Below, one piece after another: positions 1 to 64,000 of a stretch of 64,000 bases of DNA. A model generated the notes under the pieces. That model worked only from the letters and a program-made list of their open reading frames with translations. It searched no databases and was not told where the DNA came from. Positions within the stretch are counted from its first letter, which is position 1. The number at the start of each line of letters is the position of its first letter. A program made the translations under genes and the position numbers. The stretch spans positions 310,001 through 374,000 of the forward strand of contig NC_022357.1 of assembly GCF_000297055.2 (NCBI RefSeq), given 5' to 3'. Source of the DNA: Sulfuricella denitrificans skB26. Its GTDB lineage: Bacteria > Pseudomonadota > Gammaproteobacteria > Burkholderiales > Sulfuricellaceae.

Positions 1-70
1 GCCAAGCCCGAAGAGAATTGATGTCATGTGGTCATCGGTGCGACTGTTGTGAGGCCCAACACGGAGCTAA

Positions 71-96
71 GGGACGGCGCGCTTTTGCGCCGTCCC
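71..96. terminator. terminator-like perfect hairpin
   Basis: A perfect 10-bp stem (GGGACGGCGC at 71-80, GCGCCGTCCC at 87-96) with a 6-nt loop lies just past the stop of the lipoprotein gene on the minus strand. Neither side has a real T-tract, so rho-independent termination is only plausible. Confidence 0.5.
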
Positions 97-117
97 GCTT
101 GAGCGCAGGGTTAACGG

Positions 118-417
118 TCACTTGTTGAGTGGCTGGCATGAGAATGGATTGAGACAACCCTGGCCGCCTGTTTCATTGCACGCATCCTTGTTAAGTGCTT
201 CAGCAATAATCAAACAACTTTTCATGTCATCCATGAATCCGTGAACTGTGGCAACGTGATCATCCGGGTTGTTCCACTTGATCACCGCGTAATCAGCAGA
301 ACCGCCAATTTTGTTTTTGTTAAAGAACTTCCTTGGCGCTTCCAAGTTGGATTCCTGCTCGCAGCCTGCCAGTAAGGCCACAATTGAAAACCCAATCAGT
401 AATAAGCGAGTTGGCAT
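118..417 (-). CDS. small hypothetical lipoprotein
   Basis: A 99-residue protein whose N-terminus is a lipoprotein signal peptide: hydrophobic stretch LLLIGFSIVALLAG followed by the lipobox cysteine at residue 19. The mature part is short, polar and contains four further cysteines (in DMKSCLI, DACNE, QGCLN and FSCQP), so a disulfide-bonded periplasmic or outer-membrane-anchored protein is likely. An AGGAG ribosome site stands 6 nt before the ATG. I do not recognise the family. It stands alone, with a hairpin after it and no co-oriented neighbour, so context gives no function. Confidence 0.65.
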   Translation of the reverse strand: MPTRLLLIGFSIVALLAGCEQESNLEAPRKFFNKNKIGGSADYAVIKWNNPDDHVATVHGFMDDMKSCLIIAEALNKDACNETGGQGCLNPFSCQPLNK

Positions 418-677
418 AGATGCTCCTATGTAATGACTGCTAACGAGTGGGCATCCTAAAAATGACAGATGCTACCGTCTTGTCTGCTCTGCCGCGCTTA
501 TTGGATCAGGTGAGGGGGAAGATTCGGTCGGAGCACTAAAGCATTCGCACCGAATCTGCCTATGCCGATGGAATTAAGCGCTTAATCTTGTATTTTGGCA
601 AGCACCATCCGAATGAGAGGGGGCGGGTAGCTTGGATGGAGTGAAACGGAATCCGGGGAAAATGGGTGCTGCATAAG
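418..677. other. intergenic region, no gene seen
   Basis: No convincing coding region. It contains the promoter side of the lipoprotein gene, an interrupted inverted repeat GATTCGGT/ACCGAATC (521-528 and 549-556) and a 14-bp palindrome ATTAAGCGCTTAAT (573-586). Either could be an operator, but no neighbouring gene ties them to a regulator. Confidence 0.4.
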
Positions 678-1245
678 GTGCGCTTCGCGCAGATGCTTAG
701 ATGCCGGGGGCTGCCCGGCAGCAGGTTACTTTATTTTGCTTGTCCAAAATACAAGTAACCAAACAAAAAGACACCCTGCCGCGCCGGCCCTGCGGGCTAC
801 CTTCGGTTTGACGGCCAAATTGGGCGGCTGCGCAACTCGCCCTAGCGGGGTGCACACCCCGCACCCCACCGCGGAGCTCGAACAGTGCTCGCCTTCATCC
901 CAATTTGACCGTCAAACCGAAGCGGCGCAGAAGGGGATTTGGGTTTTGTGGGCGAAGCCCGTATTTTGGGTGCCCTCCCCGTCGGGGAGGGCGGTTTTGT
1001 GTTGTTTTGTTTTTTGGTCCCCTTGGGCCGCCGCCGAGTAGCGCAGGCGAGCCGGGGGATTTTTGCGAGGACTGTCTGAGCGCAAAGCGCGAGTTCCGCA
1101 GCAACCCGGCTTGGTGAGCAACGCAGGGAACCCCGCAGGGGCGGTGGAGAGGGGCGGCTTTCTTTGGTTCCTTACTTTGGCCGTTTAAAGAAAGGAACTA
1201 GCCCGCCGGGCTACCCCCGGCACTTAAATCATCCGCGAAGCGCAC
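678..1245. repeat. non-coding element with long terminal inverted repeats
   Basis: The two ends are near-perfect inverted copies over roughly 45 bp: GTGCGCTTCGCG at 678-689 pairs with CGCGAAGCGCAC at 1234-1245, and the similarity continues inward through TGCCGGGGG and GCCCGGC. Just inside each end is a hairpin (724-760 with arms GGTTACTTT/AAGTAACC; 1166-1198 with arms GGTTCCTT/AAGGAAC). A third inverted repeat of 24 bp with one mismatch joins 801-824 to 899-922. Short open frames inside are low-complexity and unlike any protein. No transposase and no clear target duplication. It resembles the long structured intergenic repeats that occur in many proteobacterial genomes. Confidence 0.65.
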
Positions 1246-1263
1246 AAAACCAACTAACTCAGC

Positions 1264-4200
1264 CTAGCTTACCCGCTGCACCTTAAACCAAACCGCATAC
1301 AACGCCGGCACAAACAGCAGTGTCAGCATCGTGGCGACAAACAATCCGCCCATAATGGCCGCGGCCATCGGCCCCCAGAAGGTGCTGAAGGTGAGCGGGA
1401 TCATGGCCAGGATCGCCGCCGCCGCAGTCAGCATGATGGGTCGGAAGCGGCGCACCGCCGACTCGATGATCGCCTCACGGGGCGGGTGCCCGGCATGAAT
1501 ATCCTGATCGATCTGGTCCACCAGAATCACCGAATTACGCATGATCATACCGCCCAGGGCAATGAAGCCCAGGTTGGCGACGAAGCCGAAGGGCAGCTGA
1601 AATACCAGCAGTGCCAGCGCCACGCCGATCAGGCCCAGGGGGGCGGTGAGCAGCACCAGAATCATGCGGCGGAAGCTCTTCAGCTGGATCATCAGCAGGG
1701 TCATTACGGTCAACAGCATCATCGGCACTACTGCCTTGATCGATGCTTCAGCCTTGCCGCTTTCCTCCACGGTGCCGCCGGTTTCCAGGCTATATCCCGG
1801 CGGCAGTTTGCTGCGGATAGATGCCAGTTTCGGTTCGATTTCCTTGGTCACGGCAGGCGCCTGGGCGTTGCCGACCACGTCGGCGCGTACAGAAATTACT
1901 CGTACGCGGTCGCGCCGCCAGATGATGCCTTCCTCGAACTCGTAGCTGATATGGGCAATCTGGGCCAGTGGTACATGCCGCCCATCATGGGTGTAGATGT
2001 TGATGTCCTTGAGGGCCGCAGGATTGAGGCGTTCGACAGCCTCCGCCCGCGCCAGTACTTCGATCAGCTGGTCGCGTTCGCGATAGTAGGTCACGCTGTA
2101 GCCGGACAGGATCGAATTGAGGAAGTTGGAGAGTTCCTGTGAGCTGATGCCCAGGGCGCGCGCTTTGTCCTGGTCGACGTCGAGCTTCACCACCTTGACC
2201 ATCTCGTTCCAGTCCGCATGCACGTCCTTGGCGTGCGGGTTGGTGCGCATCACTGTCGCGACTTCGGCGCTGATCGTGCGCAGTACGGCAGGATCGGGAC
2301 CAAGCACGCGGAACTGAACCGGGAAGCCGACCGGCGGGCCATTCTCCAGTCGGCTGACGCGCCCGCGCAGCGACTGGAAATCGGTCTGAAACAACTGGAG
2401 CAACCGGGTCCGTACCACTTCGCGTACATCCTTGTCCTGGGTCATCACCACGAACTGGGCGAAGTTAGCATGGGCCATCTGCTGGTCCAGCGGCAGGTAG
2501 AAGCGTGGCGAGCCGTTGCCGACATAGCTGACGAAGTTGACGATATTTTTGTCGCCGGCAAGGTGCTTCTCCAGTTTTTTTACTTCCTCTTCGGTGGCCT
2601 TGAGCGAGGCGCCCTCCGGCAGCCACAGATCGACCAGCAATTCAGGCCGATTCGACGAAGGGAAGAACTGCTGTTCGACGAAACGGAAGCCGAAAAGGGC
2701 CAGGACGAAAATTGCCAGCGTAGCGACGATCACCGTCTTGCGACGATCCACGCACCAGCTTACCAGCTTGCGGAAGCGCACGTAGAAAGGCTTCTGATAA
2801 ACATCGTGGCCATGCGTGGGGTGCGCCTTGTAATCCGGCAGCAGTTTGTAGCCGAGATAGGGCGTGAACACCACCGCTACGATCCAGGACACGATCAGGG
2901 CAATCCCCACCACGGCGAAAATCGAAAAGGTGTATTCGCCCGCCGCCGACTTGGCGAAGCCCACCGGCAGAAAACCGGCAGCGGTAATCAGGGTGCCGGT
3001 CAGCATCGGGAATGCGGTCGATGTGTAGGTGAAGGAGGCTGCCTTGGTTCTTTCCCAGCCTTGTTCCATCTTCACCGCCATCATTTCTACGGCGATGATG
3101 GCATCATCCACCATCAGGCCCAGCGCGATGATCAGCGCACCCAGCGAAATCCGCTGCAGGTTGATTCCGAAAGCTTTCATCAGCAGGAAGGTAATTGCCA
3201 GCGTAAGCGGGATGGTGAGCGCCACCACCAAGCCAGTGCGGAACCCCAGGCTGAGAAAGCTCACGGCCAGAACGATTGCCACCGCCTCCAGCAGCGACTT
3301 CATGAATTCGTTGATGGAGCGCTTGACCACGCCCGGCTGGTCGGATACCCGATGTACCTCGATGCCCACCGGCAGACGCGCCTGGATGCGCGTGAGGGCG
3401 CTATCCAGACCTGCGCCCAAATCCATTACGTTGCCGCCTTTTTCCATCGATACCCCCAGCGCGATGGCCTCCTGGCCCATGAAGCGCACTTTCGGTGACG
3501 GTGGGTCAGCATAGCCGCGGTAAACCCGGGCGATATCGCCGAGCCGGAGCAGGCGGCCATTGGCGCGCAGGCCGATGTCGCGGATGCTTTCTACCGATTC
3601 GAAATCGCCTGACACGCGCAGGTTGATGCGGTCGCTGTCGGTTTCGATGCTGCCGGCCGGACTCAGGGTGTTCTGTTTTTCCAGGGTGGCGGCGATCAGC
3701 ATCGGGTCGATACCCAGGCTGGCGAGTTTTTTGTGGGAGACCTCGATGTAGACTTTTTCCGGCTGCACGCCCAGTAACTCCGCCTTGCCCACGCCGGGGA
3801 CGCTCAGGACATCCTGGCGCGCCTGCTCGACGTAGTCGCGCAGCTCTGCATGGGTAAAGCCGTCGGCGGTGAAAGCGTAAATATTGCCGTAGGTGTCGCC
3901 GAATTCATCGTTGAAATAGGGCCCGCGCACGCCTTTCGGCAGGTTGTCCCGGATGTCGCCGATCTTTTTGCGCACCTGATACCACACCTCCGGCACCTGC
4001 TTGGGCGGCGTGTAATCACGCAGGATGACGAAAATCAGCGCCTCGCCCGGCTTGGAGTAGCTGCGCACGAAGTCGAGCCAGGGCACTTCCTGCAACTTCT
4101 TTTCCAGCCTGTCGGTGACCTGCTGCTCAACTTCGTGCGCCGTGGCTCCGGGCCAATAGACCCGCATCACCATGATCTTGAATGTGAAGTCGGGGTCTTC

Positions 4201-4314
4201 CGCACGCCCCAGCTTGGTGTAAGCAAAGAAACCCGCGATCATCAAAACGATGAGCAGGTACAGCACCAGCGACTGGTGTTTGAGCGACCATTCGGAAAGA
4301 TTGAAGCGGCTCAT
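1264..4314 (-). CDS. RND-family efflux pump inner-membrane subunit (AcrB/TriC type)
   Basis: A 1016-residue resistance-nodulation-division transporter. This size and the two-fold architecture (TM1 near residues 14-34, large periplasmic loop, TM2-6 near 335-500, second loop, TM8-12 near 860-1010) are those of the HAE1/multidrug branch. The proton-relay pair of TM4 is present as DD at residues 403-404 in GLMVDDAIIAVEMM. The second half carries the matching GGMIMRNSVILVDQI segment. It would use the proton gradient to export a hydrophobic or drug-like substrate through a TolC-type channel. Its adaptor gene lies 40 bp upstream on the same strand, so the two form an operon. No outer-membrane channel gene lies nearby. 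Substrate cannot be read from sequence. Confidence 0.92.
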   Translation of the reverse strand: MSRFNLSEWSLKHQSLVLYLLIVLMIAGFFAYTKLGRAEDPDFTFKIMVMRVYWPGATAHEVEQQVTDRLEKKLQEVPWLDFVRSYSKPGEALIFVILRDYTPPKQVPEVWYQVRKKIGDIRDNLPKGVRGPYFNDEFGDTYGNIYAFTADGFTHAELRDYVEQARQDVLSVPGVGKAELLGVQPEKVYIEVSHKKLASLGIDPMLIAATLEKQNTLSPAGSIETDSDRINLRVSGDFESVESIRDIGLRANGRLLRLGDIARVYRGYADPPSPKVRFMGQEAIALGVSMEKGGNVMDLGAGLDSALTRIQARLPVGIEVHRVSDQPGVVKRSINEFMKSLLEAVAIVLAVSFLSLGFRTGLVVALTIPLTLAITFLLMKAFGINLQRISLGALIIALGLMVDDAIIAVEMMAVKMEQGWERTKAASFTYTSTAFPMLTGTLITAAGFLPVGFAKSAAGEYTFSIFAVVGIALIVSWIVAVVFTPYLGYKLLPDYKAHPTHGHDVYQKPFYVRFRKLVSWCVDRRKTVIVATLAIFVLALFGFRFVEQQFFPSSNRPELLVDLWLPEGASLKATEEEVKKLEKHLAGDKNIVNFVSYVGNGSPRFYLPLDQQMAHANFAQFVVMTQDKDVREVVRTRLLQLFQTDFQSLRGRVSRLENGPPVGFPVQFRVLGPDPAVLRTISAEVATVMRTNPHAKDVHADWNEMVKVVKLDVDQDKARALGISSQELSNFLNSILSGYSVTYYRERDQLIEVLARAEAVERLNPAALKDINIYTHDGRHVPLAQIAHISYEFEEGIIWRRDRVRVISVRADVVGNAQAPAVTKEIEPKLASIRSKLPPGYSLETGGTVEESGKAEASIKAVVPMMLLTVMTLLMIQLKSFRRMILVLLTAPLGLIGVALALLVFQLPFGFVANLGFIALGGMIMRNSVILVDQIDQDIHAGHPPREAIIESAVRRFRPIMLTAAAAILAMIPLTFSTFWGPMAAAIMGGLFVATMLTLLFVPALYAVWFKVQRVS

Positions 4315-4354
4315 GTTTGAAATCTCACCACTGCTGCGGTTTGTGGTGTTTTCA

Positions 4355-5425
4355 TCACTGAATCAGCCGCACCTGCTGGCCCGGCACCAGCTTGTGCACG
4401 CCGGCACTGACCACGCTGTCGCCATCCTTCAGGCCGGACAGAACGGTAAAGGTTGTCTCCCGGTATTCCCCCACGGTGACCGGGATAAGTCGCACCTTGC
4501 CGCTGGCCGGTTCGACCAGCCAGACGGCCGGCCCACCGCTCTGCTGATACAGCGCAGTTAGCGGTAACTCCGCCGCCGGCATCGCCGAGTCGCCCCCCAG
4601 CAGGACATTGGCGGTCATGCCGAGCTGCATGACCGGCGCGGCATCCAGCACGGTTACCTTGGCCGTATAGGTGCGTGTCACCGGATCGGCGGCAGGTGAT
4701 ATTTCTCGCACCTTGCCGCGATACATTTTGCCCGGCTCGGCCCACAGGCTGATGCGGATATTTTGCGCGGCGCGCAGCTCGGCCAGGCGATTTTCCGGTA
4801 CGCTGACGACCACCTCTTTTTCCTCTGGCCGAGCCAGGCGCATTACCGGCTGACCCATCGCCACCACCTGCCCGGCTTCGGCTTCGATGCTCACGATCAC
4901 GCCATCGTGATCCGCACGCAACTGGCCATAACCCGCCTGATTGGCGCTAACCTCATGCTGCGCCTTGACCTGGGAAAACCGAGCTTTGGCAGTGTCGAAC
5001 AGATTCTTGCGGCGCTCGTAATCGGCGAGGCTGATGAATTTCTTTTCCAGCAGATCGGTGTAACGCTTCAGGTCGCGCTCAGTCAGTTCGAAATCCGCTT
5101 GCGCGGCGGCCAGCTGGGCGCGGCTTGCCGCTTCGGTCAGCCGGAGATCCTGAGGGTCGAGTTCGGCCAGTACCTGGCCTGCCTTTACCAGGCTGCCCAC
5201 CTCGACGTGACGTTTGGCGATCTTGCCGCCGACGCGAAATGCCAGCGCGGTTTCAAAGCGCGCGCGCACCTCGCCGGAATAATTGGCCTGATGCGATTGC
5301 ACGCCCAGCGCCACCTTTACTGCACGAGCCGACCGGACGCCCTCCGCGGGCGGCTCCTGCTTGGCACAGCCAAAAATCAGCGCACCCAGAAAAAGAAATA
5401 TAAGAGCAGTTGCGTTCCGATTCAC
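4355..5425 (-). CDS. RND efflux periplasmic adaptor (membrane fusion protein), lipoprotein
   Basis: A 356-residue HlyD/AcrA-type adaptor that bridges the RND pump to an outer-membrane channel. I place the start at a GTG (5423-5425) because GGAGGGAA sits 6 nt before it. That start yields a textbook lipoprotein signal (ALIFLFLGALIFGC) with the acylated cysteine about 20 residues in. A further-upstream ATG at 5446 has no comparable ribosome site. The barrel-sandwich lipoyl half-motifs (RVGGKIAKRHVEVGSLVKAGQVLAEL cut here as GGKIAKRHVEVG; and DGVIVSIEAEAGQVV) flank a helical hairpin rich in Leu, Ala and Glu (about residues 85-155). Followed after 40 bp by the pump gene. Confidence 0.9.
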   Translation of the reverse strand: MNRNATALIFLFLGALIFGCAKQEPPAEGVRSARAVKVALGVQSHQANYSGEVRARFETALAFRVGGKIAKRHVEVGSLVKAGQVLAELDPQDLRLTEAASRAQLAAAQADFELTERDLKRYTDLLEKKFISLADYERRKNLFDTAKARFSQVKAQHEVSANQAGYGQLRADHDGVIVSIEAEAGQVVAMGQPVMRLARPEEKEVVVSVPENRLAELRAAQNIRISLWAEPGKMYRGKVREISPAADPVTRTYTAKVTVLDAAPVMQLGMTANVLLGGDSAMPAAELPLTALYQQSGGPAVWLVEPASGKVRLIPVTVGEYRETTFTVLSGLKDGDSVVSAGVHKLVPGQQVRLIQ

Positions 5426-5678
5426 TATAGGTTCCCTCCGCGACATCCCGAAGAATACCGCTGTGCAGCACATTCCGCCATCTTGTCCCGGACTAACCCA
5501 GGAAGATATTTATCCGTTTTTGATAAATTAACCGCAATTAGGTTGTATCCAATTGATGAATATTAGTAAAATACCATATAAACCTCTTCGCCTGAGTCAC
5601 ACGAATTATTGTGCGCTGAACGCAGACCGGAACAATCTGCTTCTTTCCCGCATTCGTTGCGACAACCCATTACCCGCC

Positions 5679-5684
5679 AGGGAG
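5679..5684 (+). promoter_or_regulatory. strong Shine-Dalgarno pointing at a non-canonical start
   Basis: AGGGAG (followed by AAA) lies in the glycogen phosphorylase frame, 5 nt before an ATC (5690) and 8 nt before an ATT (5693). No ATG, GTG or TTG follows at a usable distance, so this site argues for initiation at ATT 5693. Confidence 0.4.
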
Positions 5685-5692
5685 AAACTATC

Positions 5693-8197
5693 ATTCATAC
5701 CGTACCGCTAATCATCAGCAAGCCTGTACCGGGCATTGCCGATCTGCCTGCCTTGGGCATGGACGCCAACAGTATCGTCAACGATTTCATCCGCTACTTC
5801 AGCCATACACTGGGGCAGGACAAGATGTGTCTGGCGGCCTACCAGGTTTACACTTCACTTTCGATGTCGTTGCGCGACCGCCTGGTGGAACGCTGGAAGA
5901 ACACCCAGTACGCCTACGAAGAACAAAACTGCAAGCGTACCTATTACCTGTCGCTGGAATTCCTGATGGGCCGCGCCTTGGGCAATGCCATGCTGAACCT
6001 CGATGTGGACAAGCCGACCGAGGAGGCGCTCAGGAACCTGGGCCTGATGCTGGAGGAAATCGCCGACCAGGAGCACGATGCGGGTTTGGGGAACGGAGGC
6101 CTGGGCCGCCTCGCGGCCTGTTTCCTGGACAGCTGTGCGACACTGCAATTGCCGGTAGTGGGTTACGGCATCCGCTACGAGTACGGCATGTTTCGCCAGA
6201 AAATCGACAACGGTCGCCAGATGGAAGAGCCTGACCACTGGCTTCGCGATGGCAATCCCTGGGAAATAGAGCGTCCCGAGCATACCGTCCGGGTCAAATT
6301 TGGCGGCTGCACCAGATACTATCATCGAGACGGCCGCCTGTACGCCCGCTGGACGGATTCCCAGGACGTGGTGGCGGTGCCCTACGACGTTCCCATCCCC
6401 GGCTACCGCAACGGCACTGTCAATACATTGCGCCTGTGGTCGGCGGCGGCTACCGACGAATTCGACCTGTCCGAATTCAATGCCGGCAGCTACACCGAAG
6501 CGGTGGCAGCGAAGAACGGCGCCGAAAACATCACCATGGTGCTCTATCCCAACGACGCCAGCGAAAACGGCAAGGAGCTGCGCTTACGCCAGCAGTACTT
6601 CCTGGCGTCCGCGAGCTTGCAGGATGTGCTGCGCAACTGGGTCAACATCCATGGCAGCAATTTTGAAAATTTTGCCGAAAAGAACTGTTTCCAGCTCAAC
6701 GACACCCACCCTACCTGTGCGGTGCCGGAACTGATGCGGCTGCTGATGGACAAACATTTTCTGGACTGGGATCAGGCCTGGGCCATCACTAGCCGCACCG
6801 TCGCCTACACCAACCATACCCTGCTGCCGGAAGCGCTGGAACGCTGGCCGGTGAGTATGTTCGGCCGATTGCTGCCGCGCCTGCTCGACATCATTCACGA
6901 AATCAACGCCCGCTTCCTGGCTGATGTGGCGCAACGCTGGCCGGGAGATACCGCCCGACAGCGGCGCATGTCGATTATCGAGGAAGGGGACGAAGCTCAG
7001 ATACGCATGGCCTATCTGGCCGTAGTATCGAGCGCATCGGTCAATGGTGTGGCCGAATTGCACTCGCACCTGCTGCAGCTACATCTATTCCATGATTTCT
7101 ACGAAATGTGGCCGAGCAAGTTCAACAACAAGACCAATGGCGTCACCCCGCGCCGCTGGATGGCCTGGAGCAACCCCGGCCTGAACGACCTGATTACCCG
7201 TACCATCGGCGACGGCTGGGTTACCGACCTGACCCGGTTGCGTAAGCTTGCGCCCCACGCCGACAAGGCGAAATTTCGCGCCGAGTGGCGTGCTGTCAAG
7301 CAGGCTAACAAGGCACGTCTGGCAGAGATGGTGCAGCGCGACTGCAGCATCGCCTTCGATACGGAGGCACTGTTCGATGTACAGGTGAAACGCATCCACG
7401 AATACAAGCGGCAGTTGCTCAACGTGCTGCACGTGATTCACCTCTACGACCGCATCAAGCGTGGTGACACGGCAGACTGGACGCCGCGCTGCGTGCTGAT
7501 CGGCGGCAAGGCCGCCCCCGGCTACATGATCGCCAAGTGCATTATCAAGCTGGTGAACTCGGTGGCAAAAGTGATCAACGAAGATCCTGCCGCGCAGGGC
7601 TTGCTGAAACTGGCTTTCTTCCCTGATTACCGGGTGTCGGCGATGGAGGTGATCTGCCCAGGCACCGACTTGTCGGAACAGATTTCCACCGCCGGCAAGG
7701 AAGCCTCCGGCACCGGCAATATGAAGTTCATGATGAACGGGGCGCTCACCATCGGCACGCTGGATGGCGCCAATATAGAAATCCGCGAGGAAGCAGGCGA
7801 GGAAAACTTCTTCCTGTTCGGCCTCACTGCCGAAGAGGTGGACGCCACCAGACCAAATTACAATCCCGCCGCAATTATCGCTGCCGACGAAGACCTGCGC
7901 CGTGTGATGCAATTGCTGGAAAGCGGCCATTTCAACCTGTTCGAGCCGGGCATCTTCGACCCCATCATTCACGCTGTGACCAGCCCTCACGACCCGTGGC
8001 TGACAGCAGCGGACTTCCGCGGTTACATCGATGCGCAGCAGCAGGTGGCACGCGCCTACCGCGATCAGGAAAACTGGACGCGCATGAGCATCCTCAATAC
8101 CGCCGCCAGCGGCAAGTTCTCCAGCGACCGTACCATCCTGGACTATAACCGCGACATCTGGCACCTGTCGCAAGTACCGGCTTGGCCGGTGAAATGA
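5693..8197 (+). CDS. glgP: glycogen/maltodextrin phosphorylase
   Basis: Catalyses phosphorolysis of alpha-1,4-glucan ends to glucose-1-phosphate, in the cytoplasm, with pyridoxal phosphate. The PLP lysine lies in EASGTGNMKFMMNGAL near residue 678, almost the position known for the family (about 680), and the phosphate-site regions GLGNGGLGRLAACF and KRIHEYKRQLLNV are intact. Length is about 834 residues, normal for the family. The start is uncertain. The frame is open back to a TTG at 5609, the first in-frame ATG is at 5760, and the best ribosome site (5679-5684) points to an ATT at 5693, which gives an N-terminus of the usual length. The next gene follows after 10 bp and is probably cotranscribed. 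Confidence 0.93.
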   Translation: MHTVPLIISKPVPGIADLPALGMDANSIVNDFIRYFSHTLGQDKMCLAAYQVYTSLSMSLRDRLVERWKNTQYAYEEQNCKRTYYLSLEFLMGRALGNAMLNLDVDKPTEEALRNLGLMLEEIADQEHDAGLGNGGLGRLAACFLDSCATLQLPVVGYGIRYEYGMFRQKIDNGRQMEEPDHWLRDGNPWEIERPEHTVRVKFGGCTRYYHRDGRLYARWTDSQDVVAVPYDVPIPGYRNGTVNTLRLWSAAATDEFDLSEFNAGSYTEAVAAKNGAENITMVLYPNDASENGKELRLRQQYFLASASLQDVLRNWVNIHGSNFENFAEKNCFQLNDTHPTCAVPELMRLLMDKHFLDWDQAWAITSRTVAYTNHTLLPEALERWPVSMFGRLLPRLLDIIHEINARFLADVAQRWPGDTARQRRMSIIEEGDEAQIRMAYLAVVSSASVNGVAELHSHLLQLHLFHDFYEMWPSKFNNKTNGVTPRRWMAWSNPGLNDLITRTIGDGWVTDLTRLRKLAPHADKAKFRAEWRAVKQANKARLAEMVQRDCSIAFDTEALFDVQVKRIHEYKRQLLNVLHVIHLYDRIKRGDTADWTPRCVLIGGKAAPGYMIAKCIIKLVNSVAKVINEDPAAQGLLKLAFFPDYRVSAMEVICPGTDLSEQISTAGKEASGTGNMKFMMNGALTIGTLDGANIEIREEAGEENFFLFGLTAEEVDATRPNYNPAAIIAADEDLRRVMQLLESGHFNLFEPGIFDPIIHAVTSPHDPWLTAADFRGYIDAQQQVARAYRDQENWTRMSILNTAASGKFSSDRTILDYNRDIWHLSQVPAWPVK

Positions 8198-8207
8198 GAG
8201 GCCCAAT

Positions 8208-8690
8208 ATGACCCCGGAAGAAAAACGTGCGCTGGCCGAACAGGCCTATGAAAAAGCGCAACAATACGAGCTGGATTACGGCTGTTGCCCACAATGCGTG
8301 CTCGCCACCGTGCAGGAAACCGTCGGGATAATAGACGACAGCACCATCAAGGCCAGCCATGGACTTTCCGGTGGGGGCGGACTGATGGCGCAAGGAACCT
8401 GTGGCGCATTGACCGGTGGACTGATGGCGCTCAGCGCCAAATTCGGTCGCGACCGGGACAAGCTCGACAAGGGTCGCTGTATCAACAATTTCAAGAAAAA
8501 CAAGGAACTGGTCGAGCGCTTCCGCGCGGAGTTTGGCGGGGTAACCTGCGCGGAACTCCAGCAACAATTTACCGGCCGTACTTACGATATGTGGAATGCC
8601 GAAGAGTACAAGGCATTCGACGATGCCCGCGGCAAACAATGCGCCCATGCAACTGGTACGGTCACGAAATGGGTGATTGAAATGCTGTAG
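8208..8690 (+). CDS. C_GCAxxG_C_C family putative redox-active protein
   Basis: A 160-residue soluble protein with the cysteine pattern of the C_GCAxxG_C_C family: DYGCCPQC near residue 27, the core GTCGALTGG near residue 64, then single cysteines in GRCINN, VTCAEL and KQCAH. The spaced cysteines suggest redox chemistry or metal/cofactor binding; the biochemical role of the family is not established. It starts 10 bp after glgP and probably shares its transcript. A broken partial copy, including the end of glgP, lies about 2.8 kb downstream. Confidence 0.85.
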   Translation: MTPEEKRALAEQAYEKAQQYELDYGCCPQCVLATVQETVGIIDDSTIKASHGLSGGGGLMAQGTCGALTGGLMALSAKFGRDRDKLDKGRCINNFKKNKELVERFRAEFGGVTCAELQQQFTGRTYDMWNAEEYKAFDDARGKQCAHATGTVTKWVIEML

Positions 8691-8822
8691 ACAATGCTGG
8701 AGCTTACGAAGTTTGATCTGTCGTATTCGGCTTGGTTTGGCAAGTTTCTGTCAGAGAGGGAGCCCCCCCAAGCGGATTGCGGTGGCCGGATTGCAGCCCT
8801 CTGCAGAGGTGCAATATTGAGG

Positions 8823-9569
8823 TTAGAATTCATATTCTGCCTGCATTCTGAAAGTATTGTTCGGCGTCGCGTCAGTCGTGCCGATTAACCAGGCCGCGTT
8901 GTACTTGAGTGCCTGGTGCCCACTGAGGGCGATCTTGCCGAAAATGGCCGGGCCAATTTTATGCTGCTGCGCATTATGCGGTGCCCAGTGGTTCCATTCG
9001 CCCGTTTCGCCAAAACCTTGCAGGCCAAACTCTAGCTCCTTTTTCCAGCGATATTTTGCTTGCCACTGGTACTGGAACACGGTTTTACGAGGCTCGTCAT
9101 CCGGTTCGGCAACACCACCGAATGCGCGTTCGAACAGCAGATTACCGTTCAACTGCAATTTTCCAAACTCGGTCTGGAACAAGGGGCCGAACTTGATTTC
9201 GTTGGCTGACCCTCCTTTATTGATCGGGAACTCCAGTTCTGTAATCAAGCCGATTTCCAAGGGATATTTTCCGGTCTCTGTCAGTTGGAACTTGTTTTCC
9301 CATTCCAGGATATTTAATCTGTCGACTGAGCCTTCTTTCTCTGTTTTCAGGTATAGCTCCGTGAACCAGTTCTCGGTGGCGCCATAACCGAAGCCCAGAC
9401 TGGCTACTTGCTGGGTAGTACCGGAAGGATCCCTGGATGATCCAAATTTGAAATCCAACTCCTTTTCACCATGTTCCACGGTGGGCAGGTAAACATAATC
9501 GGCGGGGCCCGCGATGGCCGTGCCACATAACAAGGTACCGACAGAGAGCGCGAGTAAACTTTTCTTCAC
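8823..9569 (-). CDS. outer-membrane beta-barrel protein of the Ftr1 iron operon
   Basis: A 248-residue protein with a Sec signal peptide (SLLALSVGTLLCGTAIA, cleavage before GPADYV) and alternating polar/aromatic beta strands ending in the outer-membrane signature aromatic residue (QAEYEF). It is the last gene of a three-gene operon; its ATG overlaps the Ftr1 permease stop by 4 bp. Context suggests a passage or tether for iron or another metal at the outer membrane, but the barrel itself shows no recognisable ligand motif. Confidence 0.7.
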   Translation of the reverse strand: MKKSLLALSVGTLLCGTAIAGPADYVYLPTVEHGEKELDFKFGSSRDPSGTTQQVASLGFGYGATENWFTELYLKTEKEGSVDRLNILEWENKFQLTETGKYPLEIGLITELEFPINKGGSANEIKFGPLFQTEFGKLQLNGNLLFERAFGGVAEPDDEPRKTVFQYQWQAKYRWKKELEFGLQGFGETGEWNHWAPHNAQQHKIGPAIFGKIALSGHQALKYNAAWLIGTTDATPNNTFRMQAEYEF

Positions 9570-10402
9570 GAAACTTTTCCTTTTTGAGCGATTGGCGAAA
9601 GTGAACGGCTAGCCAGCTTCATGCCCATTGCAATAGCAGCCAGGGTAATAATGTAGAAAACCAGTTGCATGCCTGATGGTCTTGGATCGTATCCAACCAG
9701 GCCGTGGAGCAGCATGCCGGGTATGGAGTTCATGGGCAGCAACGCAGATGTATCCCAAAGAGGTGCGGTCAGACTGGTCAGCAGATCGGCCTGGATCAGG
9801 AAGTGAGCTGCTTGCGAGGCCATGCCGGCGGCCAGCAGCAATACCAGCATGCCGGTTGCAGCAAAAAACCAGCGCAACGGCACGCGCAGCAGACCGGCAT
9901 AGACTGCATAACCGATGCTGGTGCCAGCCAGGACACCCATAAGACCACCCAGCACGATCGAGGATGCGCCTGAACCTTCCGCTGCCGAGATGCCATAAAG
10001 AAAGAGAACCGTTTCAGAACCTTCTCGCAGTACCGCCAAGCCAACCACAACGAGCAGAATCGAACGTTCTTGCTGGCCGTCGCGAATGGCCTGACCGACC
10101 TTGGTTGCTTCAGCGGCCATCGCCTTGCCATGAGATGACATCCAAATGTTGTGCCAAGCCAGCATGAGCACTGCGACTCCCAGTACCAGCGCATTGAAAA
10201 GTTCCTGGCCAATGCCATCGGCCATGGCTGCAATGGCATCAGTGGATGCCGCAACCAGGGCGGACCCCGCTAGACCGACGAGCAATCCGGCAAGCAGCCA
10301 GCGAGTCCGACCCGCCACCGAGCGTGTCGCCGCTGCAATGATGCCGATAATAAGTGCGGCCTCCAGTACTTCACGAAAAACAATAACCGCGGTTGCAAAC
10401 AT
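9566..10402 (-). CDS. Ftr1-family high-affinity iron permease
   Basis: A 278-residue, roughly seven-helix inner-membrane permease of the Ftr1/EfeU family. Both iron-binding REXXE motifs are visible: REVLE near residue 10 (FREVLEAAL) and REGSE in LREGSETVLF near residue 127. It would move iron across the inner membrane. The cupredoxin-like gene 18 bp upstream and the barrel gene that overlaps its end form one operon. Unlike EfeUOB and Bordetella FtrABCD, there is no P19/EfeO or peroxidase/ferredoxin partner next to it. Upstream Fur-like sites suggest iron repression. Confidence 0.9.
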   Translation of the reverse strand: MFATAVIVFREVLEAALIIGIIAAATRSVAGRTRWLLAGLLVGLAGSALVAASTDAIAAMADGIGQELFNALVLGVAVLMLAWHNIWMSSHGKAMAAEATKVGQAIRDGQQERSILLVVVGLAVLREGSETVLFLYGISAAEGSGASSIVLGGLMGVLAGTSIGYAVYAGLLRVPLRWFFAATGMLVLLLAAGMASQAAHFLIQADLLTSLTAPLWDTSALLPMNSIPGMLLHGLVGYDPRPSGMQLVFYIITLAAIAMGMKLASRSLSPIAQKGKVS

Positions 10403-10420
10403 TAAAGTTCTCCTAATACG

Positions 10421-10783
10421 CTACTGGGCGACGATGACGCCTTGAGCCGTTTTCTCATTGAATTCCCCAAAAAACCGGTAACGACCGGGTGCAAGTGGCC
10501 CCACAAAAATTGTTGCAGTCGAATTGCCGGCAATGACTTTTTCACGGTTAAGGTCGTGACTCTCGAACTCCTCGGCAGTGGGATCTTGATTCTCGACCGA
10601 TAGCTTGATTTTTTTCCCGGCAGGAACGGTCAACTCTGATGGCTGAAAACGATGATCCTTGATCACCAGTGAGTAAACGTTATCTCCGGCCACTGCGGCA
10701 GTGGAGAAAATGGTCGTCATTACGCACATAGAAATAAGGAATGGCTTTCTGGTGGAGTTGAATGCAAATTTAACTGGGTTCAT
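10421..10783 (-). CDS. periplasmic cupredoxin-like protein (EfeO N-domain/FtrB type)
   Basis: A 120-residue exported protein: signal sequence to about residue 32 (STAAVAG), then one cupredoxin fold (IKDHRFQPSELTVPAGKKIKL ... EFESHDL ... PLAPGRYRFFGEF). The classical blue-copper cysteine is absent; instead the conserved EFES-H segment of the iron-linked branch is present. This fits a periplasmic protein that oxidises or hands iron to Ftr1 rather than an electron carrier like azurin. It is the first gene of the operon and is preceded by AAAGG and, further up, by a Fur-like palindrome. Confidence 0.82.
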   Translation of the reverse strand: MNPVKFAFNSTRKPFLISMCVMTTIFSTAAVAGDNVYSLVIKDHRFQPSELTVPAGKKIKLSVENQDPTAEEFESHDLNREKVIAGNSTATIFVGPLAPGRYRFFGEFNEKTAQGVIVAQ

Positions 10784-10807
10784 AACAGATCCTTTTAAAG
10801 AGGGGTT

Positions 10808-10870
10808 AATTCATTGCAATTGATAATGATTCCTATTCTATATGATAATAGTTATCAATTGCAATGAATT
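10808..10870 (-). promoter_or_regulatory. Fur-like operator inside a 19-bp perfect inverted repeat
   Basis: Perfect 19-bp arms (10808-10826 and 10852-10870) enclose 25 nt. Two overlapping Fur-like 19-mers fall within: GATAATGATTCCTATTCTA (10822-10840) and TATGATAATAGTTATCAAT (10841-10859). A minus-strand promoter TTGCAA (10859-10864), 16 bp, TATAGA (10837-10842) lies across them, so a bound repressor would block transcription of the cupredoxin-Ftr1-barrel operon. Confidence 0.7.
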
Positions 10871-10977
10871 TTGAGCGCTATGGTTCGGAATACGAATTTC
10901 TGTGAATGGTATGAACTTAAGATTTAGTTCCGAAGCGCGGCGCTTGAAGTCATCCGACATGCATACGCAGGGAAGGC

Positions 10978-11010
10978 GCCAGTTGGCACCTGTCGCAAGT
11001 GCCAACTGGC
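10978..11010. repeat. 12-bp perfect hairpin at the duplication boundary
   Basis: GCCAGTTGGCAC (10978-10989) pairs with GTGCCAACTGGC (10999-11010). The corresponding sequence at the original locus (8159-8190) does not form this stem, so it arose in the copy. It could act as a terminator without a T-tract. Confidence 0.5.
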
Positions 11011-11231
11011 CGGTGAAATGAGAGGCTTAATATGACCCCCGGAAGAAAAACGTGCGCTGGCCGAACAGGCCTATGAGAAGGCGCAACAATACGAGCTGGA
11101 TTACGGCTGTTGCCCACAAATGCGTGCTCGCCACCGTGCAGGAAACGGTGGGCATTGTCGACGATGCCAGCGGCAAACAATGCGCCCATACGACCGGTAC
11201 GGTCACGAAATGGGTGATTGAAATACTGTAA
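10985..11231 (+). pseudogene. decayed partial duplicate of the glgP end and C_GCAxxG gene
   Basis: Closely matches 8159-8690: the last codons of glgP, the spacer, the first third of the C_GCAxxG gene and its last 25 codons. The copy has one extra C after the ATG at 11032 (run ACCCCCGG), one extra A near 11119 and lacks about 285 bp between GACGA repeats, so it cannot encode the protein; a TGA follows within about 15 codons. The end is intact in sequence (TAA at 11229-11231). It is a relic of a duplication that now flanks the iron operon. Confidence 0.85.
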
Positions 11232-11289
11232 AGGGAAGTTAGAGCGAGGTTTGTCTTCGGAAATTCAGGCTGATCTGACAAGTGCTCGG

Positions 11290-11303
11290 CTGATGTAAAT
11301 CAG
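11290..11303 (+). promoter_or_regulatory. FNR-type box candidate
   Basis: CTGATGTAAATCAG carries the TGAT-N4-ATCA core of FNR-type sites, about 110 bp before the ATG of the repeat-rich exported protein. The outer positions are C/G rather than T/A, so it is weaker than the four boxes in the nos region. Confidence 0.4.
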
Positions 11304-11404
11304 CGCGTTTCATTATTATCAATAGTACTGACCGGTGGGTCCCTGTATTATCAAGTTGGACATCGAACAAATAATTTCACCTTGGAACCGAAGGCTTGCC
11401 TGCC

Positions 11405-11773
11405 ATGAAATTGATTCTTCACAAAATACCACTTTACATCGCAACGCTCATGCTGTTGAGCACCGCCGGGGCCTGGGCCGACGCCAATGAAACAACCGAG
11501 TCGTCCACCGGGTCCACACCCGGTGTGATCGTCAAGGTGGAGAAAGCTATTGAGCGCGGTGCAAAGGCTGCTGAAAGCGGAGTTAAGCGCGGTGCGAAAG
11601 CGGCTGCCCACGGTATTGAACGTGGCGTGAAGGCGGCAGCGAGCGGCGTCGAGCGTGGTGCAGAGGCAACCGGCAACGCTGCTCATACCGTTGCCAAAAA
11701 GGTAGGTGGTTCGCCGCCCGCATCAGCGCCTCCCGCATCAGCGCCTCCCGCATCATCACCGCCCGACAAGTAA
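11405..11773 (+). CDS. exported protein with 11-residue amphipathic repeats and PPASA tail
   Basis: 122 residues. A signal peptide (PLYIATLMLLSTAGAWA) precedes a mature part made mainly of four 11-residue units with the pattern (E/K)RG(A/V)KAAxxG(V/I), followed by three PPASA-type units. Eleven-residue amphipathic repeats of this kind resemble group 3 LEA proteins, which form helices on drying, but I do not claim family membership. The proline tail is encoded by a 15-bp tandem repeat near 11717-11760. It is a single gene with no clear operon partner. The ATG at 11405 follows only a weak AAGG; a TTG at 11396 is the alternative. Confidence 0.65.
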   Translation: MKLILHKIPLYIATLMLLSTAGAWADANETTESSTGSTPGVIVKVEKAIERGAKAAESGVKRGAKAAAHGIERGVKAAASGVERGAEATGNAAHTVAKKVGGSPPASAPPASAPPASSPPDK

Positions 11774-12101
11774 GCAGCTTACACGCATGCTGCGCAATTG
11801 CACGTCGTCGCCTGACCCATTCCATCAGCACGGGTGCAAGTGATAAAGCCGCTTGCACCGGTTATGTCAAACGCTTGAAGCTATAGAAAAACTCATTCAG
11901 AGATTCCTCTGACCAATACCTGTTGGTCTTCATCTTTCTGACGGACAAGCACGATAGCACGATGATCCGTGGATTACACATGATCCCCACGGTTTCAGAC
12001 TTGATCTTGCGTTGCATGCGTGGACAAGCCTGAAAACCAGCCGATTTTTTTAGTCTTTTTGCTATAATTTTCCAACTTAACCTACCGGCTGGCATTCGAT
12101 C
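11774..12101. other. intergenic gap with hairpin and promoter
   Basis: Holds a hairpin with arms GGTGCAAG (11833-11840) and CTTGCACC (11852-11859), a possible end of the preceding gene, and a TATAAT at 12063-12068 that is a good -10 element for the symporter gene. No protein-coding frame here looks real. Confidence 0.5.
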
Positions 12102-13614
12102 ATGTTGATCTGGTTCGTCGTCATCTACCTACTGCTCTCCATCGGTATCGGCCTCTACGCCGCCACGCGCGTCCACAACACCAGGGATTACGCCGTCGCA
12201 GGCCGCAGTCTGCCGCTTTACATCGTTACGGCAACGGTGTTTGCCACCTGGTTCGGCTCCGAAACGGTACTCGGCATCTCGGCCACCTTTCTCCAGGAAG
12301 GCCTCGGCGGAGTCGTGTCGGACCCATTCGGGTCCAGCATGTGTTTGATCCTGGTGGGCCTGTTCTTCGCCCGCAAGCTCTACCGCATGAATCTGCTCAC
12401 CATCGGCGACTACTACCGGGCGCGCTACAACCGTTCAGTGGAGGTCATTACCAGCCTGTGCATCGTGGTTTCCTACCTGGGATGGGTTTCTGCCCAGATT
12501 ACCGCGCTCGGGCTGGTATTCTCCTTTTTGAGCCAGGGTTCTATCTCCCCCGCCGAAGGTATGCTCATCGGCGCGGCCATCGTGCTGGTCTACACCTTAT
12601 TCGGCGGCATGTGGTCGGTCGCCTTCACCGATTTTTTCCAGATGATCCTGATCGTCCTCGGCATGCTTTACATCGGCTACGTCGTCAGCGGCCTGACGGG
12701 CGGCGTGGGCGCGGTGGTGAAACATGCCGCCGAGGCCGGAAAATTCGAGTTCTGGCCCAAACTCAACACCCGCCGTTCTGGCCTTCATTGCCGCCTGGGT
12801 GACCATGATGTTCGGCTCCATTCCCCAGCAGGACGTGTTCCAGCGCGTGATGTCCGCACGCACCGAAGACACCGCCGTGCGCGGTGCGGTGGCCGGAGGC
12901 AGCCTGTATTTCCTGTTCGCTTTCATTCCCATGTTCCTCGCCTACTCGGCGACCCTGGTCGATCCGGCCATGGTAAGCAAGCTGCTCGACAGCGATCCAC
13001 AGCAGGTTCTGCCCAGCCTGATTCTCAACCACACCCCGCTCTTCGCTCAGGTGATGTTTTTCGGCGCGCTGCTGTCCGCCATCATGAGTACGGCCAGCGG
13101 CACCTTGCTGGCACCCTCGGTGACCTTTGCCGAGAACGTGCTGAAAGGGATGTTCAAGGAAATGAGCGATCGCCGCTTCCTGCTGCTTATCCGCGTCGTG
13201 GTGGTGTGCTTTGCCGTCATCGTGACCCTGTTCGCCCTGAATTCCAAAGCCAGTATCTTCAGCATGGTGGAAAATGCTTATAAGGTAACGCTGGTGGCGG
13301 CCTTCATTCCGCTCGTCGCCGGACTATACTGGAAACGTGCAAACACTCAGGGGGCGCTATTCGCGATCGCCTTCGGCCTGATTTCATGGCTGCTGCTGGA
13401 ATGGCTCAAGCCCGATACCGTTTGGCCGCCGCAACTGGCGGGTTTATTACTGAGCGCTGCGGGTATGGTGGTGGGTTCGCTGCTGCCGCACTTCGTCGGC
13501 AGGCCAACGCCTTTGCCCCGCTCCCATGAGGAACTTCACCATCACGCTGCTGCACAGACCGAACATGTGGTAGAACATCCGTATCGCCAACCCTCGGCAC
13601 GCGACGAGCGCTGA
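12102..13614 (+). pseudogene. sodium:solute symporter (SSS family), single-base frameshift
   Basis: The first 222 codons encode the N-terminal helices of an SSS-family Na+/solute symporter (YAVAGRSLPLYIV, ATWFGSETVLG, GDYYRARYN). The remaining part, in the +1 frame, continues without loss as AVLAFIAAWVTMMFGSIPQQ, the ALLSAIMSTASGTLLAPS helix, and a His-rich C-terminus. The switch falls at the CCC run 12769-12771; removing one C restores a continuous protein of about 503 residues, normal for the family. It may be a true mutation or an assembly error. Substrate (proline, pantothenate or an organic acid) cannot be told. A TATAAT lies at 12063. Confidence 0.85.
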
Positions 13615-13775
13615 CTTTCCTGTTGGGAGAAGCATTAGGAAATGGCGCTGCTGCCCAATTTCAGGAACCTCAACCCGGCTTACCTCAATAAACGCCGCGT
13701 GCTGTCAAGGATGTGGACGGAGATCAAGCTGCGGTAGGAAGCTCTTGTCCACAGCCTATGCGCTCCCAAATAAAA

Positions 13776-13803
13776 AAGCCCTGCCTTTCACAAGGCAGGG
13801 CTT
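13776..13803 (-). terminator. rho-independent terminator of metK
   Basis: Perfect 12-bp stem AAGCCCTGCCTT / AAGGCAGGGCTT with a 4-nt loop. On the minus strand it is followed by a run of six T (13772-13777), and it starts 19 bp past the metK stop. Confidence 0.9.
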
Positions 13804-13821
13804 CCAGATCCAAACCAGCAA

Positions 13822-14988
13822 TTACAACCCGGCGTCAGCCTTAAGCGCTTCTGCCTTGTCGGTCGCTTCCCAGGTGAATTCCGGCTCTTCCCGGCCGAAA
13901 TGGCCGTAAGCGGCGGTCTTGGCATAAATCGGTCGCAGCAGATCAAGCGACTGGATGATGCCTTTCGGGCGCAGATCGAAGTGGGCTTCGATCAGCTTGA
14001 CGATTTTCTCGTCGGCGATCTTGCCGGTTCCGAAGGTGTTGACCATCATGCTGACTGGCTTGGCGACACCGATGGCGTAGGCGATTTGCACTTCGCATTT
14101 CGATGCCAGGCCGGCGGCGACAATGTTCTTCGCGACATAGCGGCCGGCGTAGGCAGCGGAACGATCGACCTTGGACGGGTCCTTGCCGGAGAAGGCGCCG
14201 CCGCCGTGGTGTGCGGCACCGCCGTAGGTGTCGACGATGATCTTGCGGCCGGTCAGGCCGCAGTCGCCCATCGGCCCGCCAACCACAAAGCGGCCGGTGG
14301 GGTTGATCAGGTAGCGAATGTCACCGGCACGCATGCTTTCCGGGATGATTGGCTTGACGATTTCCTCGATCACCGCTTCAGACAGTTCGGCGTGGGAAAT
14401 GTCGGGGTGGTGCTGGGTGGAGATGACCACGGTATCGACATGCACCGGCTTGCCTTCCACATAGCGGATGGTGACCTGGGACTTGGCGTCGGGGCGCAGC
14501 CAGGGCAGGCGGCCGTCCTTGCGCAGTTCGGCCTGGCGCTGCATCAGGCGATGTGCGTAATGGATCGGCATCGGCATCAGCTGCGGGGTTTCGTCGCAGG
14601 CGTAGCCGAACATCAGGCCCTGGTCGCCGGCGCCCTGATCCATGTCCAGTCCCTGGCCCTCGTTCACGCCCTGGGCGATGTCGGGTGACTGCCGGTTGAT
14701 CGCGGTGAGCACGGCGCAGGTGTAGTAGTCGAAGCCGATTTCCGAGCTGTTGTAGCCGATGCGCTTGATCGCTTCGCGCGCGACGTCGATGTAGTTGACG
14801 GTCGCATGGGTGGTGATTTCGCCAGAAATAACGACCAGCCCGGTGCTGACCAGCGTTTCGCAGGCTACCCGCGCTTTGGGGTCATGCGCTAGAATGGCGT
14901 CGAGGACGGAATCGGAGATCTGATCGGCGACTTTGTCGGGATGGCCTTCGGAAACGGATTCGGAAGTAAAGAGGTGTTCGTGTAACAT
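13822..14988 (-). CDS. metK: S-adenosylmethionine synthetase
   Basis: 388 residues. Makes S-adenosylmethionine from methionine and ATP in the cytoplasm. The start [19 protein letters not shown], the ATP signature [11 protein letters not shown] and the P-loop-like [16 protein letters not shown] are all present. GGAG lies 5 nt before the ATG at 14988; the frame is open further upstream but nothing there resembles the family. It is divergent from the acyltransferase gene, has its own promoter (15071-15099) with a leader of roughly 75 nt, and ends in a strong terminator. Confidence 0.97.
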
Positions 14989-15070
14989 TTCTGCTCCTAG
15001 ATAGGTGTTTCCCCGTAATGCGCTGGCGAAGCCGGCTCTGGGGGAAGAAGCAGACGACGCTTTAGCCGTA

Positions 15071-15099
15071 TTTATATCCCGCCCGCAAGTTGTCTTTAA
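15071..15099 (-). promoter_or_regulatory. sigma70-type promoter of metK
   Basis: On the minus strand TTAAAG (15094-15099), 17 bp, then TATAAA (15071-15076), placed about 80 bp before the metK ATG. Confidence 0.6.
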
Positions 15100-15152
15100 C
15101 ACGGCGGCGCAGTAATTCTATTTTTTATAAGGCTTCTAGTCAAATTTTGCCC

Positions 15153-16979
15153 ATGATGGCCTATTTACTTCGCGTTCTGGCTTACCTGCCGCTCTGGCTG
15201 TTGCACTTTCTGGGTGCGGTAGCGGGTTGGGCGACCTATCTGGGTTCCCGGCGCTATGCCGCGAGGATGCGGGAAAATCTGACGGCCAGTGGGGTATGTG
15301 CGCCGGGCCAATATGGCAAAGTGTTGCGCCGGGCCATAGCCGAAGCGGGGAAAAGCGTGCTGGAACTGCCTGCCGTCTGGTTGCGCCCGGAACAGCAGGT
15401 ATTGCAGCTGTTGAAGGAGTGCCATGGCTGGGAGCATGTCGAGGCGGCCCTTGCGCGCGGCAAGGGTCTGATTTTTCTGACTCCGCATATGGGGTGTTTC
15501 GAGATCACCAGCTTGTATTACGCTGCCCGTCACCCGATCACCGTACTCTATCGCCCGCCCAAGCTGAAGTGGCTGCAACCCCTGATCGATGCCGGGCGTG
15601 TTCGTGGCCAAGTGACGCTGGCCCCCACCGACTTGGGTGGGGTGCGGGCGCTGTTCAAGGCGCTGCGGCGCGGTGAGGCAATCGGCATTTTGCCCGATCA
15701 GGTGCCGGGCCAAGGCGAGGGGGTATGGGCCGATTTTTTCGGTCGTCCCGCCTACACCATGACGCTGGTTGGTCGCCTGGTTCATTCCACTGATGCGGCC
15801 GTGGTGCTCGCCGCCGCTTTCCGCCTGCCCCATGGCAAAGGGTTCGATCTTTGGCTGGAACCGATGCCCGAGGGGATGCCGGAGGAGCCAGTGGAGGCGG
15901 CCCGCTTCATTAACGCGGCGATCGAAAGTCTGGTGCGTCGGAAACCGGAGCAGTACCTGTGGAGCTATAACCGGTACAAGACCCCGAGAGGAGTGAGTGG
16001 TAAGGCAAGTGAGGAGAAAGGAGTGAGGCGTGAGGAGCAAAAACCAACCCCCGTTCCAGATTTTGACTTTACTCCTCACGCCTCACTCCTTTCTCCTCAC
16101 TTCAACATGATGTCCCGCCTCGGCATCTTCCTCATCTGGCTGCTGCATTTCCTGCCGCTATGCGTGCTTGCCCGTTTCGGCGCGGGTTTCGGTTTTCTGC
16201 TCTACGTACTGGGGAGCGAACGCCGGCGGGTGTCGCGCATCAACCTGCGGCTGTGCTTTCCGGAGATGACCGATACCGAAAGAGAACGGCTGGTACGACG
16301 CCATTTTCGCGCCTTCGGTCGGAGCGTACTGGAGCGTGGCATTCTGTGGTGGTCATCGAAGTCGCGCATCCAGAAGCTGGTCCATCTCGAGGGGCTGGAA
16401 CACTGGCAGGCGGTGGCCGATAAGTCGGTGATCTGGCTCGCCCCCCACTTTGTCGGACTGGACATGGGTGGAGTCAGGCTGACTACGGACTATCCGCTGG
16501 TTTCGATGTACAGCCGGCAGAAAAATCCGCTGTTCGACGCTCTGCTGCTGCACTCCCGCACCCGCTTCGGCAATTCGCCGATGGCATCGCGTCAGGATGG
16601 GCTCAAGCCAGTAGTGCGGGCAATGCGCAAGGGCTTGCCATTCTATTATCTGCCGGACATGGATTTTGGCGCACGCGACGCTGTGTTTGTGCCGTTTTTC
16701 GGCGTGCCTGCCGCCACCATCACCGCGCTATCGCGCGTGGCGAAAATCACCGGTGCTGTGGTGGTGCCCTGCGTTACCCGCCAGCTTCCCGGTGGTGCAG
16801 GCTATGTGCTGAAATTTTATCCTGCCTGGGAGTCTTTCCCCGGCGAGGATGTTGAAAACGATACCCGCCGCATGAACGCCTTCATCGAGGAGCGAGTAAG
16901 GGAAATGCCGGAGCAGTATTTCTGGTTGCACAAGCGCTTCAAGAGCCGTCCGCCCGGCGAGCCAAGGCTATATCCATAG
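15153..16979 (+). CDS. fused tandem LpxL/HtrB-type lysophospholipid acyltransferases
   Basis: A 608-residue protein containing two complete acyltransferase domains. Domain one (about 1-295) has the HX4E motif PHMGCFE with His112; domain two (319-608) starts again with MMSRLGIFLIWLLHFLP, a membrane anchor, and has HX4D as PHFVGLD with His432. Each alone matches lipid A late acyltransferases, which add a lauroyl or myristoyl chain at the inner membrane. The link between them (about 296-318) is translated from a 31-bp perfect inverted repeat found elsewhere between genes, so two genes have been joined. The second ATG pair at 16107 could still be used on its own. Divergent from metK, a common neighbourhood. 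Confidence 0.85.
   Translation: MMAYLLRVLAYLPLWLLHFLGAVAGWATYLGSRRYAARMRENLTASGVCAPGQYGKVLRRAIAEAGKSVLELPAVWLRPEQQVLQLLKECHGWEHVEAALARGKGLIFLTPHMGCFEITSLYYAARHPITVLYRPPKLKWLQPLIDAGRVRGQVTLAPTDLGGVRALFKALRRGEAIGILPDQVPGQGEGVWADFFGRPAYTMTLVGRLVHSTDAAVVLAAAFRLPHGKGFDLWLEPMPEGMPEEPVEAARFINAAIESLVRRKPEQYLWSYNRYKTPRGVSGKASEEKGVRREEQKPTPVPDFDFTPHASLLSPHFNMMSRLGIFLIWLLHFLPLCVLARFGAGFGFLLYVLGSERRRVSRINLRLCFPEMTDTERERLVRRHFRAFGRSVLERGILWWSSKSRIQKLVHLEGLEHWQAVADKSVIWLAPHFVGLDMGGVRLTTDYPLVSMYSRQKNPLFDALLLHSRTRFGNSPMASRQDGLKPVVRAMRKGLPFYYLPDMDFGARDAVFVPFFGVPAATITALSRVAKITGAVVVPCVTRQLPGGAGYVLKFYPAWESFPGEDVENDTRRMNAFIEERVREMPEQYFWLHKRFKSRPPGEPRLYP
16007..16102. repeat. GTGAGG-type inverted repeat (copy 1, inside fused acyltransferase)
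   Basis: Two perfect 31-bp arms (16007-16037 and 16072-16102) built of GTGAGGAG/CTCCTCAC words around a 34-nt centre. Related copies lie at 19539-19605 and 25979-26050. Confidence 0.9.
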
Positions 16980-16981
16980 CC

Positions 16982-17641
16982 ATGGAGCGCATTCCCGAAC
17001 CCGAATTGATGGATGACCCGGAGCAGGCCGAGGCCTATGCCAGTGCGGACTTTTCCGAGCCGCACAATGCATTTGTTGCCCATTTCCGCCGTCTTTTTCG
17101 CGACTTCGTCGCCGGGCGCGTGCTTGACTTGGGGTGCGGCCCGGCGGATGTCGGTATTCGCTTCTGCAAGGCATACCCCGATGCGATTATGACGGGTGTA
17201 GATGCCTCCGCTGCCATGCTGCAACTAGGATACGCCGCGGTGCGCGAGGCTGGCCTGGCTGAACGCCTGCAGCTGGTGCAGAGTTATTTACCGGATGAGA
17301 GCCTGGCAGCGCTGCAATTCAATGCGGTCATCAGCAATAGTCTGTTGCATCATCTCGACGATCCGGCTGTGCTGTGGGAAACTGTCAAACAGACGGCAAA
17401 GCCCGGCGCGCCCGTGCTGATCATGGATTTGATGCGCCCGGCCTCGTTCGCAGAAGCGGGTCAGCTTGCCGGGCGTTATGCCGGCGAGGCACCGCCGGTG
17501 CTGCGCCGGGATTTCCATAATTCATTGCTGGCGGCTTATCGCCCAGAGGAAGTGCGGGCTCAGCTGTATAACGCCAGCTTATTCGGGTTTCGCGTAGAAG
17601 CGGTGAGTGATCGCCATTTGTTGATATGGGGAAATTTGTGA
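16982..17641 (+). CDS. class I SAM-dependent methyltransferase
   Basis: 219 residues with a Rossmann-type SAM site: motif I VLDLGCGPADVG near residue 47, acidic motif II at GVDASAAML and motif IV around NAVISNSLLHHLDD. The acceptor is not apparent. It begins 2 bp after the acyltransferase stop and overlaps the next gene, so it belongs to an operon with the acyltransferase, the CoA-binding protein and dapF. That context hints at envelope or small-molecule metabolism but does not identify a substrate. Confidence 0.85.
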   Translation: MERIPEPELMDDPEQAEAYASADFSEPHNAFVAHFRRLFRDFVAGRVLDLGCGPADVGIRFCKAYPDAIMTGVDASAAMLQLGYAAVREAGLAERLQLVQSYLPDESLAALQFNAVISNSLLHHLDDPAVLWETVKQTAKPGAPVLIMDLMRPASFAEAGQLAGRYAGEAPPVLRRDFHNSLLAAYRPEEVRAQLYNASLFGFRVEAVSDRHLLIWGNL

Positions 17642-18054
17642 GTTTCCAGAATCCGGACGATGAGTCCATCCGCACCCTCCTGAAAAAAGTCAAAAATATC
17701 GCTGTGCTCGGGCTATCACCCAAACCTGATCGACCGAGTTATTTCGTGGCGAAGGCGATGCAGGGTTTCGGCTTCAGTATCATCCCGGTGCGCCCTGCCA
17801 TTGCCGAGGTTCTGGGGCAGAAGGCCTACGCGTCCTTGCGCGACGTCACGGGGTCAATCGATCTGGTGGACGTGTTTCGTGCCGCAGAATATCTGGACGC
17901 TATTGTTGATGATTGTATTGCCTTACAATTGCCGGCAATCTGGATCCAGGAAGGCATCGTCAACGAGGCCGCTGCAGAGAGAGCCCGCGCAGCCGGCATG
18001 ACGGTAGTGATGGATCGCTGCATTTACAAGGATTACGTGGCTTTATGCTCCTGA
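17638..18054 (+). CDS. YccU-type CoA-binding domain protein
   Basis: 138 residues, a single CoA-binding_2 Rossmann domain ([46 protein letters not shown]). Function of the family is not firmly known. I take the GTG at 17638, which overlaps the methyltransferase stop by 4 bp (GTGA) and has GGGGA 5 nt upstream. An ATG at 17626 would add four residues but has no ribosome site. It overlaps the start of dapF by 10 bp, so translation is probably coupled. Confidence 0.85.
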
Positions 18055-18875
18055 AATTTACCAAAATGCACGGCCTCGGCAACGATTTCGTGGTGTTCGA
18101 CGCGATTTCGCAAAGCGTGAATTTGAGCCCGGCTCAGTTCCAGTTCATCGCCGATCGCCATTTCGGCATCGGTTGCGACCAGATTTTGCTGGTGGAACGC
18201 GCTACCCGGCTCGACGCGGATTTCCGCTACCGCATTTTCAATGCCGATGGCGGCGAGGTCGAGCAGTGCGGCAACGGTGCACGCTGCTTCGTGCGCTTCG
18301 TGCACGACAAAGCACTGAGCCCGAAAACCGAAATTCGTGTGGAAACGGCTTCTGGCATCATCGTACCTCGACTCGAGCCAAACGGTCAGGTGACGGTAAA
18401 CATGGGCGTGCCGCGCTTTGAGCTGACTGAAGTCCCGTTCATTGCGGAAAAACGCGCGCTCACCTATTTACTTGGCCTGGAAGGTAAACTCGCCGAAGTC
18501 AGCGTGCTGTCCATGGGTAACCCTCATGCGGTACAGTTGGTAGAAGATGTGGATGGCGCGGCGGTTGCCGTGGAGGGGCCGCAGATCGAAAGCCACCCGA
18601 GCTTTCCAGCACGGGTTAACGCAGGCTTCATGCAGGTGCTTGACCGTGGCCGCATCAAGTTGCGGGTGTACGAGCGCGGCGCCGGCGAAACTCTGGCTTG
18701 CGGCACTGGCGCCTGTGCCGCAGTAGTGGCGGGGATCATGCGCGGATTGCTGGATGACGAGGTGCGGGTGACAACCCGGGGCGGTGAGTTGATCATCCGC
18801 TGGGAAGGCGAGGGGCATCCGGTCAGGATGACCGGCCCGGCAGTGACGGTATTCGAAGGCGAAATTAATTTATGA
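18045..18875 (+). CDS. dapF: diaminopimelate epimerase
   Basis: 276 residues. Interconverts LL- and meso-diaminopimelate for lysine and peptidoglycan synthesis. It has the two active-site cysteines that act as base and acid: Cys75 in [11 protein letters not shown] and Cys219 in [11 protein letters not shown]. The N-terminus [14 protein letters not shown] is typical. It starts inside the preceding gene and is followed by DUF484 and xerC, the conserved proteobacterial order. Confidence 0.97.
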
Positions 18876-18894
18876 ACATGGGGAGAAAAGAAGC

Positions 18895-19545
18895 ATGAAT
18901 TCGGAAGCGGTCGCGCAATATTTACATGAAAATCCGGAGTTTTTCGAACAACATTCCGCGCTGCTGGCGGAAGTATTTATCCCCCACCCCCACGGGGGTC
19001 GGGCGATATCTATCGCCGAGCGCCAGCAGCTGGCGATGCGCGACAAGAACCGTCTGCTCGAAACCAAGCTGCGGGAGTTGATCCAGTTCGGCGAGGAAAA
19101 CGACGCCATCAGCGAAAAAATGCACCGCCTCAGCCTGTCTCTGCTCGGTGCGCGCGATCTGGACAGTGCGCTGAATACGGCTTATTTCAACCTGCGCGAG
19201 GATTTCGACGTGCCTCACGTGGCGATTCGCATCTGGGCCGGCGCTGATCTGCCGGCACGGCCGGAGTTTATGGGAGCGACGATCGAAATGTGCGCCTTCG
19301 CCGACGAGCTGATTACGCCGAAATGCGGCCCGCAGTTGCTTGAGGAAGCGCCTTCCTGGTTCGGCGAGGCCGGGCCTAACCTACGCTCCTTCGCCTATGT
19401 GGCAATGCGCTCGGAGCAGTCCTTCGGCCTGCTCGCCTTGGCCAGCGAAGATGTGCAGCGTTTCTACCCGGAGATGGGCACGCTCTACCTGAAACGTTTG
19501 GGCGAACTGGTCAGCGCGGCGTTGCTGCGCTATCTTAAGGCGTGA
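18895..19545 (+). CDS. DUF484 family protein
   Basis: 216 residues of the DUF484 family: an N-terminal helical part (YLHENPEFFEQHSALL), a coiled region (about 45-75) and a GAF-like domain to the end. Its biochemical role is unknown; its constant position between dapF and xerC is the only context. GGAGAAAAGAAGC precedes the ATG. The stop lies inside the second GTGAGG repeat. Confidence 0.92.
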   Translation: MNSEAVAQYLHENPEFFEQHSALLAEVFIPHPHGGRAISIAERQQLAMRDKNRLLETKLRELIQFGEENDAISEKMHRLSLSLLGARDLDSALNTAYFNLREDFDVPHVAIRIWAGADLPARPEFMGATIEMCAFADELITPKCGPQLLEEAPSWFGEAGPNLRSFAYVAMRSEQSFGLLALASEDVQRFYPEMGTLYLKRLGELVSAALLRYLKA

Positions 19546-19605
19546 GGGGTAAAGGGTGAGGGGTGAGGGGAAAAGTCAAAACCGCACTGTCGCGGGTTTC
19601 ACGCC
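19539..19605. repeat. GTGAGG-type inverted repeat (copy 2)
   Basis: GGCGTGA (19539-19545) and TCACGCC (19599-19605) flank a stretch of GTGAGGGG words. It overlaps the DUF484 stop and ends 16 bp before xerC. Confidence 0.65.
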
Positions 19606-19621
19606 TCACCATGGATAACCC

Positions 19622-20515
19622 ATGAGCCCAGGCGCGACCTATCTGCAAGCCTTTCTCGGTCATCTCGCCAGCGAGCGCCGCCTGTCCCCCCTGACCTGCA
19701 GCAACTACGGCCGTGACGTGGCCGAGTTGCTGAAGCTGGCGGGCGAAATCCCCCTGGATCAGCTGCAAGTCCACCAGATTCGGCGCTTTATCGCACAATT
19801 GCATGGTCGCGGCCTGGGCGGCAAAACGCTGGCGCGCATGCTCTCCGCCTGGCGGGGTTTCTATGCCTGGCTTGCCCGCGACCATGGCTTTACCAGTAAT
19901 CCCTGCGCCGGCATGCGCGCCCCGAAATCCGTTAAAGCACTGCCGCAGGCACTGTCGCCGGACGAAGCTGTCCGCCTGATGGAAATCCCCACAGAGAGTG
20001 ACCCTCTCGCCCTGCGTGACAAGGCGATGTTCGAGCTGTTCTATTCATCCGGCCTGCGCCTTTCCGAGCTCGTCAATCTGCCGCTCAGCCAGATCGATCT
20101 TGTCGCCGGCATGGTGCGGGTCACCGGCAAAGGCGGCAAGACCCGTGAAGTGCCGGTGGGGCGTTTCGCTCTGGAGGCGGTGCGACACTGGCTGCCGGAG
20201 CGGGAAAAGCTCGTCAGGCCTGAAGAATACACATTGTTTGTGGGCAAAAATGGGACTCGATTGACGCCTCGCGCCGTGCAGTACCGTGTCAAGCAATGGG
20301 CTCTCAAACTGGGTATTTCGGCGGAAGTGCATCCGCATGTGTTGCGCCATTCCTTCGCCAGCCATGTATTGCAGTCCAGCGGCGATCTGCGTGCCGTGCA
20401 GGAAATGCTCGGACATGCGAATATTTCTACCACGCAGGTGTATACGCACCTGGATTTTCAGCATTTGGCAAAAGTGTATGATGCGGCTCATCCGCGCGCG
20501 AAGAAGAAACCTTGA
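19622..20515 (+). CDS. xerC: tyrosine recombinase XerC
   Basis: 297 residues. With XerD it resolves chromosome dimers at dif. The N-terminal SAM-like core-binding domain (1-95) and the catalytic domain (about 110-290) are intact: Arg in SGLRLSEL, HVLRHSFASH, LGHANISTTQ and the nucleophile Tyr in VYTHLDF. Its place after dapF and DUF484 makes it the housekeeping XerC, not a phage integrase. Confidence 0.96.
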   Translation: MSPGATYLQAFLGHLASERRLSPLTCSNYGRDVAELLKLAGEIPLDQLQVHQIRRFIAQLHGRGLGGKTLARMLSAWRGFYAWLARDHGFTSNPCAGMRAPKSVKALPQALSPDEAVRLMEIPTESDPLALRDKAMFELFYSSGLRLSELVNLPLSQIDLVAGMVRVTGKGGKTREVPVGRFALEAVRHWLPEREKLVRPEEYTLFVGKNGTRLTPRAVQYRVKQWALKLGISAEVHPHVLRHSFASHVLQSSGDLRAVQEMLGHANISTTQVYTHLDFQHLAKVYDAAHPRAKKKP

Positions 20516-20547
20516 CACCTTTCATCTGCTTGCGTGATGATAAGACA

Positions 20548-20862
20548 ATGAATTCTCGTCTGTTATTTTCCCTGTGGCTTGCCCTTGCCCTGCTCTTCGC
20601 CCAGCAGGGCGCGGCACTGCATGCCTTGTCGCACTTCGCGGACGGCGTGCCGGCGCAGTCGCAGCAGGAAAAGCACCTGCCCCACTCGCCGGCCTGCGAC
20701 AAGTGCATAGTCTATGCCGGTATCGGCGGCGCGGCTGCGTCATCGCCGCCGGTTTTCGCTGTCCCGGAAACGACCGCCATACTTGCCGCGGTATTTTTTC
20801 TCCTGTTCTTTTCCGCACCGCTTCGCACCTACCTTTCCCGCGCCCCGCCCAGCCTCGCCTGA
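20548..20862 (+). CDS. small exported His/Cys protein of the metal-uptake locus
   Basis: 104 residues: a signal or anchor sequence (LLFSLWLALALLFAQQGAA), a mature part with clustered possible metal ligands (HALSHF, HLPHSPACDKC) and a C-terminal hydrophobic helix (TTAILAAVFFLLFFS). It resembles the small DUF2946-like proteins found beside metal genes, but the match is loose. Followed after 100 bp by a porin and a metal ABC binding protein and permease, so a role in zinc or copper handling is inferred. The ATG at 20548 is preferred over an upstream ATG at 20512 because it starts directly at the signal peptide. Confidence 0.55.
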   Translation: MNSRLLFSLWLALALLFAQQGAALHALSHFADGVPAQSQQEKHLPHSPACDKCIVYAGIGGAAASSPPVFAVPETTAILAAVFFLLFFSAPLRTYLSRAPPSLA

Positions 20863-20962
20863 AATTGATCGCACTCTGTTCCGGTAGCCGGTTTTAACGC
20901 TGGTTGCCGCTCCCCGCATGATTCAAGCGGGGACAGGCATTGATATTTTTCACGAGGTCATC

Positions 20963-22333
20963 ATGTCATTCAAACGCAATACCCTTGCGGCGAGCATCGC
21001 GCTCGCCCTTGCAGTGCCTCTGGGCGCGCAAGCCGCCGACAGCGCCGAACTAGCGCAAATCCGCGAGCAGATCAAACAGATGAAGGAAAGCTACGAAGTG
21101 CGCATCCAGGCATTGGAAAAGCGCCTGCAACAGGCGGAAGTCATCGCCGGTAATGCGCAAGCCAAGGCCGAAAAGGCCGAGGAAAAGATCGTTCAGTCCA
21201 TCGTCGCACCTGCACCATCGACGTCCACCGGCACTTTTAACCCTGAGATGTCGCTGATACTTTCCGGTACTTACGCCAATCTTTCGCAAGATCCGGCTAA
21301 TTACCGAATTGGCGGCTTCCTGCCAAACGGTGGCGAAATCGGCCCAGGTCGGCGCGGTTTTGGCCTGGGCGAATCCGAACTGGTTGTCGCCGCCAACATC
21401 GATCCCTACCTGCGCGGCCAGTTCACCCTCGCCGTTACGCCGGAAAGCACCGTGGCAGTGGAGGAGGCGTTCGTGCAGTCCCTCGGTCTCGGCAACGGCC
21501 TCACGGTCAAGGCTGGGCGCTTCTATTCGGGTGTAGGCTACCTCAACGAGCGGCATGCCCACACCTGGGACTTCGTCGATGCGCCGCTCGCCTACCAGGC
21601 ATTCTTTGGTGGCCAGTTCAAGGACGATGGCGTTCAACTGAAATGGGTTGCACCAACAGATCTGTTCGTCGAACTCGGGGCAGAGGTCGGGCGCGGCAGC
21701 AACTTCCCTGCTAGCAACCGCGCCAAGAACGGCAGCGGTTCAGCGACGCTGTTCGCTCATCTTGGCGGCGATGTCGGTGTCAGCCATAGCTGGCGGGCTG
21801 GGTTGTCACTGTTGCGCACTTCGCCCCAAGACCGAACCTACACTGGCGCCGGCGTTACCAACAGCTTCAGTGGCAACAGTCGGCTGGAGATCGCCGACTT
21901 GGTGTGGAAATGGGCTCCTAACGGCAACCCGGTCAACACCAACTTCAAGCTGCAGGGCGAATATTTCCGCCGCCATGAAGACGGCGACCTGACCTATGAT
22001 GTAAATACCGCCAACAACACCGACCGCTATGCTTCGGCGCAATCCGGCTGGTACTTGCAGGGTGTTTACCAGTTCATGCCGCGCTGGCGGGTGGGGCTGC
22101 GGCGCGACCAACTGGACGGTGGCAGTGTTGATTATTCTTCCAACAGTGCGGTGCTGGGAACGGAAGCGTTCAACCCGTCGAAAAACAGCCTGATGTTCGA
22201 TTACAGCCCGAGCGAGTTTTCACGCTTCCGCCTGCAATTCGCGCAGGACAAGTCGCGTCCGGAAGTCACCGATAATCAGATGTTCCTGCAATACCAGATG
22301 AGCCTGGGCGCCCATGGCGCGCACAAGTATTAG
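20963..22333 (+). CDS. outer-membrane porin with N-terminal coiled coil, metal-uptake locus
   Basis: 456 residues. Signal peptide (AASIALALAVPLGAQAA), then a periplasmic coiled coil (about 30-75, LAQIREQIKQMKESYEVRI and following) and a long beta-barrel ending in an aromatic-rich strand (NQMFLQYQMSL). This is the form of substrate-specific porins that precede zinc/manganese ABC genes. It ends 10 bp before the binding protein gene, so it is very likely part of the same operon and may admit the metal or a metal complex through the outer membrane. Confidence 0.75.
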   Translation: MSFKRNTLAASIALALAVPLGAQAADSAELAQIREQIKQMKESYEVRIQALEKRLQQAEVIAGNAQAKAEKAEEKIVQSIVAPAPSTSTGTFNPEMSLILSGTYANLSQDPANYRIGGFLPNGGEIGPGRRGFGLGESELVVAANIDPYLRGQFTLAVTPESTVAVEEAFVQSLGLGNGLTVKAGRFYSGVGYLNERHAHTWDFVDAPLAYQAFFGGQFKDDGVQLKWVAPTDLFVELGAEVGRGSNFPASNRAKNGSGSATLFAHLGGDVGVSHSWRAGLSLLRTSPQDRTYTGAGVTNSFSGNSRLEIADLVWKWAPNGNPVNTNFKLQGEYFRRHEDGDLTYDVNTANNTDRYASAQSGWYLQGVYQFMPRWRVGLRRDQLDGGSVDYSSNSAVLGTEAFNPSKNSLMFDYSPSEFSRFRLQFAQDKSRPEVTDNQMFLQYQMSLGAHGAHKY

Positions 22334-22343
22334 GAGAATTGGC

Positions 22344-23255
22344 ATGAATTTAGCAAAATCGATGAAATGGCTGTCCGGCGGACTGCTTGCGTTATTTTCC
22401 ATTCCGGCCTTCGCCGCCCTCAATATTCTCGCCTGCGAGCCGGAATGGGGTGCGTTGGCGCAGGAACTGGGCGGCGACAAGGTGTCCGTGTACAACGCCA
22501 CCAACGCCCTGCAGGACCCGCACCGCGTCGAAGCCAAGCCCAGTCTGATGGCGCGCGCCCGTGGCGCCGATATGCTGGTCTGCACCGGGGCGGAACTGGA
22601 GGTCGGCTGGCTGCCTATCCTGTTGCGCCAGACCGGCAATCCGAAAGTCCAGCCGGGGCAGCCCGGCTATTTCGAGGCGGCGCATTACGTGCGCATGCTG
22701 GAGATCCCCACCCGCCTCGACCGCGCAGAGGGCGATGTGCATCCGGGCGGCAATCCGCACATCCAGACCGACCCGCGCAATATCACGCTGGTGGCGGATG
22801 CATTGGCAAAACGCCTGGCCGAGATCGATGCCGCCAACGCCGATTATTATCGGCAGCGTCATGTCCAGTTCGCAGCACGCTGGAAAACGGCCATCGCCAA
22901 CTGGGAAAAGCTGGCAGCGCCTCTCAAGGGAATTCCTATCGTCGTCCAGCACAAAGGGTTTCCCTACCTGGAGAACTGGCTGGGACTGAAGCAGGTGGCA
23001 GCGCTGGAGCCGAAGCCCGGCGTCGAGCCGAGCAGTGCTTATCTGTCAGGATTGCTCGGGCAACTCCAGCGGCAGCCGGCGAAAATGGTGATACGAGCCG
23101 CCTACAACGATGCGCGCGCCTCCGAGTGGCTGACGGAGCGGGCGAAAATCCCGGCAGTGGATCTGCCTTTTACCGTGGGAGGTTCCGAGCGGGCGAAGGA
23201 TTTGTTCGGGCTGTTCGACGATACGGTGCAGAGACTTTTGGATGCGCTCAAATGA
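22344..23255 (+). CDS. ZnuA-like metal ABC transporter substrate-binding protein
   Basis: 303 residues with a signal peptide ending AFA-ALN. It belongs to the cluster A-I metal-binding proteins (ZnuA/TroA). Candidate ligand histidines lie where the family has them: QDPHRVEAKPS, GGNPHIQTDP and VVQHKGFP; the last site reads RAAYNDARAS. There is no His-rich loop of the kind seen in E. coli ZnuA. It captures Zn2+ or Mn2+ in the periplasm for the permease, whose ATG overlaps this gene's stop by 4 bp. AGGAGAATTGGC precedes the ATG. Confidence 0.85.
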   Translation: MNLAKSMKWLSGGLLALFSIPAFAALNILACEPEWGALAQELGGDKVSVYNATNALQDPHRVEAKPSLMARARGADMLVCTGAELEVGWLPILLRQTGNPKVQPGQPGYFEAAHYVRMLEIPTRLDRAEGDVHPGGNPHIQTDPRNITLVADALAKRLAEIDAANADYYRQRHVQFAARWKTAIANWEKLAAPLKGIPIVVQHKGFPYLENWLGLKQVAALEPKPGVEPSSAYLSGLLGQLQRQPAKMVIRAAYNDARASEWLTERAKIPAVDLPFTVGGSERAKDLFGLFDDTVQRLLDALK

Positions 23256-24025
23256 ACCTCGATGCCCTGAGTCTTTCCATCCTCGTTCCAGCCTTCCTGG
23301 CCGGCCTGCTGGTTCTGGCAACCCATGTGCCGATGGGGATGCAGGTGCTGTCCCGCAGTATTGTGTTCATCGACCTGGCGATTGCACAGATCGCCACCCT
23401 TGGGGTCATCGCGGCGGACCTTTTCGGCTTCGAGCCGGAAGGCTGGGTGGCGCAGGTTGCCGCAGTATCTGCCGCCCTTCTTGGCGCGTTGCTGCTGACC
23501 TGGACAGAAAGGCGCTGGCCGGACGTGCAGGAGGCACTGATCGGTGTGCTGTTCGTGTTGGCGGCCAGTGGCGGAATGTTGCTGGTGGCCAACAATCCGC
23601 ATGGCGGTGAACATCTCAGAGATTTGCTGGCAGGCCAGATTCTGTGGGTGAGTACGGCGCAGTTGTTGCCGGTGGCTGCCCTGGCAGCCACCATCCTGAT
23701 TCTGTGGTTCGGGTTGAGAGACAGGCTCGGGCGATTTGGATTCTACGGCTTGTTCGCCTTCGCCGTCACCACCTCGGTGCAGTTGGTCGGCGTGTACCTG
23801 GTGTTCGCCAGCCTGATTGTTCCGGCGCTGGCTTGCCGTCTTTATTCGCCCCATATCCGGTTGGCGGTGGGCTATGCTGTCGGCGCAGCAGGCTACATCC
23901 TGGGGTTGGGGCTTTCGGTATTGTTTGACTTGCCTTCCGGCGCTGTGGTGGTGTGGACTTTGGCGCTGGTTGGAATTGCAGCCTACAGTTTGGGTCCCGA
24001 CCCGTCCAGAAGCGTTGCCAAATAG
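23252..24025 (+). CDS. ZnuB-like metal ABC transporter permease
   Basis: 257 residues, about eight helices, ABC-3 family permease. It begins with an ATGA overlap with the binding-protein gene. The frame continues open far upstream, but that stretch is only the alternative frame of the ZnuA gene. No ABC ATPase gene follows (the next gene is an unrelated STAS protein), so the energising subunit must be encoded elsewhere. Confidence 0.85.
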   Translation: MNLDALSLSILVPAFLAGLLVLATHVPMGMQVLSRSIVFIDLAIAQIATLGVIAADLFGFEPEGWVAQVAAVSAALLGALLLTWTERRWPDVQEALIGVLFVLAASGGMLLVANNPHGGEHLRDLLAGQILWVSTAQLLPVAALAATILILWFGLRDRLGRFGFYGLFAFAVTTSVQLVGVYLVFASLIVPALACRLYSPHIRLAVGYAVGAAGYILGLGLSVLFDLPSGAVVVWTLALVGIAAYSLGPDPSRSVAK

Positions 24026-24100
24026 GGATTTTCCCTTATTGCCCATGAAGGTGAGCAGCCTTATAATGGTTCACTTATAAATAAACCTGGTTGACCCGCA

Positions 24101-25366
24101 GTGGTGTTTTCATTTTTTCGCAAGAAGCCAGAAGAAACGTCGCAGGCCAAGCCTCGTGCGCCTGTTGCCGACAGGCACACTGCCACCCCTCGCCAGCAGG
24201 TAACCCCGCTAGCAACCCCGACTGTTCCGCCCAATACGGTTGCTTTGGTGCCGCAACCGGCAATTGAATCCAAACCGGCGGCAGTTTCTTCACCCCCATC
24301 GCCTCAAACCGAAACGAATACGATTGGAAGTGCTGGAACTGTAGAAACTGCAGAAATGTATTCGGCGGTGGAGGAGGCGGCGATTCTCTATGCCAGCGAC
24401 CATCCCGACCAAGCCGCCGCGCTGCTGCTGGATTTCGTCAAGAACAATGCCGATAGAAAAGAACTCAAGCCCTGGATGATGTTGTTTGATATTTACCAGA
24501 TCCAGGGCAAGAAGGCACTCTTCGAAGAGCTTGCGCTGGAGTTCGTTGTTAAATTCGAGCGCAGTGCACCGACCTGGAGCGATGATAAGGTGCCGGGCGT
24601 TCAGACCGAAAACCCCAAAGCGGGAGGAGGGACTGCCGTTGAAGGCTATGTTGCCCTTACCGGCATTTTGCAGGGGGACAAGGATTCCCTGTTCCTGAAT
24701 CTGGAGCAGGTTGCGCAGAAAGGTGCTGGCCTGCGGCTGGACTTTGCCCGGCTGGAGGGATTGGACGCCTCGGGCAGTCGTCGCTTGGTGGAGACCCTGC
24801 AGGGTTTGAAAAAGAGCGGAAAGAAAATCACCCCGATCAGCGTTCCGCACGTAACGGAGCTGCTCAAGGCTTTGCTCGGGCAGGGCAGCGAGGATGAGGA
24901 GGCCCACTGGCAACTTTTGCTTAACCTCTACCAATGCCAGGGAATGGAGACGGAATACGAGGATTTGGCGGTGGAGTACGCGATTACTTTCGAAATGTCG
25001 CCGCCGTCCTGGGAATCCATGCCCCCATGTCGGCAGCCGGTTGAGGCGGTAATGGCCGATACTCCTGATGAACTGCCTCATGACGAGGACACCTTTTTCA
25101 TGAGGGGCGTGATTTCGGCTGATAGTGCTCAGCAACTGCAGGATCTGAAAAATTTTGCCGCCTCGCGCAGCGAGGTTTACCTGGATATGGCTGATGTGTC
25201 CCGTGTGGATTTTGTCAGTATCGGAGATTTCGTTGGTGTGCTGGTTGGATTGAACTGCGGTGGGAAGAAGTTGCTGGTTCGTAATGCTAACGAAATGATC
25301 CGCGCCCTGTTCGGAGTCATGGGCGTCGACCAGTTCGCCGATATCCTGAAAAGAAAAATCGGCTGA
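24101..25366 (+). CDS. duplicated helical-repeat/STAS domain protein
   Basis: 421 residues, cytoplasmic. After a Pro/Thr/Ala-rich low-complexity N-terminus (about 10-80), the protein is built as two copies of one module: a helical pair (LLDFVKNNADRKELKPWMML... / WQLLLNLYQCQGMETEYEDL) containing the shared phrase LA(L/V)E(F/Y)... F.(R/M)S.P.W, and a STAS-like domain (about 185-265 and 330-421). STAS domains bind nucleotides or act as phospho-switches. The start is GTG 24101 (or the adjacent GTG 24104); ribosome site weak. It is separate from the upstream metal genes and precedes hslVU. Exact function unknown. Confidence 0.7.
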   Translation: MVFSFFRKKPEETSQAKPRAPVADRHTATPRQQVTPLATPTVPPNTVALVPQPAIESKPAAVSSPPSPQTETNTIGSAGTVETAEMYSAVEEAAILYASDHPDQAAALLLDFVKNNADRKELKPWMMLFDIYQIQGKKALFEELALEFVVKFERSAPTWSDDKVPGVQTENPKAGGGTAVEGYVALTGILQGDKDSLFLNLEQVAQKGAGLRLDFARLEGLDASGSRRLVETLQGLKKSGKKITPISVPHVTELLKALLGQGSEDEEAHWQLLLNLYQCQGMETEYEDLAVEYAITFEMSPPSWESMPPCRQPVEAVMADTPDELPHDEDTFFMRGVISADSAQQLQDLKNFAASRSEVYLDMADVSRVDFVSIGDFVGVLVGLNCGGKKLLVRNANEMIRALFGVMGVDQFADILKRKIG

Positions 25367-25441
25367 TCCTCTCTGTTCTTCGCTCCGTCAGCTTGTTATG
25401 CATCAATCTAATCCAATGGGATTATTCTGCGGAGAAAAATC

Positions 25442-25978
25442 ATGGAGCAATTTCACGGCACCACCATCCTCTCGGTACGACGTGGCAATCAAGTTGCGCT
25501 CGGTGGCGATGGGCAGGTAACACTCGGCAATATCGTGGTCAAAGCCACCGCGCGCAAGGTGCGCCGCATCCACCACGACAAAATTCTGGCTGGTTTCGCG
25601 GGCGGAACGGCGGATGCCTTCACCCTGTTCGAACGTTTCGAGGCTAAGCTCGACAAGCACCAGGGGCATCTGCTGCGTTCCGCTGTGGAACTGGCCAAGG
25701 ACTGGCGCACCGACCGCATTCTGCGCCGGCTTGAAGCCATGCTGGCGGTTGCCGACCATGAGACTTCGCTGATTATCACCGGCAACGGCGATGTGCTGGA
25801 GCCAGAGTATGGCCTGGTCGCCATTGGCAGCGGTGGTCCTTACGCCCAGAGCGCGGCGCGCGCCCTGCTCGACTACACTGACCTGCCGCCGGAAGAGATC
25901 GTCAAGAAAGCGCTGACCATCGCAGCCGACCTGTGTATCTATACCAATAAGAATCACGTGATTGAAGTGCTTGAATAA
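25442..25978 (+). CDS. hslV: ATP-dependent protease subunit HslV (ClpQ)
   Basis: 178 residues. Proteasome-like peptidase that forms a double hexamer and degrades proteins unfolded by HslU. The catalytic threonine is Thr7 in [14 protein letters not shown] and is exposed after removal of the first residues; the GGDGQVTLG and [12 protein letters not shown] motifs are intact. GGAGAAAAATC precedes the ATG. hslU follows after a 96-bp gap that holds an inverted repeat. Confidence 0.97.
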
Positions 25979-26050
25979 GGTGAGGGGTGAGACGAGAGGT
26001 GTGAGGCGTAAAATCTCCGACAACCTGCGCCTTACACCTCACCCCTCACC
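25979..26050. repeat. GTGAGG-type inverted repeat (copy 3, hslV-hslU gap)
   Basis: Perfect 13-bp arms GGTGAGGGGTGAG (25979-25991) and CTCACCCCTCACC (26038-26050), with more GTGAGG words between and after. It begins directly after the hslV stop and could fold in the hslVU transcript. Confidence 0.8.
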
Positions 26051-26074
26051 CCTAATCCCTCACGAAGAATTGCC

Positions 26075-27397
26075 ATGATCCCAATGACTCCTCAGGAAAT
26101 TGTCCACGAACTGGACAAGCACATCATCGGTCAGCATGCTGCCAAGCGTGCCGTCGCCATTGCCCTGCGCAACCGTTGGCGCAGGCAGCAGGTGGCCGAG
26201 CCGTTGCGGCATGAAATCACGCCTAAAAATATTCTGATGATCGGCCCGACCGGCGTCGGCAAGACCGAGATCGCCCGTCGCCTGGCCAAGCTCGCCAATG
26301 CGCCATTCATCAAGGTGGAAGCGACCAAGTTTACCGAGGTAGGCTATGTCGGACGCGATGTCGATTCCATTATTCGTGACTTGGTGGAAATGGCCATCAA
26401 GCAGACCCGCGAGCAGGAAACCCTCAAAGTGCGCCATCGCGCCGAAGATCATGCCGAGGAGCGCATCCTCGACGCGCTGCTGCCGCCAGCTCGCGACATC
26501 GAAGCAGAAGCGGGTGAGGAAAACGCCACTCGCCAGAAATTCCGCAAGATGCTGCGCGAGGGCAAGCTTGACGATAAGGAAATCGAAATCGAGGTGGCTG
26601 GCGCCCAGGCGCATATGGAAATTCTCGCCCCGCCCGGCATGGAGGAAATGACCTCGCAGATCCAGAGCATGTTTCAGAATATCGGCAGCAGCAAGCGCAG
26701 GCAGCGCAAGTTGAAGATCGCTGAAGCGATGAAGCTGCTCACCGAAGAAGAAGCGATGAAGCTGATCAATGACGAGGAGATGAAAATCCATGCAGTGCAG
26801 AACGTCGAACAAAACGGCATCGTATTCCTCGACGAAATCGACAAGATCACCAGTCGTTCCGAGTCTTCCGGGACTGACGTGTCGCGCCAGGGCGTGCAAC
26901 GTGACCTGCTGCCGTTAGTCGAGGGCACCACCGTTACCACCAAGTACGGCATGATCAAGACTGACCACATCCTGTTTATCGCCAGCGGAGCCTTTCATCT
27001 TGCCAAGCCCTCCGATCTTATTCCCGAACTGCAAGGCCGGCTGCCCATACGCGTCGAGCTTGATTCCCTGAGCGTTTCAGACTTCGAGCAGATACTCACC
27101 AACACCGACGCCTGCCTGACCAAACAGTATGAAGCCTTGCTCGGCACCGAGTCGGTGAAACTTGATTTCAAGGCCGACGCTATCCGGCGCCTCGCCGAAA
27201 TTGCTTTCGAGGTCAACGAAAGAACCGAAAACATCGGCGCGCGGCGGCTCTACACTGTGATGGAAAAACTGCTCGAGGAAATCTCCTTCGAAGCCGGCCG
27301 CAAGGTTGAAGAAAGTATCGTCATCGATGCCGCCTATGTTGACGGCAAGCTGAAAGAGCTGGCCAAGAGCGAGGATCTGGCGCGCTACGTGCTGTAA
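26075..27397 (+). CDS. hslU: ATP-dependent protease ATPase subunit HslU (ClpY)
   Basis: 440 residues, AAA+ unfoldase partner of HslV. Walker [10 protein letters not shown] (near residue 58), pore loop GYVGRD (near 90), Walker [10 protein letters not shown] (near 250) and the C-terminal sensor region [13 protein letters not shown] are all present. The I-domain lies between, about residues 110-235. Same operon as hslV. Confidence 0.97.
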
Positions 27398-27425
27398 ACT
27401 TTCTGTCAAGATAACGTAGATTGAA

Positions 27426-27773
27426 ATGAAATTTCATGATTTGGCCATTGGCCAGCGCTTCGATCTCGATGGTGTGGTCTACGTCAAAACCAGCCCAGTA
27501 CTGGCTGGCAAGGCCGATGGCGGCGGCACCAAATTCATGCCGCGCTATGTCATGGTGAAGCTGCTGGACGGTGCGGCACCGCCGGCCACAGTGGAGCAGG
27601 AAAAAATGCTGCGGGCCGATGTGGTGCTGGCTGCATTCGAGACCTACCATTCGGCTTGCCGCGAGGCGTTGGGGAAACTGGCAGGAGATATTCCCGTCGA
27701 CGGATTGCAAGATATCACCAATGTCCTGGAGGGTGAGCGTCAAAGCTTTCTTGACGCGGTCCTGAAGGGATAG
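27426..27773 (+). CDS. conserved hypothetical protein
   Basis: 115 residues, soluble, no signal or membrane segment. The N-terminal half (FHDLAIGQRFDLDGVVYVK) looks like a small beta-rich domain; the C-terminal half (about 58-113) is helical. I do not recognise the family. It ends 4 bp before the MFS gene and follows hslU by 28 bp, so it is in an operon. Confidence 0.6.
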   Translation: MKFHDLAIGQRFDLDGVVYVKTSPVLAGKADGGGTKFMPRYVMVKLLDGAAPPATVEQEKMLRADVVLAAFETYHSACREALGKLAGDIPVDGLQDITNVLEGERQSFLDAVLKG

Positions 27774-27777
27774 CGCC

Positions 27778-29079
27778 GTGCTCACCCCAACTCAGAAAAT
27801 CCACTACTTCCGCCTGCGCTGGGCGGCGTTCAGCCTGGTGGCGCTGGCTTATATCCTGTCCTTCTTTCACCGCTTTGCCCCGGCGGCAATTGCCACCGAC
27901 CTGCAGCAGACCTTCCAGGCGAGCGGCGCCGAACTGGGTGCGCTGGCAGCCACTTATTTCTACGTTTATTCCGTGATGCAGATCCCCACCGGCGTGATGG
28001 TGGATACCCTCGGCCCGCGCAGGATTCTTGCGATCGGCGGGGTGGTCGCGGGGGCGGGTTCACTCCTGTTCGGGCTGGCGGACAGTCTGGCAGTGGCCTC
28101 GGCAGGGCGTCTGCTGGTCGGGTTGGGGGTGTCGGTCACCTTCATTTCGCTGCTCAAGCTCAATGCTGCCTGGTTTCATGATCGTCATTTTGCCACGCTC
28201 ACCGGCCTGTCTATCCTGCTGGGCAATATCGGCGCGCTGCTGGCTGCGTCACCCCTGGCCTGGGCGCTGGGGTTTGTCTCCTGGCGCACCGTGTTTGTTG
28301 TGGTGGGCGGTCTTTCTCTGGGGGTTGCCGTACTGGGCTGGATGATGGTGCGCGACCATCCCGGCAATGCCGGCCTGCCTTCCATGCGTGAGCTGGACGG
28401 CAAGGCAGCTCACCCGCCGCACGATGGCCACTGGTACGACGGCTTGGTGGTCGTGGCGAGAAATCGCTCTACCTGGCCAGGCTTCTGGATCAATCTGGGG
28501 ATGTCTGGCTCGTTCTTCGCCTTCGGCGGGCTATGGGCGGTGCCATTCCTGCGTGATGTTTACGGCATGGAACGCGGCATTGCTACTTCATATACGTCCA
28601 TGCTGTTACTCGGGTTTGCTGCAGGCGCATTCTTTGTCGGCATGCTTTCGGACCGCCTCGGACGACGCAAGCCGGTGATCATTTTTGGGGCTCTGCTGTA
28701 TTGCCTGAGCTGGTTGCCGCTACTGTTCGGCTGGCGCATGCCGCCAGCAATGGGATATGCACTGTTCTTGATGATGGGGTTGGGCGCATCGGGTTTTACC
28801 TTGACTTGGGCCTGCGCCAAGGAGGTGAATAAGCATGCCCTTTCCGGCATGGCCACCAGCGTGGTGAATACCGGCGCGTTTCTCGGCGCAGGCATCCTGC
28901 AGCCCCTGGCGGGCTGGATGATAGACCGGGCCGCTCAGGCGCGGGGCGGGAGCACGACACTGCATCAATTGTCCGATTACCAGGCCGGTCTCGGTACGAT
29001 GCTGGGATTCGCGCTGATGGGGCTGATGGCGACGCTGTTCATCCGCGAAACCAACTGCCGTTATGTTGGTATGGATTGA
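27778..29079 (+). CDS. major facilitator superfamily transporter
   Basis: 433 residues, twelve predicted helices, with the MFS loop 2-3 motif in MVDTLGPRRILAIGG (about residue 80) and its second-half echo in MLSDRLGRRKPVI. Substrate not evident; glycerate-pathway neighbours downstream make an organic acid possible. Starts at GTG 27778 with GAAGGGA 6 nt before it, four bases after the previous stop, and ends 3 bp before the hydroxypyruvate reductase gene. Confidence 0.85.
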   Translation: MLTPTQKIHYFRLRWAAFSLVALAYILSFFHRFAPAAIATDLQQTFQASGAELGALAATYFYVYSVMQIPTGVMVDTLGPRRILAIGGVVAGAGSLLFGLADSLAVASAGRLLVGLGVSVTFISLLKLNAAWFHDRHFATLTGLSILLGNIGALLAASPLAWALGFVSWRTVFVVVGGLSLGVAVLGWMMVRDHPGNAGLPSMRELDGKAAHPPHDGHWYDGLVVVARNRSTWPGFWINLGMSGSFFAFGGLWAVPFLRDVYGMERGIATSYTSMLLLGFAAGAFFVGMLSDRLGRRKPVIIFGALLYCLSWLPLLFGWRMPPAMGYALFLMMGLGASGFTLTWACAKEVNKHALSGMATSVVNTGAFLGAGILQPLAGWMIDRAAQARGGSTTLHQLSDYQAGLGTMLGFALMGLMATLFIRETNCRYVGMD

Positions 29080-29082
29080 AGC

Positions 29083-30030
29083 ATGGAAAATATTGTCTTT
29101 CTAGATCGCTCGACGCTGGAGGCAACTATTCGTCGCCCGGCATTTCCCCATCAATGGGAAGAATATGCCACCACCGCGCCGGAAGAAATCGTCGTCCGCC
29201 TTATCGACGCCACCATTGTCATCACCAACAAGGTGCCGCTACGGGCAGAAACACTGGCGCAATTGCCGCAACTCAAGCTGATTGCCGAGGCCGCCACCGG
29301 GGTCAACAACATCGATGTGGACTGGTGTCGCAAGCACGGCATCGCAGTCGCCAATATCCGCAACTACGCTGTGCATGCCGTGCCGGAACACGTGTTCATG
29401 ATGATTCTGGCGCTGCGCCGTAACCTGCTGGCCTATCGCGCTGACCTGCAGCGCGGGTTGTGGCAGCAATCCGACCAGTTCTGCCTGTTTACCCATCCTG
29501 TTCGCGATATTCATGGCAGCACTCTGGGCGTCATCGGCCACGGCGTACTGGGACAGGCGGTGGCGGAGATGGCGAAAGCCTTTGGCATGAAGGTTCTGTT
29601 TGCAGAGCACAAGGGGGCAACCGAATCTCGCCCTGGCTTCGCGCCCTTCGAACAAGTGCTGGAGGAAAGCGACGTCGTGACTTTGCACGTGCCGCTGACA
29701 GAGGCAACCCGCAACCTGATCGGCGCGGACGAACTGCGCCGGATGAAGCCCTCATCCCTGCTCATCAATGCCGCGCGCGGTGGCGTGGTGGATGAGGATG
29801 CGCTGGCGGAGGCGTTGCGCGAGGGATACATTGCCGGAGCGGGATGCGATGTGCTGTCGGCGGAGCCGCCGAGCGCAGGCAATCCCTTGCTCATTCTCGA
29901 TCTGCCCAATCTGATCGTCACCCCCCACATTGCCTGGGCCAGCCGCGAAGCGATGCAGATCCTGGCCGACCAGCTAATAGCCAACATCGAGACCTTCGTG
30001 CGCGGGGCACCGCAGAATCTGGTGACCTGA
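29083..30030 (+). CDS. D-2-hydroxyacid dehydrogenase, probably hydroxypyruvate/glycerate dehydrogenase
   Basis: 315 residues, NAD(P)-dependent. Nucleotide site GVIGHGVLGQAVAEMA (near residue 147); catalytic arginine in NAARGGVVDE, Glu in the AEPPSAGNP segment and the catalytic His in TPHIAWAS. The glycerate kinase gene starts 1 bp past its stop, which favours reduction of hydroxypyruvate to D-glycerate. Confidence 0.88.
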   Translation: MENIVFLDRSTLEATIRRPAFPHQWEEYATTAPEEIVVRLIDATIVITNKVPLRAETLAQLPQLKLIAEAATGVNNIDVDWCRKHGIAVANIRNYAVHAVPEHVFMMILALRRNLLAYRADLQRGLWQQSDQFCLFTHPVRDIHGSTLGVIGHGVLGQAVAEMAKAFGMKVLFAEHKGATESRPGFAPFEQVLEESDVVTLHVPLTEATRNLIGADELRRMKPSSLLINAARGGVVDEDALAEALREGYIAGAGCDVLSAEPPSAGNPLLILDLPNLIVTPHIAWASREAMQILADQLIANIETFVRGAPQNLVT

Positions 30031-30031
30031 A

Positions 30032-31174
30032 GTGGTCGTCGTCATCGCTCCCGATTCCTTCAAGGGCAGCCTCAGCGCGCTGGCGGCGGCGCAGGCAATG
30101 GCACAGGGAGTGCGCCGGGTCTGGCCGGAAGCGGTGATCCGGCTGTTGCCTATGGCCGATGGCGGCGAGGGCACGTTGGATGCGGTACTGGCTGGCTGCG
30201 GTGGCAGGCGCCTGGAGGCTGAAGTTACCGGCGCTCATGGCTATCCACTGCAGGCTGCCTACGCACTCCTTGCGGCCGGCACGGCGGTGATCGAAGTGGC
30301 ACAGGTCGTGGGTCTTACCCTGCCTGGCGTGCGCGAAGTGGCGGTGGCCGAACGCAGCACACGCGGCGTCGGCGAGCTGATCCGGTTATGCCTCGATCAG
30401 GGTGTGCACCGTTTGTGGATCGGTCTTGGTGGTAGTGCCACCAACGATGGTGGGGTCGGCATGCTGGCCGCGCTCGGCGCGCGGTTTCTGGATCGTAGCG
30501 GGGCTCCGATCGAGCCGACACTGCACGGCCTGGCTGATTTTCATCGAGCTGATTTTTCTGGCCTTGACTCGCGCTTAGCCGACTGCGAACTTCATCTTCT
30601 CACCGATGTAATCAATCCGCTTTGCGGCGAGCATGGCGCTACCGCAGTGTTCGGTCCTCAAAAGGACGTTCTGTCAGCCGAGATTGCCCGGTTCGATGAG
30701 CGTCTGCACCGCTTTAGCGCGGCAGGAGATCGCTGGCTTGGCAGTTTCCTGTCGTCTCAGCCTGGCAGCGGTGCGGCAGGTGGGCTGGGTTACGCCCTGC
30801 AGCTACTGGGCGGGCGCTATTATTCCGGCGCCGAGACGGTGTGCCAACTGCTCGGTCTGGATGCGGCGCTGGAGGGTGCGGACTGGGTTGTCACTGGCGA
30901 AGGCCGTAGCGACAGCCAGACTCATCAGGGCAAGGCACCCTGGGTTGTGGCGCAGCATGCGCACCGTCAGGGTGTGCCGGTGAGCCTGGTTTCGGGCTGT
31001 ATTGCCGAGGCGGCGAAAGCGCAACTGTCGGTCCGCTTCGACGGTTGTTTTGTGCTGGCTGGGGAGGATATTGGCGTCGAACTAGCTATGCGCGAAGCGA
31101 CGTCACTTCTAGTGGATCGAGTAGAAGAGGCGGGCAAAGCAAAAAAGAAGTCGTTGCAATCCATTCCTGATTAG
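30032..31174 (+). CDS. glycerate kinase
   Basis: 380 residues of the GarK/GlxK family: N-terminal IAPDSFKGSLSA, substrate loop ADGGEGTLDA, GLGGSATNDGG near residue 136 and a C-terminal DWVVTGEGRSDSQT. Phosphorylates glycerate with ATP; coupled to the dehydrogenase gene 1 bp upstream, giving a route from hydroxypyruvate or glyoxylate to phosphoglycerate. GTG start. Its stop overlaps a Fur-like box. Confidence 0.92.
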   Translation: MVVVIAPDSFKGSLSALAAAQAMAQGVRRVWPEAVIRLLPMADGGEGTLDAVLAGCGGRRLEAEVTGAHGYPLQAAYALLAAGTAVIEVAQVVGLTLPGVREVAVAERSTRGVGELIRLCLDQGVHRLWIGLGGSATNDGGVGMLAALGARFLDRSGAPIEPTLHGLADFHRADFSGLDSRLADCELHLLTDVINPLCGEHGATAVFGPQKDVLSAEIARFDERLHRFSAAGDRWLGSFLSSQPGSGAAGGLGYALQLLGGRYYSGAETVCQLLGLDAALEGADWVVTGEGRSDSQTHQGKAPWVVAQHAHRQGVPVSLVSGCIAEAAKAQLSVRFDGCFVLAGEDIGVELAMREATSLLVDRVEEAGKAKKKSLQSIPD

Positions 31175-31192
31175 ATGATAATAGTTCTCATC
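31174..31192 (+). promoter_or_regulatory. Fur-like box
   Basis: GATGATAATAGTTCTCATC matches 13 of 19 positions of the GATAATGATAATCATTATC consensus and shares ATGATAATAGTT with the operator at 10842. It begins at the last base of the glycerate kinase stop and lies 22 bp before the next ATG. Confidence 0.55.
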
Positions 31193-31214
31193 CGCATACT
31201 TAAATGGATTGGTC

Positions 31215-31991
31215 ATGAACTACAAACAAATTACTTGCAGCCTGGTTGCCGCAGCCGGTCTCGCTTTGATATCCTCAGTCGGGTTTGCCGCGCCGGACGA
31301 AATCCAGGTTTATACCGAGGAGATGAATGATCCCGGCGAATTCGGTCTGGAGTTACATGCGAATTACACCATCGACGGCGCGCGGCAGGCAGGGTTTGAA
31401 GGCGAGAAGCCTGCCCACCACATGCTGCAGGTCACGCCGGAGTTTTCCTACGGCATCACCAAATCGCTGGAAGCGGGGCTGTATGTCCCTTTCGCGTTCA
31501 GTCCTGACGGCAACACCTATAATAACGGCCTGCGCTTCCGCCTGAAATTCATCGCGCCGCGCGAGGAAGGCGAGTCCTTCTTCTGGGGGTTCAACACCGA
31601 GGTTGGCTATTCTACCCGGCGCGTGTCGGAGAGTTACTGGGGCATGGAACTGCGGCCGATCATCGGCTACCGCACCGAGAACTGGCTGGTCAGCTTCAAC
31701 CCGATCCTGGACATGAGCCTGTCCGGCAACGTCAGCCGTGAACCCAGTTTCGAGCCGGGGTTGAAGGTGACGCGCAAGGTGTCTGAAGGTACGCATGCCG
31801 GTTTCGAGTATTACGGCGAGTACGGACCGATGCACCATACCCTGCCGGCGAATGAGCGTGCCCATTATCTCTACGGCGTGGTGGATATCGAGAAGAAAGA
31901 CCTCGACATCAATTTCGGTATCGGCCACGGCTTTGACAATGCCAGCGACCAGTGGGTGGCGAAGGCGATCATCGCCTTTCCGTTCAAGTAG
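31215..31991 (+). CDS. putative outer-membrane beta-barrel protein
   Basis: 258 residues; signal peptide ending VGFAA, then a beta-barrel of alternating strands ending AKAIIAFPFK. Family not recognised beyond a generic barrel. The Fur-like box immediately upstream suggests iron-dependent expression. ATG 31215 is chosen over TTG 31209 because GGATTGGTC spacing fits better. Convergent with the ABC-F gene, 3 bp apart. Confidence 0.65.
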   Translation: MNYKQITCSLVAAAGLALISSVGFAAPDEIQVYTEEMNDPGEFGLELHANYTIDGARQAGFEGEKPAHHMLQVTPEFSYGITKSLEAGLYVPFAFSPDGNTYNNGLRFRLKFIAPREEGESFFWGFNTEVGYSTRRVSESYWGMELRPIIGYRTENWLVSFNPILDMSLSGNVSREPSFEPGLKVTRKVSEGTHAGFEYYGEYGPMHHTLPANERAHYLYGVVDIEKKDLDINFGIGHGFDNASDQWVAKAIIAFPFK

Positions 31992-31994
31992 GGG

Positions 31995-33848
31995 CTAGAC
32001 CGCTTCTTCCAGCGCCATTTCCAGTTCCAGCCAGCTTTCCTCCAGTTCCGCAGCTTTGACTTCCAGGCTCTCATGCCGGGTATTCAGAAGGCCGATTTCG
32101 TCCCCAGAGCATTTAGCATAGGTGGCCGGGTCGGCCAGCTGATGGTTGATTTCGGAAAGTTCTGCCTGGACAGTAGCCAGCTCGGCTTCGAGCTTGGCCT
32201 GTCTGGATAGCAGGGCCTTCTTCTTCGGCCTGGGCGCGGCTTCCAGGCGAGGTTTTTCCTGCTGCACCTGAGCCGTCTCACGTGGTCGCCGGGTTTCGAT
32301 CCAGTTTTTGTAGTCCTCCAGATCGCCATCAAAAAGCTTCGCTTCGCCGTCAGCAATCAGCCACAACTCGTCGGCTACGGCGCGGATCAGGCTGCGGTCG
32401 TGGGAGACCAGCACCACCGCACCGGTGTATTCCTCCAGCGCCAGCGTGAGGGCGTCGCGCATGTCCAGATCGAGATGGTTAGTGGGTTCGTCGAGCAGCA
32501 GCAGATGCGGTTTTTGCCAGGCCAGCAGGGCCAGCGCCAGGCGGCTTTTTTCGCCGCCGGAAAAACTTTCCACCGGTCTATCCTCGCTGTTTCCGGCCAG
32601 GCCGAAGCGGCCAAGGAAGGTACGCAGTGCCAGCGTGGTTTCCTTGGGCGCCAGTCGCTCCATGTGCTGCAGCGGTGTGGCCGCGCTGTCCAGATTTTCC
32701 AGTTGGTGCTGGGCGAAGTAGCCGATGCGCATCTCCGGGGTGATTTCCAGTTTTCCCGCAGTGGGCTCGAGTTCACCCACCAGCAGCTTGATCAGGGTGG
32801 ATTTCCCGGCGCCGTTCGGCCCCAGCAGGGCGATGCGCGCGCCGGCACGCAGTGCCAGATCGACGTTCTGGAACAGGTTCTTGTCGCCATAGGCGAAGCC
32901 CATGTTTTCGGCGCGCAGTAGCAGGTCTGGGCCGCGTTCCGGCGCCTCGATCTCCAGCTCGAAATGGCCGTCGGTGATATGCGCCGGGGCAATGCGCGTA
33001 AGCCGTTCTAGCGCCTTGACGCGGCTTTGCGCCTGTTTGGCCTTGGTGGCCTTGGCGCTGAAGCGGCGCACGAAATCTTCGAGGTGGGCGATCTTGGTCT
33101 GCTGCGTCTGGAAGGCCTGGTTCTGCTGGGCGATTTTTTCGGCGCGTGTGCGTTCGAAGTCGTCGTAGTCGCCGGTATAATTGTCGATAACGCAGTCGTG
33201 TACGTGGGCGATACGGTTGACGGTGGCGTTGAGAAACTCCCTGTCGTGAGAGACCAGCAGAATGCTGCCGGGGTAGCGTGCCAAGTACTGTTCGAGCCAG
33301 AGGATGGCTTCGAGATCCAGATGGTTGGTGGGCTCGTCGAGCAGCAGCAAATCAGCCCGATGCATCAGTGCGCGGGCGAGGTTGAGGCGCATCCGCCAGC
33401 CACCGGAGAAGCTCGTTACCGGACGTTCCAGGGTGTCGTTGGCGAAACCCAGCCCATTCAGAAGCTGTGCTGCACGGGCTTTGGCGGCATAGCCATCGAG
33501 GGCTTCATAGCGGTGCTGCGCGTCGAACCATGCGGCGTCATGTTGTTCGCTCGCCAGGATCTTTTCCAACTGGCGCAGCTGAACGTCGCCATCAAGCACG
33601 AATTCCAGCGCGGGTTGCGTCGAGTTGGCGATTTCCTGTTCGACAAAGGCCAGTGTCTTGCCGGATTGCAGCGAGATTTCGCCACCATCGGGTTTGAGTT
33701 CACCGCGTATCAGGCGAAACAGGGTGGATTTGCCGCAGCCGTTCTTGCCGACCAGACCGATGCGCTGGCTGGAGTACGCCTGTAAATTCACCTGCTGAAA
33801 TAGCGGTATGCCGCCTTGAAGGTAAGTCAAATTCTGTATATTTAGCAT
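31995..33848 (-). CDS. ABC-F family ATPase (YheS-like)
   Basis: 617 residues, soluble, two ABC cassettes and no membrane domain. Cassette one: Walker A GKNGCGKST, signature SFSGGWRMRLNLA, Walker B LLLLDEPTNHLD; cassette two: GPNGAGKST, SFSGGEKSRLALA, LLLLDEPTNHLD. The P-site linker lies between (about 230-300), and a charged coiled C-terminus (530-617) is of the YheS/Uup type. ABC-F proteins act on the ribosome. It reads towards the barrel gene. Confidence 0.9.
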   Translation of the reverse strand: MLNIQNLTYLQGGIPLFQQVNLQAYSSQRIGLVGKNGCGKSTLFRLIRGELKPDGGEISLQSGKTLAFVEQEIANSTQPALEFVLDGDVQLRQLEKILASEQHDAAWFDAQHRYEALDGYAAKARAAQLLNGLGFANDTLERPVTSFSGGWRMRLNLARALMHRADLLLLDEPTNHLDLEAILWLEQYLARYPGSILLVSHDREFLNATVNRIAHVHDCVIDNYTGDYDDFERTRAEKIAQQNQAFQTQQTKIAHLEDFVRRFSAKATKAKQAQSRVKALERLTRIAPAHITDGHFELEIEAPERGPDLLLRAENMGFAYGDKNLFQNVDLALRAGARIALLGPNGAGKSTLIKLLVGELEPTAGKLEITPEMRIGYFAQHQLENLDSAATPLQHMERLAPKETTLALRTFLGRFGLAGNSEDRPVESFSGGEKSRLALALLAWQKPHLLLLDEPTNHLDLDMRDALTLALEEYTGAVVLVSHDRSLIRAVADELWLIADGEAKLFDGDLEDYKNWIETRRPRETAQVQQEKPRLEAAPRPKKKALLSRQAKLEAELATVQAELSEINHQLADPATYAKCSGDEIGLLNTRHESLEVKAAELEESWLELEMALEEAV

Positions 33849-34073
33849 GGTGCAATGATACCAGATGCGCCATACCTATCAGACCTGCTTCAGGCTCCCG
33901 AAAATCTCCAGCACGATAGGATTTTCTGCGCCAGATCATGGTGCACTTCGCTATGCCTTGGCAAAACCGAACCACGTTGAATCCGACCCCGGTGAAGTTA
34001 AATCTAGTTATCATCCTGGTTGCGAAAATCGGACTTGCCTTTCTGTACAACACTTCCATCTCATTCAAGATAT
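33849..34073. other. intergenic region upstream of yheS-like gene
   Basis: About 225 bp without a convincing gene on either strand; it must hold the minus-strand promoter of the ABC-F gene and, if the hairpins at 34074-34127 are terminators, the body of a short plus-strand transcript. Confidence 0.35.
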
Positions 34074-34127
34074 AGGCGCGAATGCGCCTTTATTGTTGCC
34101 CGCGTGACGCGGAAGGGCAGTTTTTTT
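34074..34127 (+). terminator. tandem hairpins with T-run, no upstream plus-strand gene
   Basis: AGGCGC-gaat-GCGCCT (34074-34089), then a second hairpin TGCCC/GGGCA (34097-34119, inner GCG/CGC) followed by T7 (34121-34127). The nearest gene upstream is on the other strand, so if real they end a non-coding RNA. Confidence 0.5.
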
Positions 34128-34282
34128 GGCCTTCATCCCAGCGTGAAAAACGGTTACATGGTTATGTCGTTGTTATTCAAGCTGTTGTAATTGTGTGTGA
34201 AAATATAAAATTCTGGCACGACTTATGCTTACGTTCTACTAATGATGTATTTTGCTGCGATACTACGCGGCCAGGAACCGTT

Positions 34283-35806
34283 ATGTTCGATTTACTCAAA
34301 TTTTTTCACCGTAAGGAAGCCGGCTTGCTCGAAGGCGTGCTCGGTGCCGGGGCATGGCCCAGCGAGCAGAATTCCCAAAACGAATGCGATTTTCTGAAGG
34401 CGCTGGTCGATGCGCTGACGGCTTTCGGCGCGAAAGGAGCGCCGTATTCGCGCGAGCGCTTGAAAACGCTGATGCGCCTGGACGAATGCAGCCAGGGTTT
34501 GCAGCACAGCCTGGGCAGAAAATACCTGGAGGGCGCGGACGAGTCGGCGCTGGAAACCGCGGCGGGCCTGAGTGTGCAGATGGCGAACAGTTACCGGGGG
34601 TTGTGCCGAGAAATCGTCGCCGGGCGTGACGGCGGAGGTGGCCGGAAATATCTGCCGCTGGTCGTGGCACGCACGCTGAATCACCTTGGGGCAGCGGTCA
34701 AGTGGGGATACTTCAGGCAAGAGAAGGTGCCGTCGGCGATGTGGGAGCGTTTGCATAAATTTTATCTTCTCGCCGAATCCGCCGGTTTCGCTGGAGCGCA
34801 GATCAGACTGGCCAGCGGCAGGTTGACGACCTGTGCCGACGAATATGTCCACATCCTGCTTCTCGACATGGTACGGCCGACCAGTCTGAAGCCGTTCCAG
34901 ATCGGACTGGTTGCCGGGTGGCTGGAAGAATGGGCGCCACTGGTGAGATTGGAAAAATCCTGTGACACCGGTTCGCATATGCACTGCGTCGATCTGATGT
35001 CCGGGAGTGCCGCCAAGAGACTGGTAGAGGGCATGAATGGCGACAATTTGCGTTGCTGGGGTATGGCGGATCTGTATGTGCATATCCGCAAGCTGCGTTT
35101 CGAATTGGCGCAGGGAGATGCTGTGGACCGCTTGCAGGTTGAAGGAGTGCCGGCAACCATGCAGGACTATAAGTTGCTGCTCGATTACCTTTCCAAGCAC
35201 TGGATTCGCCCGAAGAATGCCCGCAATCAGGAGCGCATCGCTTCCGGTAGCAAGGTTGTCGAAATGGCTTGTGGCGTTGAGGCGGTCCGAACGTGCCTGC
35301 ATTCCGGCGCGGCGGGAAAGTCGAGAGATGAGGAATGCGCGCTGATCGAGCATTGGGCGGTGGAAAACGAGAGCGGGAGCGGCTATGGTCTGCTCGAGGG
35401 CAAACCGCCGGAGAAGCCGGAGTTCGGCAAGCTGGTGTGCGTCAAGCAGGCGGGCGATACCGGCAAGTGGGAAGTCGGTGTGGTGCGCTGGAAAAAGGAA
35501 TCCTCCGGCCCGCCCGCCTTGGGCATCGAAAAGTTGAGCGAAGACCCCAAGCATGTGGAGCTTTGCCTCGCGGACAAGGCCGGCAATATGAGGATCAGAG
35601 CCGTTTTCCTGCCGAAGTGGTACGACCGGGAGGTGGACAGCAGCTTGATCCTGCAGGCGCCAGATTATGCCGCCAATAGCCTGCTCGACATGTACTACCG
35701 CAACAACGTGTTCCGCATTCGCTTGACCGAAGTGGTGGACGTTACCGAGGAATGGGTGCGGGTGAAATTCGATCTGCAGGGTCGTCGCACTGGCAAGATG
35801 GTGTGA
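34283..35806 (+). CDS. uncharacterised protein with C-terminal PilZ-like domain
   Basis: 507 residues, no signal peptide or membrane helix. The N-terminal ~350 residues are mostly helical and not recognised. The C-terminal part from about residue 375 (GKLVCVKQAG, WEVGVVRWKK, ALGIEKLSED) has the beta-barrel pattern of PilZ domains, which bind cyclic di-GMP; the RxxxR entry motif is not evident, so binding is not assured. ATG 34283 with GGA 6 nt upstream is preferred over the long open extension. Followed by the Hsp20 relic. Confidence 0.6.
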   Translation: MFDLLKFFHRKEAGLLEGVLGAGAWPSEQNSQNECDFLKALVDALTAFGAKGAPYSRERLKTLMRLDECSQGLQHSLGRKYLEGADESALETAAGLSVQMANSYRGLCREIVAGRDGGGGRKYLPLVVARTLNHLGAAVKWGYFRQEKVPSAMWERLHKFYLLAESAGFAGAQIRLASGRLTTCADEYVHILLLDMVRPTSLKPFQIGLVAGWLEEWAPLVRLEKSCDTGSHMHCVDLMSGSAAKRLVEGMNGDNLRCWGMADLYVHIRKLRFELAQGDAVDRLQVEGVPATMQDYKLLLDYLSKHWIRPKNARNQERIASGSKVVEMACGVEAVRTCLHSGAAGKSRDEECALIEHWAVENESGSGYGLLEGKPPEKPEFGKLVCVKQAGDTGKWEVGVVRWKKESSGPPALGIEKLSEDPKHVELCLADKAGNMRIRAVFLPKWYDREVDSSLILQAPDYAANSLLDMYYRNNVFRIRLTEVVDVTEEWVRVKFDLQGRRTGKMV

Positions 35807-35835
35807 GTTCCAGAATTCTCGGTTGGCCTAAAAAT

Positions 35836-36083
35836 GCCGTTGCTCACGTGACCATCGAGGGCAACCAGATCAGCATCAGTGCCGAAGTGAAGAAAGAAAA
35901 AGAAGAAAAGGAAGGTGATAAAGTGTTGCGTAGCGAGCGTTATTACGGCAAGGTATATCGCAGCTTCAGCCTTGGGCAGGACGTCGACTAGGCAACTCTG
36001 TGGCTAAATGCAATGATGGCGTGCTTGATCTGACACTGCCGAAGAAGGCAACGTCCAGCGCGAAAAAACTGGCCATCCAGTAA
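35836..36083 (+). pseudogene. Hsp20/alpha-crystallin chaperone remnant
   Basis: Frame one encodes VTIEGNQISISAEVKKEKEE and SERYYGKVYRSFSLGQDVD, clearly an Hsp20 core, then stops at TAG 35989. After a frame change the same domain resumes (KCNDGVLDLTLPKKA, then SSAKKLAIQ) and ends at TAA 36081-36083. The N-terminal third of the chaperone is missing. So the gene is truncated, contains a stop and is frameshifted; it sits between the PilZ-like gene and a terminator. Confidence 0.85.
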
Positions 36084-36100
36084 TTCTGCAAATCTGTCCG

Positions 36101-36126
36101 AAAAGGCGGCTCTGTGCCGCCTTTTT
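36101..36126 (+). terminator. rho-independent terminator
   Basis: AAAGGCGGC / GCCGCCTTT with a 5-nt loop and TTTTT tail, 18 bp after the end of the Hsp20 relic and before argB. Confidence 0.9.
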
Positions 36127-36138
36127 CGTTTGCGCTAA

Positions 36139-37706
<1,568 letters not shown>

Positions 37707-37719
37707 CAAGGAGTTGTTG

Positions 37720-38220
37720 GTGACAATTAATAATCGTGTGCTGTTTCTCGGGGTATTCCTGGCCTGTTTCGGGTTGCTAGGTTTTGGGCTGGTGCTACAG
37801 CATGTTATTCACCTCGAACCCTGCCCGCTGTGCATCCTTCAGCGCATCGTCTTCATCGTTATCTGTGCGACGGCACTGACGGCGGCTATTCATAATCCAA
37901 AACACAGTGGCTGGACCGTATATAGCGGATTGTTGACTTTTTTATCTCTGTTGGGCGGAGGAATCGCCGCCTGGCAGGTGTATTTGCAGCACCTGCCTCC
38001 CGGCCAAGCGCCAGAATGCGGGCCGGGTTTGGATTACATGCTTGAGGCCATGCCGCTGGCCAAAATTCTGCCGATGATTTTCAAAGGTTCGGGCGAGTGC
38101 GCCGAAGTAACCTGGACCTTTTTAGACATGTCCATCGCGGAATGGGCGCTGGGCTGGTTCGTCCTGTTTGCCTTGGTGGGACTGGTTGCGGCTTTTCGTC
38201 GCAGCGCATCTCAAAAGTAG
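37720..38220 (+). CDS. dsbB: disulfide bond formation protein DsbB
   Basis: 166 residues, four helices. Reoxidises DsbA and passes electrons to quinone. Both cysteine pairs are visible: CPLC after helix 1 and Cys/Cys in PECGPG ... GSGECAEV. AAGGAG at 37708-37713 decides the start: the GTG at 37720 has 6-nt spacing, while TTG at 37714 and 37717 are too close. Follows the HAD gene by 13 bp. Confidence 0.95.
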   Translation: MTINNRVLFLGVFLACFGLLGFGLVLQHVIHLEPCPLCILQRIVFIVICATALTAAIHNPKHSGWTVYSGLLTFLSLLGGGIAAWQVYLQHLPPGQAPECGPGLDYMLEAMPLAKILPMIFKGSGECAEVTWTFLDMSIAEWALGWFVLFALVGLVAAFRRSASQK

Positions 38221-38379
38221 GTTATTTTCGGGTTCCGGAGTCTTAACTGTAGGCGACTGTCAAATCGACCGACGGTCAATTTCGTCCAATTAAATCGGGT
38301 TGGTCGTTCCGAGGTGGGAATTGGCTCACGTCTACATGCAGCACCTACGGGCCAGCGGACCCTCTACGGAGTAGCACAT

Positions 38380-38553
38380 ATGGTTTCTATGCAAGAGCAG
38401 TTTTTGAAAGCCGGCCTGGTCGCCAAAAACAAAGTCAAACAGGCCAATCAGGACAAAAGCAAGCAGAAGAAGGTCGAGCGCCGGACCGGTATGCACAGTG
38501 TCGATGAAGTGCGCCTGGCCGCACTCGAAACGCAACAGTCGTTCAATCTATAG
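38380..38553 (+). pseudogene. truncated DUF2058 (YaiL-like) gene
   Basis: The 57 residues MVSMQEQFLKAGLVAKNKVK and following match the N-terminus of DUF2058 proteins (usually about 180 residues), then the frame ends at TAG after LETQQSFNL. The conserved charged middle and C-terminal domain are absent. Either a truncated relic or a short standalone form. Confidence 0.65.
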
Positions 38554-38623
38554 TTCTTCATATTTCCAGGTAGCCTTTGCCATCGCTTCCACTTGCTACC
38601 TGAATTCCAACTATCGTTGGTTC

Positions 38624-39199
38624 TTAAAGTGCTCCGTTCTTGTAGGCTTCGACCGGGACGCTGATTTTGACTTCGTCGCTAACCGCCGGTATGTATTTTG
38701 TCAACCCGAAGTCAGAGCGCTTGAGGGTAGCCGTGATATCGCCGGCACACATCGGTTTCTTGCTCACTGGGTTGCTGCCACACTGGAAACCGTTCACCGT
38801 AACCTTGAGGGGTTTGGTCACGCCGATCATGGTGAATTGGCCTTCCGCCGCGACAACTTTGTTGCCATCGAAAATCAGTTTGTCTGATTTGAAGGTCATG
38901 GTCGGAAATTTCTTCACATTGAACAAACCCTCGCTGGTCAAATGTTTCGCCCAAGCCCCCCAGCCCATATCGAGTGACTCGGTGTAGACCGTGAAGTCCA
39001 CGCTACCCGTCTTGGCCGCGAAGTCGATCATGATTTTGCCGCTCGTCTTGTTGAAACGGCCATGTTGCGTTGTGAAACCCAGGTGTGTGATCTCAAAAAC
39101 CGGGGCGGTAAATTCTGAATCGGTAGTGTAGCTATCGGCAGCGCAAGCTGGCGCGACCAGAGCGGTCGTTACTGCGAAAGCGGCTAAGTATCTTTTCAT
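38624..39199 (-). CDS. YceI-family periplasmic protein
   Basis: 191 residues; signal peptide ending ACA-ADS, then the YceI lipocalin-like barrel (FEITHLGFTTQHGRFNKTSG; GLFNVKKFPTMTFKSD; GVTKPLKVTV). The family binds isoprenoids such as polyprenyl quinones, so a link to the cytochromes that follow upstream on the same strand is possible. It lies 28 bp after the dihaem cytochrome gene. Confidence 0.9.
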   Translation of the reverse strand: MKRYLAAFAVTTALVAPACAADSYTTDSEFTAPVFEITHLGFTTQHGRFNKTSGKIMIDFAAKTGSVDFTVYTESLDMGWGAWAKHLTSEGLFNVKKFPTMTFKSDKLIFDGNKVVAAEGQFTMIGVTKPLKVTVNGFQCGSNPVSKKPMCAGDITATLKRSDFGLTKYIPAVSDEVKISVPVEAYKNGAL

Positions 39200-39227
39200 G
39201 AAAACCTCCGGTAAAGACAGAATTCTG

Positions 39228-39869
39228 TTATTTGTCGTTGGGGAACGCCTGCAAATAGCTGGCCACGGACTCCATTTCCTCGTGGGAAAGCAGGTGTGCG
39301 ACTTGCGTCATCGGCGTATTCGGCCTTTCATCCGTTCTCTGAAAAACTTGCAGTTGCTTCACCAGGTAGTCCCGGTGCTGATTCGCCAATCGGGGGAAAC
39401 TCGCGAGTCCTTCCCCTTTAGGTCCATGGCAAGTCATGCAGGGTGGAGCCTCTTTGGCCGGCAACCCTTTCTCGAATATCTCCTTGCCGGCAGCCATTTG
39501 CTGCACGTCGGCGGGAGCGTTGGGCTGCGCAACCTGCTTGGCGAAGTAGTCGGCGAGTCCCTTGATTTGATCGTCGGTGAGATGGTGGCTTAAGCCCCAC
39601 ATATATTCAAAGCCGGCCGGGTCGGAGCGGTGTTGGCTTCTGAAGTTCTGCATCTGTTCGATGATGTAGACTGGCTGCTGCCCGGCGAGTCGAGGGAAAT
39701 TCGGCGACACGGAATTGCCATCGACACCGTGGCAATTCGAACAAACCTGGACGGCGGTCACCGCCGGAGGGACATTCGGGTTGGCGAGGTCGCGTGAGCG
39801 CTCGAGGTTGGAACAACCGGAACTAGTCGCAGCCAGTCCGACAGCCAGCATTAATAAGATATTTTTCAT
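39228..39869 (-). CDS. dihaem cytochrome c4-like lipoprotein
   Basis: 213 residues. Lipoprotein signal MKNILLMLAVGLAATSSGC with Cys19, then two class I cytochrome domains with haem sites CSNCH (near 47) and CMTCH (near 143) and methionine-ligand regions. GGAG lies 7 nt before ATG 39869, ruling out the longer frame. It would be anchored to a membrane and shuttle electrons, perhaps to or from the porin-cytochrome encoded 77 bp upstream. Confidence 0.9.
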   Translation of the reverse strand: MKNILLMLAVGLAATSSGCSNLERSRDLANPNVPPAVTAVQVCSNCHGVDGNSVSPNFPRLAGQQPVYIIEQMQNFRSQHRSDPAGFEYMWGLSHHLTDDQIKGLADYFAKQVAQPNAPADVQQMAAGKEIFEKGLPAKEAPPCMTCHGPKGEGLASFPRLANQHRDYLVKQLQVFQRTDERPNTPMTQVAHLLSHEEMESVASYLQAFPNDK

Positions 39870-39946
39870 TTCGAATCTCCGAAGATTCCGATTTCTATGT
39901 TGGGTATGCGGCGCAACCATTTCGGGTTTGAACTTCATCAGGGATT

Positions 39947-41443
39947 TCAATACGCACCCCAGACATAGAAAAAGAGCGAATTGTTGTCACTTGCGTTTCT
40001 GCCCAAACCATCGTAATTGTCGGTGGCTCCGTTGAATTTGCTGTAGGCGGTGTATTGCACGCCGACGCGAGCATATTGCACGGGCATCCAGAACGCTTCA
40101 TAGGTCAAGCCGCGAGTGGCGGGGTTGCCTGAGAGGTTGGCGTTCACACGAGAGACAGCGGGGTCGACAACAATCGTCGACGTGGCGTCGTAACCCGAGG
40201 TCTGGAGCGCGGTGTTAGTGGTGCCGGTTAGATTGAAGTAGGCCAAACTGCCGCCATATTTCGCCTGATAAACATAAGTTAATTTGCCCCGGAACGTGTT
40301 GGTCGTGTCGGAATCGTTGGGATCTGCCAAGAGCGTACTTCCGTCGGCGGCAAAAAATCCTGAAGGTGACCCAGCTCCGACATTGGCAGCAACAGTATTT
40401 GCCGAATAGTTTGTTCTCTGCCGCATATAGGCGACCTGCGCCGTGACCGTATGTGGATCGAGGATGTACTGGTATTGGGCATCGAGTCCAGTGTTCAAAA
40501 TACGGTGAACGCTGTTTGGATCGGACGTATTCGTATTGTCATCGTAGAGGTGCGCGACCATGCCGGAGGTGCCAACCATGATGTTATGCGCACCCCACTC
40601 GTGCGTTAGTGCCAGCCGCCAATAGGGGTTGTTGACGCCCTGCAGTTTTGTCCTGTCCACATTGGCCATACCCGCACTCATGGGAGAGAATATCCCGTTG
40701 CCTGTCTGGTAAGTGCCCAGTTCCGCATAGACCAACTTGTTCAAGTACATATACAGGCTAACCCCGGCGAGATTGCCGCCCGAACCGAAGCCGGGGTATG
40801 GGGCTGCTCCATCGATGAACTGGCTGCTGGTTGGGCTAGGCACTGGAACATACTGCATCCAGGCCGCGGCAGTATTCCATGGATCCGAAATCGACGGATT
40901 GTTGTTCAGGCTGACGCCGATGATCAGATCCCGATTCGCGTCGACGAACCGGTCGGCATAGCGGATGTCGACGTTGTCCATTGATGCGTGCCCTACATAA
41001 CTACCATCGGCGCCAGTGGCGAAGTTGTCGTAGGTCCACTGTACGAACGCGCCAATGTTGTTGGTAATCTTGCCGCCAAGAAAGAGGCTCCCGCCCGAGG
41101 CAAGGGCCGTTCCGTTTTTAGAGAAATCCCCTGCCGGATTGTCGCTTTTTGAAGTGTCACGAACCTTCGTGTAAGTGGCGAGTCCCATTACCGACAACGG
41201 TACTGAGACGCGGTCGCCGATGGTGTAGCCGGTCATCTTGAACGACCGACCGTAGGGCGTCAGTTCAGGAAATTGCCCGCCAGCATGGCAAGCCACGCAG
41301 TTCTGCCCGGTTTGCCGCGCGAAAAGCGGGAGCGCCTGCGAATCCACCGGAAACATCGATGCCGCCGTTATTCCCAGCAGGCCAAAGACAAGAGCCGCCT
41401 TGCGCAAGATGCTGCGTTGTATCGCCATTGTGAATCTACGCAT
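39947..41443 (-). CDS. Cyc2-like fused monohaem cytochrome-porin
   Basis: 498 residues. After a long signal region (to about residue 36) comes one haem site C49-VACH53 in ARQTGQNCVACHAGG, followed by FPELTPYGRSFKMTGYTIGD, and then a beta-barrel of roughly 400 residues ending SLFFYVWGAY. A single N-terminal haem fused to an outer-membrane barrel is the architecture of Cyc2, the iron-oxidising outer-membrane cytochrome; whether this protein oxidises iron or another substrate is not shown. AAAGGG 7 nt before ATG 41443 sets the start. Probable operon with the dihaem lipoprotein and the YceI protein. Confidence 0.72.
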   Translation of the reverse strand: MRRFTMAIQRSILRKAALVFGLLGITAASMFPVDSQALPLFARQTGQNCVACHAGGQFPELTPYGRSFKMTGYTIGDRVSVPLSVMGLATYTKVRDTSKSDNPAGDFSKNGTALASGGSLFLGGKITNNIGAFVQWTYDNFATGADGSYVGHASMDNVDIRYADRFVDANRDLIIGVSLNNNPSISDPWNTAAAWMQYVPVPSPTSSQFIDGAAPYPGFGSGGNLAGVSLYMYLNKLVYAELGTYQTGNGIFSPMSAGMANVDRTKLQGVNNPYWRLALTHEWGAHNIMVGTSGMVAHLYDDNTNTSDPNSVHRILNTGLDAQYQYILDPHTVTAQVAYMRQRTNYSANTVAANVGAGSPSGFFAADGSTLLADPNDSDTTNTFRGKLTYVYQAKYGGSLAYFNLTGTTNTALQTSGYDATSTIVVDPAVSRVNANLSGNPATRGLTYEAFWMPVQYARVGVQYTAYSKFNGATDNYDGLGRNASDNNSLFFYVWGAY

Positions 41444-41746
41444 TATTCGCCCTTTCAAAAAAACAACTATTTCCAACTCAAACCGGTTCGTCATCGTTAG
41501 AATCAATATGTACGACAACAGCAAATAGTTTGGTATCACTTTGTGGGTTTACCATTTCAAAGCCACCGCTTCATTCCTTAGGATATAAGTATCCTGAATC
41601 ATAGCCGGTCCAGCAACGGACTATCAGCCTTGATTGAGTCAGACTAAAGTCCCATTTTTTCAGACCCTTGGAATCATCGCGGTGACGTTAGTCGCGTGTT
41701 AAAATGATTCATTCAAGCATTCTCGATTACGTACAGAGGGTTTCCG

Positions 41747-43162
41747 ATGTCGTTAGCCATAAAGAAACCCTTCAGCCGCCTGAGTTTTTCGCGCCAGTTC
41801 ATGCTGACGATCATCGCGGTCCTCTTGATCGGCATGGCAGTCATCGGAACCTGGCTGGGGCGACAGATCGAAAACAGCGAGGTGGACCGCGCTGCGGCAA
41901 TTTCGGCGATTTACCTGGAGAGCATCTTTGCGGCGCAACTGCATGACTGGCCAGGCGGGGGAATAGTGGACAACGAGACACATGCCGTGCTCGACCGGAT
42001 TTTCGTAAAAGGACCATTAAACCGCGAGGTGCTTCGCTTCAAACTCTGGGACTCAGACGGGCGCATCGTCTACAGCAGCGACGATGCGCAAATTGGACTT
42101 CGCTTCCCGGTCGGGACGCAACTTGCCACAGCCTTCGCAGGTACAGTGCAGGCCCGGATCAGCGATCTCGATGAAGCCGACAACTTGCCCGAGCATGTGC
42201 GCTGGCCACAACTGCTCGAGATCTATGTGCCGATCCGTTCTGGCGCCCAGGGTGAGATTATTGCGGTCGCCGAGTTCTATCACTCGATGGAGAGCCTGGG
42301 GCGCGATATCCGCACCGCCCAGCATCGCAGCTGGCTGCTTGTCACGGGCATCACTCTCGCGATCTACCTGCTCCTGTACAGCCTGGTGCGTCGTGCCAAC
42401 GATACCATCCGCGACCAGCAGCGCGACCTGCGTCACCAGATACAACAACTGCACTCCTCTCTCGACGAGAACGATCACATGCGCGAACGGTTGCGCGAGG
42501 CAGGCGTCAGCACGACCACGCTCAACGAGGAGTTCCTTTTCCGGATCGCCGCTGACCTGCACGACGGACCGGCGCAAGCTATTGCCTTCGCCCTGATGCG
42601 CTTCGACGAATTTGCTGCCGCGTGCCGTAGCTGTGCATTGTCACCGGGTGGCGTTAAGCAAGACCTTCACAGCATCCACGGTGCCCTGCAATCCTCGCTT
42701 CGGGATGTGCGAAGAATTTCTTCCGGACTGGCGATGCCTGGCATAGCCGATCTCTCGCTCGCCGACACCGCTCGACACGCTGTGCGCAATTTCGAGCACG
42801 TGTCCGGGCAAACGGTCAAGACTGAGATCGATGAAGCCCTTGATAAGGCGCCACTTGCAGTCAAGATCACGGTATACCGCCTACTCCAGGAGTCGCTTAC
42901 CAACTGCTGGCGGCACGCGCCCGGAGGGGCACCTCAGGTGCACGTGCAACAGGCTGTGGGACAGGTGCTGGTTACGATCACAGACCAGGGTGCCGGTTTC
43001 GATCCTCAGGTGGCCGCCACAGCGGGGCGGCTTGGGCTGACATTCATGCGCGAGCGCGTCCGGCTGCTCGGGGGTATCTTTGAAATCAATTCCGCTCCCG
43101 GACGCGGCACCTGTATCAGCGCCCGGCTCCCTCTATCAACCGATGAGATGATCCATGCCTAG
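41747..43162 (+). CDS. membrane sensor histidine kinase, HisKA_3 (NarX-like)
   Basis: 471 residues. TM1 about 18-37, periplasmic sensor about 38-195, TM2 about 197-215, coiled linker, then HisKA_3 with the phospho-histidine in AADLHDGPAQA and an HATPase (ESLTNCWRHA, TDQGAGFDP, GLTFMRERV). GAGGG precedes the ATG. The response regulator starts inside its last codons. Divergent from the porin-cytochrome, so it may sense a respiratory signal and control that operon. Confidence 0.88.
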   Translation: MSLAIKKPFSRLSFSRQFMLTIIAVLLIGMAVIGTWLGRQIENSEVDRAAAISAIYLESIFAAQLHDWPGGGIVDNETHAVLDRIFVKGPLNREVLRFKLWDSDGRIVYSSDDAQIGLRFPVGTQLATAFAGTVQARISDLDEADNLPEHVRWPQLLEIYVPIRSGAQGEIIAVAEFYHSMESLGRDIRTAQHRSWLLVTGITLAIYLLLYSLVRRANDTIRDQQRDLRHQIQQLHSSLDENDHMRERLREAGVSTTTLNEEFLFRIAADLHDGPAQAIAFALMRFDEFAAACRSCALSPGGVKQDLHSIHGALQSSLRDVRRISSGLAMPGIADLSLADTARHAVRNFEHVSGQTVKTEIDEALDKAPLAVKITVYRLLQESLTNCWRHAPGGAPQVHVQQAVGQVLVTITDQGAGFDPQVAATAGRLGLTFMRERVRLLGGIFEINSAPGRGTCISARLPLSTDEMIHA

Positions 43163-43805
43163 CCCAATCCGTATTCTGCTCGCCGACGACCATCCCCTGT
43201 TTCGCGAGGGAGTCGCCCACTCGCTTGGCGCGGAACCGGATTTCGAGGTAATCGCCCAGGCAGGCAGCGGTGAGGAGGCGGTGGAACTGGCGAATCGCTT
43301 GCATCCCAACATGGTGCTGCTGGATGTCACGATGACCGGAATGGGGGGTATCGTGGCTGCCGGAAAGATCGCCACCAGTTTACTGGGAGTGCGCATCATG
43401 ATGCTCACCGTGTCCGAAAACCGGGAAAATCTAATGGCAGCACTCAAAGCCGGGGCGCATGGCTACGTATTAAAAGGTGTGTCTGCAAGCGAGTTGCGCG
43501 CCATCACGCGCCGCGTGGCTAATGGTGAGGCTTACGTCACTCCCGCCCTAGCGGCAGATATGCTAACCGAGTTCTCTCGCCCGCTCCCCCTTGCTTCGCA
43601 TTCCGAACTGACAGAGCGCGAAACCAAAATCCTCAAGCTCCTTAGCCAGGGGCTCACCAATCGGGAAATCGGCGAGGCCATGTGCCTTGCCGAAAAGACG
43701 GTCAAGCATTACATGACGAGTATCTTGCAGAAACTGCATGTGCGCTCACGCACCGAGGCTGCGTTAATCGCCATGCGGCACGGCGTGTCTGGATGTGGTC
43801 CGTAG
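43155..43805 (+). CDS. NarL/FixJ-type response regulator
   Basis: 216 residues. Receiver domain with acidic pair ADD, phospho-acceptor Asp in VLLDVTM and Lys in VLKGVS; C-terminal LuxR HTH (ELTERETKILKLLSQG, NREIGEAMCLAEKTVKHY). Overlaps the kinase gene by 8 bp and is its cognate partner. Confidence 0.92.
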   Translation: MPSPIRILLADDHPLFREGVAHSLGAEPDFEVIAQAGSGEEAVELANRLHPNMVLLDVTMTGMGGIVAAGKIATSLLGVRIMMLTVSENRENLMAALKAGAHGYVLKGVSASELRAITRRVANGEAYVTPALAADMLTEFSRPLPLASHSELTERETKILKLLSQGLTNREIGEAMCLAEKTVKHYMTSILQKLHVRSRTEAALIAMRHGVSGCGP

Positions 43806-44107
43806 ATATCTGCTATGTTCCCTGGAATGCGGAAGAAAGGTTTGTTGAAAACCAATGGACTGTCACAAGGTATGGAGTAACGTCGGCCCCTTTTTTAGCT
43901 TACAGCAAATTGTTTAAGGGACCTCAACGTATAGGCTTGTGCAGCCCGGCACTAGGGCCTCACATGCCTCTGGGTGTGCCCGCTAGTCATCCGGCCACTT
44001 GCGGTCGGCGTTTACTGCTTGCTTAGCCGGCGCAGACTGCTGGCGAAGATTCGTTGGGATCGGTGGCCCTGCAGTGAATCGCCGTTGCGGCGACGCCCTT
44101 TCCGGAT
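43806..44107. other. intergenic gap between convergent genes
   Basis: About 300 bp with no credible gene; a small TCGCCG/CGGCGA hairpin near 44081-44095 is the only structure noticed. Confidence 0.4.
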
Positions 44108-45277
44108 TCACCTCGCGTTGAGTGCGAGCCTGACGTGATCCAGCGCCTCGATGATGATGTGACGCGGTGCAGCGATGTTGAGCCGCATGAATCCGCTGCC
44201 GCCTTCGCCGAAGACCGCTCCGGGACTCATGCCTACCCTGGCCTCATGCACGAAAAATTCCTGGAGTCGCCGATCCGGCATTCCCAGCGCCCGGCAATCC
44301 AGCCATAACAGATAGGTGCCTTCGGGCCGGATCAGATGGATGGATGGCAGGTGGCGAAGCAGATACGCGCTGACGAAATCCCGGGTTTCCTGGAGGTAGG
44401 CAAGCAGCTGGTCCAGCCATGCCTCGCCTTCGCGGTAGGCCGCCTCGAAAGCGACGATGCTGAAGGGGTTGGCCGCGCTGACATGCAGCATATCGAACGC
44501 TTTGCCGAGGGCTGCACGGTGCTCAGGATTCGGCACGATCAGCGCTGAAAGTCCAAGCCCGGGAATGTTGAAGGTTTTGCTCGGCGCCACGGCCGTGATG
44601 ATCTTGTCCCCGTTATCCGCAAGTGCTGCCAACGGAGTATGGTGAAAATCGGGGTAAACCAGGTCGGCATGGATCTCGTCGGACAGGACGATCAGGTCAT
44701 GGCGACGGGCGATACGCAGGATTTCATCAAGTTCATCCCGGCTCCAGACGCGGCTGACCGGGTTGTGCGGCGAGCAAAATAGCAGCAGCCGCGCGCCCTG
44801 TGCGGCGCACTGCTCGAGATGAGCGAAGTCGATCTCGTAACGTCCATTTTCGAGGCGGAGCGGATTGACGACCAGGTGTCGCCCGGTATTGGTCACCGAC
44901 GAGGCAAAGGGAAAGTAGACCGGTGGCTGGATGATCACACCCTCGCCGGGCTGGGCAAAGGCCAGGGCGGCCGCGTGCAGGGAGGGCACTACGCCCGGCG
45001 ACATGAGTATCCATTCGCGCTGAATTTCCCAGCCATGACGTTTTTTCATCCAGGCGATGAGGGCATCGAACAAACTGTCCGGATAGACGGTGTAGCCATA
45101 AACCGGGTGAGCTGCGCGCGCGGCGAGCGCACGGGTAACCGCTTCCGGTGCGGCGAAATCCATATCGGCGACCCACAGCGGAATCACATCCCCGGTGCCG
45201 AAGTAAGTTTCGCGGCCATCGTGCTTGACCGATGCCGTGCCGTCGCGCGGAATCTCGCGGTCGAAATCGACACTCAC
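44108..45277 (-). CDS. ovoB: PLP-dependent C-S lyase, predicted ovothiol enzyme OvoB
   Basis: 389 residues of the MalY/PatB fold-type I aminotransferase branch: VADMDFAAPEAV, VYGYTVYP, SDEIHADL and the PLP lysine in APSKTFNIPGLGLS. Alone it would read as a cystathionine beta-lyase; directly downstream of ovoA it is best explained as the lyase that cleaves 5-histidylcysteine sulfoxide to 5-mercaptohistidine. I take GTG 45277, which overlaps the ovoA stop by 4 bp (GTGA); a TTG at 45292 is the alternative. Confidence 0.82.
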   Translation of the reverse strand: MSVDFDREIPRDGTASVKHDGRETYFGTGDVIPLWVADMDFAAPEAVTRALAARAAHPVYGYTVYPDSLFDALIAWMKKRHGWEIQREWILMSPGVVPSLHAAALAFAQPGEGVIIQPPVYFPFASSVTNTGRHLVVNPLRLENGRYEIDFAHLEQCAAQGARLLLFCSPHNPVSRVWSRDELDEILRIARRHDLIVLSDEIHADLVYPDFHHTPLAALADNGDKIITAVAPSKTFNIPGLGLSALIVPNPEHRAALGKAFDMLHVSAANPFSIVAFEAAYREGEAWLDQLLAYLQETRDFVSAYLLRHLPSIHLIRPEGTYLLWLDCRALGMPDRRLQEFFVHEARVGMSPGAVFGEGGSGFMRLNIAAPRHIIIEALDHVRLALNAR

Positions 45278-47373
45278 GCCAGGCGTTCCCAAATCGTCAC
45301 TTCCGACAGTGTATGCTGGAATTTTCGCCGAGTTTCGCGGATCACGAAGGGCACTTCCAGTGGCCCGTCGATCAGGCGGAAGTGATTGCCGAGCAAGCTC
45401 TTCAGCCCGTCAAACGTATTGAAATTCTCGCCATCCTTTTTGTAGCCGCCTATCCATTCTTCTCGTTTGGTGTGCTCTTCCAGCCAGGTGTAAGGGGAGG
45501 AGATCAACAGGATACCGCCCGGATTCAGGCGTTCGTGCACCGTAGCCAGGAATTTCGCCGGGCTGTACAGGCGGTCGATCAGGTTGGCGGCAAGAATCAG
45601 GTCGTAGCCCGCGAACAGGGGCTTAAGGTTGCAGGCATCACCTTGGAAAAACGCCATTTTCTTCCGGGTCTCATCCAGGCCGAGGTCGGCAAGCGTGCGT
45701 TCCTTGTAAGAGACGAGTTCGCCCTCGTCGGTCAGGGTATAACGCAGCACGCCCTGCTCGGCGAGTTGGACACCCAGTCCGATGAAGCGGGCCGAAAAAT
45801 CGATGCCCGTGACTTGATCAAAATGACGAGCCAGTTCGAAACTGGCGCGCCCGGTCGCGCAGCCCAGGTCCAGTGCCTTGAGTGCCGGTTTGTCACCAAT
45901 TGCCCGGATGGCGAGCCGTGCCAGTGCTTGGGGAAAATTGGGCACACCAAAATACTCATCACCGTAGTGGAATTCGGCATATTCGGAAAGCAGTTTGTCG
46001 GTTTCGTAAGTGGACGACTGCGACAGGGCAGGAGATGCGGCCACCACGTAGCGGAATCCGGCATGCTGGAAAAAATGGCGGCGGAAGGCATAGCGTGAGC
46101 CGGGCAGGGCTTCATTCCCACAGGAAATCCAGGAGCCGCCCTTGATCAGGTTGTGACGACCATCGAAGGTGGGCGTGGTGAAATCGTCATAGATGGGATG
46201 CACTTCGAAACCGTCGAACGGATAGATCGGGGTTTCCGTCCATTGCCAGGCATTGCCGATCACGTCGTAGAGTTCACCATGACGAAACTCGGTGACGGGG
46301 CAGGGAGACGCGTAGTGATCCAGATGGAGATTGGCCTCAACTTTCTGACCAGACGATAGCCCGGAAAAATCGTAAAGGCGATGCCATTCATCCTCCGTGG
46401 GCAACCTGTACGGCTCGCCGCTCTGGTCTTTTTTCCAGTTGCAGAAGGCCTTGGCCTCGTGATGATTTACCTCGACTGGCCAGTCCCACGGCATGGGGAC
46501 TTCTTCGGCCAGCAGCCGCAGCCGCCATTCGCTCCCGTTCCTGATCCAGAAGGTCGGATGGACGGCCTGCGTATAGTTTTTCCAGGCACGGCCTTCTTCC
46601 TCCCAGAATCGCTCGTCAGCGTAAGCATAGGCCTCGACGAACCCGAGAAACTCCCGGTTGCTTACCAGATGGCGACCGGCCTGGAACGCAGGGATTTCCG
46701 TCGCATGATGGCCGTATTCATTGTCCCATCCGTAGAGCGGGTCGTTCTTGTTCTTGCCCAACTGCACCCCGCCCGCCGGTACATCCACCAGGCGGTTTTG
46801 CGGCGCGTTTCCGCTGTTGCGGCAGGGCGGCCATGCCGGGTGTGGCGCGACGTACTTCAGCGCATGCTGGCGAATCAGTACGGAGGAAGTTTCCAGATGA
46901 ATCCGCTCGTGTTCGATGCCCATCAGAATCGTCCACCAAGGATGGTGCCAGTCTATCGGCAACGCAAGGGGGGTGTTCTGGATGATCTGGTCGACTGCTG
47001 CTCTCACGGATTTCCGGTATGCCCTGACTTCGTCGATTCCGGGCCAAGTGTAGTGGGCCTCGCTGAGATCGTCCCAGCTCATTTCGTCGACGCCCACGGC
47101 GAACAAAGATTCGAATTTCGGGTTGATCCTGTCCATGAGAAGTCCGGCAAGGATCAGCTTGTTGATAAAAAAGGTCGCGGTATGGCCGAGGTAAAAAATC
47201 AGAGGGTGACGCAGCGGGATCGGCTTCCTGTAATAGGCCTCGTCGCAGGCGAGCACTTCGAATAGCTGTTCGTAGCGGTCGTACGTGGCATTAAAATAGT
47301 CCCGTATCTCCCGGCGCTTGAGCTCGACATCGTTGCCAGTCAGTAAAGGTGATCGAGTAAATGTGTGCTTCAT
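45274..47373 (-). CDS. ovoA: 5-histidylcysteine sulfoxide synthase / mercaptohistidine methyltransferase OvoA
   Basis: 699 residues, three domains: N-terminal DinB-like helical domain with the iron ligands HxxxHxE (H155-ERI-H159-L-E161), a central formylglycine-enzyme-like domain (about 195-445, ending GGSWISCGNEALPGSRYAFR), and a C-terminal SAM methyltransferase (ALDLGCATGRASFELA). This triple architecture distinguishes OvoA from EgtB, which lacks the methyltransferase. It oxidatively joins histidine and cysteine at C5 and later N-methylates to ovothiol A. ATG 47373 with CAGGACAGC upstream. Forms a translationally coupled operon with the PLP lyase. Confidence 0.9.
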   Translation of the reverse strand: MKHTFTRSPLLTGNDVELKRREIRDYFNATYDRYEQLFEVLACDEAYYRKPIPLRHPLIFYLGHTATFFINKLILAGLLMDRINPKFESLFAVGVDEMSWDDLSEAHYTWPGIDEVRAYRKSVRAAVDQIIQNTPLALPIDWHHPWWTILMGIEHERIHLETSSVLIRQHALKYVAPHPAWPPCRNSGNAPQNRLVDVPAGGVQLGKNKNDPLYGWDNEYGHHATEIPAFQAGRHLVSNREFLGFVEAYAYADERFWEEEGRAWKNYTQAVHPTFWIRNGSEWRLRLLAEEVPMPWDWPVEVNHHEAKAFCNWKKDQSGEPYRLPTEDEWHRLYDFSGLSSGQKVEANLHLDHYASPCPVTEFRHGELYDVIGNAWQWTETPIYPFDGFEVHPIYDDFTTPTFDGRHNLIKGGSWISCGNEALPGSRYAFRRHFFQHAGFRYVVAASPALSQSSTYETDKLLSEYAEFHYGDEYFGVPNFPQALARLAIRAIGDKPALKALDLGCATGRASFELARHFDQVTGIDFSARFIGLGVQLAEQGVLRYTLTDEGELVSYKERTLADLGLDETRKKMAFFQGDACNLKPLFAGYDLILAANLIDRLYSPAKFLATVHERLNPGGILLISSPYTWLEEHTKREEWIGGYKKDGENFNTFDGLKSLLGNHFRLIDGPLEVPFVIRETRRKFQHTLSEVTIWERLA

Positions 47374-47528
47374 GCTGTCCTGGTGGTTATGCGTATGTTC
47401 GAATTCTAGCAGGAATGGAAATCGACGCTTTGCCTCGGTGGCTAAGTCGCCATTCAGAGAGCCTGAAAATTTGCGCGACTCAGGGAAATCGTGGATCATT
47501 CGGCAACCCTGATTCTTGGAGTATTACC

Positions 47529-47960
47529 GTGAAAGCTGTGTTTGCCATTTTGCTCGTCATTGCCTCCATACCTGCCTGGGCCCAGCCCGATGTAGCAGCG
47601 AACACCGCCAAGGAAGCGGGGGCGGTCGTCACCGATAGCGGGCTCGTTTTCTTGTCCCTGCATGATGGGGACGGCGCCAGCCCCGCCGCAAGCGATTCTG
47701 TGAAGGTGCACTACAAGGGAACACTGCCAGACGGCAAGGAGTTCGACAGCTCCTACAAACGCGGCCAGCCGGCGGAGTTTCCGCTGAACCGAGTAATCAA
47801 GTGCTGGACTGAGGGCGTGCAGCGCATGAAGGTCGGTGGCAAGGCGAAGCTGGTTTGCCCGCCGGCTATCGCCTACGGTGAGCGGGGTGTTGGCGGTTTG
47901 ATCCCGCCCAACTCAACGCTGCTGTTCGAAATCGAGTTGCTCGGCATAACACGTCGGTAA
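47529..47960 (+). CDS. periplasmic FKBP-type peptidyl-prolyl isomerase
   Basis: 143 residues. Signal peptide KAVFAILLVIASIPAWA then a short linker and one FKBP domain (VKVHYKGTLPDGKEFDSSY, AYGERGVGGLIPPNSTLLFEIEL). GTG start with GGAG 9 nt upstream; no ATG fits. Assists folding of exported proteins. Divergent from ovoA. Confidence 0.9.
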   Translation: MKAVFAILLVIASIPAWAQPDVAANTAKEAGAVVTDSGLVFLSLHDGDGASPAASDSVKVHYKGTLPDGKEFDSSYKRGQPAEFPLNRVIKCWTEGVQRMKVGGKAKLVCPPAIAYGERGVGGLIPPNSTLLFEIELLGITRR

Positions 47961-47970
47961 AGCGGTATGC

Positions 47971-47992
47971 GGGCCAAGCGCTGGCTTGGCCC
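47971..47992. terminator. hairpin between convergent genes
   Basis: GGGCCAAGC / GCTTGGCCC, 9-bp perfect stem with 4-nt loop, 10 bp past the FKBP stop and before the end of cysG. No T-run. Confidence 0.55.
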
Positions 47993-48089
47993 ACGCAATC
48001 CCTAATCGTCGCTGGTTTGTACGAAGTCGGAACCGCCCTCTATCGGTTGCGGCTTGAACCAGGCAAGCTTGTCCTGCAGTTTCACCACT

Positions 48090-49433
48090 TCACCGACGAT
48101 GATCAGGGTGGGGGGGTTTCATGTGCGCATTGGCGGCAAGTTCGGGCAAGGTTGCCAATGTGCCGGTGACCACCTTTTGCTGGTAAGTGGTGCCTTGCTG
48201 CACGATGGCGGCTGGCGTGGTGATCGGCAGGCCGTGGGCAACCAGTTCCTCGCATAGCGTCGGCAGCCCCATCAACCCCATGTAGATGACGATAGTCTGG
48301 TTAGTCTTGGCGATGCCGGTGAGGTCGATGTTGACGCTGCCATCTTTCAGGTGCCCGGTGACGAACACGCAGGATTGCGCATAATCGCGGTGGGTCAGCG
48401 GAATGCCGGCATAGGATGAAACGCCGGTGGCGGCGGTGATGCCGGGGACGACCTGGAACGGGATGCCGTGAGCCGCCAGGGTCTCGATTTCCTCACCGCC
48501 ACGACCAAACACGAATGGGTCGCCGCCTTTCAGTCGCACTACGCGTTTGCCTTCCTGGGCCAGCTTGACCAGCAGCTCGTTGATATTTTCCTGACGCATG
48601 GCATGGTCGGCGCGTTTTTTGCCGACATAGATGCGTTCGGCATCGCGTCGCACCAGTTCCAGTACTGCGGGGGAAACCAGGTTGTCGTAGACCACTACGT
48701 CGGCTTGCTGCATCAGTTGCAGGGCGCGGAAGGTGAGGAGGTCAGGGTTGCCAGGGCCGCCGCCGACCAGGTAGACCTCGCCACTTGGGGGGGTGGTATC
48801 GTTCACGTCGCTGGTCAGGGCTTTTTCCAGCAGGGCTCGGGCAGATTTATCCTTGCCCGCAAGCACCATGTCGGCCACCGGACCCTGCAATATTTTTTCC
48901 CAGAAAATGCGGCGCTTGGCTGGCTGGATGCGTTCTTTTACCTGATCGCGGAAGCTCGCCGCAAACTGCGCCAGGCGTCCGTAGGCGGCCGGGATGAAGG
49001 TTTCCAGTTTGGCGCGCATGACGCGTGCCAGCACCGGTGAAGTGCCGCCGCTGGAAATCGCGATGACCAGCGGTGAGCGGTCGATCACCGAGGGCATGAT
49101 GAAGGAACATAAGTCTGGGTTGTCCACCACGTTGACCGGAATACGCAGCTTTTTCGCGGCCACGGAAACCTGTTCGTTGGCAGCGCGGTCATTGGTGGCG
49201 GCGATCACCAGAATGGCTGCATCGAGGTGTTCGGGGCGGAATTTTTCTGCGATATGGGTAATTTTCCCCGTATCGGCCAGCTCTTTCAGGGTGTCGGTCA
49301 GTTCGGGTGAGACGATGGTGACGAGTCCGCCGGACTGCATCAGCATCCCCCCTTTGCGCGTTGCTACTTCGCCACCGCCGACGACCAGGCAAGGCTTGTT
49401 TTTGATGTCGAAAAATATCGGAAAGAAATCCAT
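48090..49433 (-). CDS. cysG: siroheme synthase CysG, C-terminus frameshifted
   Basis: 447 residues as read. N-terminal precorrin-2 dehydrogenase/ferrochelatase (VVGGGEVATRKGGML, SVIDRSPLVIAISSGG; about 1-200) and C-terminal uroporphyrinogen-III methyltransferase (VYLVGGGPGNPDLLTFRAL, VVRLKGGDPFVFGRGGEE; from about 215). Makes sirohaem for sulfite or nitrite reductases. The last residues read KPPHPDHRR, but deleting one C from the C7 run (G7 at 48110-48116) restores KPPTLIIVGEVVKL and extends the frame to TAG at 48002-48004, the normal family end (476 residues). Confidence 0.93.
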   Translation of the reverse strand: MDFFPIFFDIKNKPCLVVGGGEVATRKGGMLMQSGGLVTIVSPELTDTLKELADTGKITHIAEKFRPEHLDAAILVIAATNDRAANEQVSVAAKKLRIPVNVVDNPDLCSFIMPSVIDRSPLVIAISSGGTSPVLARVMRAKLETFIPAAYGRLAQFAASFRDQVKERIQPAKRRIFWEKILQGPVADMVLAGKDKSARALLEKALTSDVNDTTPPSGEVYLVGGGPGNPDLLTFRALQLMQQADVVVYDNLVSPAVLELVRRDAERIYVGKKRADHAMRQENINELLVKLAQEGKRVVRLKGGDPFVFGRGGEEIETLAAHGIPFQVVPGITAATGVSSYAGIPLTHRDYAQSCVFVTGHLKDGSVNIDLTGIAKTNQTIVIYMGLMGLPTLCEELVAHGLPITTPAAIVQQGTTYQQKVVTGTLATLPELAANAHMKPPHPDHRR

Positions 49434-49464
49434 ATCGTGATCCGTTAGTGATTAGGTAAGGCGG

Positions 49465-50139
49465 TTAGCTGGTGAGCTGGCCGTTTTGGGTGCTGAGTTT
49501 GTGTTCCACAGCGAAGACTGCTGCCTCAACGCGCGAAGTCAGGTTGAGTTTGGCAAGAATGTGGCGTACGTGCAACTTGACGGTATCGTGGCTGATGTCG
49601 AGTGCGCGGGCAATCACCTTGTTGCTTTCACCCAGCGCCAGATGGGTGAGGATTTCGCGCTCGCGCTGGGTCAGCGAATCGAGCATCGAAGCCGAAGAGC
49701 TGGCTGGCTGGTCGTTTTGCAGCAGCTTGACCAGCTTCATGGTCATCGCGGGGGCCACTACGGTTTCGCCGCGTGAGGCGCGCAGGATCGCATCCACTAC
49801 GTCGTCCGGTTCCATGTCCTTGAGCAGATAGCCGCGGGCACCGGCACGCAATACATTGGAGAGATCCTCCTCGGCGTTGCTGACTGTGAGCATCAGGGTG
49901 GGAGTAGTAAAACCCTCCTGGCGCAGCTGGCGGAACAGGGTCAGGCCGTCGAGCGGCGGCATGTGCAGATCCATCACCAGTACGTCGGGCTGCTGCTCGG
50001 TCAAGAGGCGGCGCACCTCGTCCGGATTGCCGGTGACGCCCACCACCTTGATGCTGCCGCGCTGCTCCAGGAGTTCGGCCAGACCCATGCGGAACAGGGT
50101 ATGGTCGTCGACCAGCATGACGCGAATCGGTTCACTCAC
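49465..50139 (-). CDS. NarL-type response regulator
   Basis: 224 residues. Receiver (VDDHTLFRMGL, Asp in VLVMDLHMPP, Lys in YLLKDM) and LuxR-type HTH (SLTQREREILTHLALG, NKVIARALDISHDTVKLHV). ATG overlaps the kinase stop by 4 bp. Closest in style to NarL/nitrate regulators. Confidence 0.92.
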   Translation of the reverse strand: MSEPIRVMLVDDHTLFRMGLAELLEQRGSIKVVGVTGNPDEVRRLLTEQQPDVLVMDLHMPPLDGLTLFRQLRQEGFTTPTLMLTVSNAEEDLSNVLRAGARGYLLKDMEPDDVVDAILRASRGETVVAPAMTMKLVKLLQNDQPASSSASMLDSLTQREREILTHLALGESNKVIARALDISHDTVKLHVRHILAKLNLTSRVEAAVFAVEHKLSTQNGQLTS

Positions 50140-51350
50140 AGGCTATCCTCCCGGTGTCCGGCGGAGACTGGGAAACTCAGGGTTACCCGGGTGCCTGCCT
50201 TGTCTCCCGGAGTGACGGTCACTTCGGCATTCAGGTGTTTGGCCCGTTCGCGCATGATGTTGAGACCGAGGTGCATGCCGCTGTCCGTGTTAACTTTGCC
50301 GGTGATGCCGATGCCGTTATCCTCGACGCTGATGACGTAACGGCTTTGCCTGATCTCGACCGCCAGGCTCACGTGGTTGGCGCGGGAGTGCTTGGATACG
50401 TTGTTCAGCGCTTCCCGCACGATATGGTAGACCTGGACCTCTTGGTCGGGGCTGAGGTTGATGTCGGGTGCGTGGTTGATGAAATCGATGGTGATGCCGG
50501 TCTTGTCGTAAAAATTGCCAACGATATCGTACAGTGCCGGCAGCAAGCCACGCGGGTCCATGCGGTTGCGAAACTGGGTGAGTAGCTCGCGCAATTCAGC
50601 ATAGGCGGAATCCAGCGCCTGACCGAGATCGTTGACGTATTTGTTGGAGCGCGCCTCGTCGCGGTTCGCCACGGCGTCGCGCAACAGCGGCAGGCGCATT
50701 TTCATGTAGGCCATAGTTTGGGCGAGCGAGTCATGCAGTTCGTTGGCTAACATCTGACGTTCGTTGGTCAGACTGATGCGCAGATTTTCCCGCGTCAACC
50801 TGGCGTTTTCCAGCGCCATGCCGAGGTGTTCGCTGATCGATTGAAATAGCAGCGATACGTCTTCCGGTACTGGGCTGTCGGTGGCCATGAACAGGTTGTA
50901 TACCCCCAGCATCTTGCCCTGATAGCGCAATGGTACCGCTACTACGCGCAGGCACTGCTTGCCGAAGTAGCCGTGGGCGGTGCGCTCTTCGCAAGCTTTC
51001 AGATCGGTGCTGTTGTGTGCGGTATGCGCGCGCGCGGCTTCGCCGCAGACGCCGCAATCGACCGGTATATAGCGCTCCTGTTCGAGCACTTCGGGAGGCA
51101 GCCCGAGCGCACCTACCAGACGCAGATAAAGGCCATCTGCAGTCAATACCCGCACTGCACCGGCGTCCGCGCCAGCGAGCTTGACCATGGTGCCGAGAAA
51201 GCGCTCCAGCAAAGAATCCAAATTATTGTCGCTGGACAGGCTGCTGGTGATTTCGGATAAAACTCGCAACGCCGGGATCTTGTAGGTTCCGTGGGCTGAG
51301 GTTTTAATTGCACTGGAGGGGGCGGCTTGAACGCCAACTTCCTGATTCAT
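50136..51350 (-). CDS. cytoplasmic GAF sensor histidine kinase (NarX-like)
   Basis: 404 residues, no membrane helix. GAF domain about 30-185 with four cysteines (two in VDCGVCGEAA, then DLKAC and GKQC) that could hold a cofactor, HisKA_3 with phospho-His in ANELHDSLAQT, and HATPase (REALNNVSKHS, DNGIGITG, LGLNIMRERA). The cysteine-bearing soluble sensor suggests an oxygen or redox input, as in NreB, but the spacing is different and this is inference. AGGAAATCC before ATG 51350. Confidence 0.88.
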   Translation of the reverse strand: MNQEVGVQAAPSSAIKTSAHGTYKIPALRVLSEITSSLSSDNNLDSLLERFLGTMVKLAGADAGAVRVLTADGLYLRLVGALGLPPEVLEQERYIPVDCGVCGEAARAHTAHNSTDLKACEERTAHGYFGKQCLRVVAVPLRYQGKMLGVYNLFMATDSPVPEDVSLLFQSISEHLGMALENARLTRENLRISLTNERQMLANELHDSLAQTMAYMKMRLPLLRDAVANRDEARSNKYVNDLGQALDSAYAELRELLTQFRNRMDPRGLLPALYDIVGNFYDKTGITIDFINHAPDINLSPDQEVQVYHIVREALNNVSKHSRANHVSLAVEIRQSRYVISVEDNGIGITGKVNTDSGMHLGLNIMRERAKHLNAEVTVTPGDKAGTRVTLSFPVSAGHREDSL

Positions 51351-51549
51351 TGGATTTCCTGAATAACGCACTGGCTGTCTTGCAACCGGGGGTCTATTGT
51401 AGCCAGCATTTGGACAAAAACAAATGCTAGTTAATTGTAGAGAGCACGGGCGTTTGGTGCAATGACTGCAGACTCGGAGAATGAATTCGGGAACAGATTT
51501 CGCGTCGCTTGGTTAGCGGCCAGGTCAAAGCTCAATATCCTGCCGCCTG

Positions 51550-51594
51550 CCCTGATTCCAACCTTCTTCCGGTGGGAGTCGGTTGGAATCAGGG
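51550..51594. terminator. 14-bp perfect hairpin downstream of chemoreceptor
   Basis: CCCTGATTCCAACC (51550-51563) and GGTTGGAATCAGGG (51581-51594) form a perfect stem 17 bp past the chemoreceptor stop. No T-run on either side. Confidence 0.5.
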
Positions 51595-51611
51595 TAGTTT
51601 GTTTTAATTCG

Positions 51612-53267
51612 CTAGATCTTGAAGCGGTTCACCGCGGCCCGCATGGTGTTTGCCAGTTCTTGCAGATTATCTGCTGCACTGGCGGTTTCGGCTGCGGCGG
51701 CGCTGTTCTCTTCGGTCATTTGCGCCACTTTTTCCACTTGGGCAGCAATATCGTTGCTGGCGCTGCTTTGTTCGGCCAGGGCCGATGAAATGTCATTGAC
51801 GACTCCGACTACCTGCTCTGCGCCGTCCTTGATCTGGACGATGGCTGAGCCGGCCTGGTTTGCCAGCGTTACTCCGCTACTGACCTGATCGACGGCGGAA
51901 CTCATGGTGGCGACCGCGCCTTTAGCACTGCTCTGAATCGTGCCGATCATCTGGGTGATTTCTTCCGTGGCCTTGGTAGTGCGTTCCGCCAGTTTGCGTA
52001 CCTCGTCGGCCACTACCGCAAAGCCCCGGCCCTGTTCGCCGGCGCGGGCGGCCTCGATTGCCGCGTTGAGGGCGAGCAGATTGGTCTGGTCGGCGACGTC
52101 CTTGATGACCTGAACGATGGAGGAAATCTGGTTGGAATGCTGCCCCAGTTCTTCGATGGCTTGGGCGGTGTGGCGCACGGTTTCGGCGATTTGGGACATT
52201 TCCGCGGCGGCCTTGTGGATGACTTCCCCACCCTCGGCGGAGAGCTTGCCCGATTTGCGGGAAATCTCCACGGCTTCATGAGCGCTGTCGGATACATGGT
52301 TGATGCTGACAGTCATTTGTTCGACGTTGGCCGCCATCGAGGCGGTCGCTTCGCTCTGGGATGAAGAACTGGTGGCAACCTGACCCGATGCGGCGGAAAG
52401 GGTTTGTGCCGCATCCGAGACCTTGGCGACGCTGTCGAGCACCTGGCCGAAAATCTGCTGCAATGTGGTCATGAGTTGGTTGAAAGACTTAGCCGTTTGC
52501 CCGACCTCATCCTCGGAGTTGACCGGGATGCGCTGGGTGAAGTCGCTGTTTTTCTCGACTTCGGAAATGGTAGCGCGCATCTGATTGAGCGGGCCGGCGA
52601 TCGAACGGATGATCCACCATGCCAGGAGTAGCCCGAGTAAGACTCCACCGATGATGGCACCGATCGAAATGGCGCGTGCCGTGCCATAACGGGTTTCAGC
52701 CAGGTGGAACTCTTCCCCGGCGACTCGTGTTTGCAGGTCGAACAGTGCCTGCTGGACCTCGCTCATTTCTTTTAAATTGGTGCGTGAGCCTACCAGGAAG
52801 CGGCTGGTGGTTTCGAGGGAGTAATTATTGTTTTTAAGGGCCTGCACTGTGGGCAGCACAGTTTCTTCGAGGAATGCCTTACGTTTTTGTGCGAAGCTTT
52901 CCGCTAGTTGTTTTTCTTCCGGGGTGAGAGAAGTCGCCATGTATTTCCCCCAGATTTTATTTATTTCGGCAATGTTGGATTCGATGCGTTTGATATGATC
53001 GGAAACCGGGTGGTCGTGCAGTTTGGCAATCTCCTGGTTGGGGTTGTGCTGAAGAGCGCGCAGGATCTGATCGATGTTGGAATTGAATAAGCTCCCTACC
53101 TTGGAGAGGTCGGCGAGAGGAATAGTGCGGTCTTTATAAACTGTCTCCAAGCTGGCAACCACATCCGAGGTCGCGCGCAGGCCGATCACTCCGATGGTGA
53201 TCATGAAAACGGTCATTATGCTAACCAGCAGAAAAAGGCGAGGAGCTACATTTATTTTGCTAAACAT
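51612..53267 (-). CDS. methyl-accepting chemotaxis protein
   Basis: 551 residues: TM1 about 11-30, four-helix-bundle sensor about 31-195, TM2 about 200-220 ([19 protein letters not shown]), HAMP, and a signalling domain with the hairpin tip [20 protein letters not shown] near residue 400. Ligand unknown. GGAG precedes the ATG. It stands alone without che genes. Confidence 0.93.
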
Positions 53268-53469
53268 TTATTGATCTCCGATGATGCGGGTTCGGGGTTT
53301 TGGTCCCGTTAGGTTGCTGGGTGTTGTTGAACTATCTGAATTGTACCCTCTGTTTATACAAAATGAGTATTTTGCCGATTAAGCTGGAAGTGTGGTGGAG
53401 AGGGTTTGTTAATTCACAATCGCTTGCATATACTTGTTGGCCGTTTCGGGCCAAATAAGCTGAGTCGAT

Positions 53470-54285
53470 ATGAACTGGAAATCTGCGGGTGCATTTGATG
53501 ACATTCTTTTTCACCAGGCTGAAGGCATTGCCAGGATTGCCATCAATCGTCCGGAGGTGCGCAACGCCTTTCGTCCCCAAACTGTCCGGGAGTTGATGGA
53601 TGCATTTCATCAGGCGCATATGGATTCATCTGTCGGTGCCATCATCCTTACCGGCGCGGGCGACCAGGCGTTTTGCTCCGGCGGTGACCAGAAAGTGCGC
53701 GGCGACGATGGCGGCTATCATGACGAGCAGGGCGTGCCTTATCTGAATGTGCTGGATTTGCAGCGCCAGATTCGCGGCCTGCCCAAGCCGGTGGTGGCGA
53801 TGGTGGCGGGCTACGCCATCGGCGGCGGCCATGTGCTGCATTTGATCTGCGATCTGACCATCGCGGCCGACAATGCCCGCTTCGGGCAGACCGGCCCACG
53901 CGTCGGCAGTTTCGATGCTGGCTTCGGCGCAGGCTTACTGGCGCGTACGGTCGGCATTAAAAAAGCCAAGGAGATCTGGTTTTTGTGTCGCCAGTACGAT
54001 GCCGAGGAGGCGTTGGCGATGGGTTTGATCAATGCCGTGGTGCCACTGGCCGAGTTGGAGAACGAAACGGTGAAGTGGTGCAAGGAAATGCTGCAACTCT
54101 CGCCCACTGCGCTGCGCGTGCTAAAGGCCTCGTTCAATGCCGATACCGATGGTCTGGCAGGTATTCAGGAATTGGCCGGCAATGCCACAGCGCTCTATTA
54201 TATGACGCCGGAAGGACAGGAAGGCCGCAATGCCTGGTTGGAAAAGCGGGCCCCCGATTTCGGCAAGTTCCCGCGCCGGCCGTAG
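53470..54285 (+). CDS. menB: 1,4-dihydroxy-2-naphthoyl-CoA synthase
   Basis: 271 residues of the crotonase family with MenB-specific motifs [16 protein letters not shown], the bicarbonate/aspartate segment VGSFDAGFG and the C-terminal [13 protein letters not shown]. Closes the naphthoate ring in menaquinone synthesis. First gene of the men operon; menA follows after 19 bp. Confidence 0.95.
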
Positions 54286-54304
54286 CATCATCAAGCGCTA
54301 TGAG

Positions 54305-55213
54305 ATGAGCAACTCAGTAACCAGCACTCAGCACTCGGCACTTCACGCCTGGTGGCTGGCGATCCGCCCCAAGACCTTGAGTGTTTCGCTGACGCCGGTG
54401 ATGGTCGGCAGCTGCATCGCCTATGCCGAGGCCGGCGTAATTGCCTGGCTGCCCCTACTGGTGGCGCTGCTGGCGGCGATGCTGATTCAGATCGGCACTA
54501 ACCTGCATAATGATGTCAGTGACTTTGAGCGTGGCGCGGATAACGCTGAACGCGTTGGCCCGGCCCGCGCTACCGCCTCCGGATGGCTCGCCCCTGTAGT
54601 CGTACGCCGCGCTGCTTTCGCCTGCTTCGGCCTGGCTGTGCTGCTGGGGATTTACCTGGTCTGGCATGGCGGCTGGCCGATCCTGCTGCTCGGGCTTTGT
54701 TCCGTTGCCGCCGGCTGGGCTTATACCGGCGGGCCTCGCCCGATTGCCTACAGTGCTTTGGGTGAGCTATATGTCTGGCTGTTTTTTGGGCTCGGGGCGG
54801 TGATGGGCAGCTATTACCTGCAAACTCTGCGGCTGGACTGGGCGGCTTTCGTCGCCGCCTGTATGGTTGGCCTGTTTGCCGCTGCCGTCATTGCTGTCAA
54901 CAATTACCGCGATCTAGACAGTGACCGGAAGATCGGCAAAAACACCCTGGCAGTGCGAATCGGACGCGGTGCCAGTCAGGCAGAATATGCGCTGCTGCTG
55001 TTTACGCCCTACTTGTTGCTCCCGCTGTTGGTTTATTTGAGTCATTCCGGTTGGGGAGGCGTGCTGCCACTGTTGTCGCTGCCCCTCGCATTTTCATTGC
55101 AGCAGCGATTCCGGCATGAGCGGCCAGGGCCAGTGTTCAACCGCATCCTGGCGCAGACTGCGCAACTACAACTGATTTTTGGGTTTCTGCTAAGTATCGG
55201 ATTGCTGTTATGA
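54305..55213 (+). CDS. menA: 1,4-dihydroxy-2-naphthoate polyprenyltransferase
   Basis: 302 residues, UbiA-fold, about eight helices. Substrate motifs NLHNDVSDFERGAD near residue 65 and NNYRDLDSDRKIGK near residue 200. Attaches the isoprenoid tail to make demethylmenaquinone. ATG 54305 chosen over a longer frame; the 5' end contains CAGCACT direct repeats. The next gene overlaps by 4 bp. Confidence 0.93.
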   Translation: MSNSVTSTQHSALHAWWLAIRPKTLSVSLTPVMVGSCIAYAEAGVIAWLPLLVALLAAMLIQIGTNLHNDVSDFERGADNAERVGPARATASGWLAPVVVRRAAFACFGLAVLLGIYLVWHGGWPILLLGLCSVAAGWAYTGGPRPIAYSALGELYVWLFFGLGAVMGSYYLQTLRLDWAAFVAACMVGLFAAAVIAVNNYRDLDSDRKIGKNTLAVRIGRGASQAEYALLLFTPYLLLPLLVYLSHSGWGGVLPLLSLPLAFSLQQRFRHERPGPVFNRILAQTAQLQLIFGFLLSIGLLL

Positions 55214-55719
55214 CTAGACTGGCTTATTTGCTTACTCTGATTTTTTACCTGATGGCCGGGACATCTGCTGCCGCCGAAATGGAGCTCATGCCTTCCGCCG
55301 CCCCGGTGTTTGCCGCCACTCTGGCCGATTTCGACGGTAAGCCGGTGCCGCTGGTGGAACTGAAGGGCAAGCTGGTGGTATTGAATTTCTGGGCGACCTG
55401 GTGCGGGCCTTGCCGCACGGAGATACCGCACTTGATCGAGGCCCAGGAAAAGTATGGTCCACGCGGCATTGTTTTCATGGGCGCAGCGGTTGAGGATAAT
55501 GCCGATTCGGTGCGTGATTTTGGCAAGGCCTATGGCATCAACTATCCCGTATTAATGGCCGGCAAAGAGAAAGGTATTGCCCTGTTGCGTGCCCTTGGCA
55601 ACAAGATCGCAGGACTGCCCTTTACTATCGTGCTCGATCGCCAGGGCAACATCGTTGCTGCCAAGCGCGGAATCATGACACCAGCCCTCCTGCAGAAGAC
55701 GCTCGATCCTCTCCTGTAG
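55210..55719 (+). CDS. TlpA-like periplasmic thioredoxin
   Basis: 169 residues. Signal peptide ending TSAAA, thioredoxin fold with active site WATWCGPCRTE near residue 68. It sits inside the men operon (ATGA overlap with menA, 1-bp overlap with menC). Could keep haem or copper-site cysteines reduced for the cytochromes or NosZ; this is inferred from position. Confidence 0.88.
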   Translation: MTRLAYLLTLIFYLMAGTSAAAEMELMPSAAPVFAATLADFDGKPVPLVELKGKLVVLNFWATWCGPCRTEIPHLIEAQEKYGPRGIVFMGAAVEDNADSVRDFGKAYGINYPVLMAGKEKGIALLRALGNKIAGLPFTIVLDRQGNIVAAKRGIMTPALLQKTLDPLL

Positions 55720-56804
55720 TGCGCCTTACCCACTGCACTTTCGCCCCTTATCGTTTGCCTTTGCGCCAGTTGTGGGTCAGTGCGCGTGGTGGATTCGTCG
55801 TGCGCGAAGGCTGGTTGGTCAGGCTGGAGACCGACGCGGGACTGACCGGCTACGGTGATTGCGCCCCGCTTCCACAGGCTGGCACAGAGAGCATGGACAG
55901 TGCCGTAGCTTGCCTGTCAGATTGGGCTACGACTCTACCCGGGCTGCCGCTGGAGGTGGCGCTCGGCAGGATAACCGCTGGCGCCGCCGGAGCTCCTGCG
56001 GCCTGCTGCGGTCTGGAAACGGCGTTGCTCGACTTGTTGGCGCAGCAAGCCGGGCTTCCTCTGGCGCGCTGGCTTAATTCACATTCATCCGCCGCCGTCA
56101 AAGTTAATGCCGTGATCGGTGGTCTGGATAGCCAGATAGTTGAGCGCGCATTGGCCGCGGTGGCCGAAGGCTATTCAGTGCTCAAGCTGAAGGTAGGGCT
56201 GGCGGCAGGGCATGAAGAAATCCCTTTGCTGCATAATCTGGTGAGTTGCCTGCCGGCGGGCGTTTCCTTGCGGCTGGATGCGAACTGTGCGTGGAATGAG
56301 GGGCAGGCGGAAGTTTTTCTCAGTGCATTGACCGGTCTGCCGGTGGAATCGGTCGAGGATCCCTTGGTCAACCCGGATATGGCGGGGTGGCTGCGTTTAC
56401 AGGCTAAAGTTCCTTTCCCGCTGGCAGCGGATGAATCCTTGCGGATCATGGGTGTGGATGCGGCGTTTAATCAGCCTCCGGTATGGCGTGTGGTATTGAA
56501 GCCAATGGTGCTGGGTGGGCTGGTGTCTGCGCTGGCGCTGGCGCAGCGGGCGCGTGAGGCGGGTGTGGAATGCGTGGTAACGACCACGGTGGACAGTGCG
56601 GTAGGGGTGTCTGCAGCCCTGCACTTGGCGGCTGCCGTGGCGAACAATCTGGCACATGGATTGGCCACTTCAGCCTGGCTGGAGAGTGATGTGGTAAATC
56701 CGCCGCGGCCAACAAGCGGGGTGTTGCGGCTTGGAGATAGCCCAGGGCTGGGATGCGTTCCCAGCAAAGAATTCGAACATTCTGTGAAAATATTTATTGG
56801 TTGA
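55719..56804 (+). CDS. menC: o-succinylbenzoate synthase-type enolase
   Basis: 361 residues of the enolase superfamily: KxK acid/base in LKLKVG near residue 153, metal ligands in RLDANCAW, VEDPLV and ADESLR, and the second lysine in VVLKPM near 260. MenC dehydrates SHCHC to o-succinylbenzoate; the superfamily also contains muconate cycloisomerases and dipeptide epimerases, but the men neighbours decide. GTG start shares a base with the previous TAG. The stop codon overlaps an FNR-type box. Confidence 0.85.
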   Translation: MRLTHCTFAPYRLPLRQLWVSARGGFVVREGWLVRLETDAGLTGYGDCAPLPQAGTESMDSAVACLSDWATTLPGLPLEVALGRITAGAAGAPAACCGLETALLDLLAQQAGLPLARWLNSHSSAAVKVNAVIGGLDSQIVERALAAVAEGYSVLKLKVGLAAGHEEIPLLHNLVSCLPAGVSLRLDANCAWNEGQAEVFLSALTGLPVESVEDPLVNPDMAGWLRLQAKVPFPLAADESLRIMGVDAAFNQPPVWRVVLKPMVLGGLVSALALAQRAREAGVECVVTTTVDSAVGVSAALHLAAAVANNLAHGLATSAWLESDVVNPPRPTSGVLRLGDSPGLGCVPSKEFEHSVKIFIG

Positions 56805-56814
56805 TCTAGATCAT
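56801..56814 (+). promoter_or_regulatory. FNR/DNR-type box 1 upstream of nosZ
   Basis: TTGATCTAGATCAT matches TTGAT-N4-ATCAA at 9 of 10 positions, overlaps the menC stop and lies about 250 bp before nosZ. A TATATT follows at 56831. Confidence 0.65.
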
Positions 56815-56926
56815 GAGTTGATGGTGGTGTTATATTACACACCTCACGGATATTGATATCCTGAATGTCGGAGCGCTTAAATAGTGCTGAAAACATGGGA
56901 GTAGGGGTAGATAAACCATGGTTAAC

Positions 56927-56940
56927 TTGATCTAGGTCAA
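56927..56940 (+). promoter_or_regulatory. FNR/DNR-type box 2 upstream of nosZ
   Basis: TTGATCTAGGTCAA matches the FNR/DNR consensus (TTGAT-N4-RTCAA), centred at 56933.5, about 125 bp before the nosZ ATG. A weak -10 (TAACAAT, 56962-56968) would put it near -41.5. Confidence 0.75.
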
Positions 56941-57060
56941 AGATTTAAGATGTGCTATACATAACAATATGTGTGTCAAATCGCACACCTTGGATTTTTG
57001 TTAGCGTAGGTCAGGGCGGGTTTTTCCTTAAATACGGTTTTTAATAAATAGGAGACGTTT

Positions 57061-59358
57061 ATGAATCTCTTCACTAAGCAAACAGCCACGCTGGCATTAG
57101 CGGCGGGGATGGGTTTTGCCGCAGTGTCCAGTGCCTGGTCGGCGGAATCGCTGCAGGACGTAATGAAGCGTCGCGGTTTGTCGCAGCAGGACTTGTTGGC
57201 AGCGTCCAAAACTTATGTTCCGACTGGCAAGCGCGATGAATTCGTCGCCTTCAGTTCGGGCGGCCAGTCTGGCCAGGTGATCGTGTACGGTATTCCGTCT
57301 ATGCGTATCCTGAAATACATTGGCGTGTTCACGCCGGAGCCATGGCAGGGTTATGGTTTCGATGAAGAATCCAAGGAAGTACTGAAAGGCGGTCGCATCG
57401 ATGGTAAGGACATTACCTGGGGCGATACCCACCATCCGGCGCTTTCCGAAACCAACGGCAAGTACGACGGCCAGTTCCTGTTCATCAACGACAAGGCTAA
57501 CCCCCGTCTGGCGGTGATCGACCTGCGCGACTTCGAGACCAAGCAGATCGTGGTCAACCCGATTTTCAAATCTGAGCACGGCGGTGCTTTTGTCACCCCG
57601 AACACCGACTACGTGATTGAGGCTTCGCAATACGCCACTCCTTTTGCGAACAAGAAATTTGTTCCGCTAGAGCGCTTCAATGAAGAGTATCGCGGTGGCG
57701 TGACCTACTGGAAGTTCGACCGTAAGGAAGGCAAGATTGATGTGAAGAAATCCTTCACGCTCGAGCTGCCACCCTACAGCCAGGACTTGTCTGATGCCGG
57801 TAAACTGGCTTCCGATGGTTGGTCCTTTACCAACTCTTTCTGTACCGAGCGTTACGTCGGTGGTATCGAGAAAGGCCGTCCTCCCTATGAGGCAGGCTGC
57901 TCGGCAAAAGACACTGACTACATGCACGTGATCAACTGGAAGAAAGCCGCCGAACTGGTCGCTGCCGGCAAAGCCAAGAAGGTCAATGGCATGGATGTGA
58001 TTCCGATGGACGTATCCATCAAGGAAGGCATCCTGTTCCTGATTCCGGAGCCGAAGAGCCCGCACGGCGTGGACGTAACGCCTGACGGCAAGTTCATCAC
58101 GGTTGCTGGCAAGCTGGATACGCACGTTTCGGTATACAGCTTCGAAAAGATCATGGCGGCGATCAAGGCCGGCAAGTTCGAGGGCAAGGATCCCTACGGC
58201 ATTCCCGTGATTTCCATGCAGGACACGCTGCACAAGCAGGTTCAGTTGGGCTTGGGACCATTGCATACCCAGTATGACTCCAAGAAGTGCGTGGCTTACA
58301 CCTCGTTGTACGTGGATTCCCAGGTTGCTAAATGGGACTACTGCGAAGGCAAGGTGCTGGACAAGATCTCCATTCACTACAACATCGGCCACTTGATGAC
58401 CATGGAAGGTGATACGGTAGATCCTAAAGGCCATTACCTGGTTGCGCTGAACAAGCTGGCGATCGACCGCTTTAACCCGGTTGGACCGTTGCATCCGCAG
58501 AACCATCAGCTGATCGACATTTCCAACGACAAAATGCAGTTGTTGTACGACATGCCGATTCCGCTGGGCGAGCCGCATTATGTCGTGGCGATCGATGCCA
58601 AGATGCTGAAGCCTGGTATTCGCTACAAGGTGGGTACCAACAGCCGGACCGACAAGCCTAGCGCAGGTGCGGTAAGGGCGGGTGAAGAGCATACCGACAA
58701 GAAAGCCGGTAAGGTGGAAGTGTTCGGTACTCTGATTCGTTCCCACATCACGCCGGAAACTATCGAGGCGACGGTGGGTGATGAGATAACTATCCACCTG
58801 ACCAACCTTGAGCGTGCTGAGGACGAAACCCATGGCTTTACGGTAAGCACTTATAACGTACATGCTTCGGCTGAACCGGGCAAAACCGTAACGGTTAAGT
58901 TCAAGGCAGACAAGGAAGGTGTGTATCCTTACTATTGCACCGAGTTCTGCTCCGCGTTGCACTTGGAAATGCAGGGTTACTTGCTAGTCAAGCCGAAGGG
59001 CTACAAAGAAGTCAAGGTTGCTGCGGCCAAGGCTGATTACAACAAGGCTGACTACGACAAGCAAGTGAAGAAAATTGCTGATACCCAGGCCGTAATTGAC
59101 AGCGTGGTGGGCTTCATCACCAGCCACAACTACAAGGACTTCCCTGATGTAGTGGCACTGGTGGAGGATGCAACCGACCAGTTGGGCCGCATGAAGGAAG
59201 CCAAGGCCAAGCATGAAGAATCGGCCAAGAAGCAGGATTGGCAGAATGCTACCCTGTGGGCTGAGCAAGTCTGGCAGTACCAGGTTAAAGCCGCCGACAT
59301 CGGTCTGCGCGCCAAGACCTACCTGGAGGAGCATGGTGCCAAGAAGGTGGGCAAGTAA
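57061..59358 (+). CDS. nosZ: nitrous-oxide reductase, clade II type
   Basis: 765 residues. Reduces N2O to N2 in the periplasm. The N-terminus is a plain Sec signal (LALAAGMGFAAVSSAWSA) without twin arginines, the mark of clade II. Histidine clusters for CuZ (DTHHPAL, SEHGGAF, KSPHGVDVTP, GPLHTQYD, GHLMTMEG, GEPHYV) and the CuA site C626-TEF-C630-SAL-H634-LEM are complete. After CuA the protein runs about 105 residues further as a Lys/Asp/Ala-rich helical tail lacking CXXCH. GGAG precedes the ATG, two FNR-type boxes stand upstream and a strong terminator follows. Confidence 0.97.
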   Translation: MNLFTKQTATLALAAGMGFAAVSSAWSAESLQDVMKRRGLSQQDLLAASKTYVPTGKRDEFVAFSSGGQSGQVIVYGIPSMRILKYIGVFTPEPWQGYGFDEESKEVLKGGRIDGKDITWGDTHHPALSETNGKYDGQFLFINDKANPRLAVIDLRDFETKQIVVNPIFKSEHGGAFVTPNTDYVIEASQYATPFANKKFVPLERFNEEYRGGVTYWKFDRKEGKIDVKKSFTLELPPYSQDLSDAGKLASDGWSFTNSFCTERYVGGIEKGRPPYEAGCSAKDTDYMHVINWKKAAELVAAGKAKKVNGMDVIPMDVSIKEGILFLIPEPKSPHGVDVTPDGKFITVAGKLDTHVSVYSFEKIMAAIKAGKFEGKDPYGIPVISMQDTLHKQVQLGLGPLHTQYDSKKCVAYTSLYVDSQVAKWDYCEGKVLDKISIHYNIGHLMTMEGDTVDPKGHYLVALNKLAIDRFNPVGPLHPQNHQLIDISNDKMQLLYDMPIPLGEPHYVVAIDAKMLKPGIRYKVGTNSRTDKPSAGAVRAGEEHTDKKAGKVEVFGTLIRSHITPETIEATVGDEITIHLTNLERAEDETHGFTVSTYNVHASAEPGKTVTVKFKADKEGVYPYYCTEFCSALHLEMQGYLLVKPKGYKEVKVAAAKADYNKADYDKQVKKIADTQAVIDSVVGFITSHNYKDFPDVVALVEDATDQLGRMKEAKAKHEESAKKQDWQNATLWAEQVWQYQVKAADIGLRAKTYLEEHGAKKVGK

Positions 59359-59383
59359 ACCCGCTGACTAGGTTGTAACACCG

Positions 59384-59415
59384 GCGGGGAGCATGAAAAT
59401 GCTCCCCGCTTTTTT
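59384..59415 (+). terminator. rho-independent terminator of nosZ
   Basis: 11-bp perfect stem GCGGGGAGCAT / ATGCTCCCCGC, GAAA loop, then T6 (59410-59415). Confidence 0.95.
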
Positions 59416-59467
59416 GGCTGTAACTTATTAATTAAAGACAATAAGATGTGTATATCTTTATTGTTGG

Positions 59468-59481
59468 TTGATCTGCATCAA
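59468..59481 (+). promoter_or_regulatory. FNR-type box upstream of cytochrome c553-like gene
   Basis: TTGATCTGCATCAA is a perfect match to TTGAT-N4-ATCAA, 62 bp before the ATG, with TGTAAA at 59505-59510 as a plausible -10. Confidence 0.85.
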
Positions 59482-59542
59482 TATAAAGGTTAGAATTTTG
59501 CCGTTGTAAAACGGTGTTGTTATTTGATTAGGAGTCTTAAAG

Positions 59543-59860
59543 ATGAAACTTTTACCAGTTGTAGCAGCTACTATGTCCGCAGCTTTGATCTGCGGCACGG
59601 CCTTTGCGGGCGATGGTGCCAAGCTGTTTGCGGAGAAAACCTGTACTGCCTGCCACGGCAAGGATGGAAAAACCCCGTTGATGCCGGATTACCCGAAAAT
59701 TGCCGGCCAAAACATCAAGTACGTTGAGAAGCAAATGACCGACATCAAGAGCGGTGCCCGTGCGAACGGCAACAGCGCAGCCATGAAGGGCGTGATGGTT
59801 ATCGTGACCGACGCAGAGATCAAGGATCTGGCGGCCTACGTTTCCAAGATGAAACCCTGA
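59543..59860 (+). CDS. small monohaem cytochrome c (c553-like), nos region
   Basis: 105 residues. Signal peptide ending TAFA, haem site CTACH, and a methionine ligand probably in AAMKGVM. Periplasmic electron carrier, likely donor to NosZ given position and shared FNR-type control. AGGAG 9 nt before the ATG. Separate from nosZ by a terminator. Confidence 0.92.
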   Translation: MKLLPVVAATMSAALICGTAFAGDGAKLFAEKTCTACHGKDGKTPLMPDYPKIAGQNIKYVEKQMTDIKSGARANGNSAAMKGVMVIVTDAEIKDLAAYVSKMKP

Positions 59861-59895
59861 TTCAGGGATGTTGCCTGAGCGGAAATTATTTTGGA

Positions 59896-59938
59896 TTGAT
59901 ATAAATCAATGCGCAAGTCAGGCAATGTTTAATATAAT
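59896..59938 (+). promoter_or_regulatory. FNR-type box with consensus -10, upstream of dihaem cytochrome
   Basis: TTGATATAAATCAA (59896-59909) is a perfect FNR site; TATAAT lies at 59933-59938, which places the box at about -41.5, the class II activator position. Confidence 0.88.
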
Positions 59939-60019
59939 TTTTTAAACTAAATGACTGAACAAATACTCTTAGAACATAAGAGTATTGAGTTCGGGTTTGT
60001 GACTTCGAAAGGGAAGACA

Positions 60020-60757
60020 ATGAAAAAAGCATTAGTAGTAGCACTGACCCTGGCTTTGTTGCCGGCAACAGCAGCTTTGGCTAATCCCAATGTGGCCGAG
60101 AAGAAATCCGGTATTGAGGCCAAAGGCTATGTATGGAACTCTCAGGAAGGCGGCGAAAAGATCGAGGCGCTAAAACTCAAGGGCGACGTCAAGAATGGTA
60201 AAGAAGCCTATGAAATCTGTGGTGCCTGTCATCTGCCCAGCGGCTCAGGTCGTCCTGATGGTACCTTCCCGCAGTTGGCCGGTCAGCACTCCACCGTGAT
60301 CATCAAGCAGATTGCCGACATTCGCGCCGGCCTGCGTGACAACCCGACCATGTACCCGTTTGCCGTGACCCTGAGCGATGCACAGGAACTGGCTGACGTG
60401 TCCGCTTACATCCAAACTCTGTGCATTCCTCGCGAACACGGCATGGGCTCTACTGACCCTGTTCTTCTGAAGCATGGCGAAGAATTGTACAAGAAAGAGT
60501 GCACCTCCTGCCACGGCAAGACTGGTGAAGGTGACAAGTCGAAGTTCTACCCAGTTCTGGCCGGTCAGCACTACAAGTACATGCTGCGCCAAGTCACCGA
60601 GATTCGCGATGGCAAGCGCCGTAACGCCAATCCGGACATGGTGAAAATCGTGAAGAAATACAGCGATCACGATCTGGACTCGGTGGTGACCTATATGTCC
60701 ACACTGAACATGCCTGGCACCCTGTGCGCTGTGAAAGGCGCTGGCAAGAAGAAGTAA
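60020..60757 (+). CDS. dihaem cytochrome c, nos region
   Basis: 245 residues. Signal peptide ending AALA, two class I haem sites CGACH and CTSCH, cytochrome c4-like arrangement; both halves contain PQLAGQHS / PVLAGQHY. GGGAAG precedes ATG 60020. Its own perfect FNR box and -10 mark a separate unit. Likely links NosG/NosH or a quinol oxidase to NosZ. Confidence 0.92.
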   Translation: MKKALVVALTLALLPATAALANPNVAEKKSGIEAKGYVWNSQEGGEKIEALKLKGDVKNGKEAYEICGACHLPSGSGRPDGTFPQLAGQHSTVIIKQIADIRAGLRDNPTMYPFAVTLSDAQELADVSAYIQTLCIPREHGMGSTDPVLLKHGEELYKKECTSCHGKTGEGDKSKFYPVLAGQHYKYMLRQVTEIRDGKRRNANPDMVKIVKKYSDHDLDSVVTYMSTLNMPGTLCAVKGAGKKK

Positions 60758-60793
60758 GTATTGGCAGACAGACGTCTGGCAGTTCAAAAAAAA

Positions 60794-60825
60794 CTATAGA
60801 AGGCAGGGAGACCTGCTTTTTATAG
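60794..60825 (+). terminator. hairpin terminator after dihaem cytochrome
   Basis: 14-bp stem (two G-T wobbles) 60794-60807 / 60812-60825 with GAGA loop; the T5 run is part of the stem, and an A-run precedes it. Confidence 0.65.
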
Positions 60826-60840
60826 CCTACCAACATTAGT

Positions 60841-60869
60841 TTGTAAGTATATATTTGTTAGCATATATA
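60841..60869 (+). promoter_or_regulatory. sigma70-type promoter of nosB
   Basis: TTGTAA (60841-60846), 17 bp, TATATA (60864-60869), about 95 bp before the nosB ATG. No FNR-type box nearby. Confidence 0.7.
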
Positions 60870-60962
60870 ATAATATCGTAGCCGAGACGGTTTAGGCGAT
60901 GTCTCAGGGGCGGCTTTATGCCTACGGGTTTTACCCAGAATTCAATATGGTGAGTGTTTAAG

Positions 60963-61937
60963 ATGACGAACGGTGCAAAGAATCAGGTTTGGTGGGTCAG
61001 AGGGTTAACTCTAGTCGCTTTGGCGCTTATGATCGCTGCGTATTTTACGCCGATCTGGTGGGTATCCCTGACCGCACCGAACTATCCCAAGGCAGCGTTC
61101 CCGGATGGGATCCGCATTCACTTCCACTTTAATGGTGTGTTTAACGGTTGCAAGGCTCCCGTCCAGAAAAAAGGCTCACATGCGAGTGAAATTCTTCAGG
61201 CTGACCTGGGTGATGATATTGCTGAACGTACCGGAGGTGTCGCACAGGGTGACGTTGAAGTTGGCTTGAACTGCGTGCATGAAATGAACACCATCAACCA
61301 CTATGTGGGGATGTACCCGATCGATACCGGTGCGCCGGTAGAGGTTCCTATGTCGAAGTTCTTCTTCGGATTCTTTGCCGTGCTACTGTTGGGGTTCATG
61401 GCGACCCAGCGCAAACAGCAGTTACTAATACTGGGCGCGGGTTTCGCGGCCGTAACTGCGTGGATGGTGACAGACCAGATCGTCATGGGCCATTTGAATG
61501 TTTTTGCCGACCATTATTACCATGAAGCGAGCACTTTCTTCAATCAGCCCGAGGTATTAGAGCGCTGGACGGCCAACCTGAAGTGGGCGACCAAAGCGGC
61601 TATGGCAGGGCTGGTTGTGGCGATGCTGATCATCATGCTGGGTGTCTGGAAAATCCGCCGTTTTTCACTGTTGTTGGCCTTGGTTCCTGCCTTGCTCCCT
61701 GTTTTTTTCGTCCTGGATTACGCGGGTTGGTTGTGGTTTTTTGGGCATAACATGCATCCATGGGGGGCCTTCACCGTCAAGCCCTTCATGCCAACCGTGT
61801 TCGGCGAGGGCAAGGTCGCGCAATTTAGTACCTACTCCTATCCCTACTATGGCTATGCCATTTTGCTGGCCGCATCCGCCGCGTTGCTCCCGGCAATCCT
61901 GATTCGCCGCAAAATGATGCGGGAAGAACAGGGTTGA
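60963..61937 (+). CDS. nosB: NosB-like membrane protein
   Basis: 324 residues, about six helices (first near residues 12-32, others from about 130 to 315) with a periplasmic loop containing two cysteines (NGCKAP, LNCVHE) and many histidines (HFHFNG, DHYYHE). Position between the cytochromes and nosD and the size fit NosB, a protein specific to clade II nos clusters whose role is unknown. ATG 60963 follows GGTGAG; a GTG at 60954 is the alternative. Confidence 0.85.
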   Translation: MTNGAKNQVWWVRGLTLVALALMIAAYFTPIWWVSLTAPNYPKAAFPDGIRIHFHFNGVFNGCKAPVQKKGSHASEILQADLGDDIAERTGGVAQGDVEVGLNCVHEMNTINHYVGMYPIDTGAPVEVPMSKFFFGFFAVLLLGFMATQRKQQLLILGAGFAAVTAWMVTDQIVMGHLNVFADHYYHEASTFFNQPEVLERWTANLKWATKAAMAGLVVAMLIIMLGVWKIRRFSLLLALVPALLPVFFVLDYAGWLWFFGHNMHPWGAFTVKPFMPTVFGEGKVAQFSTYSYPYYGYAILLAASAALLPAILIRRKMMREEQG

Positions 61938-61956
61938 AAGGGTAGAATGCCCTGTC

Positions 61957-61979
61957 CCCCCGCTCTAAGCAGGCGGGGG
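61957..61979 (+). other. G/C hairpin between nosB and nosD
   Basis: CCCCCGC (61957-61963) pairs with GCGGGGG (61973-61979), 9-nt loop, 20 bp after the nosB stop and 43 bp before the nosD start. No T-run; could stabilise or attenuate the transcript. Confidence 0.5.
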
Positions 61980-62022
61980 ATTGCGTCCTCATGAAATTTT
62001 ACCCAATATAAAAGTTGAGCTT

Positions 62023-63369
62023 GTGACTAACGGTCTGCGAATAGCCTGTGTAGGGATGTTGTTGGCGTCATTTGCGATCCCCGTTGGCGTTGCCGCTGAG
62101 TTTGAAAGCAGCCCCGATCTGAGTGCTACTCCTCGCGTGGATGTGGATAAACCGGTGGAACTGGTTCCGCTCTCCGAGCGCGATCCCCGTATCCATCATT
62201 TGATCCCTTTCCAAAAACTGGTGGATGCCACTCCCGCAGGCGGGACTCTCAAGCCCAAGCCCGGCACCTATGCCGGTCCGGTTCTGGTGGACAAGCCGAT
62301 TGTGATCGATGGCGCCGGAAAGGTGACCATAGATGGCGGTGACAAGGGGACGGTGTTCGTGCTCAAAGCCAACAGCTCCACGATACGCGGCCTGCATCTT
62401 ACGGGATCGGGCTCGCATCACGATACCGACGATGCCTGCATCAATGTGCGTGGCAACAACAACTATATCGAATCCTTGGTGATAGACAACTGCCTGTTTG
62501 GTATCGACCTCAAGCAGTCCAGCAACAATGTCATCCGCAATAACCAGATACGTTCCAAGCCTCTGGAATTAGGTGTCAGGGGTGACGGCATCCGGCTCTG
62601 GTACAGCATGAATAACCGGATTGAAGGGAACCGGGTGGTGGATTCACGCGACAACGTGGCCTGGTATTCGAATGGCAATGTTTTTTATCGGAACTATGGT
62701 ACCCGCAGCCGCTATTCCATCCATTTCATGTTTGCCAACAACAATGTCGTGGACAGCAATAATTTTTACGATAACGCAGTGGGCGTGTACCTGATGTACA
62801 ATGAAAATACCGTGGTACGGAACAACATCTTCTCCCACTCCAACGGCGCGACCGGCATGGCGATAGGCTTCAAGGAAGCCAGCGCGGTGCAGATCGAAAA
62901 CAATGAAATTATCTACTGCGCGATTGGTATCGGCTCCGACCTGTCCCCTTTCCAGCCCGGCACCACCATCCAGGTCAAGGGCAACCGCTTCGCCTACAAC
63001 GGCATTGCAATCGCATTCAACAGTGACCGGGACGGGCATTATTTTCTTAAGAACATCTTCGAAGGTAATTTGACCGACGTTTCCGTTGGCGGTGCAGGAT
63101 CCGCAAAACGTAACGTGTGGCGCGGAAATTACTGGGATGATTATCAAGGGTTCGACCGCAACAATGACGGAGTCGGCGATACTCCCTACAAGCTTCATGC
63201 CTATGCAGACCGGATCTGGATGGAAGTGCCGCACGCGCGCTTTTTCAAGAATGCACCCCTGATGGAGGCGATCGATTTCCTTGAAAGGCTGGCACCTTTT
63301 TCTGATCCAGAACTAATTCTGCATGATGATGCTCCAATGTTTCACCTACCGAGGAAGGCACGAAAGTGA
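62023..63369 (+). CDS. nosD: NosD, periplasmic beta-helix copper-site assembly protein
   Basis: 448 residues. Signal region RIACVGMLLASFAIPVGVAA, then a right-handed beta-helix of CASH repeats rich in Asn (NNNYIESLVIDN, NNVIRNNQI, NNRIEGNRV, NTVVRNNIF). NosD with NosFY supports maturation of the CuZ site. I take GTG 62023, which begins directly at the signal; a TTG at 61981 would add 14 residues. Overlaps nosG by 4 bp. Confidence 0.93.
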   Translation: MTNGLRIACVGMLLASFAIPVGVAAEFESSPDLSATPRVDVDKPVELVPLSERDPRIHHLIPFQKLVDATPAGGTLKPKPGTYAGPVLVDKPIVIDGAGKVTIDGGDKGTVFVLKANSSTIRGLHLTGSGSHHDTDDACINVRGNNNYIESLVIDNCLFGIDLKQSSNNVIRNNQIRSKPLELGVRGDGIRLWYSMNNRIEGNRVVDSRDNVAWYSNGNVFYRNYGTRSRYSIHFMFANNNVVDSNNFYDNAVGVYLMYNENTVVRNNIFSHSNGATGMAIGFKEASAVQIENNEIIYCAIGIGSDLSPFQPGTTIQVKGNRFAYNGIAIAFNSDRDGHYFLKNIFEGNLTDVSVGGAGSAKRNVWRGNYWDDYQGFDRNNDGVGDTPYKLHAYADRIWMEVPHARFFKNAPLMEAIDFLERLAPFSDPELILHDDAPMFHLPRKARK

Positions 63370-64000
63370 CGACTGATAAGAAACCGGCAGTCCCTGGCAA
63401 CAGGGTGGTCAACAAGCGCAAGCTTGAGGAACGCCGTCGATTTCTGCGCTCTATCATTCTGGGCGCGGCGGTGTTGGGTATTTCCACACTGGGATACATC
63501 CCTGTGGCCAGTGCATGGCGCGTGCGCATGAGACCGCCAGGCGCACTGGAAGAGTCGGATTTCCTTTCCTCCTGCATCAAGTGTGGGCAGTGTGTTCAGG
63601 TTTGTCCGGTCCAGGCGATCAAACTCGATGACATCGACCATGGCTTTGGTGTCGGCTTACCCTATATTGACTCACGCAGCCAGGCCTGTGACTTTTCCTG
63701 CGATGCCGTGCAGTGCATTCTGGCTTGCCCTACCGGTTCGCTGGTTTACAAGAAACCCGTCTTCATGCCGACGCGCAATGGGATGAGGGTGGCAAATCCG
63801 CCCATCCTGCTCGCCAAGGAAAAAGATCCGGAGCCGACTCTGAACATCAGGGAGCGTACCGGATTGGCGCGCCTGGCGCGCCCGGATGCCTGTCTCGCCG
63901 TTCAGGGCAAGGGATTCAAGGGTCAGGCGCGCGGTGCCGATTTCAAAGGTCGCATGCGTTTTATCGAAGTGGACCGCTGGAAGCCGATCCCTCTTCGGGA
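63366..64000 (+). CDS. nosG: NosG-like iron-sulfur protein, partial at window end
   Basis: The first 211 residues are visible. A twin-arginine signal (ERRRFLRSIILGAAVLG) is followed by two four-cysteine clusters, CIKCGQCVQVCP and CDFSCDAVQCILACP, as in NapG/NosG periplasmic ferredoxins. With a NapH/NosH-type membrane partner it would oxidise menaquinol and feed electrons to cytochromes for NosZ. GTG start overlaps the nosD stop (GTGA). The gene continues past position 64000. Confidence 0.9.
   Translation, partial: MTTDKKPAVPGNRVVNKRKLEERRRFLRSIILGAAVLGISTLGYIPVASAWRVRMRPPGALEESDFLSSCIKCGQCVQVCPVQAIKLDDIDHGFGVGLPYIDSRSQACDFSCDAVQCILACPTGSLVYKKPVFMPTRNGMRVANPPILLAKEKDPEPTLNIRERTGLARLARPDACLAVQGKGFKGQARGADFKGRMRFIEVDRWKPIPLR

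Follow-up and report, generated by a model that had tools for sequence, protein, structure and literature searches.

Menaquinone biosynthesis genes on both sides of a clade II nos operon in Sulfuricella denitrificans skB26, and their recurrence beside nos in relatives

In Escherichia coli, the men genes form a cluster in the order menF-D-H-B-C-E, and in Wolinella succinogenes menaquinone is made by the futalosine route. A 2017 study reportedly described the clade II nos cluster of W. succinogenes as carrying NosZ, two cytochromes c, NosB, NosG and NosH. The NosGH pair of W. succinogenes is treated in parts of PMC3475470. Among lactic acid bacteria, Lactiplantibacillus plantarum is described, in a portion of PMC10746273, as keeping the DHNA prenyltransferase without the rest of the pathway and using exogenous DHNA. 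The locus described here belongs to the sulfur-oxidizing bacterium S. denitrificans skB26, and its nos genes serve to reduce N2O, a greenhouse gas, to harmless N2. It resembles the Wolinella system in that a clade II NosZ is accompanied by two cytochromes c, NosB, NosG and NosH, and differs from it in that nos is flanked by men genes of the o-succinylbenzoate pathway, in a cell that probably makes ubiquinone too. The pathway and the enzymes are the same as those of E. coli, although the men genes are split into two halves around nos and no menH or menI was recognised in the cluster. No printed men-nos link was found in a literature search that included Sulfuricella.

The window, i.e. the whole stretch of DNA analysed, is 64,000 nucleotides long; coordinates with the prefix C1 are those of the contig. 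FNR/DNR-type boxes were sought as TTGAT-N4-ATCAA with up to one mismatch. The features are as follows.

53470-54285, + strand: menB, 1,4-dihydroxy-2-naphthoyl-CoA synthase (TIGR01929 430.7 bits, cut-off 342.7; NF005637 489.7 bits, over cut-off)
54305-55213, + strand: menA, DHNA polyprenyltransferase (TIGR00751 201.8 bits, cut-off 102.15; PF01040)
55210-55719, + strand: tlpA/resA-type thiol-disulfide protein, 169 aa (PF08534/PF00578 over gathering score; all NCBIfam matches below their cut-offs)
55719-56804, + strand: menC, o-succinylbenzoate synthase (TIGR01927 138.1 bits, cut-off 130.55)
56801-56814, + strand: FNR/DNR-type box with the menC stop codon inside it, 1 mismatch
56927-56940, + strand: second FNR/DNR-type box upstream of nosZ, 1 mismatch
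57061-59358, + strand: nosZ, nitrous oxide reductase (Sec-type model TIGR04246 908 bits, cut-off 625, vs TAT-type model 383 bits, hence clade II)
59383-59410 (L002 7384-7411), + strand: strong terminator-like hairpin after nosZ, with a stem of 12 pairs (8 G-C) followed by a run of T
59468-59481, + strand: FNR/DNR-type box upstream of the first cytochrome gene, perfect
59543-59860, + strand: monohaem cytochrome c, nosC1-like by position (PF00034)
59896-59909, + strand: FNR/DNR-type box upstream of the second cytochrome gene, perfect
60020-60757, + strand: dihaem cytochrome c, nosC2-like by position (PF00034, two stretches)
60954-61937, + strand: membrane protein, nosB-like by position only (no family match; place conserved in relatives)
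61981-63369, + strand: nosD, copper maturation protein (TIGR04247 365.6 bits, over cut-off; start uncertain, 62074-63369 tested)
63366-64000, continuing to G000:C1:374214, + strand: nosG, ferredoxin-type quinol dehydrogenase subunit, by position (NapG/MauM-type matches below cut-off, scored on the protein as cut by the window end)
Past the window end, reaching C1:377372, + strand: nosH-nosF-nosL-nosY (protein in the NosH place over the NapH/MauN cut-off, TIGR02163 237.4 bits vs 213.05)
C1:377485-378210, + strand: menG, directly downstream of nosY
C1:378217-379542, + strand: menE (best match menE, 294.3 bits vs cut-off 330.15)
C1:379555-380907, + strand: menF, over cut-off
C1:380904-382601, + strand: menD, over cut-off

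A preliminary description had placed menB-menA-tlpA-menC at 53470-56804, immediately ahead of clade II nos genes. All four reading frames were found there, the three men genes over their NCBIfam cut-offs, and menC does end inside an FNR-type box before nosZ, its stop codon (56802-56804) lying within 56801-56814. The association proved larger than claimed: among the men genes to be looked for elsewhere, menD, menE and menF, together with menG, are present on the far side of nos, and the seven men genes on both sides all fall inside 19.1 kb. No model named NosG or NosH matched, and the quinol dehydrogenase pair was assigned from NapG/NapH-type models and position. In the host genome, MenD, MenF, MenB, MenA and MenC of the o-succinylbenzoate pathway are each over cut-off, and the futalosine marker MqnC had no match. 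A ubiquinone-type ubiA is also encoded, and the host cell probably makes ubiquinone as well. Within 2.5 kb after menD lie a nir-type cluster and a NapG-type gene with its NapH-like partner, partly named by eye; a NirS-like protein near menD had no NCBIfam match at 1e-10. An ArrA/ArxA-type protein is encoded on the second replicon.

Six FNR/DNR-type boxes occur in the window vs 1.72 expected, a number reached in 1 of 100 shuffles; none lies upstream of menB or between nosY and menG. Terminator-like sites are not above chance in number (23 vs 20.9 in shuffles), the hairpin after nosZ being the strongest, and there is no such site in the 112 bases separating nosY from menG. The genes menG-menE-menF-menD are spaced by 6 and 12 bases or overlap. 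They are probably co-transcribed with nosB-Y, and a shared transcript would raise quinone supply and reductase together.

Gene content and order, recurrence in relatives and a statistical association with clade II NosZ are shown by the data, and we consider it probable that the locus is one functional neighbourhood, in which the men pathway was built around clade II nos as menaquinol feeds NosG/NosH. Menaquinol from the menF, D, C, E, B, A and G pathway would pass electrons to the NosG/NosH quinol dehydrogenase and from there to NosZ, while ubiquinone would be made alongside for the other chains of the cell. Several points count against this reading. No FNR box precedes menB; clade II N2O respiration in Wolinella is said to need a Rieske/cytochrome bc complex as well; and in Nitrosophilus labii, according to a section of PMC11539149, addition of N2O left the menaquinone genes unchanged. 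Should the reductase prove to be tied to menaquinone, the supply of this quinone would be a genetic marker for N2O removal and might also limit it, including in bacteria usually regarded as ubiquinone users.

Co-occurrence was examined in 399 genomes of the host's order, the host genome counted. Both traits are patchy (clade II NosZ in 29 of 399, MenD in 26 of 399), and MenD was found in 22 of the 29 genomes with clade II NosZ and in four without it (Fisher p 2.6e-26, relatedness ignored). A further 38 genomes, one partial match (G161) being excluded, carry a full-length low-scoring NosZ (427-497 bits), presumably of clade I, and MenD occurs in none of them (p 5.8e-12 against clade II, relatedness likewise ignored). 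G145, of the same genus as the host and 98% complete, is without NosZ, MenD, MenB and MenA. These counts bear on another explanation, that the men genes serve anaerobic respiration generally (Nir, Nap, arsenite/arsenate chemistry) and that nos is one neighbour in a denitrification island. Given the NapG-type gene, NapH-like partner and nir-type cluster next to menD, the men genes may support the entire chain of denitrification, and the ArrA/ArxA-type protein is in line with a role in anaerobic respiration generally. However, the absence of MenD from all 38 genomes with low-scoring NosZ indicates that MenD does not track denitrification as such, and the common neighbour in other families is nos itself; we therefore regard this explanation as unlikely.

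The tie to clade II is specific, but it is a tendency and not a rule. Neither MenD nor MqnC is over cut-off in 7 of the 29 clade II genomes of the order, and ubiA is over cut-off in four of these seven, so that NosGH either works there without menaquinone or is served by another donor. MenD, scored as absent when no match reached 1e-50, is missing from 9 of 20 clade II genomes of the class outside the order; the MenD search of named loci covered 50 of 77, picked by hand. Dechloromonas agitata has both MenD and a clade II nos cluster. The futalosine pathway was rejected as a hidden source of menaquinone in MenD-negative genomes, since MqnC reached its cut-off in none of the 34 and none of the 28 genomes searched. 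In the MenD-positive G811, an MqnC match of 303.6 bits lies below the cut-off of 428.1. The proposal that clade II N2O respiration draws on menaquinol thus holds as a clade II-specific tendency and fails as a general rule; menaquinone is not obligatory.

Adjacency of men and nos recurs in relatives. With genes on different contigs scored as not near, nosZ and menD are at most 25 kb apart in 19 of the 33 genomes having both, where 0.7 would be expected (12 of 22 genomes of the order and 7 of 11 from the rest of the class). Six of the 10 families show this linkage (p 2e-6), with at least five arrangements among them. Within family f1, the complete host-like layout is present in G302, G243, G213, G062 and G014, and also in G106, in which menB was not seen. 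In G383, G358 and G331, the downstream men half is beside nos and menB-A-tlpA-C is not directly upstream of nosZ; the gap from menC to nosZ in G383 is about 25 kb. A mobile element as the source of this gap is not supported, as its reading frames resemble, by eye, ordinary chromosomal genes. In another family, G650 has men genes on both sides of nos, and other families show nosY-tlpA-menG-A-B-C or men genes divergent from nosZ, a tlpA homologue following nosY in many of their loci. Both gene sets are present but apart in G182 and G273. The recurring pairing in distant relatives suggests that clade II N2O respiration is often menaquinone-driven, and that quinone and reductase genes are kept together, as had been proposed, is well supported by this recurrence and by the presence of menD, menE, menF and menG. 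Neither of the two outcomes named beforehand as refuting the proposal occurred: other men genes exist in the genome, and relatives show the adjacency too. Placement by shared ancestry alone, in a neutral neighbourhood, could account for the repeat within f1, since both f1 genera are clades in the MenD and NosZ trees. Across 6 of 10 families, the different arrangements point instead to independent re-linking, and the association is specific to clade II; we find a neutral origin scarcely credible.

For the trees, 36 of 59 MenD, 51 of 172 NosZ and 56 of 99 MenA matches were chosen, many matches being duplicates. The comparison of men and nosZ trees that had been proposed, made here with MenD, gave agreement on f1g1, on f1g2 and on f149 with f153, but a strongly supported conflict inside f20, where G187 groups with G792, G020 and G150 in the MenD tree and with G307 in the NosZ tree. 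In the MenA tree, the linked f20 MenAs stand apart from those of f1, which does not fit a simple common descent of all these genes. The nos operon of G024 closely resembles the host's (nosY 94% identical), in a genome without MenD or MenB, and the NosZ of the MAG G813 falls in clade f1g2, yet this genome has no MenD and no men genes beside nos. It is very improbable that the neighbourhood was assembled once and spread between genera as a quinone-plus-reductase island. In favour of such an island, several f1 members share the same gene order and both traits have a patchy distribution across the 399 genomes; gene order nevertheless varies among families, the f20 trees conflict, and G024 has its operon without MenD or MenB. 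Transfer of a single men-nos block was rejected on the differing orders and the tree conflicts, and the suggestion that quinone and reductase genes had moved together is not supported. Because at least five gene orders occur across 6 of 10 families, the linkage appears to have formed repeatedly, and the arrangement is best explained as having arisen more than once through local gene assembly.

Some relatives without MenD, MenB and MqnC still carry menA. An SBF-family transporter lies beside menA or nos (nosY-tlpA) in 13 of the 17 MenA-positive, MenD- and MenB-negative genomes with enough flanking sequence, vs 0 of 34 MenD-positive genomes; none was seen in G770, G782, G258 and G371. This comparison excludes G785 and G796 (incomplete menA matches), G574 (a menA-like fragment where its contig ends), G247 (which has MenB) and G776, G793 and G797 (MenD-negative, MenB-positive, no SBF). 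MenB-family matches in G806 and G809 (314 and 311 bits) are below the cut-off of 342.7. The SBF-linked genomes represent two well-separated MenA lineages and two rows of unsettled place (G801, Denitromonas). A cell left with menA, mostly with menG, and SBF seemingly cannot synthesise the naphthoate head group. Like DHNA-dependent lactic acid bacteria, these relatives, as distinct from the host, keep the DHNA prenyltransferase without MenD or MenB; unlike them, they have menA in or near nos with the SBF transporter, or SBF alone by nos. Of the 39 named loci in which the sequence runs on for at least 1.2 kb past nosY, 15 have men genes there, eight a divergent UbiA-type prenyltransferase, three an SBF transporter and 13 none of these. 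We tentatively suggest that betaproteobacterial clade II nos operons often have a 'quinone slot' after nosY, and that some cells might import DHNA released by their neighbours through SBF and finish menaquinone themselves, making N2O removal reliant on cross-feeding. N2O consumption in relatives with the last steps only, such as Azonexus hydrophilus and Denitromonas ohlonensis, would then hinge on a shared vitamin-like precursor. The genes tested are under purifying selection.

In Sulfuricella denitrificans the menaquinone (men) genes enclose the clade II (Sec-type) nos cluster on both sides, and the block C1:363470-382601 reads menB-menA-tlpA-menC / nosZ-c-c-nosB-nosD-nosG-nosH-nosF-nosL-nosY / menG-menE-menF-menD. 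The preliminary description had placed the first four genes directly before nos, with an FNR-type box at the end of menC, and had proposed a search for further men genes elsewhere in the genome. Both placements were borne out (menC ends at 56804), and menD, menE, menF and menG were found downstream of nosY. The features are as follows.

53470-56804, + strand: menB, menA, tlpA-type gene and menC, then the clade II nos cluster
56801 and 56927: FNR-type boxes before nosZ
Before the cytochrome genes: two perfect FNR-type boxes
Window end to C1:382601, all + strand: nosH, nosF, nosL, nosY, then menG (ubiE-type), menE, menF and menD

The assembly totals 3,217,213 bases at 99.99% completeness, and its two contigs are a chromosome of 3,130,594 bases and an 86,619-base second replicon. 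Searching it returned one MenD over the curated cut-off, at C1:380934-382223, 7 kb beyond the window end. The best match of the menE protein was MenE, with a score under the curated cut-off. The names of nosL, nosY, nosB and the two cytochromes were taken from position and conservation, because the family libraries gave general matches or none. Directly after menD, on the - strand, lie a NapG-type gene and a NapH-like partner (L006 8602-10319; C1:382602-384319), adjoined by a cluster that looks nir-type on visual inspection; the same inspection showed no napA in the 20-kb stretch.

The window has six FNR-type boxes, four of which sit in the nos region. A strong terminator-like hairpin lies 3' of nosZ, and therefore nosZ is probably driven by a promoter other than that of the stretch from the cytochromes to nosY. 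The 112 bases separating nosY from menG contain no terminator-like site, and the genes of menG-E-F-D are spaced by 6 and 12 bases or overlap; we infer that these four are transcribed together with nosB-Y.

Men-nos adjacency, looked for in related genomes, recurs in families f1 (that of the window), f20, f149 and f153 and in G650 and G519. Within f1, the whole layout is the same in five relatives (G302, G243, G213, G062 and G014, the last being a congener of about 3.4 Mb in about 80 contigs). The contig of G106 stops at menA, and MenB was not found in that assembly. G383, G358 and G331 carry the downstream men half after nosY as far as their contigs extend, and the upstream half is not immediately 5' of nosZ; menB-A-tlpA-C lies about 25 kb from nosZ in G383, and menB is on a different contig in the other two. 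G145, of the same genus as S. denitrificans, has neither set. In f20, the genomes G020, G150 and G187 show nosZ-nosZ..nosY-tlpA-menG-menA-menB-menC-menE-menF-menD, and G067 has divergent halves. Azospira oryzae (G278) has menA 8.5 kb before nosZ and its remaining men genes more than 400 kb off; four Dechloromonas-type genomes (G218, G111, G363, G336) have menB 29-33 kb from nosZ and menD elsewhere. Outside the order, three f153 genomes read nos..menC-D-B-F, two f149 genomes have men divergent from nosZ, G650 has men on both sides of nos as in the window, G519 has nosY-menG-menE with the remaining men genes ~7 kb further, and men and nos are unlinked in G522 and G482. Passages from some non-subscription papers on menaquinone with nosZ, on NosGH and on the nos cluster contain no mention of this neighbourhood, a weak hint that it has not been published.

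Among 399 genomes of the order, sampled from a larger group and including S. denitrificans, clade II NosZ was over cut-off in 29, MenD in 26 and both in 22 (Fisher p 2.6e-26, kinship not corrected for). As a control served 38 genomes of the order with a full-length NosZ that scored 427-497 bits against the clade II model and was presumed from this score to be clade I; MenD was over cut-off in none of them (22/29 vs 0/38, p 5.8e-12). Of the 20 clade II genomes from elsewhere in the class, 11 had MenD. Where a genome had both nosZ and menD (33 in all), the two lay at most 25 kb apart in 19, against an expectation of 0.7; counted by family, the figure was 6/10 (p 2e-6).

NosGH has been characterised in the literature as a module that oxidizes quinones and is similar to NapGH (PMC3475470), and two electron routes to NosZ have been outlined, one through cytochrome bc1 and one through NosGH, NosBC2 and NosC1 (PMC11539149). 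The locus can thus be read as supply and consumer, in which the bracketing genes would make menaquinol and NosGH would oxidise it. In addition to the men genes, this genome carries a ubiquinone-type ubiA over cut-off and therefore probably runs two quinones. The earlier claim that clade II N2O respiration draws on menaquinol agrees with the MenD counts but does not extend to every clade II genome: both MenD and MqnC, the futalosine-pathway marker, were missing over cut-off from 7 of the 29 (G024, G248, G201, G088, G258, G371, G247), and ubiA was over cut-off in the first four. Clade II nos can thus function without the o-succinylbenzoate menaquinone pathway. G247 has MenB and MenA over cut-off (C68:12074-12850 and C82:41514-42350), with no MenD, MqnC or ubiA over cut-off. 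The metagenome-assembled genome (MAG) G813, near f1 by NosZ, has nos and lacks men. The nos operon of G024 (L102), from another family, has nosY 94% and nosH 87% identical to those of the window, with neither MenD nor MenB; it may have moved, or been kept, alone.

That the two sets moved together, as first suggested, is opposed by the trees of f20, which conflict with good support: G187 groups with G792, G020 and G150 for MenD and with G307 for NosZ. This conflict argues that men and nos did not always move in company. In the NosZ tree G792 pairs with G248, a genome without MenD. Elsewhere, both trees place f149 as sister to f153, and f1 is one clade for MenD (99/95); for NosZ both f1 genera are clades whose joint placement is unsettled. 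In G182 and G273, nos lies at another site, where a tlpA-type gene is oriented divergently to nosZ, and menA-menC-menG-E-F-D is kept together apart from it (menB of G182 is 4 kb 5' of menA, with other ORFs in between). Between menC and menG, the position of nos in relatives, G182 carries a dihaem cytochrome copy (L080 5240-5911) that matches the second nos cytochrome at 69% identity across 225 aa and may be a remnant of a nos operon since lost. This arrangement, together with the position of both genomes inside genus g2 in both trees, suggests that men and nos parted later in their line. In G273 a YbgC-like hot-dog thioesterase with matches under cut-off lies between menC and menG (L078 11752-12177), a candidate for the DHNA-CoA hydrolase (MenI function).

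Of the 50 named genomes searched, many that had no MenD match had MenA over cut-off. Eight of these, Rhodoferax and other betaproteobacterial MAGs (G795, G802, G805, G806, G807, G808, G771, G781), have nosY-tlpA-menG-menA and then a sodium/bile acid symporter family (SBF) gene that touches or almost touches menA (PF01758, two of the eight proteins tested); MenB and MqnC over cut-off were also absent from them. In Denitromonas ohlonensis menG-menA-SBF lies ~15 kb from nos, in G801 menA-SBF is close to nos on the opposite strand, and in Azonexus SBF follows nosY-tlpA and menA is at another site; G798 is consistent with the pattern though broken by contig ends. Among genomes with 1 kb or more of flanking room, mostly MAGs with completeness not given, SBF lay next to menA or to nosY-tlpA in 13 of the 17 that have MenA and neither MenD nor MenB, against 0 of the 34 with MenD; next to menA alone the count was 11 of 17. 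In two of the four without SBF, Azonexus fungiphilus and A. hydrophilus ZS02, the region behind nosY was not checkable. In five close pairs, dN/dS of menG, menA and SBF ranged from about 0.05 to about 0.18. The loci of clade II N2O reducers in which the transporter comes next after menA or nosY-tlpA are:

L240 2305-3204: SBF-family transporter
L241 2980-3861: SBF-family transporter
L242-L250, L253, L129, L148 and L152: homologues

MenD and MenB over cut-off were absent from all 13 searched genomes of these loci (that of L148 left out). We propose the SBF protein as a candidate importer of DHNA, the substrate of MenA, because L. plantarum uses exogenous DHNA (PMC10746273) and a soluble quinone intermediate has been suggested as able to reach Ca. 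Symbiobacter mobilis (PMC4053972).

Eight named loci (Sulfurisoma, Sulfuritalea, Desulfobacillus and others) instead carry a divergent UbiA-type prenyltransferase after nosY-tlpA:

L156 20610-21551: divergent UbiA-type gene
L115, L117, L121, L126, L127, L141 and L163: the same

No MenD was found in their genomes in the searches of the order and the named genomes. The proteins are 27-31% identical to MenA and fall well outside the MenA tree, and the enzyme may make a different quinone. On the 86.6-kb replicon of S. denitrificans, an ArrA/ArxA-type molybdoprotein (L284 10116-12944, C2) has ArrA as its best match, under the cut-off of that model; arxAB is described as plasmid-borne in S. denitrificans skB26 in PMC6397845.
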